Part shown: in pieces, positions 1-64,000 of the stretch | Position numbering within the stretch: position 1 is the first letter of the stretch | Layout: every line of letters begins with the position of its first letter | Translations under genes and position numbers: made by a program | Assembly (NCBI GenBank): GCA_963924555.1 | Contig: OZ004588.1 | Span: forward strand, 6,297,205 to 6,361,204 | Reading direction: 5' to 3' | DNA length: 64,000 nt | Origin: Crambe crambe | Lineage: Eukaryota; Porifera; Demospongiae; Poecilosclerida; Crambeidae | The notes under the pieces: generated by a model | Databases searched by the model: none | Told to the model about the DNA's origin: nothing | The model's input: the letters and a program-made list of their open reading frames with translations, nothing else

Positions 1-69
1 GAGGAGACAAGAAAGAAAGAGAGGGAAGGAGTCACATTTCACTCTTCCTTCCACTAGCATTGGACTTAC

Positions 70-2051
70 TGGGGTCATATATGGCGGCCTTGAGAAGCTG
101 AGCACAAAACTCCATCAAGATCATTCCTCCCCCACCGTTGTAAATGGCCAGGTACACCTCGCTCAAAAGGGGAGGGGCAGGTTCCAATTCCAGGAACTCG
201 TCAAAGGAATGGGCGAACTCAATGACCATCAGGAGGTTGGAGAAAGCATCAGGAGGAAGGCGGATCCATCCCAGGAAGGGGAGGAAGGGGAGAGAGGACG
301 TCTCTCGTACCTCAAGGTCCTCTGTTGGACGTTTGAGTTGTTCTGCCTTCTCCATGTCTAATTGGTGTCGATAGATCCTGGACAGGAAGTAAACAGGAAG
401 TGGTTAGAAGTAGACAGGAAATATGACTAGTGGGAGGGGTCAGAAGATGATTGGAGGTGCTACTGTCAAGGGCAGCTGCATTAAAGAGAGAGGCCCACCA
501 TATGTACCTTCTGTTTCTTTCCAGTTCTTGCTGTTTGAGGTGAGCCAAGAGACGCATGGTTCTCTCCCGAGCACGTTGCTGGCTGTCTGCCTGCTCCTGC
601 TTAGCAACGTGTTGACGACGCAGCTCACGCTCCTGTAATCAAGAAGAGTAATGAGAACAACAAAAAAAAATAAAATGAAAGTCCTCAAGTAGACTCACTG
701 AAGAAACTTGGTACTACAGATGTGCATTAGTTAATCCCTGAAATTAGGACACACCCCCAATACCATCGTACATACATTACAAATTTTGTGGGGATGGGTT
801 TTCATATATTATTGTATAATAATGATTCACACTTTAATTTTTGCAAAGCCTTAAAAATTTTACACCCCACAATAATTTCGTGCTTGTTTTAAGTGAGTTT
901 ACATTGTGCACATTCATGCAAGACACCTTTTCTGTATCCCACTGCACTGAAATGGCAACTAAACACTCCATTGGAGAGCTCTCTTTTGAGACCTAAATCC
1001 ATGGGGGTGTGGGGGTAGCAAATGAGGTCCCACTATATCACTACAATACATCATTAGTCACCCCTTACCTCCTCCTCTTTTCTCTGTACGATATGATCCT
1101 GCTTCTCCCTGGCTAATCTCTGAGCATGACGTTCTCTCTCCCTCCTCTGCCGCTGGGCTAGTTTTCGCTGACTCAGCAACATGTTCCGCTGCAGGCAACG
1201 TGTCTCCTTGCGCTTTGCTTTGTCAGCTCTTGCCTTCAACAGAAGCTGTCTTCGCTTCTCCTCCTGAATCTACAAATTAAGTAGGTAGGGGTCATCAATG
1301 ATATTAACTACACTCTATGAGTGGGTAAAGGGTCTACACTTCTATATACTAGCACTCTACACCAGTGGGTAAAGGGTCTTTGGTAATATAAGTGGGTAAA
1401 GGGTCATCAATCACACCACTATAAATACAATACCTTTCTTGTGCCCAAGCTGAGGGCAGCACTGCTGTTAGCTGCTGCCATGACAACTTCTTTACTGCTC
1501 ACGCCCCCAGGATGTTGACTTGTTACAGAATTCTCTCCGAGCATGTCACCACCAGCAGCAGGAGCAGCAGAGACCACCTCTTGATTGGCTACCCCTTCCT
1601 GCTCCTGGGGGGTTGCAGTAATATTCCCCTCACACTGCACCCCAGTGGCCCCCTGGAGGGTAGACGTTTTATTGATCAGATCCGGTCGTGGAAGTATATT
1701 CGCATAACGTGTATAGGAAGGCACTCTACTCCGTTGAATACTTGACTTGCGTCCGATACTTCCCACTTTCACACCACTGCCCTTTGGTCTTCCACGCCGT
1801 CGCTTGACGGGTAGAGGTTGTTCCGAAAGCACGTGAGGAACAGGAGATCTTTTTTTCCGTCCTCGTCTCTTGGTCGGTGGTGCGGAGACAGGGGGGTTCA
1901 GGTTCGTAGAGGACTCATTGGAAGAGGGATTTGCCATGTTGGGAGTCGTGGTATCCATGGATGCAAGGAGAGGAGGAGGAATAAAAGTACCAGAAGACAT
2001 GCCTGAGCTGAAAGGCTTCGTATCTTGTTCAATGATTCCCACAACATTGGC

Positions 2052-2082
<31 letters not shown>

Positions 2083-5000
2083 GTTTTTATGAGACTTGAA
2101 GAACTCTCCATTCCCTTCATTGGTGACACAGCTCGATCACTAAGTAAAGGTGTGTCTTTCTCACCATCGAGTTTAATATGCTCAGCAAGAGGTACCTTGG
2201 CCTCTTGCTGACTCCCACCACCACTGTTACCATCATCGTACTCCTTGTTCTGATTTTCCGTTGCCATGTAGAAGTCCGTTTGTCTCGAACCTGCAACTTG
2301 GGGCTGAACTGCGGTGGTCATATTCTGGATCATCAGGTTTGATGGGAGTACAATCCCTGGTCCGTTTTCCATAGAGGAATTAGCTTCGACTTTGATCGGT
2401 TGCATTCCCAATGGCTGGAGAGTGTTTGAGTTGCCACTGGCGATGGAGCTATGGGTCGCTAGTTTGCTCATGTCCTGCTGTTGTACGTCCTTCCTAGGCC
2501 GTCCTACAGGTCGCCTCTCACTCATTGCACCTCTCCCCCTGCCCCGTCCTCGACCACGCCCCCTTCCACGCCCCCTTGATCTGGTGGGACTTGTGGAAGG
2601 GTTGGAGTTCATCATTTCGGGAGATTGCTGCATGATGATATGATCATGTGACACCCTAGGTCTCCGACCACGCCCCCTTCTGATGATCTTTGAACCATCT
2701 GGTGAAGTCTCCATCTACAGAAATTAAAGACAGAAGCCATTCAATTTGCCAGTGAAAAAGAGCCAATTTCAAGCACAGCATAATATGTATGGTAGAATCC
2801 CAAGCAGAAGTCAAAAGATACATTCATTTCTTATTTAGGGTTCATATTGTAACCTTGTGGCTGAAAATTTGGAGTAGTCACAACCACACAAATTGCAAAA
2901 GAAGTTTGGAATTAAAGTATGCTTGGGAAATGGTTGATCACTACCAGCACCTAAGCCAATATTCAGCTCAGGTGACAATTGAGTGCGAAAATACTATCAT
3001 CTTACTGTGTCACTGTCCAGCATTTCTCCGACATCCACTTTCTTGCTGAAGGTAAAGTGGTCGATGGTGAGCCCACCTTCCTCCTTCAAGTCTAAGTGCC
3101 TCTGGATCTCTGGGAATGTCCGCAGGCGACGCCCTGCTGGAGTGATGTAGCAGATATCCACTCGCACTTGATCGGGACCAATCCTCTTGCGAACGAGCCG
3201 ACGCCAACTACAGAGGTGGTGCGAATAGAGTTAATGGATAGATTTTTCTGATCATACAGGATGTGCATTAATTGGAATAAAGGACCTCACTCGGCTAGCT
3301 ATAGCCTGGCCTCAACCACTCCAAAGGAGTTTTACTCACATAGTATGTGAAAACAGGCATCATGCATCATAATATTACAGAAGGTACGTGCATTGATATC
3401 AGGGGTCACAATAAGATTACATTTGTCAGATAAAAAAGGCAAAAATGACAAGAAATTGACCGGAAAATGTCCTGGGAATGTATAAACACTGTGATAACAT
3501 TGGCTGCTTCATGCACATCCTTAAGCTTTGACATCATGCAACCTGGAGCAAAGTTATAATCCCAACCCATGCTTCAATGGAGGCTTATATATGTACCAGA
3601 ATTTGCATGGCTATCAGCTAACTGTAGCTGAATTTAGTACCCAATAACTCCAATGAATAAACAGACTGACTATTATTGTGATCGAGTCTTGTCAGGTCGA
3701 CATAGTGCACGTGCATTAATTAAAATGATCGAGTGTGCATTAATAGGAGTCTATACATGTACTAATTGGACTGCATTCTTCTTACCCTCGCTCTAATGGC
3801 ATCTGGAGTTTATCCAGGTTGAGTGTCTTGGCAGCCCCTCTTCCTCGTTTGATCACAATGCTATTGGATCCCTCCTTCTCTCCCGAGGGACTAGAATTAG
3901 CAGCTGCTGGCAGCTTTGGGGGTGTGACGGGAACTTTAGTGGGTGTGGCTGAAGGTGTGGTATCAGGGACAGACTTGCTAGGGGAGGGATCACGCGAGTC
4001 TTCAACAGCACTTGTTGTGGTTCCTACATACATAATAGTCAACGATAGATATTATCAGAGACATGCACATTCTAAGTAGGGATGGCAGGTCAAAGGTCAT
4101 AAGTACGCTTTTCTCCTTACTCTACAGGTTCTTAAAACTCTACACTGAGCTATTACTTCAATACAGAATAGGGAAAATTCAATAAAAATATTATACGGAT
4201 AATATAAGATTGCCGTACTGATTCAGGCCATCCGTTAGAGTGGCCTAAAATCTAGTGGCCTGCATTATAGCAAATATATAAGGATTTTTTATGGCTTCAT
4301 GCATCTAATTTGAGAGGTTTTAACATGCACCTACCTCTACTACCTGTGTCGGTTTCTCCCAGAGAAACTTTATCTTTGTCCCTTTCTTCCAGTGATAGTT
4401 TCTTCTCCTCTTTCTCTGGCGTTGCCGCAGTGACGGTGATTGTTGTGTTTTCTCTGCCCACTTCATCTTCTGTAACCATAGCAACGATGCACTTGTCTGC
4501 CTGGCTCTTTGAGGGAGGGTTGGGGAGGAAGACATCGTCGTCGTCGCTGCTATAGGTTTCGTAGGTGTGACGCTTCAGGGCATTGATTGCAGCTGGTCTT
4601 TTAAGAGCAGTGGTAACAGGAACAGGCTCAACTTGATTAATGGGTGTGGCTTTGTCTTCTAATTTCGATGCATGTGATTGGTCAGTTTCTTGGTTTGTGT
4701 TTTCTGGTCTTTCGGTACTTGTTTGAAGTTGATCAGGATGCTGCTGCTGAATAAAGGGACCTCCCCCTTGTACATGAGAGGCTGATTGGTGAGAAAGGGG
4801 GCAGGAGGAGTGGGATAGGTGGGTGTGGTCATGTTTACTGCTACTAGTGCTATTGGCTGAAGCTGCCAAAGAACTGACATTCTGCATTGGGCGATCTTGA
4901 TTCAATTCCAGATTCTGATACCGATTCTGTGTCTCATTCTGGATCTGAGCTTGGTCATCAATACTGGAATTGGTACCGACATAACCCGAGCTGAGATCAC

Positions 5001-8000
5001 CTGATATGGCATGTGACTCAAGAACTCTTTCAGAACTTTGTAGCCCTTGATCATGTGACTTATAAGTTGCATCATTTTGCATCATTGTGGCCGGTTCTCC
5101 CTGATTGGTGACGATTGTAGGGGGGCTGTAAGGCCTCCCCACGGGAGGAAGGGAGAGTTCACCCTCTGGGGTCATCACTGGCTCTTGAGACGAGTGAGAG
5201 GCGTGCCTTATTCTATCAGAAAATGACGACAAATTCTGATGCACCTTGGAAGTAAATCCTGTAATGGGGGAAAAAAAAATGATGTAGATTATCGGTACCA
5301 TGAAACCTCCCTCTCTTCATGTATGCGGACAGGAGAAGTGTCCTGGTGAGAGGAGGTGCCTTATTTTAGGGGTGGAATTTGATAGAGTAGTGCAAGGCCA
5401 TATTATTATTATCAACTGATGATGATTACTACGTTGTAGCCTTGGGGCTGGTATAGACAGGGTTATTAAACTGCATTGTTTGAGGGGTTTGCAATTGAGA
5501 GAGTTCCGAGGTGTTGAGGGGGTTACCCACTGCAGTAGTTCATATTGTGTTAATTACATTCTCCCACCAAACATTAAATTCTGCAGAGACAGAGGGAGAT
5601 GCATCTCACAGAGGAGTGGTCGACACGCCTAGCAAAACAGCAGACATACAATGGATGGCTGACAAAGAGTGCATTATCGCAGGAATGTGGGTGATAAAGG
5701 GTTTATGGAATGTTAATGCCAGCATTCTTCACATGCATGCTCAATTGAATGCATAATTAATTCTTCATTATAGATACACCTCTATATTGCAATGGGACAG
5801 AGAAAAGTGTCCTGATTAGAGAGGTGTCCTCACTTCAGGGGTGAACTGATTAGAGAGGTGTCCTCATTTCAGAGAGAGTCCAACTTAGAGGGGATTAGAT
5901 TATGCAGAATTTTTATTGCAGTGACATACTGTCTCAGACAACAAACAAACATGAAAGGATGGTCAAGAGTCTCTTGTAAACATGCACTATCACGGGGAAA
6001 ATGACACCTACAATACACATACCATAATAAGAGTGGGAAAATTCAAAGTGCTAATTTTCAAAAGAATTTTTTTAAATGCGTATATAATTATTATAAAAGA
6101 ATTCGTACCAACAAATGAGGTTGAATGCATAGGTCCAGCACTGATGTAATATAGCTTTGGACAATCTGATTGGTCGACTCTGGATCATTTAAAGAGTGGA
6201 TCCCTCCACAGAGTATTTTGGATAAGCAAGAGTATTCTCATACAGGTGGCACTGTGTGGGTGGGATCTCATCTTCCTTATACGGAGAGACCACGCTCCTT
6301 ACATCAACACCACCTGTTGTCTCTTTAAATCATGTCTTCTTTATTCAAAAATTATCTAAATATGGTCGCCTCCCCAATGCATATCCTTTTTGGAACTTTG
6401 TGTTAACCACACACCTCACAGTAACCACTTCTTTTAACCACATATTATGCTCCTTCTCTTAGTTCTCTAGCCATGATTTCCTTTCTTTCAAACCACACAC
6501 TTCTGTGAACAAGCCACACCCTCTTCCCCCTTCCTTTCTTAACCACACCCAAGCACACCAATAATTATACGGATCCTTCCTCCTCAACCACACCCCTTTT
6601 CTCTAACCACAATCTAGGTGCCACAAGAGCTGCAGTTCAAAGTTGATAGCATTGGTGCCAAATCAATAACAGAGTGATCGTCACTAAAATTTGGCCCTGA
6701 AATGAACAGACAGACATCTTGATGACATTTAATCCAATAACACTGCTTCCATCTCAGCAGATAACATGTAGTGGAGAATAATTGATCCGTGTAACAGGAC
6801 ACCTCTCTAACCAGGACACATCTCTAATCAGGATAAATCAGGATACCTCTCTAATCAGGACACCTCTCTTATCAGGACGCTCTCTAATCAGGACACCTCT
6901 CTAATCAGGACACCTCTCTAATCAGGGCATTTTCCTATGTTGAACACTTAGCTCTCTGATTGAGACACTTAAATTTCTCCACTATAGATTAACCTGATGT
7001 GTAATAACACAAATATTTTCAAGCCAAAAAATTTTAAGATCTCAATCTAAAAATAGCACCTACTTAGCTAGACCACATCTCCCCCAGGAACAGAGTGTTC
7101 AACACTTGATATCATTGACGATATCCTGACTAGTTTCCAAGAAGTATACAACTTACAACTTTCACTTCTAAAAATCAAGCCACTTGCATAGTCGCTCAAA
7201 CGTAGGGTACCTCATTGACAGACAAATCATGCAGGCCCTAACTTGGTAAGCTTAACACCACCCTACGTGGAAGCAGCCAATAAGAAGGAGTGATGATTAC
7301 AGGTATGGAGTAGTTAGACACGTTCATTTTTGGCCATTTTAAAAACTTTTGGCTCCCCATAACTCATGACTACTAGTGGCCATGGTCTGGAAATTTGGTG
7401 TAGAGATAGTCAAACCATTATAGAACTAATTCGTCAAAGCATATTTGAGAAATAGTAAACTCAATTAAAAATTTGACTTCATATATGGCAACTGTCACAC
7501 AATATGTCACAATCTGTTCACCACACTAATGCACATAAAACCCTCAGGGTAATAATTGTAATGCTCGTACCATTGGAACTAAGTCTGTTCCCTTAGCCAA
7601 AATAAGTCGGCCGGGACACATTAATCTTTTTACGGTGTCTACATTTTGGATTAATTTGTAGCTCAAGGCTAAGATGGACCAATGTATGCATGCCCTGATA
7701 AGCTATTACTTTACTGCACAGTGGATTGAGACCAATATTATTAGCCAGCCAGCCAGCTGTTACATTGGTAAGTGAGTGATAACATTGACAAGTGACATTA
7801 TAAGGAAGCCATGCTAAGACTGAGTCGAGGTATTGATGAGGAAAAAAATCCTTTGTACATGAAATACTTGTGTTCTAAGTAGAATCATTCTTTAACTTCC
7901 CTTATATGAACATTACATTAAGAGGCAAGTAACTTGTTTTAAAAGGCTTTCTTTATAAGGTACTATGCAATCAAAGTTAGAATTGAATTCCAAAATGAAA

Positions 8001-10324
8001 TAAATCCACAGACTCTGCATACTTTCTTACCACTCGACATTAGAAAAAACGCACATACTCTATTGTGTGACCACCAAGTGAACAAAAATGAGGACTTGGG
8101 AAATTATTTTCGTGGTCATGTTCAACAACGAAAATTAAATCACATGAAATTTAATTACCTTGTAGAAAAGCCAGTTGTAGCAACCCGAAAATAAATCAAC
8201 ATGAAAATTGTAAACATGAGTCATTATCTAACGAAAATTTCCCAATTTAAATAGTAAGAACCGACTAATAGCATCGATGATGTAACAAGTTTCAAAAAAA
8301 AAAAGCATTTACAGGGCCGGGCTCACAATAACAGTCAGTCACAGGACATTTGCCGGTCAATTTCTTCATTTGTCTGGTCATTTTCTGCCTTTGTCTGATC
8401 AATTTTTCTATTATAGCTATATTCTTAAAATTGCTATTAGATAATCATGTCCGGACAATACTAGAGTGTTACTGTGAGCCCTGCATTTAAAATGTAGTAT
8501 AAGAAATGGTCAATGTGATGCATCTGTCCTCTATTGCCTCCCACCATTACACCTTGTCCTGGTGTGTATCATCCCTGGCCACTTCCGCAGCACTTCCTCG
8601 TGCTGGTAGTGCAATACATTCAGTGCTGCGAAAGTGGCCAGGGATGACTACTCAGAGTATGGGTGCCATCAGGCCCAGGCCTGACCAATATTTTGGGGGG
8701 GGAAAAAGTTAAGGTTAAAATCAGTGGCTATCAATCGATAACAAAAGAAAGTGTCCTATGATGCTGAAATTGCTGAACTGGGGGATTCAGACCTGACCAA
8801 TCAAATCTTGCTTCCAACACCTCTGACCCAAAGGCCCTGGCTTGTGGTAGCCAAAAGGCAGCGAGGGTGCTACTATTAACTAAGGGCCTGAGGGTTTCTG
8901 AATACTGTAGATCCAATTGGTCCAGGTGTTAACTAATTTAGTAAAATACCTGTAGCAACCAATCGTTTCCAAGCAGCACTGGCAATTTATTTTGTTGACA
9001 ACAGGGACTAACCCTATGCCCTGAGAGGGAGGGAGTGCCTTCCATGAGGACACTATGAACTGTAACTGACTAATCAGATTGCTACGTTCTAAGTGCAAAT
9101 ACTTAATACCTATGGTCAGTCTACAAAGTGGCCTTAGGGGGTTTGGATGTGGTGATAGAGGTCTTAATTTTTTAGGGTGTTATTGGACGGCTGTTATAAG
9201 AGGTGGTCTCATTATGGGGTAGTTTTAGACTCACTCAGACCTGCTAAGTACCAGGAGAAGGAGGGAGAAGGGAGGAGGAGGGGAGAGTGATAGGAGGGAA
9301 GAAGGGAAGAAGAGGAAAGACGGGGTGAGGGAGGGAGGGGAGGGGATGAGGGAGGAAAGGAGGGAGAGGAGGGGAGGGGATGAGGGAGGAAAGGAGGGAG
9401 GGGAGGGGATGAGGGAGGAAAGGAGGAAGGGAGGGGAGGGGAGGGAGGAGAGGGAGGGGAGGGGATGAGGGAGGAGAGGGAGGGGAGGGGATGAGGGAGG
9501 AAAGGAGGGAGGGATGAGGGGAGGGAAGGGGAGGGGATGAGGGAGGGAGGGGAGGGGAGGGAATGAGGGAGGGGGAGGGAGGGAGGGAGGGGAGGGGAGT
9601 ATGTATTAACTGTGGCTCACCTTTCTCAGATGGAGGAGGCACACTGTCGACATAATTTGGAAGGACAGGTGTGATTCCCCCTGCAGACTCAGGGGCCCGT
9701 TCCCTCAAGATGAAGTCCACAGAGAAGGGACTGGACCCATGAACGTGATGGGACACTGATCCCCCATGTACAGGGTACGGCTGGGAATTGGATTGCGAAG
9801 GCGTCGCCACCATTGGTGGGGAAGTTTGGTGATATGCCATACCTCCTCCACCACTTCCCCCATGAGGGGAGACGATTGGTTGATTCAGTGGACTCCTTTC
9901 CTGCAGCGAGGGGGTTGAGGGAGGCGTGGGGGTCATCTGCATCGGCGATATTGAAGGGGGCTGTATCCCTCGTACCACCCCACTCATCTCCTCAGAACGC
10001 TGCTGGTAGACCACACCCTCTTGGGGTGTGGTATTATCCATCACAGAATGGTGCACTGTCTGATCCACAGGCATAGGCATCATACCTGAACCCATTCCGG
10101 GTATGCCATATCCGATTCCCATTCCGGAATGGGAATGGAGGTATTCACCGTGGGAGAGAGCCGAATAGTTAGAGGGGGGGATGGGGATTGAAGGTTGGGA
10201 AGTGACGTAGTGTGAGGGTGGGTATGACATGCTGGAATGGATTCCCGGGTAACTGGAGGCAGGTTGGAACCCAGAAGCAGTTGACGTGGTCCATGGCCGA
10301 GGCCACATACTAGAGAAGGAAGGA

Positions 10325-10412
<88 letters not shown>

Positions 10413-13375
10413 TATGGTCGTAAGAATCATAATCTATAAGATCAGAGCTCTAAGGTTAGGGCTAGGGCTAGGGTGCTAGGGCTTAGGGCTAGGGCTAGAG
10501 AGCAGATAATAACTGTCTGGACAAGGACATTGATTTGACCAGACATTTTGGCTGGGACGCAGTTGATTTGCAACAGCTTGTTCACTCTGCTCTACTAAAC
10601 ACATCAAAGAACTAAAAATTTTATATGTCTGCAAATTGGTCAGTCGGACATTTGACTTGGCAAATGAAACTGTTTACTTTCTGCTCTGTCTTTAAGATGG
10701 CCGTCAGTCTTTGAAATACGTATTAGTGCCCTTTATTTTCCAGCTTTCTCGATTAAAAGATATTATTACACTTTCTTCCTGCACTAACTTCCCATTGCAT
10801 AATGAAAACAGTGTGTGTAATCCATGACCACCTGTCAACACAAAAATCACTTCAGACCGTGGTACGTACCGTATCCCACCAGGACCATGATACCGTACGG
10901 CTGTATAGTGAGTATATAGGGGAAAACAACTCTTGTACGATTTGTGGTATCGAAAAAATTAAGGGAATTTATAACATACTTTGCAAAACCACAAAAATTT
11001 ACCTCATATGATATAATTCAATGAGACCACTTCTCTCAGTGCTCTTTAATAAAAATAACAGCCTAAAATTCACTTGATCACTTGATGATTCGCTATATCT
11101 GTTTCTCAATTCTTGACCAAATTTCAAATATCAGCAGAGAGCTGATCACCCACTCTGTGAGTTTTTTTTTTTTTTTTTTTAATTTGAAAGTTATAATAAA
11201 ACATCAAAGGGATCAAGTAAATCAGGACAATAGTACTCCCTTATTGCAAGCACTGGACACACAAAATACTTCAATTTTTGCAAAACTTTAACTGCACATT
11301 GAAAAGGCGATGCCTATGCCTCGTACATATTGAATTTGTGGTTTAGAGGTAAGTAGTAGTATTGGTGAAGTGTTGTTTTGTTGCTGTAACGATACACACA
11401 TTCTTTAAGTTCCAAGGGTTTGTGAACAAGACATATCCTTGCATGTACTATTCACCCAACAATTTAAAGGGGCCTTAAATTTTGTGGAACCCCTTTCCTG
11501 AAATCCCTAAAAATAACAACAAACAAAACAGACAAACAAACAAACAAACAAACTCTATTTTCTGAGTGTCTGCATTAAAAGGTACCACTGTTAAAGTAAC
11601 TCGTAATCAGTTGCTTTTCCACTCGGTCTCATTTTTTTTCATGGGAAAATATTTGCGGATTTTTTAAGTTTAAATTCCCCCTATGAACAATGAATCATTT
11701 CATTTTCTGTTGGGCGAAACACAATGTGTATTCTGAGACGAGACTACTCTTTATTCAAGGTCAAAATGGTTCATGTTTAATAGGAACTTTCAAGATTATA
11801 GTGTTCATAATTTCCTTTGGTTGCTATGCAAGCATCATTTCTGAGTTTCACTTTTACTAAGTCATTCTCTTTTGATGACAGCATCATAAAAACTTTGCTA
11901 ATTGGATTTGATTCAACCCCCTCCCCCACCCCCCCCCCCCCCCCCCCCCCCCCCACTAACTGCAAACTACACCCTGAATTGTGGTCATGAGATTTTTAAT
12001 CTTATTTTTATCACGTGGTTTCTCAAATCTTGAAGACCATTTTGACTAACAATACGGGTTCCCCTTCAAAATCCATGCCTCTAAACTCATGAATGGTACT
12101 AGTTTGATTGAAGAAAGCCAGGAGGCAAGACCATTTGACTACAACACAGTCCCCTTTCAAAAAACCATGCTTCCAATTTAAGTTTGAATGCGGATAATCG
12201 GTGCCCCATTTTGTATTAAGTACAGTGACCCCTGCTAATTGACAAAGTTCCCAGTAACGGACATACAAAATGACCTAGAGAATTGGCATAACAAATCTTT
12301 CAAACTGATACCAACCGAAATATGCTTTGTACTTTGTACTTTGGAAAGTGATTTGATTATTACATTCGGCACTAAAGGGTGACAGAGAAATTTCCTGTCT
12401 TATATATTTTTTTCACTTTCACTAGTGTTCATTGCTATTTTTATTAGCACTGTGTGGTGTAGTACAGCATTAAATCACATGATGACATTAATAATATTAA
12501 TAGGGTGATCCCCTTAAATGGAATGTGACCACAATAACAAGCATCTAATTACATACCACAAACTTTTAAACCTAAAATAATTTTTTTTCCTTATTTTATC
12601 CATTGGAGAGTTAGATAGCTACCATCTTTATTCTAGGTTTCAGATAGCTTAGCTTATCTGGATATGAAGCTATGATAACTAATCATAATAATATTATACT
12701 ATAAGGGGAACCTACCTCATTATCCCCGTAGGTACAAACTTTTACCCTCGGGCGAAATGGTCAGATAGAATACAGCTGTAGGTAGAGAAACATGTACACT
12801 CATTCATAAAACCAATGGGGTGTAAAAGGTGGTAAAATAGTCAACCCAGGGCCTTTGGAAATGAGGGTTCATTTATACAGGGTTAGTGAGGGATCAGCTG
12901 GTTCTTGCCCTGCTGGACCAGCCATGCCCTCTTTTCTGGAGCCTGGGAGCACCTCAGGGCAAAAAGGGCTTGAGTAGTCACAAGTAGACACCCAGAATCG
13001 CTCGAGACGCTACTTTAGTGGAAAATCACTGTAAAGTCGCTTCAGAGCGGGTATGGGGTAAATATATAGCGAGTAGAAAGTTTATACTAACCTATTTATA
13101 TTGATTTGGCGAGTCTCGGTCAGTTTGGAGGACATTAGAAGTAAAATAAGTCTGAACGAAAAGGATCCACCATTTTGAAAAAAATGCTTGATTTCTGTAT
13201 AGCGAGGCAGGAAGAAATAGCAAGTTGTATGTGGTATTTAGGTGACGTCACGTCCAATTATGACCTTGAAATCGTTCCTAATGAATGAATAAATAACAAA
13301 AGCTGTAGCAGGATGGGATGGTTCATATTATACGTACCAAAGCGCCGGCTTTTTCTGGCCTGAGAGGGCGTCCAT
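70..13375 (-). CDS. BAZ2: BAZ2/TIP5-like chromatin remodelling subunit, 3' part beyond window
   Basis: Exons (minus strand): 13338-13375, 9621-10309, 4335-5258, 3786-4023, 3006-3207, 1434-2714, 1069-1269, 508-632, 70-377; every junction keeps phase. About 1335 residues are visible. In order: a Pro/Ser/Gly-rich low-complexity N-terminus; an MBD/TAM domain at about residues 625-700 (starts LPLERGWRRLVRKR, contains CYITPAGRRLRTFPE); several AT-hooks (RPVGRPRKD, KRRRGRPKGSG) with a poly-Gln run; a charged coiled coil rich in R/E/Q/K; and a DDT domain (RPTEDLEV, FSNLLMVIEFAHSF, LLKAAIYDP). This order is that of BAZ2A/BAZ2B, the large ISWI-partner subunit (BAZ2A = TIP5 of NoRC, which silences rDNA). 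The expected PHD finger and bromodomain would lie left of position 1. Exon 1 encodes only about 12 residues and is the least certain part, chosen because it has an ATG, a GTACGT donor and the right phase. The donor ending exon 3 could also be 9 bases upstream, in the same phase. Confidence 0.88.
5790..5890. repeat. TGTCCTGATTAGAGAGG minisatellite, few units
   Basis: Imperfect direct repeats of a unit reading GTCCT(G/C)A(T/C)TAGAGAGGT. The same unit occurs inverted at 6787-6930 and again near 15310-15410, so it is a dispersed short tandem repeat. Confidence 0.75.
6787..6930. repeat. Tandem repeat, about 19 bp unit (CTCTCTAATCAGGACAC)
   Basis: Seven or so near-identical direct units of CTCTCTAATCAGGACAC lie in the large BAZ2 intron. 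They are the reverse complement of the repeat at 5790-5890. Confidence 0.9.
8313..8484. mobile_element. Short hAT-like MITE (CAGGG...CCCTG)
   Basis: The ends read CAGGGCCGGGCTCACA and TGTGAGCCCTG, imperfect terminal inverted repeats. Both flanks carry CATTTA, a candidate 6 bp target duplication. The interior is AT-rich with TTTGTCTGGTCA-type repeats. A related inverted fragment with the same CCGG(T/A)...AATTTCTT core is seen near 3409-3475. The element is too short to encode a transposase. Confidence 0.55.
8569..8647. repeat. 25 bp-arm hairpin, 24 of 25 paired
   Basis: Left arm 8569-8593 (starts TCATCCCTGGCC) and right arm 8623-8647 (ends GGCCAGGGATGA) are reverse complements with one mismatch, separated by a loop of about 29 bases. 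The size is in the range of a small hairpin RNA precursor or a tiny foldback element. The sequence alone does not tell which. Confidence 0.85.
9250..9600. repeat. GGGA/GAGGG purine-rich low-complexity tract
   Basis: About 350 bases of almost pure purine on the plus strand (GGGAGGGGAGGGGATGAGGGAGGAAAGG variants). It directly follows the donor of BAZ2-like exon 2, so the exon reads through into an artefact Pro/Ser/Leu repeat if the splice is ignored. The G-runs could form quadruplexes in the plus strand. Confidence 0.9.
10330..10408. repeat. (GA)n microsatellite
   Basis: Uninterrupted GA dinucleotides. On the minus strand this is a (TC)n tract about 20 bases upstream of the acceptor of BAZ2-like exon 2, so it serves as a very long polypyrimidine tract. 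Confidence 0.97.
10453..10500 (+). repeat. Degenerate telomere-like repeat (GGTTAGGGCTAGGGCTAGGG)
   Basis: About eight hexamer-like units of TAGGGC/TTAGGG. The metazoan telomere repeat is TTAGGG, so this could be an interstitial telomeric relic or merely a simple repeat. It is too short and degenerate to decide. Confidence 0.5.
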
Positions 13376-13735
13376 TTGTGCCGTATTTAGGTCACACGGA
13401 CTAGGCAGGCTTATGTACTGTGGTACCGTGCATAAATTAATGGCATACCGATTAGAAAGAGGTGGAATTTCTTGACAAAGTTGTACAGTGTGAAGTGACT
13501 GTGCGGTTGCGGTTTACGAGGTCTGCCCACGCATTTGATATTATGCGCGATCGATGAATATCATTAGTGCCACGTGGGTTAGGCTTGGCTTACATAATTC
13601 CGACGGCAGCTATATAGCTAGTTTCTGGCCGTGCTGGTTCTGGCCAGCACGATCAGACGTGATCTGAGAAGGCTCTAGGTTACTTGGAAAGTTTCTATAG
13701 GCACAGATTTTTCTGTGCCTGCTATAAAACTGAAA
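13376..13735. promoter_or_regulatory. Shared divergent promoter region, BAZ2-like / G6PC
   Basis: The proposed start codons of the two divergent genes are 360 bp apart. The interval is richer in CpG than the surrounding DNA (GTGCGG, TTACGAGG, TTATGCGCGATCGATG, CCACGTGG). A TATAAA at 13723-13728 lies too close to the G6PC ATG to be its core promoter as modelled. The promoter role is inferred from position only. Confidence 0.5.
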
Positions 13736-16700
13736 ATGGATGATCTGATGCTGAAAGACGCGAAGATTGTTCATTCTATTCAGCAGCACTTTCATCTCTC
13801 GACCATAGAAGGGCTAGCGGCTTCATGTTCCAAGGTAACCAACCAGTCATAGAATATGATCAAGATCTATGATAATATTGTACGGTTATTTTAGTTCGGG
13901 CATAGCTAGCTGTCAGACTGATAGCATGGCAGCTGCATCCACGCTTGAACCAGGAGTAGCTGTCTCTGTGAATTTGACTCCTTCCCCCCATAAGTTATAG
14001 AGTAGTATTCATGATCTATCCAATCCAGTCACCGGGCTTCTTACTGTATGCATGGCTGCCACTCCACGCAGTTGCAAAATTCCAACCCTGAGAAACAAAA
14101 CCTTGAGCTAGCACAGTCCAGGTATATTACTTGAGGGGTCTCCCTCAGCCTTGTACCTCTGTGGTCCTTTCCCTTCCCCTATGTTGGTAAAAGGTCTGGC
14201 TCATGAAACCACCTAGTTATATCCCCTCCCCCCCTCAGTATAAGAGAGTATTCTTTTGAAAGAAGACCTCCATCCACGTCATTGTTACAGCAGACTTTAT
14301 ATGATCACCATTATACTGAGTGTGCTATCCTGTGGAAAACCTTCATTACTACAAATGATTATTTTCTGCACCTTTCTTTAATTCAGTTGGGTGATCCGAA
14401 ATACACCTACAACATAATCTTCCCGATTATCTTCTGGTGGGCAGGGCCACGGCCTGGAGGGATGGTTCTCTTGACTGCTGCCATTGGAGAGTGGACAAAC
14501 ATTGCACTAAAGTGGTCAGTACTCACCACCAAAACTTTATTTTTGGGCATCACCTTCAGTAATCTTATCAGATAAAGTTTTGTAGATATATATTATTTCC
14601 TCCCCATTTTGTTAGTCAATTTTTTATTTGTGGAAGATCTTAGTGGCTGTCTGACACAGATCTCTAGGTCTAGGCCAATATCTCAACATAGAGACCACCT
14701 TTCTATTAGGGCGTATCTTAACAGCACCTATTTCACTCTCCCCAAGGAGACCGCCTCTCTATTGAGGCCTGTGTATCTATTTCAGCCTCCCTTAAGAGAC
14801 CACCTCCCTATCGAGGCTACTTGTTCCTGACCCATAGGTGATCACAGTAAACAGGTTTTCTAACCTCCCCTATAAAGAGACCACTTCTCTATGGCCACTC
14901 CACCTTGTCCCAACAGCACCTATCACCTGGCCACTCCACCTTGTCCCAACAGCACCTATCACCTTATGGCCAAAGTTGGGGGTTTATATCCAATTAAAGC
15001 ATGTAGCATCCTCTGGGTGATTCACCTTACCACTTACAGTCTCAACTCGGTCTCTAGACTTAACCACTTCCTCCCCTCCCTCTCTCTCCCTCTCACTCAG
15101 GCTTTTCCGAGGTGACAGGCCTTACTGGTGGGTAGGGGAACATGCAAGCATCTGGAAGTCTTCCAGCAAACTGATACAGGTTCCCATAACCTGTGAAACT
15201 GGTCCAGGTAATTCTATGCATGCACTGTGCATTTTCTTAGGTACAAAAATTGATATCGTTACCATGCATTGTTTGGGAAATATGGGAGCTAATCAATGTT
15301 CTCCCTAAATATTAGTGAAATGTGATCTAATTATAGATGTGTCCTGATTATTGTGTCCTAATTATAGAGGTGTCCTGATTATTGTGTCCTAATTATAGAG
15401 GTGTCCTGGACATATTATATGTATTATAAGAATGGGGCGCACAAAACCCAACTAAAATTAACGATCTAATTGAATCTCCATTTCTGCCATTGGCCAAGAA
15501 CACACAATACCAAATTTGGTAGATTAATGACAGACAATCTTGTTTGTGTAGGCATGCCAAGTGGTCATGTGATGATCTTGCTCGCAGTCCTCCTATCTTG
15601 CTGCCGCTATGTGCCTGGGGGGAGTGGCACTCGCAGTGAGGGGTACACCAGGTTGGAATGGCGACTAGCTTGGTGGCTCTCAATAAGTTTTGCAGTCGTT
15701 ATAGGAGTCACACGGTTACTTATCTCGACTCACTTTGTACATCAGGTGAAAATTCATAGACGACATAAACAGTGTATCTAGGTGTAGCTAGGATACCCCA
15801 CTGTACTGGCAGACCCCACTGTACTGGCAGACAGGGCAGTGTTTTGAAACCTTTTGATCATAGGTTTAAATCCCACTCTGAAAAACAGTAGTCTTACTAA
15901 TTGTGTTCATTTGTCTTTGGTAATTAACTTTTGAATGCAGTGAAACCTGTTTTATTGCTTTCACATACTTATGGTAGAGTGACCTTTCTTTCAGGGCGGT
16001 TGTAGGGACATGGTTAATTAAGGGAGGTAGTCTCTGTTGGGAGGAAGGAATAGGTGCTGTTGAGTGACCTTGATAGGGAGGTGGTCTCTTTAGGGATAAG
16101 TTGCTGTTGGGACAAGGTGGAGTGAATTTGATAGAGAGATGCATGTGGTCTCTTTATTGAAATAGTGCGCTGTTAGGACATGGTGGAGTGACCTTTGGTC
16201 TCTTTATAGAATAGGTGCTGTTGGGACAAGGTGGAGTGGCCTTGATAGAGAGGTGATTTCTATTGGAGTAGGTGCTATTGGGACAAGGTGGATAGAGAGG
16301 TGGTCTCTTTATAGGGAGGTTGAAATGGGTGCTGTTGGGACATGGTGGAGTGACCTTGATAGAGAGGTGGTTTCTTTATATGGAGGTATGTTGGAGTAGG
16401 TGCTGTTGGGACAAGGTGGATAGAGAGGTGGTCTCTTTATAGGGAGGTTGAAATGGGTGCTGTTGGGACATGGTGGAGTGACCTTGATAGAGAGGTGGTG
16501 TCTTTATATGGAGTAGGTGGTGTCTTTATATGGAGTAGGTGCTGTTGGGTCAAGGTGGATAGAGAGGTGGTATCTTTATATGGAGGTATGTTGGAGTAGG
16601 TGCTGTTGGGTCAAGGTGGATAGAGAGGTGGTCTCTTTATAGGGAGGTTGGAATAGGTGCTATTGGGACATGGTGGAGTGACCTTGATAGAGAGGTGGTC

Positions 16701-17528
16701 TCTTTGCTGTTGGGACATGGTGGAGTACATGACCATGATAGGTGCATGATCTGGGTTTAGTGGAGTGGCCTCACTAAGGGAGCTTGTAGTTTGGCATGTA
16801 AGTAAGGAAGTCGATGCCTAATAGCCAAATGGCAACCTAAAACAACAAAGTGCAATTAACTTAACGACACAGATTTTGGGTGGGTATTATTTAGAGTATT
16901 GGTCCCAAAAGTGTCACCATTGAGGGGTTCCGCAAGAGTTTGAAACAACCCCCTCGATATATTTGTTTTCAGCACAGTTCTCTCAACATCTGCTTTACAC
17001 TATGTAGCAAGTGTTCATTTATTATAGACATTATGATAGAAGGAGCTAAAACTTAGTACGCATAGCTAGTGAGCCTGTGCTCTTTTGTGTAGCCACCCTG
17101 TTTGGACAAAGAAAGTGGGCTGAGTCTATGGCATTATATTCTTAAACATCCTGTTTGAAAGACAGCTAGGGGAGACTCTTAGTACATAGTGAGTGAGCCT
17201 GTGCTTTTAGTGGAGGTTAAATGGATGTGTACTAGAAAACACACGTAATAATGTGACTGTATAAATGGAGTGACATATTAACTGAATACTGAACATGTGA
17301 AAGAGTCTTAAAGGAATCATGTCCTATGGCTGGTTTAGGTAACTGTATTAAACAACATCATCTGCACATCTGCAAGGACCACATATGCATACATTTTCTA
17401 TCACCCACCGGTGGTAAATGAATGGATTGGATTTCTTCATAAATATGCACTTGTGCATCAAATAGCACTTTCAATATTTCATATACAGTTATTTTAATCC
17501 TTTGTTTATCTGTGGTAAGGATATGGAA

Positions 17529-17592
<64 letters not shown>

Positions 17593-18145
17593 TACTTGTC
17601 AAATTTCTCATTCTTTGCTGTAGGTAATATTAGGTGTGGTTGTGGGGACACTTCTCGACATCATCATCTCAAAATCCTACTTAGTTCATCATCTCTTCCT
17701 CTGGACCACACCCACCAGCTCCACCCCTCTTCTCCTCCTCTTCATGTTCCTCTTAACCAGTTGCCTCTCTCTCTACTGGCTCCTGCTCTTCTTGAAGCTA
17801 GACCCTGCCTTCTCCGTCCCCCTCGCTCAGAAATACTGCCAAGATCCGTCCTGGGTCCATTTAGACACGACTCCATTCTATAGTCTTTGTAGGTCCACTG
17901 GAACCATACTTGGAATGAGTTTAGTTGCAAGATTCGGAATGAGTTTATTCCACAGACGTCACTGGGAAACAAGTGGCGGCCATCTTGGGGGTCTGATGAT
18001 CAGCATCGCTGTGATCGGTTGCCTCGGTTACATGGATTTCGAGTTTTCCATATATGGAAATAGAACGCTTGGATTTTATATCCAGTCTCTAATCAAGTCC
18101 GGCTTGGTACCATGGATCACTATAGCGCCACTGTGGTTACTATGA
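13736..18145 (+). CDS. G6PC: Glucose-6-phosphatase catalytic subunit
   Basis: Exons 13736-13834, 14387-14514, 15101-15207, 15552-15745, 17624-18145 give 349 residues (human G6PC1 357), with five exons as in vertebrates. The enzyme is a polytopic ER membrane phosphatase that releases free glucose from glucose-6-phosphate in gluconeogenesis and glycogenolysis. The PAP2-type phosphatase signature is intact: KWLFRGDRPYWW (K-x6-RP), PSGHVM, and TRLLISTHFVHQ, where the usual Ser before the catalytic Arg is Thr. ITCETGPG and WVHLDTTPF are further family signatures. The C-terminus ends PLWLL, without the KKxx ER-retrieval tail of the human enzyme. The exon 2 donor is GTCAGT, weaker than the others. 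The start is the first ATG of the exon, with no closer alternative upstream. The gene is divergent from the BAZ2-like gene and convergent with YIPF6. Confidence 0.93.
14690..15000 (-). repeat. Dispersed 60-65 bp minisatellite, inverted copy
   Basis: Degenerate units of CTCCACCTTGTCCCAACAGC followed by ACCTAT and GAGACCACCTCTCTAT. They are the reverse complement of the 16 kb array. The segment lies in G6PC intron 2. Confidence 0.75.
15960..16760 (+). repeat. Long minisatellite array, unit about 62-67 bp
   Basis: Roughly ten to twelve imperfect direct units. Core phrases are GAGAGGTGGTCTCTTTATA, GGGAGGTTGAAATAGGTGC, TGTTGGGACATGGTGGAGTG and ACCTTGATA. It occupies G6PC intron 4. The same unit recurs in introns of the thiolase and DUF547 genes, so it is a family and not one expansion. 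Confidence 0.9.
17528..17590. repeat. (GA)n microsatellite
   Basis: A pure GA run about 35 bases before the acceptor of the last G6PC exon. Confidence 0.97.
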
Positions 18146-19812
18146 CAACTTAGTGATGCTGTTTAGTCGGTATTTATTTATTAATGATGTGGTATAATTT
18201 GTTAACTTTATAGGAACAGTGGAACCTATGATGCTATTGTGTTCACTTGGCAACTGAAGTAATGGGATATGTACAACGTAAAACCTGAGTCTTCTAGAAT
18301 CTTCTATCTTTGTGATAGGATTTTGGTTGAGAATTAAGAAATAAATATTCACACAATTGCTCCAAGTGCCAAGTGAACACAATACGTATAACCTCTATTT
18401 CCTGTGGATGGCTCATGAGTCATGATCAGATGTGTGCTAAAAGATATCCCCCACCCACCCACCCACCCAGTAATTAGACACTTCGATGCCTTATAGACCA
18501 CTCCCCCTGAGTACAGTCCCCAAAAGGTGTCCACATCAATTCACTGTATCATGTGAACTTCTAACAGGTGCATGTACTCCAGAGACAAGGCAGATCTTAC
18601 AATCTTCCTTTTGCACCTGAGACTGTGTGTAGGATTAGTGCTCTATTTGTACTGTCTGTGGGCTCTTGTGTCTGATTCATGTTTTTGATTTCCATGTAAT
18701 AGCAACTACACATTTTTATTTTCTGTTTGTGGTGTTTAGTTTTCATGTAGCAGCATTGCTCTCCCATGCCTCGGCATCGTGCTGGCGCTCTTCAGTTTGC
18801 AGTGGAACCTATGATCCATTGTGGACACTTTTGGAACCTACACTTCATTCTGGACACTTTTGGAACCAGAAATAAATGCTTCAACATTGTGCTGTAGCTT
18901 GCACTGGAACCTACAATTCGTTATGGAATCAGTTGGAATGGAATCTAGTTCTTATTGCGGATGGACACTTTGGAACCAGAAATAAATGCTTTGACATGCC
19001 CTTCAGTTGTTGGAATGGAACCTAGCTCTCATAGCAGACATTTTTAGAACCAGAACTAAGTTTCCTGCTCGTTAAAAAGGGTGTCTTCATTTTAGGGGTC
19101 ACTTAGTACACTGGATGGTTGCAAGAAATCTGGGGTTACTTTCTAGCTATAAAGTCATTCATAACAGAATTTTTCCAACACCTTGTGCAGTAGCCAATAA
19201 TAACAACAGCATGCCACACCAACAACAATAACATATCCTCAATAAACTCTCTCACTGTACATTGACTCAAAACACCTCTCCAGGGAGACCAGGACACTGT
19301 TGCAGCTGTTCAGCTAAGTAACCCCTGAAACTCAAATCCTCTCCAAAGGAGGCCAGGACACTGTTGCAGCTGTTCAGTTAGAAGTAACCCCTGAAACTCA
19401 AAACTCTCTCCAGAGAGGCCAGGACACTGTTGCAGCTGTTCAGTTAGAAGTAACCCCTGAAACTCAAAACTCTCTCCAGGGAGGCCAATTGCAAGTGTGT
19501 CCATATTCAGAGGTTCCACTGTGAATTCTGCAGAATAACCTCCAAAGGAAGACAACCTCTCTACAAAGGGCAATGGCTGGGTCCACATGTGTGCAAGGAG
19601 CTTTCTAGTGTTTTAAAGACCAACTCGAGTCCGTGGAGGGGGTTACTTCTAGCTAGAAGTTGCAACAGTGTCCTGGGACCCAGCCTTTTCCTACAGTAAA
19701 ACAATATTGAGTAGTAGAATTTTCAGTCACAGAATAATTATTGTACGATTTTTATGAAATGAGGAAAGAAGACAGTGTGCTATAACAACAATAGATATGG
19801 TGAGTACAAAGG
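18146..19812. other. Convergent intergenic region G6PC / YIPF6
   Basis: It holds the 3' ends of both genes but no supported coding exon. There are two local repeat families: GGAACC(T/A)...GACACTTTTGGAACC units with AATAAATGCTT at about 18780-19040, and a 65 bp repeat at 19265-19500. Confidence 0.7.
19265..19680. repeat. 65 bp tandem repeat with a detached inverted unit
   Basis: Three direct units of GGCCAGGACACTGTTGCAGC, TGTTCAGTTAGAAGTAACCC and CTGAAACTCAAA-CTCTCTCC occupy 19265-19500. At about 19639-19677 the same motif occurs inverted (GGGGTTACTTCTAGCTAGAA, GTTGCAACAGTGTCCTGGG). A single long foldback is therefore possible. Confidence 0.85.
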
Positions 19813-21571
19813 TCATATGAAGGATCTGTTCTGTGCCAGGATTAGGAAGCCCAGGGAAATGTAGAAGAGGGCGATGGGGTAGACGGCGAGGATCTTGCGG
19901 TCTTTGGGAAGGTATTCTGACAGGAAACCTAATGATGCTTGGGGGGAGAGAGAGAAATTAAGATCATTACTCCCCAAATATTATAGAAACCTTGCCTCCC
20001 ACAGTGGAACTTATATCTCTTGACTGCAGGACAAATAGTAGACCCTCCTTATTGATGAAGTGGAATCCTAGTTTCCTAAATCTCTTGAAATAAATGGGAA
20101 ACACTGCAGCCCCCTGAATAGACCCCTCCCAAGAATATACAACTCAATCCCATAACAGGGACTTCCCCCAATCCACACTCACCTCTTGTTGACCACACCA
20201 TGGCAACAAAGATGCAGATGAGCCTGAGAGCGAGGGAGAGTCTTGGGAGGGAGGGAAGGACAGTGAGGAAGAGTCGTGAGAGGATGAGAGAGAGGACCAG
20301 TGGCAGGAGACAGTAACCCAGTGTGCACACACTCTGAAAGAAAGACCTGGATGGATGGATGGAAGCATAGTGTTAGGGAGAAGAAATGGAGGGAAGAGTT
20401 GTACAGCAGAACCTGCAAATAACACACACTTGGGACCCAGGATTTTTTTCCTGATTGTCCGTTTTTTGGAGATCTGAATAATCTTTAAGTTTGTATAGAG
20501 TGTATATTCAAGGTATTGTCTTTTCGAGTCAGTGTCCTTTATTAGAGGACTCTAAAGGACATTAGAAATCCAAGTCAACGTAACATAAGTCATCAATTTG
20601 GTCAGACATTAAAAGTTGACATGGAATGCTACCAGCTAATATCCCCCCCCCCCTCCTCCTTCTAAATCAGGTCAGCCTTTAGAAAATAACCATGCAGTAA
20701 ACAGGTAGGCTGGCCGAAATGAAAATGGGTAAGGTGTCATTGCATTTGAAATCACATATTCCTGGTCACTTACACTTTGCCCTTCAGTAACTGTGCATTT
20801 ATGGTGACAATGGCTGCCCCACCCCACACTAGGAAGAACACGTGGATGAAGTGGATGGTGTGGTCTGTGGAGTGCAGCTGTCTTGAACGACCATGAAGAA
20901 GTCTGAGATAGCAAGAAAGAGAGAGAGAGAGATGATTCCAAATAAGTGATCAATAACTTCCATGCACAACTCACACAGCCATTGTGATGCATAGGATGAG
21001 TGGCCCCCACAAGTCCCCTGTGTAGTTAAGTTGAGAATAGAATTACGTGAACTTCGAATGAAATGAAATGTGTGTCCAAAATGAAAGAAAATTGATTATT
21101 TAAGTCTCAGAAGCTATGTACATAGTCTGGGTGTATACACAGATCATAAGGAGAAAAGGTTTGGTGACTCCAAATCAAGAATGTTTGGTCACATGCAATA
21201 TTAAATGTACACTGTGTGAATAGAGTCTTGGTACAATTTCTACTGCTTGCATTCTCACAATGATTAATACCTACAGTCATGAAGGAGGGATTTGTTTGAG
21301 CGGAGAGGAAAGAGGACATGGACACATTTCTTCATGATAGCCTTCAGATCACGTTTCTAAGAAAAAGACAGGTTTTCGTGCAGGTAGACAACCGCTTGCT
21401 GTAGCCACTCACGATGGTTGTGAAGACTGGTTCATCCAGAGTTCCATCGTCCATCTCGCCGGAGTCCATGGGAATGAAAATTTCTCCCTCGATTTCCCCT
21501 CCTATCTCACCACTTACGTCCCCTCCACTCGTAAACTGCTCAGTGAATTCCATTTCTTTTGACCCAGACAT
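19813..21571 (-). CDS. YIPF6: YIPF6, Yip1-domain Golgi membrane protein
   Basis: Exons 21413-21571, 21275-21356, 20975-21017, 20774-20902, 20183-20346, 19813-19937 give 233 residues (human 236). It is a YIP1-family five-pass membrane protein of ER-Golgi transport that interacts with Rab GTPases. The acidic cytosolic N-terminus ends EGEIFIPMDSGEMDDGTLDEP, followed by TTIKRDLKAIMKKCVHVLFP, then the family motif DWDLWGPLILCITMAV, then hydrophobic segments including VCTLGYCLLPLVLSLILSR, and a last helix AVYPIALFYISLGFLILA. Exon 2 has two possible donors; the one used (ACT|GTAGGT) restores the conserved Trp of DWDLWGP and the frame. It is divergent from RHEB, with 182 bp between starts. Confidence 0.93.
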
Positions 21572-21753
21572 TGTTCCAGATCTCTAAATAAAGCACACCT
21601 CAAGATGTTTCTAAATGGAGCGCACCTCAAAGCTGCTTTGACGCTCTTTACCCAACACTTATTGCACACGTCATGGCAATCAAGTAGCGAGCTAGAACTT
21701 AGAAGGCCCTCCTCCCCTCTGAACTGTTTCGGTGCCCCTGCAAGAAACCGGGC
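21572..21753. promoter_or_regulatory. Shared divergent promoter, YIPF6 / RHEB
   Basis: Only 182 bp separate the two start codons, so both transcription starts must fall inside or overlap it. There is no clear TATA box. A repeated phrase (AAGCACACCTCAA/AGCGCACCTCAAAG) occurs twice near the YIPF6 start. Confidence 0.65.
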
Positions 21754-23541
21754 ATGCCCCCTAAATCGAGAAAGATAGCCATCATGGGCTTCAGGGCCGT
21801 AGGTAAGTAGAGCTCAAAATATTAAACAGAACCCTCGGGGCACTGCATGCAGTGAAGCTAGAAGGTAAAGCTGCAGTACAGCTCTTCAACTAGCCTATCT
21901 CTTGCTACAGGCAAATCTTCCCTTATTATCCAGTTCGTGGAGAACCAGTTTGTGGACTCCTATGATCCCACCATTGAAAATAGTAAGTTTTGCAAGCAGA
22001 CCATTCTATTTAATATTAATTAACTGCAAAATTTGAATTTTCATTATGCAGCTTTCGAGAAGGTGGTTCACTACAAGGGGCATGAATTTCTGACAAAGCT
22101 AGTAGACACAGCTGGACAGGTTAGCATACCAAGTGGTCAAGAGAATCAATGATCTCTACCTGGTGGAATGCGCTTACTATAATGTTTTGCATCATCAGCA
22201 TTTCTTGGCTATGTTTACTTCCCTGACACAGTGCTAAGCTTAGTTTTCTATATTTAGTAACACGAGACTAAATAATTTAAGACCTGGATCTCTAGCTTGC
22301 TAAAACTATTTCATCTTCACACACCGACAGCTCACTTAATTTAACCCCTTGCTAGCTCTATGTACACAGGGGTTATTAAAAGGCTCCTGCCATAATCATA
22401 GTTACGTTATTACATCAATCTCAATCTTCTCATTTCTTTCACTACCACAGGATGAGTATTCTCTCCTGTCTCAGAACTACACCCTTGGTGTCCATGGTTA
22501 CATACTAGTCTACTCTGTCACGTCCATGAAGAGGTAAATTAGTGGTCGCCAGTTGAACTGTGAATTACATAATCAAAAGATGATCTCATTTTTGGGACGA
22601 GGAAGTCAAGGAGGTGCATGTTCACTCTTTGAGAGCCTTCCTTGTTTGTCGATAATTCACTGGAGTCTGTTGTTTCTGTTGAGTTCAACCGATAAGATGC
22701 ATTTTCTCTTTGAAACTATATTCCCTAAAAATTTGATAAAAGGAAAGGACACAGTGGACAACCTTTAAAGTCTCCTTAATATAGTGCTAATGCTTTTTTC
22801 TGCCTCTGAAGAAGAGGACCACTTCTCTCTACAATAGACAGAATAGTTAGCTGTTTAGCTAGAGGTTCTACTACTGTAAGATTCAGCCTGGAGAACAGCT
22901 GAACACAAGCAGATCACAACTCAACTTTTGAGTTTGTCTATTGGCTGTAATGATAATCATTATTGTTGGGTAGTGAATTCAGTCTTTGATTTCTTTTGAC
23001 CTCTTTATCCTTTTAGCTTTGATGTGGTTAAGGTAATTCATGACAAGCTTCTAGACCAAGTAGGATCAAACAAGTAAGTACCGGTAGTATAAAACATCAT
23101 TAGTTTTATTAATAAGCCCATAAACTGGCCAGGCCTGAGAGGTGGCTTTAATTGGAGAGGCCTTTACTCCAGAGAAACTGGTGATAAGTGTCTTCTTCCT
23201 TTGATACTGGTACTATAATTCCCGTTGATATTGGCCGTAGCAGGTCCATAGGAAGCACAGCGGCCACAGATGCTATGGCCTCAACCACTTTTTTTGGCCA
23301 GGACTGGAAAAAAAGTTCATGCGCTATTAGCCACGATAGTCATGAAGCTGCTCAAAGCTCTTAACAACACCCCTAACCACACCCAAGGCCTCTCCACTTT
23401 TAATTTTGCTTCCTACAGTCTTGCTTAGTAATTAAACAATAGTTATTATAATTTAAACTTGCTCTGTTGCAGGGTTCCAATTGTATTGGTAGGCAACAAG
23501 CGAGATCTACACATGCAGAGGTACGCATGTATGTATGTATG

Positions 23542-23572
<31 letters not shown>

Positions 23573-25561
23573 CTGAAAGTTGATGAGTGGACAGAAATAA
23601 GTCATCCCCTTCATTAATTATGTAATTCATGTTTATAATTTTCATATAATTGTAGTTACAGCTTATTTTACACTTGTTTGTAAATGGGTATGACTGCATC
23701 CAACAAAAAATTCCCCCCCCCCCCCCCCCCCCCCCCAAGAGTGGTGACGTTTGAAATGGGGAAGAAGCTGGCTAATGAGTGGAACATAACTTTCGTGGAG
23801 TCTTCTGCCAAGCAAATAGAGGTATGTCAAACACACGCATGTGGTATCATGTGACAAGTATCTCTGTTACATGTGAGCTTAGTATCATGTGATTATCATG
23901 TGATAGCCTCTCTTAGTTTAATATTCTATATCGGCTATTTTGACTTAGTCAAAATGGTTCCTTGTTTTTCATCGGTTCCTTGTTTTCATCGCATCTCTCT
24001 AATGATAATTCACAGCTTGTTTGATATCTGGCTTTCTCGTCCCACTGTCTCCACGACAATCACATGTTAGACAACATAGTGAAAACCACACAGTGAGTAG
24101 CCACAGCTGCGTAAAGCCTCCCTGATAGTACTACAGTTTTCTCACAGAGAAATGGGAAAGTCCTAGGGAAAAAACCTTGCGGAATGGAATGTCAGTTATC
24201 GTAACAACTTTCATGGTGCCAGTACAGAACCTGGGACCACCTAATGACAGAGAATAGGGAAAAGCCCTAAGGAAAGAACCTTGATGGCCCAGTTATAGTA
24301 ACAACTTCCATGGTGCCAGTACAGTGAACCTGGGACCACCTAATGACAGAGAATAGGGAAAGCCCTAAGGAAAGAGCCTTATGAGTAACAACTTTCATGG
24401 TTGCCAGTACCATCTAATGACAAGAGAATAGGGGAAAGAACCATGCGGAATGGATTTTCATTATTGCCACAGTGAAGCTGTGACCACCTATTGGGCAAGT
24501 ATCAAGTAGGGAGATTGGAATTAGGTGACGGTATTTATCGGGAGGTGGGAAACAGTTGCTGTTGTTAATTGGGACATAGTGGATCGAACGACCTTATAAG
24601 AAGATGGGAAATAGCTGGAGGGTACAGACATGTTGGAGTGGTCTCATAATAATAAAGAAGTCATTACAGGAAGCTTCACTGTATCATACTGGCAGTCTTC
24701 ATTTTAGACACTCTGAAATGCATATCCTCCCTGTCCCATTGCAGTACTGATATTCACTCCTTTATACGCTTCTCTGCCCCCCAAAATGTTTTATTGACCT
24801 TAAGGGTGCCAATACATAGTAACTGAGGCATGTGCTACTATAAGCACTAATTAACCACAAACACTACCGCGCTAAAATAACAGATAGTAAACCACAATAG
24901 TAGCAGCTGCTCTGGCACATCTAAAATCCATGCTAGCATGATTAAAAGACAAATCACGGCAACTCAGGAACCAAGCATGGGAATGAGCCAATATTTTGCG
25001 TACAATAACTACAAGGTAAGGTCTCGATTTGTTTTAGTTCATATCTATTCTAGAATTTCCAGAATGCATGGTCTTGTGTGGATATATAGAAAAGTAAAAT
25101 ACAAATCAACAAAAACTCATCGTAATTTTGATAGAAATATGTATAGGAAGCTTCATAACAAAAATTAGCCATAGAATCCCATGCAACGCAGTTTACCTTG
25201 AGAATGAAATCGGTTGTAACATCTGTGAAAATCATCAGGCACTCTTCATTTTTGGTGTGTGTAGTACTATTTTAGTATGTAATAATTTGGTCCAAGTTAG
25301 ATGTCTCTAAGGTAAATAGTTTTAAAGCTATTCTTCCATAGCAACCATGCGTGGGCGGGATGTATCGGCACCCTTAACAGATCACCATAAGATAAAGATC
25401 ACTATGTTGCATGGTGACCACTTTTGTTTTTATTTATTTGCTTGTTTATTGATTTATTTACTTTATATGTATAGGATGTGGACGTGGTATTCCAGAGGAT
25501 CTTGCAGGAAATAGAGAAACAGTTCGGGACACAGGAAGAAAGTGGATGCATTCTCCTCTAA
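21754..25561 (+). CDS. RHEB: RHEB small GTPase
   Basis: Exons 21754-21802, 21911-21982, 22052-22119, 22451-22533, 23017-23073, 23473-23520, 23740-23821, 25475-25561 give 181 residues (human 184). RHEB-GTP activates mTORC1 on endomembranes and is switched off by TSC2. Visible motifs: P-loop GFRAVGKSS, which keeps the Rheb-specific Arg at the Ras Gly12 position; effector region DSYDPTIENTF; LVDTAGQDEYS; NKRD; SSAK. The C-terminus is CILL, a CaaX box whose final Leu favours geranylgeranylation, while the human box (CSVM) is farnesylated. The polypyrimidine tract before exon 7 is 24 consecutive C. The stop codon overlaps an AATAAA. Intron 7 carries a TTAA-flanked MITE. Confidence 0.96.
23525..23570. 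repeat. (GTAT)n microsatellite
   Basis: Tetranucleotide run starting a few bases after the donor of RHEB exon 6. Confidence 0.97.
23713..23736 (+). repeat. C24 homopolymer serving as a splice-acceptor tract
   Basis: Twenty-four C followed directly by AAG and RHEB exon 7. Similar tracts in this window differ strongly in length between duplicated copies, so the tract is likely hypermutable. Confidence 0.9.
24130..24440. repeat. Imperfect tandem repeat, about 110 bp unit
   Basis: Three to four diverging copies of a unit containing GACCACCTAATGACAGAGAA, TAGGGAAA, GCCCTAAGGAAAGAACCTT and AACAACTTTCATGGTGCCAG. It lies in RHEB intron 7, and no coding content was seen. Confidence 0.85.
24804..25373. 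mobile_element. TTAA-flanked MITE (GGGTGC...GCACCC), copy 1
   Basis: Both ends are flanked by TTAA (24800-24803, 25374-25377). The terminal repeats are GGGTGCC and GGCACCC. The 570 bp interior matches copy 2 at 55616-56206 over its whole length (shared phrases CACTAATTAACCACAAACAC, TACCGCGCTAAAATAACAG, CAACCATGCGTGGGCGG). TTAA target duplication is typical of piggyBac and Kolobok superfamilies. No transposase is encoded. Confidence 0.85.
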
Positions 25562-25975
25562 ATAAAGCACACCACTATTCTTGAGAGCACCTTTTTATAC
25601 GTTCATATATTGCATACATACATACAGACGGTTAATTATTCTATTACTTTTTCCAGACACTGACTCTCTCTATCTTCACCTGTTATACAGTGTGCATCAT
25701 GTTTCTGTCTCATAATTTCACGACCATTATCAATGTACATCTCTCCTTTTATATTGACTTCTCATTGTTAAAATTGTGGTCACTTTGTATTAATCAGTCT
25801 TCCAGTAAACTAATCAGTGTTCCAGTAATTTTTATATTATGATTGTCATACAACAAAATCTGTCCAATCAGAACAGTCAAACACCAACCATGAACCTCTC
25901 CTACTATTTCAGGGTTCTCCCCAGTGAAACTGATATTTTTGTGGCTATTAAAATACATTCCACATGAAAGAAAAA

Positions 25976-26007
<32 letters not shown>

Positions 26008-26389
26008 TCAGAGTTATAGTGGTAATACCACCTCCTAGCACCCTTTGGGGAGAACCCCAGGCCTACTATTTATGTCCCAGCACCTATTTCAACCCCATGA
26101 CCTTAATTATGAATCATCAAGTTTAAGGCTGCTATTTTTTCATAGTGAATTAAACCATGCCATGGCACCATAATATAGAAGTATTGCAGTGGTACAAAGA
26201 AATGTTTTATTCCCAGAAGATAACAAAATTTTAATGCACAGTATGGAATTGTGATGAACAATAAAAGCATAAAAGCATGCAGATGAGTGGAATAAAAAAA
26301 CAAAAACGAAAAACAACTTAATGGGTACTCAAAATTAATGGGTAGCTAAAGTTAAGTGTAACAAGTCTCGTGGTCGCTGTATGACCTAC
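25562..26389. other. Convergent intergenic region RHEB / thiolase 3' end
   Basis: It contains the left boundary of the tandem duplication (25746/25747) and a C homopolymer at 25978-26006. The rest is AT-rich DNA with the likely 3' UTR of the thiolase exon set, and no coding exon is supported. Confidence 0.7.
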
Positions 26390-27259
26390 TTACTGGTACT
26401 TTCTATAAATAGTAACAACAGCTGCTCCTCCCAGTCCCAGGTTGTGTTGCAGTCCAATTTCTGCTCCTGGGACTTGTCGCTTCTCAGCCTCTCCTCGAAG
26501 CTGTAATCAAGAAATGAAGACATCACTGATAGAGAGACTCTTGACCTCAAGTGGAACCCCTCAATTCGGAACCGGAACCCCCCTCCCCCCGATTTGGGAC
26601 TCCTCTATTTGGGACCTTAATGTGAACCCCTCAATTTCAGTTTGGAACCCCTTAATGTGGAACCCCTGACTCCTAAGTACGTTCACCTCAATATTTGGAA
26701 TTTGCAACCACATCCCACCTCCCCGGCCCTCACCTGCCAGTTGAGTTCTGCACATTGGGCTAGGCCAGTAGCCCCCAGAGGGTGACCTTTAGAGATTAGA
26801 CCTCCGCTGGGGTTGACCACATACCGTCCCCCATAAGTATTATCCCCTTCTTCCACCATCTTGCCACCACGCCCTTCCTCACACAGACCCTAATACAATT
26901 GGTAAACTGTCATCATGGTGGTACATTGTAGTTATGATAAGCTTTTAGACCAACGTTTGTTGATGAAGCCCCCCCCCCCCAGCAGCAGCAGTAACAACAA
27001 CAACAACAACAAGTAAAGCTGTAATATGAAATTGTAAACGTGGATTTTTTTGGTAAAGGGTCATCATTATGGAATCATCATTCTCAAAAAAAAAAAAAAA
27101 AAAAAAAAAAGGTCAGGTCAACCCATACATGACTACATGGTATGGTATATAAAAGGAAACCCTCCCTCCCCTTCCTCCATTTCTCCCCTCCCTCCCTCCC
27201 TCTCATCCCCTCCCTCTCTCCCTTCCTCCCTCCCTCCCTCTCTCCCTTCCTCCATTTCT

Positions 27260-27284
27260 CCCCCCCCCCCCCCCCCCCCCCCCC
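27260..27284 (+). repeat. C homopolymer (25) in a CTCC-rich tract
   Basis: It lies just beyond the donor of thiolase exon 9, within a CCCTCCCT low-complexity tract. Unit 2 has no pure run of this length at the equivalent place. Confidence 0.9.
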
Positions 27285-28439
27285 TCTCTCCCTTCCTCCA
27301 TTTCTCCCCTTTGTATACCAAAGCTTCATAAGTGATGAGTTCATTAGTAGAGAAGCAGTCATGAAGTTCAATCACATCGACATCCTCTGGCCCTACTTTG
27401 GCCTGATCGTAAGCTTCTGAGGCCGCCTTCACTGCCATGTCGTAGCCAGTCAATCCTACAGGTCAATTATGATCAGTGTAACTATCTATAAGATGTCCTA
27501 AAGGCAATCATTAAAGGTCATGTTAAAGTGGAAATGGATAGCATACAAGAATATACTACAGAGTGAGAGTGTCAGGATATTATCAGTCCTACAGGTCAAT
27601 TAATTAACAGGTCAATTAAAAGGTCAGTGTCCTAAAGTGGATAGTGTACAAGAATATACTATCCAATATACAGAGTGTGAGTGTTAGGATACTAGGACTG
27701 TACTTACTGATGGGGTCATCAAATGAGGTGGAGACATCTGTAGCAAGAGACATCCCTAGAATCTCCACAGCTAATGGAGAAGGTATAGGACAGAATAGAA
27801 TGAGGACTGAGAAGTGGGGCTGTATATTGAATTACCTTTGTCTTCCAGCTTATGTTCTTTGACAAACTCTTCATTGGCCAAGATGACAGCAGCTGCTCCA
27901 TCAGAAGTCGGACTGCACTGCAACTTCTACACAATAAAGATAACAGATGTATACCCACTTCTCTATTAAGGCTACTCCACTATGTCCCAACACCACCTAT
28001 CCTTAAAGAGACCACCTTTCTATTAAGGCCACTCCATCATGTTCCAACACCACGTGTTCTTGCCTCTTAAGCATGTCCCAAGACCACCAGCTATTTTGAA
28101 GAGACCACCTCACTATTGAGGTGGCCAATAGATGGTGACAGTATGGTATATTCCCCCCCCCCCCCCAAAGTTCAAAGTTCATCGTAAATCCTTAATGAAC
28201 AGAAAACATAACTCTAGGTACTAATACATACGTACAGTCAAAGGGTCAGCAATGAGCTTGGAGGAGAGAATCTGGTCCAAAGTGTACTCCTCTTGGAACT
28301 GAGCATACGGATTGTTGACCGAGTGACGATGGTTCTTCTCAGCCACCTTTGCAAACTGCTCTGCAGTTGTCCCATGCCTAGATAGTTATGTGAAACCCAG
28401 GAGACAGGTGTATGAAAAAGAAAAAGAAAGCCATCACTT

Positions 28440-28830
28440 TAATAGGGAGGTAGGTGTTGTTAGGACATGGTGGAGTGGCCTTAATAGAGAGGTGGTCTCT
28501 TTAGGGAGGGTTGAAATAGCTGGAATAGGTGCTGTTGGGACATGGTGGAGTGGCCTTAATAGAGAGGTGGTCTCTTTATAGGGAGGGTTGAAATAGGTGC
28601 TGTTGGGACATGGTGGAGTGGCCTTAATAGAGAGGTGGTCTCTTTATAGGGAGGGTTGAAATAGCTGGAATAGGTGCTGTTGGGACATGGTGGAGTGGCC
28701 TTAATAGAGAGGTGGTCTCTTTATAGGGAGGGTTGAAATAGCTGGAATAGGTGCTGTTGGGACATGGTGGAGTGGCCTTAATAGAGAGGTGGTCTCTTTA
28801 TAGGGAAGGTTGGAATAGCTGGTATGGGAC
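28440..28830 (+). repeat. 60-65 bp minisatellite array, unit 1
   Basis: About six units with the cores GGACATGGTGGAGTGGCC, TTAATAGAGAGGTGGTCTC and TTTATAGGGAGGGTTGAAAT, lying in the intron between thiolase exons 5 and 6. It is the same family as the G6PC intron array at 16 kb. Confidence 0.92.
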
Positions 28831-30842
28831 ATGGTGTGTTTCATAGATTTCTTTCATCCGCTGGACATACTTTTTAGTATGTTGTTTCCCTGCTTGAGCG
28901 AACATCCAGGGGGCTGGGGGCCCATCAGGGGGACCTCCACTATATTTGATCAGCTCTAGCATGTGGTTATCTGTAGCATGTGGAACACAAAAGGTCACAT
29001 GTACTAACACAAACACAATGAACGTCAGTGCTAATCATGTCAATTTACCCATGGGGTTGACGTCCTGATCTTCCATAGATAGCGATCCTTTCTATAACAT
29101 GGAAAAGACAGGATGTCTGCTAATAAGAGAATCGTAAATGTCTATTCAACCACCACTATCTTTTCTTTCCTTCCCCCTACCTGCTGCAGCTGCAGTGACC
29201 CCCTAACCCCAATAGCTTCCCCCTTGACCCCAAGGAACTACTTCAACCTCCCTCTCCAACCTACAGCCTTGCACCAAGTCTCCTGGTGTTATTAAATTCA
29301 CCATTTACCTGCATCTTCTCAAAGCCAATGGCCATGGCACATCTTGCCAGCCCCCCAGCCACCAATCCCCTGGTGTTAAAGAGAGCGGTGCTGCCAGTGG
29401 AACAGTTATTGTTACAGTTGGAGATGGGTATCCCTGACAACCCCATCTCATACAACGCCCTTTGACCTCTGGTGGAACTTCCAAAAACATAGCCAACATT
29501 CTAGAAAGAGAGAGAGACTCTTTACCATAGAGTTTTTATGAACAGATAATTTCTCTCCACATCCCAATTTAAAATTTGTTCTAGTGCACCATCTGCAGAG
29601 ACTCCCTACATTATAGTAAACAAGCTCCAAGAGCTTTCCAAAAATTTTTAGTCTACTGCGATTGACTATCCACACGCTGCATCAGGAAATCCCTAGGCCA
29701 AACTCTTTTATACTACCAGTGTCATATTTTCTACGTTGGGTTTTAAGCTACAGGTCATGAATATGATTAATATCAATTAGGGGCCAGAATTAATTCAAGG
29801 GGGGAACTAAATTAATATGCACCTCTAACTAACTTCAATGGGAACAAAACCACCATAGCTTGGCAATATTTCGTGTTACAAATAATTTGGTTAATTTAAT
29901 TTTGGTTAACACAATTGGATAGTAACATGCATCTGAAAATACTTTAATAACGCTTTTTACACTGGTAAGGCAGTTCCAAACAAATCACTTGTTTAACGGA
30001 TTTTTCTCCTTTCTCATAGGCAGGCAGGACGAAATGAACTTAAACATAAACTATCTCAGTATACTATGCACCGGTCATGTGTTCTAGTATACAGAGAAAC
30101 AGGAGTATACTTGGGATTTAGTATACAAAGATAAACAAGAGTATACACAAGTTTAAATTTATTTCGATTCTGTCAAAATAGGGCAGGGAAATCCGTTAAA
30201 CAAGTAATCTATTTTGAACTGCCTAATATTGTAATTAATTTTCATTGTTGAACATGACCACAAAAACTAATCGTAAATTGGTGTATGAAGATAGGACATT
30301 CACTTCAAGTAGTTACATAATTATTATACTTGTTCTATTAATTCAAGCTCATTGGAGCTTTCCAAAAATTCTTTCTAGTTCTATAAGGAGCTAATGTCAA
30401 ATTTACTGCACATCAAGTGGTCCACCTTTTATACCAGCAGTATCCTGCTTCTACACATTGGGTTTCATGCAGACACATCGTGAATACAATTATAATGATA
30501 CTGTGCATGGGCAAGGGTGTTTGTTATAAATCCAAATTGAGAAAAAATTTTGTTGGATAATAATTTTGTTTTTATAATTTTCGTGTTAATTTATTTCCGT
30601 TGTTATTGTGATTAGTTTTTATACTGCAAATTCACTTACACAAACAATCCAATAATTGTACTTATTTCAAATTTGCAAATGTAGTGATCATATTCTAGAT
30701 TTCTAACCATGCGTAATAACACATGATCTCTATGACTAGCAGACTTGGGACTGGAAATAATCACATGAAACAAACATATGTATGTGAGAGAACGGGTTTT
30801 TTCAAAAACATAACTTTCCACATCAATTACCTAGCAGTGTTT

Positions 30843-31232
30843 GGTGTCCAGTGGATCACCGGATGTCGAACCTGATATGAAAGAATATAACGGAATAGTA
30901 TGGAAGGAAACAGCTATTCACATCGAGGATCAGTATCAAACTGGAAGATATTGGTCTGTTATCCAGCATAATGCTCCATGTGTTGTATGGTTCTCTGATC
31001 AAAAGGTGACCTCCATCATGATACCTGGTCAAACCTCATGTCCATCTTCCTGGTCTCGTGAATATTACGGCTACCTCATGTCCGAACGCCATAATCATCC
31101 ACACACTGGAACATAATTATGAGTGCTTTGATTCCAATCCTGACACAGTACCAGGTGAAGCATCAGGTACCCCTATCAATTATACCACAATATCTATACC
31201 AGAAATTTCAGTATCCAAAATTAATATTATAT
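30843..31232 (+). pseudogene. Collagen C-terminal-domain fragment (unit 1, upstream)
   Basis: A relic of collagen exon 3 only. Recognisable pieces are [34 protein letters not shown] and [15 protein letters not shown]. The reading frame breaks after HTGT (ACATAATTATGAGTGC where intact genes have ATGTTTGAGTGC). No collagen triplets, signal exon or TATA promoter precede it. Confidence 0.85.
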
Positions 31233-32199
31233 CTGTGGTCTGAAAGTATAAGTCTTTGGGTGGTAAGTTGGTGGTATCACTGCAGTATTGGGAGCAATCA
31301 TTGTCCATGAAAATAGCATAGTGCACACCTTGGAAATTGACTTCAGGTAAAGATATGTTTACTGGTTCAAGCTCATTGGAGCTTTCCAAAAATTTCTAAT
31401 CCTTAAAAGGAGCTCGTCGATCAACAATGATTCATATGGAAGTCACCACATAATAGCATGCATGCAGTGGTCTACTTTTATAGTATCAGTAACCTGCTTC
31501 TACACATTGGGTTTCATGCAGCACATACCAATTAATTACATCGTGAATACAATTATCTTGCACATTTGTATTTGGCACAGATTGTTCTCATCAGAGACTG
31601 AAAAGTGGTTTACTGACTTCAAATGCAGCAATGCTGTTCCAGATTTCTAACCATTGTACAAAATGGCATCACATATCAGACACATAACTCTCGATCACTT
31701 GCAGTTTTGGGACTGAAATTCCATTTTGGATAATTTCTATAATTTGATTTCTATCTGTGGACTGTCACATACTGTGCTGGAGTAAACACTCAAGTTGGGG
31801 TCAGTGTATGAGGACCAGCTGTTCAGGTGTGAGATGAAAGGATCACTTTAGCTGCATCACTGTACTACAAGTGATACTGAACCTTCAACTGCTGGTATAG
31901 TGGTGTAGGGGGAAATTGTCCTGAATCTCACCATTAATACTACATAATTATGAATCTCTCCAAGCATTACCAAGTCACACGTTCCTTTGGCAACCAATGT
32001 GGTGACGACATGTGCTACCAATTAGTAGGTGACCACTTTAAGAAGCCACATGCACTCTCAACTCTTTCCCACAGTGTGTCAGATTAAAAGTTGTAGTCCA
32101 ATATAATTTTTGTGAGGTTAATACACAATTCATATGGTGGACACTTCAATTTTAGCAAAATCATGAAATTTTACCCCACGAAGATTTCCCACTATAGGG

Positions 32200-32206
32200 T
32201 ATAAAA
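32200..32206 (+). promoter_or_regulatory. TATA box of collagen gene, unit 1
   Basis: TATAAAA lies within the conserved context CCCACTATAGGGTATAAAAC, found at every full or decayed copy of this gene (41994, 47745, 49333, 50483, 51281). Its distance to the ATG is 194 bases here and 90 in the 51.4 kb copy. The excess is almost exactly the inserted 111 bp MITE. Confidence 0.8.
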
Positions 32207-32252
32207 CACGGCATTTGACTTCTTGTGCATCTAGTGCTAGTTGGTCAACTTA

Positions 32253-32363
32253 CACTGTAAAAATAAATGTGTAAAAACAACCCATTTTTAGGTTATCTGA
32301 GTTGCAAATTGCAACTCAGATGACCTAAAAATGGGTTGTTTTTACACATTTGTTTTTACAGTG
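32253..32363. mobile_element. 111 bp palindromic MITE in the collagen 5' leader (unit 1)
   Basis: Arms of about 55 bp (CACTGTAAAAA ... TTTTTACAGTG) pair with two mismatches, and TA flanks both ends. The paralogous promoter at 51281 lacks it and reads CAACTTATGAGAAAAC where the insert would be, giving the empty site. The insert lies between TATA box and start codon. Confidence 0.9.
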
Positions 32364-32393
32364 TATAATGAGCAGCTGAAAAGAACCCTAATC

Positions 32394-33661
32394 ATGTTGA
32401 AGTGTGCTGTCTTGGTGTTGATTGTTTTGATCAAGTATTCAGAGAGTACACATGATCCAGCAGGTATGCATGTACCAATAACTAGCAGGGACAGAGGACC
32501 CCAGATAAAATCGAAAAAAAGTTTAGGTTTTGGTCATTTTGATTACTTGTAGTATCTGGGCTGAAATTTGGCTCAACTGTATAACATTTCTTTTAAACTT
32601 CCTGTGTGTAGGTAATGGAACTTTATGTGTTGGAGGACATGTTGTGCACCTCCAAGGTCCTCCAGGAAGGGACGGGAGGGATGGACTGCCTGGGAGATCA
32701 GGATTGGTTGGACAAAAAGGAGAGAAGGGAGATACTGTAGGTAAGTCAGTCTCTTACCAAAGACTAGTAAGTATGCTGCATGCGTGTTGTATGTGTGCAC
32801 TGTATGTGTGTTGCATGCATGTGTACTGCAGGTGTTGCATGCATGTGTACTGCATGTGTTGCATGCATGTGCACTGTATGTACATGATGGTGAGTCACAG
32901 ATCTTTCAAAGAATGTGTGCACTCATCCCCTCCCTCCCCCAACAGGTATCCCTGGACCTCGTGGACCAGCTGGCCTTGAAGGACCTAAAGGTAGCCGTGG
33001 GGTACATGGATACCAGGGCATTGCCGGACCCAGAGGTCCTCAGGGGTTCACTGGTCAGAAAGGAGATCGTGGATATCGTGGACCACCTGGACCAACGAGG
33101 GGAGGAATAACCTACACCAGGTGGGGGAAGTCCTCCTGTCCCAGTGGCACTTCACTCGTGTATGCTGGTAGGACTACAGGGACTCATTATACTCAAAGTG
33201 GTGGTGGTGCCAACTTAGTTTGTCTATCAAACACTCCTCAGTTTCTGAGTTATACCCCTGGGGTGCAAGATGGCAGAGGCTTTCTCTATGGAACTCAATA
33301 TCAAACAGGAGGACCACATAGTGCAGATACTGGTCCATTATCAGGCGTTAGTCAGCATAATGCTCCATGTGCTGTGTGCTACTCTGCCACAAAGGAAGTC
33401 TCCATTATGATACCTGGTCAATTCTCGTGTCCATCTTCCTGGTCTCGTGAATATTACGGCTACCTCATGTCTGAACGCCATAACTATGACCACACTGGAA
33501 TGTTTGAGTGCTTTGATTCCAATCCTGACAGAGTACCAGGTGAAGGATCACATCAACCTCACAATATTGTATATCATGTGGAAGCTAGATGCAACCTCGG
33601 CATTGCCTGTCCTCCATACGTTGCTGGAAGAGAAGTTACCTGTGTCGTATGCTCAAAATAA
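32394..33661 (+). CDS. Short-chain (spongin-type) collagen, unit 1
   Basis: Exons 32394-32463, 32612-32740, 32946-33661. The protein is secreted: signal peptide [18 protein letters not shown], then a short linker, then about 25 Gly-X-Y triplets interrupted once at the exon 2/3 join ([13 protein letters not shown] ... GDTVGIPGPRG), then a globular Cys-rich C-terminal domain ([69 protein letters not shown]). This domain is that of sponge short-chain collagens, described in freshwater sponges as spongin-related and distantly like collagen IV NC1. An in-frame upstream ATG at 32331, supplied by the MITE, would add 21 residues before the signal peptide. The gene lies on the opposite strand to the thiolase transcription unit. 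Confidence 0.88.
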
Positions 33662-34335
33662 CTAACAGAGTACATAAAGAATTTTGTTGTGTATTGTTAA
33701 AATCTGAAATGATAATGATTATAACGTTTGTTACTTTCATCTTTTATTATTTGCCTCACAATGTATTACTCAAATAACCTTTCCATAATGAACAAGACCA
33801 TATTCAAGAAGCTATATATGTTCAAGTTTAGCTATGTTTACTGGTTCAAGCTCATTGGAGCTAATTCCATTTAAAGGAGTTGTTAGGTTACAGATGGAGA
33901 TACCACATAAGGTGGTCTACTTTTATTGCCTGTTTCTACACATTGGGTTTCAAGCAGCACACCGTGGATACAATTACAGTAGAACCTTGATCATCCGAAC
34001 CTCGATTATTCAAAACCTGTTCTAGCGATTAATTTCAAGGTTAAAGAGTTCGTTCTGGGTGTACTAAAATCAGTTTTCTACCTAGCTGTAGTGTAGGTTT
34101 TAGCTAGCTAGAGTGCTTGTCATAGTTGGTAGCCAGCTAAATGAAGCGGTTCACTTGGTAACGCCATATGGTCATGTCAAAGTGGGTGTGGTTATGTAAA
34201 TTTCACTATCTTATCCGACATGCTTTTACTACTCTTCTGTCTGGAGCTGTTTGGATAATTGAGGGACTACACTGCATTGGCAAAGAGCTTTACTTAGGGA
34301 CATAACATGAAGGAAGTTTAGATGATTTCTACCAT

Positions 34336-34677
34336 ATAGTGCAGATACTGGTCCATTATCAGGTGTTACTCAACATAATGCTCCATGTGCTGTATGCTTC
34401 TCTGATCAAAAGGTAACCTCTATTATGATACCTGGTCAAACCTCATGTCCATCTTCCTGGTCTCGTGAATATTACGGCTACCTCATGTCTGAACGCCACA
34501 ATAATCCACACACTGGAATGTTTGAGTGCTTTGATTCCAATCCTGACACAGTACCAGGTGAAGCCTATCAATTATAATATTGTATTTCACGTGGAGCCTA
34601 TTTGCAACCGGCATGGCATTGCCTGTCCTCCATACGTTGCTGGAAGAGAAATTACCTGTGTCGTATGCTCAAAATAG
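34336..34677 (+). pseudogene. Collagen C-terminal-domain fragment (unit 1, downstream)
   Basis: A truncated exon 3. It opens with [19 protein letters not shown] and ends [11 protein letters not shown] plus stop. A small deletion around GEAYQ shifts the frame between FDSNPDTVP and the final NIVFHVEP block. It has no signal or triplet exons. Confidence 0.85.
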
Positions 34678-34840
34678 AAATCCTGAGGACACTGGATCAT
34701 CAAGAACTATTGAACTACGTAGTAGCTTCTTTAGTGTCTGTTATTATGCCTGCTATAGTTATAGCATCTATACCAGAAATTTCAGTATCCAAATACCATA
34801 AGTCTTTGGGTGGTATCACTGTAGTATTGGGAGCAATCAT

Positions 34841-35445
34841 CAGGCCTGTAGCCAGGGGGGGTTCGGGGGGTTCGATCGAACCCCCTTTTTGAAATGAAAA
34901 AAATTTTTTTAAGCGCGAGCACGCACAATTTGCATACGTGCGTGCGTGCATACGTGCGTGCATACGTGAATATCGTTTGCTCAATCGATCGAGAGATATC
35001 CAATCATCCAGAAAAGGTCAGTTTTAGCCTTATGCTAGCTATAACTCTGACTCTAAAGCAGTAGTGCCTGAGACTTTAAAGCATCTAGTGCCTGAAATCT
35101 TAAGTCTAGTCTGCGATTTTTTAATTTGGGAATGGTTTCTGGGGTCAAAGGTCACCAGGTCGCACATGCTCAAAAAACTTAGAAAATCTCTGATGCCAGA
35201 TTCCAGCAACTTTTGTTTTGAAGTCTAGCAAGCTCAGCATTGACTTTTCGGCACCTCCTTTATCTATTCATGGTCTCAAAAGCCTTCTGTTTGAAGGTGA
35301 AGCTTGGAACTTGATGGTGTCAAAATTTTTAGCAACAGGTCAAAGGTCATACCTCTAGCCGTGCCAATCAAGTTCCAAGCTTCACCTGCAAACAGAAGGC
35401 TTTTGAGACTAGGAACAGATAAAGGAGGTGCCGAAAAGTCAATGC
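34841..35445. mobile_element. Foldback transposon, truncated by the duplication junction
   Basis: It has the same left end (CAGGCCTGTAGCCAGGGG) and left arm as the complete element at 44635. It stops at 35445, where unit 2 begins, so it lacks the outer part of its right arm and its right terminus. Confidence 0.9.
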
Positions 35446-36069
35446 TTTTATATTGACTTCTCATTGTTAAAATTGTGGTCACTTTGTATTAATCAGTCTT
35501 CCAGTAAACTAATCAGTGTTCCAGTAATTTTTATATTATGATTGTCATACAACAAAATCTGTCCAATCAGAACAGTCAAACACCGACCATGAACCTCTCC
35601 TACTATTTCAGGGTTCTCCCCAGTGAAACTGATTATTATTTTTGTGGCTATTAAAATACATTCCACATGAAAGAAAAATGCCCCCCCCCCCCCATCAGAG
35701 TTATAGTGGTATTGCACCTCTCTAACACCCTTTGGGGAGAACCCCAGGCCTACTATTTATGTCCCAGCACCTATTTCAACCCCATGACCTTAATTATGAA
35801 TCATCAAGTTTAAGGCTGCTGTTTTTTCATAGTGAATTAAACCATGCCATGGCACCATAATATAGAAGTATTGCAGTGGTACAAAGAAATGTTTTATTCC
35901 CAGAAGATAACAAAATTTTAATGCACAGTATGGAATTGTGATGAACAATAAAAGCATGAAAGCATGCAGATGAGTGGAATAAAAAAACAAAAACAACTTA
36001 ATGGGTACTCAAAATTAATGGGTAGCTAAAATTAAGTGTAACAAGTCTCATGGTCGCTGTATGACCTAC

Positions 36070-37918
36070 TTACTGGTACTTTCTATAAATAGTAACAACA
36101 GCTGCTCCTCCCAGTCCCAGGTTGTGTTGCAGTCCAATTTCTGCTCCTGGGACTTGTCGCTTCTCAGCCTCTCCTCGAAGCTGTAATTAAGAAATGAAGA
36201 CATCACTGATAGAGAGACTCTTGACCTCAAGTGGAACCCCTCGATTCGGAACCCAATGTACGTGGAACCCCCTCCCCCCCGATTTGGGACTCCTCTATTT
36301 GGGACCTTAATGTGAACCCAATTTGGGACCCTCAATTTCAGTTTGGAACCCCTCAATGTGGAACCCCTGACTCCTAAGTACGTTCACCTCAATATTTGGA
36401 ATTTGCAACCACATCCCACCTCCCCGGCCCTCACCTGCCAGTTGAGTTCTGCACATTGGGCTAGGCCAGTAGCCCCCAGAGGGTGACCTTTGGAGATTAG
36501 ACCTCCGCTGGGGTTGACCACATACCGTCCCCCATAGGTATTATCCCCTTCTTCCACCATCTTGCCACCACGCCCTTCCTCACACAAACCCTAACACAAT
36601 TGGTAAACTGTCATCATGGTGGTACATTGTAGTTATGATAAGCTTTTAGACCAACGTTTGTTGATGAAGCCCCCCCCCCCCAGCAGCAGCAGTAACAACA
36701 ACAACAACAACAAGAAGTAAAGCTGTAATATGAAATTGTAAACGTGGATTCTTTTTGGTAAAGGGTCATCATTATGGAATCATCATTCTCAAAAAAAAAA
36801 AAGAAAAAAAAAAAAGGTCAGGTCAACCCATACATGACTACATGGTATGGTATATAAAAGGAAACCCCTCCCTCCCTCCCCTTCCTCCATTTCTCCCCTC
36901 CCTCCCCCCCTCCCTCCCTCCCTCCCTCCCTCCCTCTCTCCCTTCCTCCATTTCTCCCCTTTGTATACCAAAGCTTCATAAGTGATGAGTTCATTAGTGG
37001 AGAAGCAGTCATGAAGTTCAATCACATCAACATCCTCTGGCCCTACTTTGGCCTGATCGTAAGCTTCTGAGGCCGCCTTCACTGCCATATCGTAGCCAGT
37101 CAGTCCTACAGGTCAATTATGATCAGTGTAACTATAAGATGTCCTAAAGGCAATCATTAAAGGTCATGTTAAAGTGGAAATGGATAGCATACAAGAATAT
37201 ACTACAGAGTGAGAGTGTCAGGATATTATCAGTCCTACAGGTCAATTAATTAACAGGTCAATTAAAAGGTCAATGTCCTAAAGTGGATAGTGTACAAGAA
37301 TATACTATCCAATATACAGAGTGTGAGTGTTAGGATACTAGGACTGTACTTACTGATGGGGTCATCAAATGAGGTGGAGACATCTGTAGCAAGAGACATC
37401 CCTAGAATCTCCACAGCTAATGAGGATAAGAGAAGATACAGTGAAGGCAAGGAAGAAGAAGATCTCATAATTAACAGGAAGAGAAGGTATAGGACAGAAT
37501 AGAATGAGGACTGAGAAGTGGGGCTGTATATTGAATTACCTTTGTCTTCCAGCTTATGTTCTTTGACAAACTCTTCATTGGCCAAGATGACAGCAGCTGC
37601 TCCATCAGAAGTCGGACTGCACTGCAACTTCTACACAATAAAGATAACAGATGTATACCCACTTCTCTATTAAGGCCACTCCACTATGTCCCAACACTAC
37701 CTATCCTTAAAGAGACCACTTCTTTATTAATTAAGGCCACTCTTGTCATGTCCCAACATCACCTATCCTTAAAGAGACCACCTTTCTATTAAGGCCACTC
37801 CATCATGTTCCAACACCACGTGTTCTTGCCTCTTAAGCATGTCCCAAGACCACCAGCTATTTTGAAGAGACCACCTCACTATTGAGGTGGCCAATAGATG
37901 GTGACAGTATGGTATATT

Positions 37919-37960
<42 letters not shown>

Positions 37961-40900
37961 AGTTCATCGTAAATCCTTAATGAACAGAAAACATAACTCT
38001 AGGTACTAATACATACGTACAGTCAAAGGGTCAGCAATGAGCTTGGAGGAGAGAATCTGGTCCAAAGTGTACTCCTCTTGGAACTGAGCATACGGATTGT
38101 TGACCGAGTGACGATGGTTCTTCTCAGCCACCTTTGCAAACTGCTCTGCAGTTGTCCCATGCCTAGATAGTTATGTGAAACCCAGGAGACAGGTGTATGA
38201 AAAAGAAAAAGAAAGCCATCACTTTAATAGGGAGGTAGGACATGGTGGAGTGGCCTTAATAGAGAGGTGGTCTCTTTAGGGAGGGTTGAAATAGCTGGAA
38301 TAGGTGCTGTTGGGACATGGTGGAGTGGCCTTAATAGAGAGGTGGTCTCTTTATAGGGAGGGTTGAAATAGGTGCTGTTGGGACATGGTGGAGTGGCCTT
38401 AATAGAGAGGTGGTCTCTTTATAGGGAGGGTTGAAATAGGTGCTGTTGGGACATGGTGGAGTGGCCTTAATAGAGAGGTGGTCTCTTTATAGGGAGGGTT
38501 GAAATAGCTGGAATAGGTGCTGTTGGGACATGGTGGAGTGGCCTTAATAGAGAGGTGGTCTCTTTATAGAGAGGTGGTCTCTTTATAGGGAAGGTTGGAA
38601 TAGCTGGTATGGGACATGGTGTGTTTCATAGATTTCTTTCATCCGCTGGACATACTTTTTAGTGTGTTGTTTCCCTGCTTGAGCGAACATCCAGGGGGCT
38701 GGGGGCCCATCAGGGGGACCTCCACTATATTTGATCAGCTCTAGCATGTGGTTATCTGTAGCATGTGCAACACAAAAGGTCACATGTACTAACACAAACA
38801 CAGTGAACGTCAGTGCTAATCATGTCAATTTACCCATGGGGTTGACGTCCTGATCTTCCATAGATAGCGATCCTTTCTATAACATGGAAAAGACAGGATG
38901 TCTGCTAATAAGAGAATCGTAAATGTCTATTCAACCACCACTATCTTTTCTTTCCTTCCCCCTACCTGCTGCAGCTGCAGTGACCCCCTGACCCCAATAG
39001 CTTCCCCCTTGACCCCAAGGAACTACTTCAACCTCCCTCTCCAACCTACAGCCTTGCACCAAGTCTCCTGGTGTTATTAAATTCACCATTTACCTGCATC
39101 TTCTCAAAGCCAATGGCCATGGCACATCTTGCCAGTCCCCCAGCCACCAATCCCCTGGTGTTAAAGAGAGCGGTGCTGCCAGTGGAACAGTTATTGTTAC
39201 AGTTGGAGATGGGTATCCCTGACAACCCCATCTCATACAACGCCCTTTGACCTCTGGTGGAACTTCCAAAAACATAGCCAACATTCTAGAAAGAGAGAGA
39301 GAGACTCTTTACCATAGAGTTTTTATGAACAGATAATTTCTCTCCACATCCCAATTTAAAATTTGTTCTAGTGCACCATCTGCAGAGACTCCCTACATTA
39401 TAGTAAACAAGCTCCAAGAGCTTTCCAAAAATTTTTTGTCTACTGCGATTGACTAGACTATCCACAAGCTGCATCAGGAAATCCCTAGGCCACACTCTTT
39501 TATACTACCAGTGTCATATTTTCTACGTTGGGTTTTAAGCTACAGGTCATGAATATGATTAATATCAATTAGGGGCCAGAATTAATTCAAGGGGGAAACT
39601 AAATTAATATGCACCTCTAACTAACTTCAATGGGAACAAAACCACCATAGCTTGGCAATATTTCGTGTTACAAATAATTCGGTTAATTTAATTTTGGTTA
39701 ACACGATTGGATAGTAACATGCATCTGAAAATATTTTAACAATGCTTTTTACACTGGTAAGGCAGTTCCAAACAAATCACTTGTTTAACGGATTTTTTCT
39801 CCTTTCTCATAGGCAGGCAGGACGAAATGAACTTAAACATAAACTATCTCAGTATACTATGCACCGGTCATGTGTTCTAGTATACAGAGAAACAGGAGTA
39901 TACTTGGGATTTAGTATACAAAGATAAACAAGAGTATACACAAGTTTAAATTTATTTTGATTCTGTCAAAATAGGGCAGGGAAATCCGTTAAACAAGTAA
40001 TCTATTTTGAACTGCCTAATATTGTAATTAATTTTCATTGTTGAACATGACCACAAAAACTAATCGTAAATTGGTGTATGAAGATAGGACATTCACTTCA
40101 AGTAGTTACATAATTATTATACTTGTTCTATTAATTCAAGCTCATTGGAGCTTTCCAAAAATTCTTTCTAGTTCTATAAGGAGCTAATGTCAAATTTACT
40201 GCACATCAAGTGGTCCACCTTTTATACCAGCAGTATCCTGCTTCTACACATTGGGTTTCATGCAGACACATCGTGAATACAATTATAATGATACTGTGCA
40301 TGGGCAAGGGTGTTTGTTATAAATCCAAATTGAGAAAAAATTTTGTTGGATAATAATTTTGTTTTTATAATTTTCGTGTTAATTTATTTCCGTTGTTATT
40401 GTAATTAGTTTTTATACTGCAAATTCACTTACACAAACAATCCAATAATTGTACTTATTTCAAATTTGCAAATGTAGTGATCATATTCTAGATTTCTAAC
40501 CATGCGTAATAACGCATGATCTCTATGACTAGCAGACTTGGGACTGGAAATAATCACATGAAACAAACATATGTATGTGAGAGAACGGGTTTTTTCAAAA
40601 ACATAACTTTCCACATCAATTACCTAGCAGTGTTTGGTGTCCAGTGGATCACCGGATGTCGAACCTGATATGAAAGAATATAACGGAATAGTATGGAAGG
40701 AAACAGCTATTCACATCGAGGATCAGTATCAAACTGGAAGATATTGGTCTGTTATCCAGCATAATGCTCCATGTGTTGTATGGTTCTCTGATCAAAAGGT
40801 GACCTCCATCATGATACCTGGTCAAACCTCATGTCCATCTTCCTGGTCTCGTGAATATTACGGCTACCTCATGTCCGAACGCCATAATCATCCACACACT

Positions 40901-43900
40901 GGAACATAATTATGAGTGCTTTGATTCCAATCCTGACACAGTACCAGGTGAAGCATCAGGTACCCCTATCAATTATACCACAATATCTATACCAGAAATT
41001 TCAGTATCCAAATATTATATCTGTGGTCTGAAAGTATAAGTCTTTGGGTGGTAAGTTGGTGGTATCACTGCAGTATTGGGAGCAATCATTGTCCATGAAA
41101 ATAGCACAGTGCACACCTTGGAAATTGACTTCAGGTAAAGATATGTTTACTGGTTCAAGCTCATTGGAGCTTTCCAAAAATTTCTAATCCTTAAAAGGAG
41201 CTCGTCGATCAACAATGATTCATATGGAAGTCACCACATAATAGCATGCATGCAGTGGTCTACTTTTATAGTATCAGTAACCTGCTTCTACACATTGGGT
41301 TTCATGCAGCACATACCTATTAATTACATCGTGAATACAATTATCTTGCACATTTGCATTTGGCACAGATTGTTCTCATCAGAGACTGAAAAGTGGTTTA
41401 CTGACTTCAAATGCAGCAATGCTGTTCCAGATTTCTAACCATTGTACAAAATGGCATCACATATCGGACACATAACTCTCGATCACTTGCAGTTTTGGGA
41501 CTGAAATTCCATTTTGGATAATTTCTATAATTTGATTTCTATCTGTGGACTGTCACATGCTGTGCTGGAGTAAACACTCAAGTTGGGGTCAGTGCATGAG
41601 GACCAGCTGTTCAGGTGTGAGATGAAAGGATCACTTTAGCTGCATCACTGTACTACAAGTGACACTGAACCTTCAACTGTTGGTATAGTGGTGTAGGGGG
41701 GAAATTGTCCTGAATCTCACCATTAATACTACATAATTATGAATCTTTCGGCTCCAAGCATTACCAAGTCACACGTTCCTTTGGCAACCAATGTGGTGAC
41801 GACATGTGCTACCAATTAGTAGGTGACCACTTTAAGAAGCCACATGCACTCTCAACTCTTTCCCACAGTGTGTCAGATTAAAAGTTGTAGTCCAATATAA
41901 TTTTTGTGAGGTTAATACACAATTCATATGGTGGACACTTCAATTTTAGCAAAATCATGAAATTTTACCCCACGAAGATTTCCCACTATAGGGTATAAAA
42001 CACGGCATTTGACTTCTTGTGCATCTAGTGCTAGTTGGTCAACTTACACTGTAAAAATAAATGTGTAAAAACAACCCATTTTTAGGTTATCTGAGTTGCA
42101 AATCGCAACTCAGATGACCTAAAAATGGGTTGTTTTTACACATTTGTTTTTACAGTGTATAATGAGCAGCTGAAAAGAACCCTAATCATGTTGAAGTGTG
42201 CTGTCTTGGTGTTGATTGTTTTGATCAAGTATTCAGAGAGTACACATGATCCAGCAGGTATGCATGTACCAATAACTAGCAGGGACAGAGGACCCCAGAT
42301 AAAATCGAAAAAAAGTTTAGGTTTTGGTCATTTTGATTACTTGTAGTATCTGGGCTGAAATTTGGCTCAACTGTATAACATTTCTTTTAAACTTCCTGTG
42401 TGTAGGTAATGGAACTTTATGTGTTGGAGGACATGTTGTGCACCTCCAAGGTCCTCCAGGAAGGGACGGGAGGGATGGACTGCCTGGGAGATCAGGATTG
42501 GTTGGACAAAAAGGAGAGAAGGGAGATACTGTAGGTAAGTCAGTCTCTTACCAAAGACTAGTAAGTATGCTGCATGCGTGTTGTATGTGTGCACTGTATG
42601 TGTGTTGCATGCATGTGTACTGCAGGTGTTGCATGCATGTGTACTGCATGTGTTGCATGCATGTGCACTGTATGTACATGATGGTGAGTCACAGATCTTT
42701 CAAAGAATGTGTGCACTCATCCCCTCCCTCCCCCAACAGGTATCCCTGGACCTCGTGGACCAGCTGGCCTTGAAGGACCTAAAGGTAGCCGTGGGGTACA
42801 TGGATACCAGGGCATTGCCGGACCCAGAGGTCCTCAGGGGTTCACTGGTCAGAAAGGAGATCGTGGATATCGTGGACCACCTGGACCAACGAGGGGAGGA
42901 ATAACCTACACCAGGTGGGGGAAGTCCTCCTGTCCCAGTGGCACTTCACTCGTGTATGCTGGTAGGACTACAGGGACTCATTATTCTCAAAGTGGTGGTG
43001 GTGCCAACTTAGTTTGTCTATCAAACACTCCTCAGTTTCTGAGTTATACCCCTGGGGTGCAAGATGGCAGAGGCTACCTGTATGGAACTCAATATCAAAC
43101 AGGAGGACCACATAGTGCAGATACTGGTCCATTATCAGGCGTTAGTCAGCATAATGCTCCATGTGCTGTGTGCTACTCTGCCACAAAGGAAGTCTCCATT
43201 ATGATACCTGGTCAATTCTCGTGTCCATCTTCCTGGTCTCGTGAATATTACGGCTACCTCATGTCTGAACGCCATAACTATGACCACACTGGAATGTTTG
43301 AGTGCTTTGATTCCAATCCTGACAGAGTACCAGGTGAAGGATCACATCAACCTCACAATATTGTATATCATGTGGAAGCTAGATGCAACCTCGGCATTGC
43401 CTGTCCTCCATACGTTGCTGGAAGAGAAGTTACCTGTGTCGTATGCTCAAAATAACTAACAGAGTACATAAAGAATTTTGTTGTGTATTGTTAAAATCTG
43501 AAATGATAATGATTATAACGTTTGTTACTTTCATCTTTTATTATTTGCCTCACAATGTATTACTCAAATAACCTTTCCATAATGAACAAGACCATATTCA
43601 AGAAGCTATATATGTTCAAGTTTAGCTATGTTTACTGGTTCAAGCTCATTGGAGCCAATTCCATTTAAAGGAGTTGTTAGGTTACAGATGGAGATACCAC
43701 ATAAGGTGGTCTACTTTTATTGCCTGTTTCTACACATTGGGTTTCAAGCAGCACACCGTGGATACAATTACAGTAGAACCTTGATTATCCGAACCTCGAT
43801 TATTCAAAACCTGTTCTAGCGATTAATTTCAAGGTTAAAGAGTTCGTTCTGGGTGTACTAAAATCAGTTTTCTACCTAGCTGTAGTGTAGGTTTTAGCTA

Positions 43901-46900
43901 GCTAGAGTGCTTGTCATAGTTGGTAGCCAGCTAAATGAAGCGGTTCACTTGGTAACGCCATATGGTCATGTCAAAGTGGGTGTGGTTATGTAAATTTCAC
44001 TATCTTATCCGACATGCTTTTACTACTCTTCTGTCTGGAGCTGTTTGGATAATTGAGGGACTACACTGCATTGGCAAAGAGCTTTACTTAGGGACATAAC
44101 ATGAAGGAAGTTTAGATGATTTCTACCATATAGTGCAGATACTGGTCCATTATCAGGTGTTACTCAACATAATGCTCCATGTGCTGTATGCTTCTCTGAT
44201 CAAAAGGTAACCTCTATTATGATACCTGGTCAAACCTCATGTCCATCTTCCTGGTCTCGTGAATATTACGGCTACCTCATGTCTGAACGCCACAATAATC
44301 CACACACTGGAATGTTTGAGTGCTTTGATTCCAATCCTGACACAGTACCAGGTGAAGCCTATCAATTATAATATTGTATTTCACGTGGAGCCTATTTGCA
44401 ACCGGCATGGCATTGCCTGTCCTCCATACGTTGCTGGAAGAGAAATTACCTGTGTCGTATGCTCAAAATAGAAATCCTGAGGACACTGGATCATCAAGAA
44501 CTATTGAACTACGTAGTAGCTTCTTTAGTGTCTGTTATTATGCCTGCTATAGTTATAGCATCTATACCAGAAATTTCAGTATCCAAATACCATAAGTCTT
44601 TGGGTGGTATCACTGTAGTATTGGGAGCAATCATCAGGCCTGTAGCCAGGGGGGGTTCGGGGGGTTCGATCGAACCCCCTTTTTGAAATGAAAAAAAATT
44701 TTTTTAAGCGCGAGCACGCACAATTTGCATACGTGCGTGCATACGTGAATATCGTTTGCTCAATCGATCGAGAGATATCCAATCATCCAGAAAAGGTCAG
44801 TTTTAGCCTTATGCTAGCTATAACTCTGACTCTAAAGCAGTAGTGCCTGAGACTTTAAAGCATCTAGTGCCTGAAATCTTAAGTCTAGTCTGCGATTTTT
44901 TAATTTGGGAATGGTTTCTGGGGTCAAAGGTCACCAGGTCGCACATGCTCAAAAAAACTTAGAAAATCTCTGATGCCAGATTCCAGCAACTTTTGTTTTG
45001 AAGTCTAGCAAGCTCAGCATTGACTTTTCGGCACCTCCTTTATCTATTCATGGTCTCAAAAGCCTTCTGTTTGAAGGTGAAGCTTGGAACTTGATGGTGT
45101 CAAAATTTTTAGCAACAGGTCAAAGGTCATACCTCTAGCCGTGCCAATCAAGTTCCAAGCTTCACCTGCAAACAGAAGGCTTTTGAGACTAGGAACAGAT
45201 AAAGGAGGTGCCGAAAAGTCAATGCTGAGCTTACTATACTTCAAGACAAAGTTACAGGAATCTGACATCAGAGATTTTCCAAGTTTTTTGAGCATGCGCG
45301 ACTTGGTGACATGTGCCCGACCTTTGACCCCAGAAACCATTCCTAAATTAAAAAATCGCAGCTAGTCTGGTGGCGCAGGCTCAAGCCTCGTGCGAAAGTC
45401 TGTGGTGGATTGTGAAGAAGTTTGTGAAGTGGCCATCTACTCATAGCAACAATTGCAATAGCAAAATATAAGTCATTGTTGGCAATCAAAAATGGGCGTG
45501 GCCAGGCAAAAATTTTTCCGCGCTAATGCGCAGATACTTTCAAACCCTATTCAAAAATCTCTGGTTACAGGCCTGAATCATAGCCCCATGAAAATAGCAC
45601 AGTACACACCTTAGAAATTGAAGCCAGTCAAGTGTTTGGTTTCTCAGTTTTTTGCCTCGGCACCGAAGTGCCGAGGCGCAGTGCTGGAAGCGGCGATGGT
45701 GGTACGTTTCACGCGCACGCGCAATGATGCACGATGATGCGTATCGATCACGTGCATTAATTTAGCTCTGGCTAGCTAGACAAAGTACTAAGGACAAACA
45801 GACAGGCTCAGCTCAGGCTCGCAGTTACTACGCGATAACTCTAGTACTGATGATTCTTGGCCGTCTTTGCCAACAAATCAAGCCCATTATCACATGCAGA
45901 GAACTGACTAAAAGACAGCAGTGAACAAGACTTTGAGGCTTCCAAACAATGAGAGAATCCAGTACACATACTTCAATCAAGCTATGCTGAGAATAACCAT
46001 TAAACGACAGTTGAACAGCAAGAATAGTGTGTAAATACTAATCTTACTACAATAATAAGCCATGTTGCTCAGTGTGCTTTATTTGGAACTCTCCACAGAA
46101 AAGAAGCTGAGAGAAATATTTTGGCAACATTTTGTAGAAACATTTGACCCCACAACTCCCCACACTTTTCATTAATTATGCCCATGAGTGTTCAGCCAAT
46201 CATCCTTGTAGGACTCTGGTTTCAAGCCGGTGATCCTCAGTGTATCTTTATCGTCTCTTATATACCACTGTCACGTCGTATTCACTATAAAGCATTTAAA
46301 ATTAAAATTAAATAGAGGTTGCACTTAAGTGCCGAGGCATTCCTAGTCTTTTTAAAAGACTAACTTGTTAAACCTAATACACACTTCAAGGATATCCACT
46401 TCAGGTATAGCCATGTTTACTGGTTCAAGCTCATTGGAGCTTTCCAAAAATTTTAAATCCTTTAAAGGAGCTTTAAGATTACACTACATAATAGCCATGC
46501 ATGCAGTGGTCCATTTTTATATAGTATCAGTAACCTGTTTCTACACATTGGGTTTCATGCAGCACACAGTAATTACATCGTGAATACAATTATCTTGCAC
46601 CTTTGCATTGGCACATATTGTTCTCATCAGGTGGTTTACTGACTTCAAATGCAGCAATGCTATTCCAGATTTCTAACCATTGTACAAAATGGCATGATTA
46701 CATATCAGACACATAACTCTCGATCACTTGCAGCTTTGGGACTGAAATTCCATTTTGGATAATTTCTTTGAAGCAGGAAAAAAAGGATACCTGGCTAATT
46801 TGATTCTATCTGTGGGCTGTCATGGAGTAAACACTCAAGTTGGGGTCAGTTCATGGACCAGTTGTTCAGGTGTGAGATGAAAGGATCACTTTAGCTGCAT

Positions 46901-49900
46901 CACTGTGCTACAAGTGACACTGAACCTTCAACTGCTGGTATAGTGGTGTAGGGGGGAAATGGTCTCACATAATGAATAATACCGTAAATCGGGAAAATTT
47001 CGTAGTAGATTTAATTTCGTAAGTGAATATAATTACGAAAATTAAAAACATGAATTTTTTTATCAGACAAAAAATAAATAAATAGAGCAATGAAAATTTG
47101 GATAAACGGTCAAATCCACGTGTACGTGTGTTGATCGTGATTGATCGGAAAGCCAAGATGTCTCTAATGAAGTTTCTCAAGGCTAGAGATGAACTCCCAG
47201 ACCCCAAGCGTTCACTCTCCATGCCCTCGGCAACAATTTCTTTAGCGAAAAGCGAATAAAGTCTAGATACTTTTCATGGTAAATGTCATCACTGCAATGG
47301 CGTATCTATCTTCAGGATTACTTGGCTGCCATCCATATCGCTTTATGGTAGTACTTCCAACTCATCCATTCTGCTGCTACTCTAATAAAAGCACATGATA
47401 CGTGCGTGTGTGCGTTATTTTGAATCCATGTTTACGAAATTAATCTTATACGAAATATTTCATCCCGAATATTTTTCAACACGAAATTTTCCCGATTTAC
47501 GGTAATAACTTTTGTCTCAAGTCACATGTTCCTTTGGTAACCAATATTCCATGACTGCGCTACCAATTAGTAGGTGACCACTTTAAGAAGCCACATGCAC
47601 TCTCAACTCTTTCTCACATTAAAAGTTGTAGTCCCATATAGTTTTTGTGAGGTTAGCATGCAAATACAAGGCAATTTATATGGTGGACACTTCAATTTTA
47701 GCAAAATCATGAATTTTACCCCACGAAAATTTCCCACTATAGGGTATAAAATACGACATTTGACTTCTTGTGCATCTAGTGCTAGTTAGCCAACTTATAA
47801 GAAAAAACAGAGCAGCCGAAAAGATCAGTAATCGTCGAAGTGTGGAGTCTTCATTGTCTTGGTGTTGATCAAGTATTCAGAGAGTACACATGATCCAGCA
47901 CATATGCATGTACCAATGACTAGCAGGGACAGAGGAACCCAGATAAAAATCAAATTAGGTCATTTCCTCTCTCATATAGTCTCCGGCTGTATAAAACATT
48001 TCTTTCTGCGTGTAGGTAATGGAACTTTATGTGTTGGGAGGACATGTTGTGCACCTCCAAGGTCCTCCAGGAAGGGATGGGAGAGATGGACCAGCTGGCC
48101 TTGAAGGACCTAAAGGTAGCTGTGGGGTACGTGGATACCAGGGCATTGCCGGACCCAGAGGTCCTCAGGGGTTCACTGGCCAGAAAGGAGATCACGGAGA
48201 TCGAGGATATCGTGGACCACCTGACACCAGGTGGGGGAAGTCCTCTTGTCCCAGTGGCACTTCACTCATGAATGCTGGTAGGACATTATTCTCAAAGTGG
48301 TGGTGGTGCCTACTTAGTTTGTCCATCAAACACTCTTCAGTTCCTGAGTTATACCCCTGGGGTGCAAGACGGCAGAGGCTACCTGTATGGAACTCAATAT
48401 CAAACAGGAGGACCATATAGAGGAGATATTGGTCCGTTATCAGGTGTTAGTCAGCATAATGCTCCATGTGCTGTATGTTATTTTGCCACAAAGGAAGTCT
48501 CCATTATGATACCTGGTCAAACCTTATGTCCATATTCCTGGTCTCGTGAATATTACAGCTACCTCATAATTGAATATGTGTACTGACCTGTAGGTCTCTG
48601 CACATCAAGGGTTGCATAGGCCCCAAGGCTATGTACGTAAATTGCACAGAGACCTAAATCTAGCAATTCAACCTCAAACTTATTAGTCCAGCATGTATCA
48701 ACAACCTTTCTAGGAGTGATTTACTGATCTCAAATGCAGCAACGCAGTTTCAAAACCAAAGGGTACTAATTTTAGTGGTTTTCTTGAGTCAACAATAATA
48801 GTACTTGTGAAAAGGTTACTGCAACATAATTGTTATCGTCTATAGATTTTACATCTTCTATCTTAACACATTAACAACAAAGTTTACAGGTCTAGAAAGT
48901 TGATGCATATAATTATTATGATTGGAAATTACATGATAAAAATATAGCTACGTGGCATTTTCTACTGGTGACTGGCCACATTTATAACTTGCAGTTTAGG
49001 GACTGAAAATTTTGAATAATTTCTTTGAAGCAGTGTTTCAGTAAACTTGGGGTCAGTGAGTGACCAGATGTCAAGGGTGTGAGATGAAAGGATACACTCC
49101 AGCAAGGTCACCATTTACTACAAGTGACACTGAACCTTCAATAGAGGTATAGTGGTATAGCGTGTCAGGTTAAAGGTTGTAGTGTGTAGAAGGGATAATG
49201 GCTTTGTCTTGGTACTCACAGCTGTTCAGATTTTGTGGTTTTATACACAAATACAAGGCAATTTATATGGTGGACACTTTAATTTTTGCTAAGTCATGAA
49301 ATTTTACCCCACGAAGATTTCCCACTATAGGGTATAAAACACGACGACATTTGACTTTTCGTGCACCTAGTGCTAGTTGGTCAACTTATAAGAAAACAAG
49401 ATCCACTATATTTAAGTATGGAGTCTTCCTTGTCTTGTGTTGATTCTTGTGATAAAGTACTCAGAGAGTACACATGATGCAGCAGGTACGTAAGTATAAA
49501 TAACTAGCAGGACCTCTAGAAAATTGTAATGGGACTGTTGCACAATGATTATAGCCATAGGCCTACATAATTTGGAATTCCTTTATATAATGGAGGACAT
49601 GTTGTCAGCTAGATTTTAGGGGCATCCCTTGTGCTCACTTGGCTATTATGTTTACTGGTTTGGAACTTTCAAGAAGTGAGTTGTTAGGTCATACATGGAG
49701 ATACCACATAATAGTCTGTGGTCCACTTGCTTCTACACATTGGGTTTCATGCAGATTGGCACAGAGCTTTATGATTGTTCTCATCATCCCACCCATCCCC
49801 CAGTATATGCATGAGGCACAGCAAGGGTTATGAGGTGTAGGTCTTGATGACGTACCAAGGACTGTGTAGGCCAAGGCTATATGCACAGAGACCTAAACCT

Positions 49901-52900
49901 AGCAACTCCATTGGTTCAACATTTTTCAACCTCTTAAATTAAATCAATAAACTCAATCTTATTGGTCTAGCATTTACAGGAGGTTGATGAGTGATTTGCT
50001 GACCTCAAATGCAGCAATCCTATTCCACATTTCTAACCATGGCATGCATGAATGGCACTCTCGGGTAGAAATCAAACGTTTCAGCTCTCTATAACTCATG
50101 ATTATACTTGCAGCTTTGGGATTGAAATTTGCCATTATGGAGCACATGAAAGAATAATTTACTTGAAGCAGGAAGATGATTAGGAAGATGATTTCTACCT
50201 ATGTGACTGTCACATAATTATGCTGGAGTAAACACTTGGGGTCAGTGAGTAACCAGATGTTAGGATCACTCCAGCTACGTACGTCAGCTGTGCCACTGTT
50301 TACTACAAGTGACACTGAACCCTCAACTGCAAAGTTGTAGTGTGTAGAAGGAATATCTTGATACCCACACATTAATTTTTTTTTGCAGTTTTGAAAATTA
50401 ATATGCAATTGCAAGGGAATTTATACAGTGGACACTTCAATTTTGCAAAGTCATGACCCCACGAAAATTTCCCACTATAGGGTATAAAAATGACATTTGA
50501 CTTCTTGTGCATCTAGTTAGCCAGCTTATAAGAAAACCTGAGCATGTTGAAGGGTATCTTGGTGCTGATTCTTGTGGTGAAGTACTCAGAGAGTACACAT
50601 GATGCAGCAGGTATGCACATGATTTGAGGCAAAGGACCCCGTACTGAAATTTGGCTCCAACTATTAATATTTTGGTATTTCATCAAAGCATGTTGGAGAA
50701 CTGGGACTCTTGCACAATATTTTCATTTTCTTTTAAACTTCCTGTGTGTAGATAATGGAATTTTGTGTTTGGCATCACATATCAGACACATAACTCTCGA
50801 TCACTTGCAGCTTTGGGACTGAAATTCCATTTTGGATAATTTCTATAATTTGATTTCTATCTGTGGACTATCAAATACTGTGCTGGAGTAAACACTCGAG
50901 TGGGGGTCAGTGCATGAGGACCAGCTGTTCAGGTGTGAGATGACTGTACTACAAGTGACACTGAACCTTCAACTGTTGGTATAGTGGTGTAGGGGGAAAT
51001 TATCCTTCTCACCACTGATACTGCATAATTATGAATAATAATAACTTTCATCTCCAAGCATTACCAAGTCACACGGTCCTTTGGTAACCAATATCCATGT
51101 GGTGTGCTACCAATTAGTAGGTGACCACTTTAAGAAGCCATATCACTCTTACAGTGTGTCAGATTAAAAGTTGTAGTCCAATATAATTTTTGTGAGGTTA
51201 ATACGCTAATACAAGGCAATTCATATGGTGGACACTTCAATTTTAGTAATTTTACCCCACGAAAATTTCCCACTACAGGGTATAAAACACGACATTTTGA
51301 CTTCTTGTGCATTGAGTGCTAGCTAGCCAACTTATGAGAAAACCTGAGCAGCTGAAAAGATCCACTAATCATGTTGAAGTGTGGAGTCTTCTTTGTCTTG
51401 GTATTGATTCTTGTGATAAAGTACTCAGAGAGTACACATGATGCAGCAGGTATGTACACAGGATCGAAAGATTCACTTATGCTGAAGTGCAGAGGACCTC
51501 CAGATAGAAATCAAGTATTAATTTTTGGCCAATTCCTCCCTACTCTAAGCTCTCATAATTACTTGGGCTGAAATTTGGCTCTAACTATTAAATATTTCAT
51601 CAAAGCATGTTAAAGAACTGAACAATTTTCATTTTTCTTTTGAACTTCCTATATGCAGGCAATGGAACTTTGTGTGGTGGAGGACATGTTGTGCACCTCC
51701 AAGGTCCTCCAGGAAGGGATGGGAGAGATGGACTGCCTGGGAGAGATGGAGTCACCATTACAGGGTTGGCTGGAAGGGATGGACAAAAAGGAGAGAAGGG
51801 AGACACTGTAGGTAAGTCAAACAGGTGTCCCCAAAAAGTGTGCTACATCGGTGCCGCATGCATGTGCACCACATTTATTCATGTGCTTTGCATGTGCGTT
51901 GCATGTGAACTGCATGTGTGTTATAGATTTTCCGAGTATAAAAAGTGTGCACTCCTAATGAAAATTCTGATTCCCCAACAGGTATCCCTGGACCTCGTGG
52001 ACCAACTGGTCTTGGAGGACCTAAAGGTAACCCTGGGATACGTGGACACCAGGGCATTGCTGGACCCAGAGGTCCTCAGGGGTTCACTGGAAGTCGTGGT
52101 CAGAAAGGAGATCGTGGATATCGTGGACCAGCTGGACCAACGAGGGGAGGAATGACCTACACCAGGTGGGGGAAGTCCTCCTGTCCCAGTGGCACTTCAC
52201 TCGTGTATGCTGGTAGGACTACAGGGACTCATTATAATGAAAGAGGTGGTGGTGCCAACTTAGTTTGTCTATCAAACACTCCTCAGTTTCTGAGTACTAC
52301 CCCTGGGGTGCAACCTGGCAGAGGCTATCTGTATGGAACTCAATATCAAACAGGAACACATAGTGGAGATACTGGTCCATTATCAGGTGTTACTCAGCAT
52401 AATGCTCCATGTGCTGTGTGCTATTCTGCCACAAAGGAAGTCTCCATTATGATACCTGGTCAAACCTCATGTCCATCTTCCTGGTCTCGTGAATATTACG
52501 GCTACCTCATGTCTGAGTATTATAATCATCCACATGTCAGCATGTTTGAGTGCTTTGATTCCAATCCTGACAGAGTACCAGGTGAAGCATCAAATCAAGC
52601 TACCAGTTTTGTATATCATGTGGAAGCTAAATGCAACCTCGGCATCGCCTGTCCTCCATACGTTGCTGGAAGAGAAATTACCTGTGTCGTGTGCTCAAAA
52701 TAACTTAACAGAGTGCTATATGGTTAAAGTCTGAAATGATAATAATTATAACATCTGTTACTTTAACTTTATATAATTTGCCTCACAATGTGTTAACCTT
52801 CCCATATGAGATTGCACCAGACCCATATAGCTGGTTCAAGCCTATTAGAGCCAGGTTACACATGGAGATACCAGTGGTCCACTTGTATAAAACCAATAAC

Positions 52901-54632
52901 CTGCTTCTATAAACATTGGGTTTCATGCAGACAATAATAAAATGCACCTTTGCACTGGTACAGAGCTTTATGATTGTTCTCATCACCCACCCCCAGTATG
53001 CATGATAGAATCATAGGTGCAATAATCATGTACAGGTTATACTGAGGTGTATCAAGGACTGTAGACCCAAACCTAACAATTCCATTGGTTCAACAGTTTT
53101 CGACCTCAAACTTATTGGTCCAACATGTATCAACCTTTCTAGGAGGTTTACTGATCTCAAATGCAGCAATGCTACCTTATAAGCAGTTTCAGATTTGGTG
53201 CGGTAGAGTTAACAATAATAGTACTTGGGAAAAGGTTACTGCAATACATGTAATTGTTATAGTTTTTTACATCTTGTTATTCTCTATCAGATTCTAGCAC
53301 ATTAACAACAAAGTTGACAGGTCTAGAAAGTTGATGCATGCATAATGATTGGTGACTTTATGGCATTTCTACTGGTGACTGGCCACATTCATAACTTGCA
53401 CTGAAAATTTTCTTTGAAGCTTGAAAAACGGGATGCTTTCTACCTATGGAGTAAACACTTGGGGGCAGTGAGTGACCAGATGTCAAGGGTGTGAGACGAA
53501 AGGATACACTCCAGCCAGTTACTACAAGTGACACTGAACCTTCAACTGCTTTCAATAGAAGTATAGAGGTATAGTGTGTCGGGTGTGTATTTATCTTGAT
53601 ACAGCTGTTCCACATTGATGATTCTTGTGGTTTAATACACAAATACGAGGGTTCCAGTATCTTGCTTTTACACATTGGGTTGCATAATTACATTGTGAAT
53701 ATAATAATGCACATTCCATATGGATTATTCCCATTATCCCCCCTCTTCTTCCTCCTCTTCCTCCTTCTCGCTTCCCTTTCCTGTGCATGCATATGGTTGC
53801 TACAGTCCCATACTATTACACGAAGTATATAGGTAAAGTCATTCACTCTGAGCCTTTTTATGCAGTCTGTCTGCTGCTGTATGTTAAGCAAAACCTAACT
53901 TCCTTTTAACTGCGGCTTTGGAGTATGGCTACTTGAAAGGAGGCTATGTAAATTTTGGTTTTGCAAGAGCACCACAATCCACTGTTTGCATATACAATGG
54001 TTGAGAAGAAAATCATGTGCTCTGGGTGTGGTATAATTTTGTGCATGTGTTTTGATTACGACTTCTATCTACTGGATGATGGGTAATCTATCTCTCACAA
54101 ATAGTAGTAATTAAAGAGGGATGGCAGATTGCTAACCAATTACTGAACAGAGTCAGGCATACCACTGGGTAATCATGTCTCTACTAGTTCAAGCTCTTTA
54201 GAGCTTTCCAAAAATATCAATGAACTTAAAATCGAATTAAAAGCAAATGATTGCAAAGGTACAAACACCAACTAAGTGGTCCACTTTTATAGCACCAGTT
54301 ACCTGCTAGTACACATTGGGTTTCATGTAGCACATTCCTGGACTAATCACATCATGAATACAATTATCTTGTTATCCTTTAATAAGGTTGGACACAAAGC
54401 TTATCAATACCCCCCCCCCCCCCCCCCCCCCCATAATAAAGGGCAGAAAAGATATCTACCACATACTTTGGCTGGTGCCTTTAGCTACAGGAATTAGTTT
54501 TGAGAATGTGCAGTGAGACCACTTGTATTCAGACACCACTCTTCTATAAAGATCACTTGTATCCAGACACCACCCTTCACTTCACTTGTATTCAGACACC
54601 ACCCTTCTATAAAGATCACTTCCAATGTGTGT

Positions 54633-54663
<31 letters not shown>

Positions 54664-57600
54664 GGGGGGAGGCCCTCACACAACTAACCACAATCGTTAT
54701 ATTGGCACAAGCTCATTAGAGCATATTCCCTTAGCTTAGGGGTACCTTAATCCAAGCTCATTAGAACTATCAAAATATTCCCTTAGGAATTGCCAGCCCC
54801 ACACTAGGGAGTCATAATTATGAGAATATCCAAATGATGTAGTTCATTTCCATGATGACCTTTGGTAAACTGAACATGCACGCTCTGAATGAATGGGACA
54901 TCTCCTCATAGGGATGAGTGGGAAAAAACTATCAAACCCCGCTAACTCAGCACAAAATCAAGTAACACAAGCTCATTGGAACTTTCCAAAATTTCATAAA
55001 ATGGTTATCAAAATTCTATTACATTACTAGACATGGATAGAGTCAATAGCCTTTACAGTTGTAGTATCCTGCTTCTACACATTGGGTTGTATAATTACAT
55101 CGTGAATATAATTATCTCACAATACACATGGAATAGGCCATAAATATTGGTAGTTCAATCTAGGTTGCTGTAAGTACCAAATCATGAATCTGTCACAAGA
55201 CCACTCTGACTCAACCTGATGAAGTGGGGCATAATGATACTCTGAATCTTAAGGACACTCTGAACCTTTTAGGACACTCTGAACCTTTTAGGACACTCTG
55301 AACCTTTTAGGACATTCTGAGCCTTTTAGGACATGTTAAAACACTCTGAACCTTTTAGGACACTCTGAGGCTTTTAAGACACTCTGAGGCTTTTAGGAAA
55401 CTCTGAACCTTTTAGGACACTCAGCCTTTTAGGACACTCTGAGCAGTCTGTTACTTTCCACACTATGCTTCAGTCTCTATCATACAAAGTCCGATTATAT
55501 CTGCAGCAAATGCAGCTCCGTATGACAGCAGACATTGTGCCTTGCACTGAGGGTTAGTTTGTGTAGAGTTCTTGAACAAGAGTATTTGACAACTGCTTCT
55601 TTGATTTCACTTTAAGGGTGCAGGCACATAGTAACCAAGGCATGTGCTAGTACAAGCACTAATTAACCACAAACACTACCGCGCTAAAATAACAGATAGT
55701 AAACACAATAGCAGCTGCTGCTTTGGCACATGTAAAATCCATGCTAGCATGAATAATAAACAAGTCATTGCAACTCAGAAACTATGCATGGGAATGGGCC
55801 AATATTTTGCATATGGCAACTACTTGATAAGGTCTAAAAAGTTACATTTTGCTTTAGTTTATAGCTAGTACAGAATGTGCAGGACACAAGCTCCTATATG
55901 GATAAATTGAAAAGTAGAATGTGAATTGACAAAAACTAAATGTAATTTTTATGGCAATAAGTATAAGAAGCTGTATATCAAAAATCAGCCATTGATTCCA
56001 AGTGGTCGTTGAGATGTAACGCAGTTTACCCTGAGAATGGAATCAGTCATAACATCAGTTATTTTGATTGGTCCTCCTTTATTTTTTGTGTATGTGGTAC
56101 TATTCTGATACTTAATAACATGGTGCAAGTTAGAAATTTCTATCATGAATAGTTTTTAAGTTAATTTTCCCTAGCAACCATGCGTGGGCGGAGTGTGCCT
56201 GCACCCTTAACCAAACATATCACGTAGATGAGGAACAGAGTTTGCAAACTGGCGATAAAAAAAAATGTGTCAGATACATGCCAGCTCCATTAGCTTTCCA
56301 AAAAAATCAGAAGTAAATGAAATGCTCATGTATGGATACACTCAGTGGTCCACTTTTATACCGCCAGTTACCTGCTAGTACATGTTGGGTTTCATGCAGA
56401 ACACATTCACATCGTGAATACAATTACTACCTGGGGGGGGAGGGGCTACAATATAATGTTTTGTACATTCTTCCAGTTCCATTGGTGGATGCTTTGCATT
56501 TCCCTAGTATTTCCCTAGTAGTATTAATAGCTTAGGGATGATTATGAGGTTCCATAACCCCACCCACCAACCCTGCCATGTATACATAAAAAAAGGGGCA
56601 TAATTGCTGCTCTAGTTTCAGCACCAACTAGCCACCATTATCAGCCTTGGAGGTGAATTTAGTAATTGGGGGTAAGCAACAAGCTCATTAGAGCTTTCCA
56701 AAAATTTATGCATAATAATTTATTACAAGAATGTCATAATATGGCTATGATCCTTGCCCAGTAGCACTCAAATGGTCAGCTTTTATACTTGTAGTTCCTG
56801 CTTTCTACACATTGGGTTTTATGATTACATCGTGAATACAATTATGACAGAGTATGGTCTCTCTCCCTTATCCCTGCATGGTGCAGTGATAGTGCTAAGA
56901 AATTTTGCAAAATCATGGCAAAATTTTTTGTGGGGTAAAACTTTACCCCTTTATATTACATTAAAGTGAGCATGCACAGTTGGTATTTCATTTCACTAAC
57001 TATACAGGAATCTTGCAAAAAAATTGGTCATCAGGTGTCCGACTACTTAAGCATGGTGCACTGCTTAAATTTTTGAAATTGCGCTCAATTTGGAAAGAAG
57101 TAAGCTCTGAAGAGCTAGCTAGTGAGAGTTCTAGTATACAGTTTTTGTGTAGTTCTAACCTATTAGCATCTTCTCCGGTACCGAGATTTTCGAGGCTCAA
57201 AAGTCGAGCATGTGCGAGAATGGACACTCAGCATTTTTCCAGAGAACTTCCCTAAAACCTGTGTATCAGTGAGCAAGTAAGGTGACTCTCAGGTCAGAAA
57301 TACAAATGTTGCACATTGCCCTAAATGATAGTTCCGTGAATAAAAAATGGTGAGAGCTCGGCCTTTTAGGACACTTTGAGCCATGGCCTTTTAGGGATAC
57401 TTTAGGACACTTTGAGCAGTCTTGCATGGATAAATGCAACCCCCTCCCTGAAATTCAAAACATAGGACACCATGCTATGTCCATGTTTCATTTTATCTAC
57501 AAATTATTGATAACATACGGCTGCTTGGATGGCTTCATAGGGCAGTCTTGCTTCTTCCAGAGCATTGGAAACAGCTTCTTTGGCCATGGCAGGGTATGTG

Positions 57601-57935
57601 GGGCCATCAGAACCAAGTGGCTGTGTGCGTGCAATTTAGAATGACAGGGTTCATGTGCCACACCCACCACATACAAAATTGTTTAGGAACCTGAAAAGAA
57701 CCTGACTTAGCACGTATGGAAAGCTAGCTATATCATATTCTCGTACCACAAGAGCCTTGGTACTGACTAGCTCAGCCACAGCTTAAAAAATATATATCAC
57801 CTTTTGGAATTTTGTCATTCCTACTCCAACTACGAACACTCTCTCCTTGCCTCTATCCAGGCTAGCGACGGGTGCCCCGGATAACAGTCTGTAGCTCGCA
57901 CTACTTAAGCTACGCCGCAAGAGAAGAGCAGCCAT
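36070..57935 (-). CDS. SCP2: SCPx-type thiolase without SCP2 domain, putative mitochondrial form
   Basis: Exons 57801-57935, 57519-57620, 39094-39285, 38834-38876, 38656-38755, 38021-38162, 37540-37630, 37354-37416, 36969-37105, 36435-36590, 36070-36180 give 423 residues. It matches the thiolase half of sterol carrier protein X (3-oxoacyl-CoA thiolysis of branched or bile-acid-type chains): [12 protein letters not shown], the catalytic Cys in [59 protein letters not shown]. Two departures from mammalian SCPx stand out. A basic, acid-free N-terminal extension ([20 protein letters not shown]) looks like a mitochondrial presequence. The protein stops at YRKYQ, with no SCP2 domain and no PTS1 tripeptide. 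The final exon could instead end at a GTAAGT donor just before the stop, but no further exon was found. Intron 2 (about 18.2 kb) encloses the collagen array. Exons 1-2 could also splice to the set at 26390-29500. Confidence 0.87.
37920..37958 (+). repeat. C39 homopolymer
   Basis: The equivalent tract in unit 1 (28153-28166) is 14 C. The length has changed by 25 bases between otherwise near-identical copies. Confidence 0.9.
38226..38610 (+). repeat. 60-65 bp minisatellite array, unit 2
   Basis: Counterpart of the 28.4 kb array, with different internal unit order and length. It shows turnover since the large duplication. Confidence 0.92.
40636..41025 (+). pseudogene. Collagen C-terminal-domain fragment (unit 2, upstream)
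   Basis: Counterpart of the fragment at 30843, with the same frame break after HTGT. The break therefore predates the large duplication. Confidence 0.85.
41994..42000 (+). promoter_or_regulatory. TATA box of collagen gene, unit 2
   Basis: TATAAAA in the same conserved context as the unit 1 promoter, 194 bases from the ATG because of the MITE insertion. Confidence 0.8.
42047..42157. mobile_element. 111 bp palindromic MITE in the collagen 5' leader (unit 2)
   Basis: The same insertion as at 32253, with one extra mismatch at the centre of the palindrome (AAATCGCAA versus AAATTGCAA). It was inserted before the duplication. Confidence 0.9.
42188..43455 (+). CDS. Short-chain (spongin-type) collagen, unit 2
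   Basis: Exons 42188-42257, 42406-42534, 42740-43455, in the same layout as the unit 1 gene: signal peptide, about 25 Gly-X-Y triplets with one interruption, C-terminal short-chain collagen domain. By eye it differs from the unit 1 protein at two residues in exon 3: THYSQ for THYTQ, and GYLYG for GFLYG. The second change is one of three substitutions packed in five bases (33282-33286 in unit 1). Unit 2 shares its version with the decayed copy at 48.4 kb and nearly with the 51.4 kb gene. It is nested on the opposite strand in thiolase intron 2. Confidence 0.88.
44130..44471 (+). pseudogene. Collagen C-terminal-domain fragment (unit 2, downstream)
   Basis: Counterpart of the fragment at 34336, with the same frameshift near GEAYQ. 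Confidence 0.85.
44635..45575. mobile_element. Complete foldback transposon, 941 bp, non-autonomous
   Basis: The ends are CAGGCCTGTAGCC and GGTTACAGGCCTG, a 13 bp terminal inverted repeat with one mismatch, flanked by AATCAT on both sides (44629-44634, 45576-45581). The interior is a long inverted repeat: the left arm about 44890-45095 pairs with the right arm about 45145-45361 (outer end CTGCGATTTTTTAAT pairs with ATTAAAAAATCGCAG). A paralogous empty site reads GGGAGCAATCATTGTCCATG near 31289. No transposase is encoded. The CAGG ends suggest hAT, but the 6 bp duplication is shorter than the usual 8. Confidence 0.88.
45653..46339. mobile_element. MITE-like element with TGCCTCGGCAC ends
   Basis: The terminal inverted repeats are TGCCTCGGCAC at the left and GTGCCGAGGCA at the right. 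The left end is itself a hairpin (GCCTCGGCAC-CGAA-GTGCCGAGGC). It is 687 bp long with no coding potential, and no convincing target duplication was found. It lies between collagen-derived repeats that are contiguous in paralogous segments. Confidence 0.75.
46982..47502. mobile_element. Tc1/mariner-like MITE (CCGTAAATCGGG) carrying a mini-ORF
   Basis: The terminal inverted repeats are CCGTAAATCGGGAAAATTTC and GAAATTTTCCCGATTTACGG, flanked by TA. The paralogous empty site GAATAATAATAACTTTC is present near 51036. Inside, 47158-47259 encodes a 33-residue ORF on the plus strand (see separate entry). Confidence 0.88.
47158..47259 (+). other. 33-codon ORF inside the MITE
   Basis: ATG to TAA, reading [20 protein letters not shown] and then a short Ser-rich tail. 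The proline-rich DELPDPK segment and the ATG context make it look like a captured first exon. I cannot name it, and there is no evidence of expression. The segment just before the stop (AAAAGCGAATAA) lacks an obvious donor. Confidence 0.4.
47832..48585 (+). pseudogene. Decayed short-chain collagen gene
   Basis: The promoter TATA (47745) is present, but the start ATG is replaced (ATCGTCGAAG for ATCATGTTGAAG) and the exon 1 donor is lost (CAGCACATATG for CAGCAGGTATG). Exon 2 has an extra G after GTGTTGGG. Exons 2 and 3 are joined by a deletion that removes the intron and several triplets. About ten bases are missing after NAGRT. The C-terminal domain ends early at [10 protein letters not shown]. 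It is clearly non-functional as a collagen. Confidence 0.9.
49333..49488 (+). pseudogene. Collagen promoter plus exon 1 relic
   Basis: TATAAAA at 49333 in the conserved context. A signal-peptide exon relic at about 49418-49488 ends YSESTHDAA before a GTACGT donor. The ATG is mutated (TAAGTATGGAGTC) and no triplet exon follows before the next copy. Confidence 0.8.
50483..50612 (+). pseudogene. Collagen promoter plus open exon 1 relic
   Basis: TATAAAA at 50483. At about 50543-50612 an open signal-peptide exon ([20 protein letters not shown]) ends in a GTATGC donor. Exon 2 is cut to about 15 bases near 50752 (GATAATGGAATTTTGTGTTTGG), where sequence from another copy's upstream region takes over. 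It could still be transcribed but not make collagen. Confidence 0.8.
51281..51287 (+). promoter_or_regulatory. TATA box of the 51.4 kb collagen gene
   Basis: TATAAAA preceded by CCCACTACAGGG, 90 bases before the ATG. No MITE lies in this leader. Confidence 0.8.
51371..52703 (+). CDS. Short-chain (spongin-type) collagen, diverged intact copy
   Basis: Exons 51371-51449, 51659-51811, 51982-52703. The signal peptide is [21 protein letters not shown]. The triplet region is slightly longer than in the duplicated genes: it has an extra [15 protein letters not shown] block with an imperfect triplet in exon 2, and [10 protein letters not shown] in exon 3. The C-terminal domain is complete, ending [14 protein letters not shown]. 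The intact copies share the Cys positions of this domain ([40 protein letters not shown]). It lies on the plus strand inside thiolase intron 2 and is likely the closest to the ancestral arrangement, since its leader lacks the MITE. Confidence 0.9.
54411..54432 (+). repeat. C homopolymer
   Basis: About 22 C. A (GT)n-G(22) tract follows at 54625-54669. Between them lie short CTTGTATTCAGACACCAC repeats. Confidence 0.9.
55240..55440 (+). repeat. 18-19 bp tandem repeat (AGGACACTCTGAACCTTTT)
   Basis: About ten units with small variants (GAGCC, GAGGC). Single units recur near 57365-57420. Confidence 0.93.
55616..56206. mobile_element. TTAA-flanked MITE, copy 2
   Basis: The terminal repeats GGGTGCAGGCAC and GTGTGCCTGCACCC are flanked by TTAA (55612-55615, 56207-56210). 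It is homologous throughout to the RHEB intron copy at 24804, and its longer intact ends define the family. It sits in thiolase intron 2. Confidence 0.88.
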
Positions 57936-58037
57936 CTTCAGTAGGTAGAAGAGAAAGGATCGCCCTAATTCCTAGCTCACATATTATTTCAAATTGCTGC
58001 TTTAGATATTGACGATCCTGTTCCATTTACTTCAAAG
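57936..58037. promoter_or_regulatory. Shared divergent promoter, thiolase / DUF547
   Basis: Only 102 bp lie between the two start codons, the tightest pair in the window. No TATA box is visible. The leaders or transcription starts may overlap. Confidence 0.6.
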
Positions 58038-59619
58038 ATGAAGAGGCTGTGTAATATATTGTTTGTGCTACAACTAGTTGTCTTTTGCTCCACAAGATGT
58101 AGCTACGCTAAACAAGATGACATGAACGCTCTCTTTGACCTATGGAACTCGGTGAGATCAAAACCCACGAGTATTTTTTCGAACCTGATACTTCACCTTT
58201 TGTACAGGTTGTTTCACGTTATGTACAGCCAGGTATTTTAGAAGGTGTCTCACTGAATGTGGTGGACTATGCTGGTATAAGGTACTGAATTTGTTCTCGA
58301 TACCTAAGCACTGTTATCTATTTAACCTTTGTACCCAACACAGCAAGGACAGCAATTACACAGCGTTCATTGATGCTGTTGCTAAGGTGAATACAAGTGG
58401 ATTTGATCGCAATACCACTTATGCTTTCTTCATGAATGTCTATAATGCCTTTGCCATCAAAATGATTATTGATCACCCATGCACCAGGTAAGAGTCTGTT
58501 ATTGTGAGCCCTGCTGTATGTATGTATGTATGTATGTATGTATGTATGTATGTATGTATGTATGTATGTATTGGAGTCACTGGCAGTGAGTGGTTTGCAC
58601 TGGTGGTTTGCTTGTAAGCGGGTGACTGTGAAATCTTTCCTCCTTACCTTTTACTTCATTCTTTCATCCTCCTTGTCTCTCACTTCTTTCTTTCATCCTC
58701 TTTACCTTTTTTTCCCCTAGCAGAGGCTGCAAGCCTATAAAGGGGATCAAGGACATAGGAAGTCTCCTTCACCCAGTGTGGGTGTGGCCTGCTGGAACGA
58801 TTGCTGGGAAGCAGTGGTCTTTGGATGAAGTCGAGAGCTACCTCAGGGACCCTAAGCCATTCAAGTGAGTGAGTCCACTTAGTGATGTGTAATGTATCTA
58901 TACTATATTTAGACATTACATCATAAAGTATGAACTATATATAGGGAAGATTCTAGACTGCATGCCTGCATTGTCTGTGCTTCCATATCATGCCCTAACG
59001 TTCGGAGAGAAGCCTACAGAGCAGAAAGAATTGGGGAACAAATGGATGATCAAGTCCGTGAATTCTTGAAAAATAATAAAAAAGGTATGTAGATCTAGAA
59101 CCACCTATGAGCCAAGAGGTGGTCTCTTTCTAGGGAGGTTAAAATAGCTGGTTGGGAGTGACCTTAATAAGGAGGTGGTAGGTTGAAATAGCTAGAATAA
59201 GTGCTGTTTGGATATGGTGAGAGGTAGAAGGTCAAAATAGCTGTAATACTGTCGGACATGGTGGAGTGGCCTTAATGGGGGAGGTGGTGTCTGGAATGGG
59301 TGCTGTAGGGACATGGTGGAGTGGCCTTAATAGAGAGGTGGTGTCATTAAAGGGTGGTCTGCTTAGACAACTAAATTAATCGTATGCTTTGTCGTCATAT
59401 ACTGTAGGTTCTTCTTTGGACACACCATCCAACACTCTCCACCTTTCTCCCATCTTCCTCTGGTTCGCACTGGACTTTGAACCCTACGGGGGAGTGACCA
59501 AGTTCATATCTCCTTACCTCCCCCCTTCTGAATCTCAATACGTATCCCAAAAGCACCCCACCATCAGGTACTTCTCCTATGACTGGGATGCCAATGGAGC
59601 TCCACCATGCAAGTGCTGA
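58038..59619 (+). CDS. Secreted DUF547-domain protein
   Basis: Exons 58038-58151, 58208-58281, 58344-58487, 58724-58864, 58945-59084, 59408-59619 give 274 residues. A signal peptide (MKRLCNILFVLQLVVFCSTR) is followed by one DUF547 domain: YAFFMNVYNAFAIKMIIDHP, IKDIGS, WSLDEVESYLRDP, DSRLHACIVCASISCPNVR, EAYRAERIGEQMDDQVREFL, LSPIFLWFALDF. This domain has the conserved N-x-Y-N-A and C-A-S-x-S-C-P motifs. The function is unknown in animals; Cys-rich transglutaminase-like folds have been suggested for it. The exon 2 donor was chosen as ATAAG|GTACTG and the exon 4 acceptor as the second AG (TAGCAG), since both restore frame and family alignment. Intron 3 contains a (GTAT)n run and intron 5 the dispersed minisatellite. 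Confidence 0.9.
58515..58572. repeat. (GTAT)n microsatellite
   Basis: A clean tetranucleotide run in DUF547 intron 3. It is immediately preceded by TTGTGAGCCCTG, matching the right end of the 8.3 kb MITE. Confidence 0.95.
59100..59355 (+). repeat. Dispersed 60-65 bp minisatellite, degenerate units
   Basis: Three or four decayed units (GGTGGTCTCTTTCTAGGGAG, GGACATGGTGGAGTGGCC) in DUF547 intron 5. Same family as at 16 kb and 28.4 kb. Confidence 0.85.
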
Positions 59620-60881
59620 GTCAGCAAAATTTTAAGTACCTTTTCTCAATGTGGCTTCGTGTGTATATTATCAAACTATACATGTAAATTTTCAGTGTGA
59701 TCAATGAAGTTGACCTGACTAGCTAGCTAACAATTAATCTAACTCATGACTTGTTTTTTATTCTTGTTTGTTTGTAAGCTTTTCTGTATTAATAGTATGC
59801 AACTTTACAGTATCAATGCACTGTGCAACATTTAATTGAGCAAGTAAAGCATTTTAGATCGAGTTGATACTACTTTACTCCTAAGCTAAGGTCATGATAA
59901 ACTAGTTTGTTCGAAAAATGGCTCTACTAGCTAGCTCCATAGAGACTCAACCAATGTGTAAGGTCTAAATATACTATGATCCTAATTCTCAGTAAATTGT
60001 CAGTTTTCTGAAGAGCTGATGCTGACACAGGTGCTATGATAACTGAGTAACTCTAGAGAACATTCTCATGAAGGTAAGTGAAGATGAGTCTTTTGATCAT
60101 TGAAGTTGAAAGCTGCATACTGGGTAGCTATAGGACTAAATAGCAGCTGCTAGAAAAAAATTAATATCTTGTGATCTTCTGATGAATATTAAAAAAGTTG
60201 CAAAATAAGGATGTAATGAATTTCCTTGCAAACCCAATGAAGATAATGGAGAATGAATTCAAGATAATAAATAGTAGATCTTAAATATGATAAAGTGGCT
60301 CCTGTTTATGCACCTATAGTACCTACTATTAGAGTGCCAGGTGTGCCAGGTGTACACCTGCTGAGGTGAAGTATTAACTCAGGTGAGACTTAATAGTACA
60401 CCTAAATAAATGAGACTTCATAATCCACTTGTGGACTTATATGAGCTCACTGGGCTCTCTTGGTAGGGTTGCCCTTTTTACAGTATGTATATGATAAGGA
60501 GGGTTTGGTGATGGGTAAAAGGTCAACTCTCTTCTCTTTTTTTTTTTGGTATGTAGACTTTTCTCTCTTTTTAAACTAAAGATGAGTGATGGCCATAGGG
60601 TAAAATTTCGTGACACTAGCTAGACTTGTCTTCTGGATAGTAGCTACCATCTCAGCTAGTTTCAGCAAATTTGCTGGTGAAGAAACACAATGTAGTATAT
60701 AGCTACAAACTAATTTCTCCCACATCGATAGTCAACTTCACAGTAGCTATTAATGTTAGCACAATAAAAAATAAACAGCTACCTTGATAATAATTATCAT
60801 GACAGTATTAGGTACATAACTATACATGCTATTGACAAAAGTTAATTCTGTTTCTCAACTGCCTTCTTGCCATTCTTGGAT
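59620..60881. other. Intergenic region DUF547 / peptide 1
   Basis: AT-rich, convergent 3' ends. AAGTAAAG and AATAAAAAATAAACAG may serve as polyadenylation signals. No coding region or clear repeat is supported. Confidence 0.6.
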
Positions 60882-61196
60882 TCATCCATGGAGACATCGG
60901 TATACTCGGTGACGAGTGCAACTAAATGAAGTACTCCCCATGTAGCACTTGTACTGGTTGGGGCTGTACACATAGTGACATCTATGCACCAACATATTGG
61001 CAGCTGCATTCTCAGTCTCGGGCTCCTCTTCACCTTGAGAAGAAACATCTTTGTTTCCCAGCATCGATAGAATAGCTGCCAGATCGTTTCCATTTTCTCC
61101 GTTATCGTTTTCTTCCATAGCTGATACTTTAGTGGGCGAGGTCAGACCTCTAGCGAGAAGGATCCCAATGAAGACAAAGACCAAGACGTATTTCAT
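60882..61196 (-). CDS. Small secreted peptide precursor 1 (4-Cys tail, C-terminal Gly)
   Basis: Single exon, 104 residues, family unrecognised. The signal peptide MKYVLVFVFIGILLARG is followed by TSPTK, an acidic segment (residues 28-39 and 56-62, including GEEEPETE), and a basic tail with Cys 73, 84, 93 and 101 (HRCHYVYSPNQYKCYMG ... CTRHRVYRCLHG). It ends in Gly just before the stop, as in precursors of C-terminally amidated peptides. An in-frame ATG 126 bases upstream exists, but it would bury the signal peptide and lies only a few bases after the TATA box at the probable transcription start, so the internal start is chosen. It is a paralogue of the gene at 62505: the signal regions share MKY, GI, L and LTSP-K, and both tails have CHYV. 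Confidence 0.75.
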   Translation of the reverse strand: MKYVLVFVFIGILLARGLTSPTKVSAMEENDNGENGNDLAAILSMLGNKDVSSQGEEEPETENAAANMLVHRCHYVYSPNQYKCYMGSTSFSCTRHRVYRCLHG

Positions 61197-61287
61197 GATG
61201 TGAGTTATGTATGCAGCCTGCTGGATTAAGTGAGATGGAGTGGATGAAATAGCTATATAGAGCTGAAGGAAAATGTTTGACTCTCTT

Positions 61288-61295
61288 CTTTTATA
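61288..61295 (-). promoter_or_regulatory. TATA box of peptide gene 1
   Basis: TATAAAAG on the minus strand, 92 bases before the ATG. The spacing resembles that of the paralogue at 62505. Confidence 0.75.
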
Positions 61296-62416
61296 CTCCT
61301 CCCTCATGAGTGAGTGTGCCAAGCATGGTTATATGGTTACAGGTTTAGTCATCTTGTACTTGGTTGATAGTAGTGAAGGGCAACTGTCTCTTTTGATAGT
61401 AGTCCTGTTTATGATTCTAGTCTTTAGTCATGACTTGCTGATAGCTAGCTAAACAGTTGATCTAAATCCATGGAGATGAGTATGAAACATGGGACATTGA
61501 TTAGTAGCCAGGTGGGAAAGTGGTTCCAGTGTTTCACTGTTCCAATAGCAACCTTTGTTGACTGTATATAGGCATTGTATTTCTAGGTCATGACTTGTAC
61601 TGATACTATACTACACTATAGCTAGGTCTTTGGATTACTTTGATTATTATCATGTAGTTGAACTCACAATGAAAGTTGAAAGCTCTTCATTGTAAGACAA
61701 TAGAGTGTATGTCTGAGTTTATTTCCCCCTAAAACCTACAGTATAGCTAACTAGCTCAATTAATGATCCCTTAGCAATGTTTGAGCATGCATATACAATG
61801 AAAATGTACTCGAGATTGATTTTTGATAGTGATGAAGTCATTAAGTAACTGCATGATGTTCATGTTGCTATGAAAAAAAAGGATCAGGGCAGCCACAGAA
61901 TATCCATGGTGAACGTCAAGTAATTGATCACTTAGCATACAATGAAAGTTTATTTCATTTGATAGTGATGCAGTTATTAATTAGCTGCTGCTATAAAGAA
62001 TAGCAAGGGAAGCCATTGAATGTCTTGATATCAATTACACTTACAAACACATTGAAAATACTGAAAGTATTTCCCCTCTATTTTGATAATGGCGTGGTTT
62101 AGGTATACAAGAGAAAAAGAAAAAAGGTTGCTGAATTAATTTCAAGGGTAGCCATAAAGTGTATGGATAGAGAATCGTTCCTTAGCTCATGAATATGAAA
62201 ATAAAAATGATGCATATGCTGTTATACTGAGCATGTGAGAGAGCATACAGGAATGAAGACCTGGAAATAAACTTTCATTCTAACTAGTATAACCAAATGT
62301 GAATATTAGCTAAAGATCAAAATCTCATCTCATAATGAGTATAGCTATGAAGACTCATAAACTCTCCTGGTTGGATTAGCTAACTCATGGCCACATGCAC
62401 ATCATGAATAGAAGGG
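61296..62416. other. Shared upstream region between the two peptide genes
   Basis: About 1.1 kb between the two TATA boxes, AT-rich, with no ORF of note. Phrases such as ATTGATTTTTGATAGTGATG, AAGTCATTAA and AATGAAAGTTTATTTC/AATGAAAGTTGAAAGC recur, and the CATACAATGAAA motif occurs more than once. It could hold common regulatory elements. Confidence 0.5.
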
Positions 62417-62424
62417 TATAAAAG
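62417..62424 (+). promoter_or_regulatory. TATA box of peptide gene 2
   Basis: TATAAAAG, about 81 bases before the ATG, the same octamer as in the divergent paralogue. Confidence 0.75.
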
Positions 62425-62504
62425 TAGAGGTGTTTAAGCCAAAGTATCATCACTGTTCCACACTTTGAGATCAAGATTCAAACGACCAGTTGAGAAAAAA
62501 AATC

Positions 62505-62786
62505 ATGAAGTATCTCATCATTTTCCTTCTTCTCGGTATTGTTCTCACTAAGGCCCTGACCTCTCCTGCTAAGGATTCAAACAAAGATTTGGAAGGGATC
62601 ATGAACCAGAACGTGGACTCAAATAGCCCAGGAGGTGCACTTGTTGTCGAAGAAGAAGAAGAAGAACCTTCATCCCAAACTCAAGAGGATGCATCTTCAA
62701 ACTGGTTCTGGCGTCGACCTAAACGTTACCGTTACTGTCACTACGTTAGGGTTAAGCGCTGCTACTATCGTTATCGTCGGGGATAG
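62505..62786 (+). CDS. Small secreted peptide precursor 2 (Arg/Tyr-rich 2-Cys tail, C-terminal Gly)
   Basis: Single exon, 93 residues, family unrecognised. The signal peptide is MKYLIIFLLLGIVLTKA. The spacer ends in six consecutive Glu (residues 49-54), then SSQTQEDASSN. The tail from residue 67 is WFWRRPKRYRYCHYVRV, then KRCYYRYRRG. The last 27 residues hold eleven Arg/Lys and no acidic residue, with two Cys seven residues apart flanked by Tyr and Arg. This resembles, by architecture only, single-disulfide beta-hairpin antimicrobial peptides such as arenicin or tachyplesin. The terminal Gly would be an amide donor. No Lys-Arg plus acid junction marks a certain processing site; the acid-to-basic switch at residues 66-70 is the likely boundary. 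Confidence 0.8.
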   Translation: MKYLIIFLLLGIVLTKALTSPAKDSNKDLEGIMNQNVDSNSPGGALVVEEEEEEPSSQTQEDASSNWFWRRPKRYRYCHYVRVKRCYYRYRRG

Positions 62787-63272
62787 TTATCACCATGGAG
62801 GGATAAATAGATGGCTGCAAAACTGTAATGTGACTTTTTTTAAATAGAATTAGCATGAAGAGACATTTTTAGTAACCATTTGCCAGCATTTTAGTTGGAT
62901 AATAAACAAAACTTAATAGCTAAGACAATTTTTTTAGATAATTTCATTGAAAGTTTCTTCAATGCTGTATTGTATGTAGTTACACACCATGAGGGCAACA
63001 AAATTGCTTTATATATAGCTAATTTCTTCAAGATTAACCCGTGATACAGGGTGGACATGATTGTGATCACCTGGGCCCTGGCCAGAAGGGCATTTGCAAT
63101 TCGTGTGTGACATTACGTATCTCATGCTATACTGAGCATGTGCACAGTCATTATTTCCAAGGCAACTGATTGATTTCTACCACTTTAATACATAGTAGGT
63201 AGCTGAACATATGTAATTAGCTGCTACATCAAAAAGGATGATGAACAAGTAAAGGAAAAAAATATTTATTCA

Positions 63273-63488
63273 AGAAAAGTAGGGATGGCTGTATGCAGTT
63301 CAAAAAAGTTCAGCAACAAGAAAGTGAACTTCAGTCAAGTAACCCCTTACCCATCACCTAATTATTCCTACTTTACTCCTCATCTTGGCCTGACATGGGA
63401 ATGAAGTAGGAATAGTTAACTCGTGTAGTTGGTGATGGGTAAGGGCTAAAGTTCTTCTTTGAACCGCACACAGCCATCCCTACTTTTC
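63273..63488. mobile_element. Foldback element, about 216 bp
   Basis: The arms GAAAAGTAGGGATGGCTGT and ACAGCCATCCCTACTTTTC are exact inverted repeats apart from small differences further in (CCCCTTACCCATCACC pairs with GGTGATGGGTAAGGG). It forms one long imperfect hairpin with no coding content. Confidence 0.85.
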
Positions 63489-63544
63489 TTTTTTATTCAG
63501 AATAATCTCTAGGCACACAATGAAAGTTTTTTTTTACTCATTGA

Positions 63545-63840
63545 CTAGCAATTAATTACATGATGAATGACATGCACACAACACAGCTGCTGCAGCCAGT
63601 TAGCATTGACTTCGCAACATCTAAAAAAGATGCTTGAATGTTCTACTGATTCCATTTTGACATTAATAATATGCACACATGCAGCTGCAGCATTGACTTA
63701 GCGACATCTAAGTCAGCATTTTAACTAAAATAAAATGTTTTGCTGATTCCATTTTGACATGCATGACATGATGAATAACATGTACATAGCTGCTGCAGTC
63801 AGTCGGCATTGACTTAGCAACATCTAGGTCAACTATTGAT
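63545..63840 (+). repeat. About 100 bp tandem repeat, three units
   Basis: Units contain CAGCTGCTGCAG-CAGT, GCATTGACTTAGCAACATCT, AA and TGCTGATTCCATTTTGACAT. The array ends about 45 bases before the broken third peptide fragment. Confidence 0.88.
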
Positions 63841-63885
63841 ACTGAAAGAAAAGATGCCTGAAGTTTTTTTTCTGGGAAAGAAATT

Positions 63886-63975
63886 GAGTCTGAGCCTGAA
63901 GAACCTTCATCCCAAACTCAAGAGGATGCATCTTCAAACTAGTTCTGGTGTTACCATTACTGTCATTACGGGGTT
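63886..63975 (+). pseudogene. Fragment of a third peptide gene
   Basis: 63886-63942 reads ESEPEEPSSQTQEDASSN and then TAG, matching peptide 2 residues 50-66, with the Trp67 codon TGG turned into a stop. After the stop, TTCTGGTG-TTACCATTACTGTCATTACG still matches the gene, with about 14 bases deleted. There is no signal-peptide part upstream. Confidence 0.85.
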
Positions 63976-64000
63976 AACATAAACATAAACATAGCTGTAC

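Follow-up and report, generated by a model that had tools for sequence, protein, structure and literature searches.

The window, a 64-kb stretch of the Crambe crambe genome, contains two divergent open reading frames, A1 and B1, which lie exactly where the original prediction had placed them (Table 1). Between their ATGs are 1308 bases, and the same TATAAAAG box precedes both, separated from the start codon by 91 bases in A1 and 80 bases in B1, in agreement with that prediction. Its description of the products was also correct for these two genes: an MKY...LTSP-K signal, an acidic propiece, and a basic tail with four Cys in A1 and two in B1 that ends in Gly. Signal borders follow the small-residue rule for placing cleavage sites. 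In the A1 frame another ATG lies upstream, at 61307; the start that the paralogues share is MKY. An AATAAA-like signal was found behind B1, and none within 250 bases behind A1.

Table 1. Genes and features at the locus and related genes elsewhere (window positions unless a contig or locus is named).
Feature	Position	Strand	Remarks
Gene A1, one-exon ORF, 104 aa precursor	60882..61196	-	paralogue A2 90% identical
A1 signal peptide, residues 1-17	61146..61196	-	hydrophobic start; border inferred by small-residue rule
A1 acidic propiece, net -9	60990..61145	-	border by eye
A1 basic tail, C-x10-C-x8-C-x7-C, Gly end	60885..60989	-	K+R-D-E +5; border by eye
TATAAAAG box of A1	61288..61295	-	starts 99 bases before ATG
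Gene B1, one-exon ORF, 93 aa precursor	62505..62786	+	paralogue B2
B1 signal peptide, residues 1-17	62505..62555	+	hydrophobic start; border inferred
B1 acidic propiece, net -10	62556..62699	+	border by eye
B1 basic Tyr/Arg tail, C-x7-C, RRG end	62700..62783	+	net +11; border by eye
TATAAAAG box of B1	62417..62424	+	starts 88 bases before ATG
AATAAA polyadenylation-like signal behind B1	62901..62906	+	6-base motif, weak alone
Decayed B-type copy, in-frame stops	63781..63969	+	48% identity; 1 TGA and 2 TAG within match
A2	C11:5201062-5201367		1.16 Mb from A1; 90% identical to A1
B2	C11:6365368-6365685		paralogue of B1
D1/D2	L012:703-1095 and L014:8235-8621

Instead of the pair originally proposed, at least eight genes were found, with two uncertain relatives and relics. 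The window's own contig (C11) carries eight A-C genes (A1, A2, B1, B2 and C1 to C4) and the relatives D1 and D2, besides decayed copies; D1 and D2 are poorly linked to the family, since a search with D2 recovered no A-C gene. The ten members are intact one-exon ORFs encoding precursors of 93-133 aa, from which we infer that the genes consist of single exons. Copies are tandem and dispersed, intact and decayed, with decayed ones near B1; the one in Table 1 is 80% identical to B1 over 95 columns by BLASTN. The weak matches L021, L040, L049 and L050 were rejected, as the layout was absent by eye.

The head-to-head orientation of A1 and B1 had been given correctly, but the arrangement is not conserved. 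It is incidental, because A2, the closest relative of A1, has no partner at its distant site; a shared bidirectional promoter was rejected given this solitary A2 and TATA boxes about 1.1 kb apart. In four of the ten genes (A1, A2, B1 and D2) the exact TATAAAAG box lies no more than 200 bases from the ATG, and upstream boxes elsewhere read CATAAAAG in B2, AATAAAAG in C1, C2 and C4, and TATATAA in C3 and D1. Using a precursor profile (hydrophobic start, middle charge of -5 or lower, last 30 residues at +4 or higher, 75-160 aa), two ORFs were found in the window, exactly A1 and B1, and none in 100 first-order Markov windows of 64 kb, with criteria chosen after the finding was known; the intact paralogues are stronger evidence than this test.

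A TATA-like box, a one-exon ORF, a hydrophobic start, an acidic spacer and a cationic Cys tail recur in a multi-copy family. Signal, acidic propiece and cationic tail were present in 10/10 members, with the signal judged by hydrophobicity alone; with borders set by eye, every propiece was net negative (-2 to -19) and every tail net positive (+5 to +16). Tails are 28-45 residues long, with wide loops and two, four or five Cys. The Cys framework is C-x10-C-x8-C-x7-C in A1 and A2, the same with one extra Cys ahead in C3, C-x9-C-x8-C-x7-C in C4, C-x9-C-x2-C-x7-C in B2, C-x4-C-x8-C-x7-C in C1, C-x4-C-x8-C-x5-C in C2, C-x7-C in B1, and C-x12-C in the His/Tyr-rich tails of D1 and D2. The last two, each with 13 K/R/H, 9 Tyr and two Cys, are possibly metal-binding or pH-dependent, going by their composition. 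The letters CHYV, said to be shared by the two window tails, are indeed present in both; their homology is uncertain, as CHYV of B1 stood opposite the first Cys of B2 in 0/3 alignments. Loss of an inner Cys pair from B1 by one clean deletion was rejected because the first Cys of B1 is placed differently between alignments, and nested bridges (first to fourth, second to third Cys), which had been argued from that deletion, were dropped along with it.

RxxR-type sites lie near the propiece/tail border in B1, C1, C2 and C4, a KR lies ten residues ahead of the border in C3, and D1 and D2 have dibasic sites near it; neither type of site was found near the border of A1, A2 or B2. An Asn is conserved at the border of A1, A2, B1 and B2, and cleavage there by an asparaginyl endopeptidase was considered and dropped, since C1, C3 and C4 are without that Asn. 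A PF01650 search returned nothing at E ≤ 0.001, though the same search missed the GPI transamidase that is expected in eukaryotes.

That these genes are coding is supported by the one-exon ORFs, by an A1/A2 CDS and promoter region that are conserved while their flanks have diverged, and by dN/dS ratios of 0.4-0.5 in three pairs. A1 and A2 are alike at 289/306 CDS sites and at 183/199 sites (92%) in the 200 bases before the ATG, compared with 354/470 in the surrounding stretch upstream and 122/182 just downstream. The CDS alignment contains one indel, of 9 bases; outside it, 7 of 27 indels are multiples of three. Eight pairs were analysed by the Nei-Gojobori method, and synonymous sites were saturated or nearly so in A1-B2 and C3/C4. 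In all six pairs without such saturation dN/dS was below 1, with point estimates of 0.50 (A1/A2), 0.42 (B1/B2), 0.43 (D1/D2), 0.41 (C2/C4), 0.66 (C1/C4) and 0.94 (C1/C2).

Nonsynonymous differences were concentrated in the tail, relative to the remaining precursor, in B1/B2 (p 0.005), C1/C2 (p 1.5e-8) and C1/C4 (p 2e-5), and borderline in A1/A2 (p 0.054); the test involves four of the eight dN/dS pairs, which are not independent. No clear tail excess was found in C2/C4, C3/C4, A1-B2 or D1/D2, and identity between D1 and D2 was 0.81 in the tail, 0.88 in the propiece and 0.72 in the signal. Since synonymous differences are also raised in the C1/C2 tail (p 0.008), front-half conversion or misalignment may lie behind part of the excess in that pair. 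These comparisons suggest that tails change fast in some members, and do not prove positive selection.

The terminal Gly predicted for both window genes is present there and also in A2, B2, C3 and C4, but it is not universal (6/10 members, 6/8 in A-C), being absent in C1, C2, D1 and D2. Amidation would accordingly be plausible for six members and is not a family rule. Among 32 Cu2_monooxygen matches in the genome, a locus on C19 at about 251-256 kb (L032) is a candidate full PAM, in which a PHM exon and an NHL exon are followed by a hydrophobic segment and tail. The PHM exon matches PF03712, and its PDB matches at E ≤ 0.01 are all PAM (13/13 distinct sequences, best 3e-6). For the NHL exon there were three PDB matches: fly Thin, through its NHL region, scored best (2.8e-7), followed by two PAM entries (1.7e-4 and 0.0027). 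A bifunctional, apparently membrane-anchored PAM is probably encoded in this genome. Of the remaining Cu2_monooxygen matches, many are grouped on C20, where some are interrupted by stops.

The view that the precursors form an undescribed, secreted-looking family with acidic propiece and cationic Cys tail held up, as no convincing match was found in Pfam, NCBIfam or PDB; the best E values (0.04, 0.015 and 2.6) belonged to unrelated families only and were regarded as chance hits. Among 64 pattern stretches from prokaryote genomes none was confirmed as a relative of A1, and no relative of B1 was found in phages. Among the titles listed in text searches of an open-access library, none described the family, and no paper searched there contained exact strings of the peptides.

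The proposed likeness to tachyplesin and arenicin applies to the layout and to nothing beyond it. Tachyplesin- and protegrin-type hairpins have 16-18 residues, closely spaced Cys, two disulfides and an amide-donor Gly. They share with the tails described here their cationic and aromatic character and the Gly, whereas these tails are longer, have wide loops and gave no PDB sequence match. The wider CS-alpha-beta group has six to eight Cys, and no CS-alpha-beta family was among the Pfam matches. ASABF of Suberites domuncula is also a cationic Cys-rich sponge antimicrobial peptide; it has eight Cys, a CS-alpha-beta motif and a mature part directly after the signal (PMC3210614), unlike the present family with its acidic propiece and two to five tail Cys. 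Barrettides, for which Geodia barretti is the only reported source, are likewise made from sponge ribosomal precursors with a signal, a variable spacer and a C-terminal core, which folds into a beta-hairpin with two disulfides (PMC8713285, PMC13418204). Their C-x1-C-x10-C-x4-C core (PMC8713285) occurs in none of the family tails, and differs from the C-x9/10-C-x8-C-x7-C of A1, A2 and C4.

By analogy of layout, the closest systems appear to be Hydra antimicrobial peptides and placozoan arminin-like peptides. Hydra periculins and arminins have in common with this family a signal, a bipartite charge, paralogues clustered in few loci and lineage restriction, as well as a Cys pattern (periculin) and a terminal Gly (arminins) in the tail (PMC10945409, PMC11452194). 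They belong to another phylum, Cys spacing varies among the tails described here, and the likeness is one of layout description only. The placozoan peptides AMP1-4 share the signal, acidic N-terminal part, basic C-terminal part and PAM Gly, but are outlined as being about 150-250 aa long with DE cleavage motifs, as against 93-133 aa here (PMC11452194).

We hold, with moderate confidence, that A1 and B1 encode precursors of host-defence (antimicrobial) peptides and belong to a sponge family of such genes; on the best reading of the layout, the family would be lineage-restricted and organised like the Hydra periculins and arminins. Strong positive charge is the usual mark of membrane-active antimicrobials. 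The signal peptide would send the precursor into the secretory route, and the acidic propiece would neutralise the tail until a protease cuts it off. Four-Cys tails would then give a two-disulfide peptide, perhaps hairpin-like, and the B1 tail a one-disulfide peptide; where Gly is terminal, PAM could convert it to an amide. The cationic peptide would bind and disrupt microbial membranes, and thereby police or shape the microbes of a filter feeder. Counted against this explanation are the tail acceleration, which is not general, the C1/C2 dN/dS ratio of 0.94, the four members lacking the Gly, the lack of a dibasic or RxxR site ahead of the A1 tail, the poor linkage of D1 and D2, and the reported antibacterial inactivity of barrettides and stryphnines, whose precursor plan is similar. 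Cys-rich sponge peptides are described as rarely found in the relevant passage of PMC13418204, although sponges live among dense microbes, and the family provides concrete candidates for sponge effectors on microbes and for what sponge PAM amidates.

There is a small but appreciable chance that the peptides serve instead in chemical defence or antifouling against larvae, epibionts or grazers, as barrettides and stryphnines do. This alternative was kept because those sponge Cys peptides, built on the same precursor plan of signal, spacer and C-terminal core, affect barnacle settlement and had no antibacterial activity in the tests reported in the passages cited (PMC13418204, PMC8713285). Barrettides and stryphnines were inactive up to 80 and 50 uM, respectively, and for stryphnines antibacterial activity was not ruled out by the authors themselves (PMC13418204, same passages). 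The strongly positive tails argue against it, as does the barrettide spacing (Cys 5, 7, 18, 23; PMC8713285), which is unlike that of these tails.

Amidated hormone-like peptides acting on sponge receptors are, in our estimation, improbable. Six precursors end in Gly, a PAM gene is probably present, and the substrates of sponge PAM were called unknown, and finding them needed, in the quoted part of a 2021 essay (PMC7935135). The divergent tails, decayed copies and unconserved Gly speak against signalling, and so does an MS survey of Ephydatia in which, according to the section cited, no amidated peptides were found (PMC9525235). Moreover, each precursor carries one cationic tail, and the multi-copy neuropeptide layout of repeats between dibasic sites is absent from the family. 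Still lower we place structural or mineral-binding secreted peptides of a silica, collagen or mucus matrix, a very improbable reading for which the cationic tails, His/Tyr-rich in D1 and D2, and the many silicatein-like exons in the genome could be cited, against the similar Cys spacing of several four-Cys tails and the lack of any known matrix domain in the Pfam and NCBIfam searches. Non-functional genes, or pieces of larger spliced proteins, as might be argued from the decayed copies near B1, are given hardly any weight in view of ten intact ORFs, dN/dS below 1 in the six unsaturated pairs and the conserved A1/A2 CDS and promoter region between diverged flanks.

An extension of the host-defence reading, advanced tentatively and somewhat doubtful, is that these peptides are natural substrates of sponge PAM, forming a lineage-restricted family of amidated, disulfide-bonded cationic peptides within a chromosome-wide hub of secreted-peptide families, to which a cluster of multi-copy precursors and a larger family of linear-helix peptides would also belong. 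In that case microbial defence, perhaps alongside signalling, would have been served by amidation in nerve-less animals.

The larger family was seen at L051:1462-1848 (C11:5643637-5644023, plus strand), where a signal-like start and an Asp/Glu-rich propiece precede a linear, Arg-rich amphipathic tail (FQFFRRIIRRVRRGLRRSMRRR...). A search with this precursor matched 39 stretches, not to be equated with genes, at E ≤ 10, and in 30 cases E was below 0.005; 30/39 lay on C11 and 9 on C17, C13, C9 and C14; on C11 it matched C2 (E 0.16) and D2 (E 1.3) weakly. A second member of this type, in L070, has the same layout, and its frame continues without a stop as far as the stretch extends. Multi-copy 'KKAEAE...' precursors were observed at L014:235-903 (C11:6627235-6627903, minus strand) and in L062 (C11:6722001-6732000), with a signal-like start MQGLALFLIASFF followed by repeats such as KKAEAEGWNIGYSRPL and KKAEEERFFPF-type units. 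The KKAEAEGWNIGYSRPL-type units number four in L014 (one a variant) and six in L062:1059-1826; of six related ORFs in L062, five have the MQGLALFLIASFF start. The L014 protein had no Pfam match at E ≤ 0.1. With its dibasic site, acidic-Ala spacer and peptide, the L014/L062 layout recalls the yeast alpha-factor precursor or a neuropeptide precursor. These precursors are of note because a 2022 paper describes phoenixin and nesfatin as the first neuropeptides to be identified from sponges (PMC9004410).

The genome was also searched with an approximate sequence of silicatein, a sponge protein, giving 113 matches overall of very mixed identity; the silicatein-like exons among them are in keeping with a sponge genome. 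Three tandem exon sets at C15:871803-883000 were 63-78% identical to the approximate query, and two one-exon genes on C13, at 47-49%, were taken as cathepsins. Within the window, two blocks about 9.8 kb apart (30835-34892 and 40628-44686) have ORF translations that are identical or nearly so when compared. In each block one ORF (32894-33661 and 42688-43455, respectively) represents a collagen-like gene whose end contains Cys, and related ORFs lie near 48 and 52 kb.
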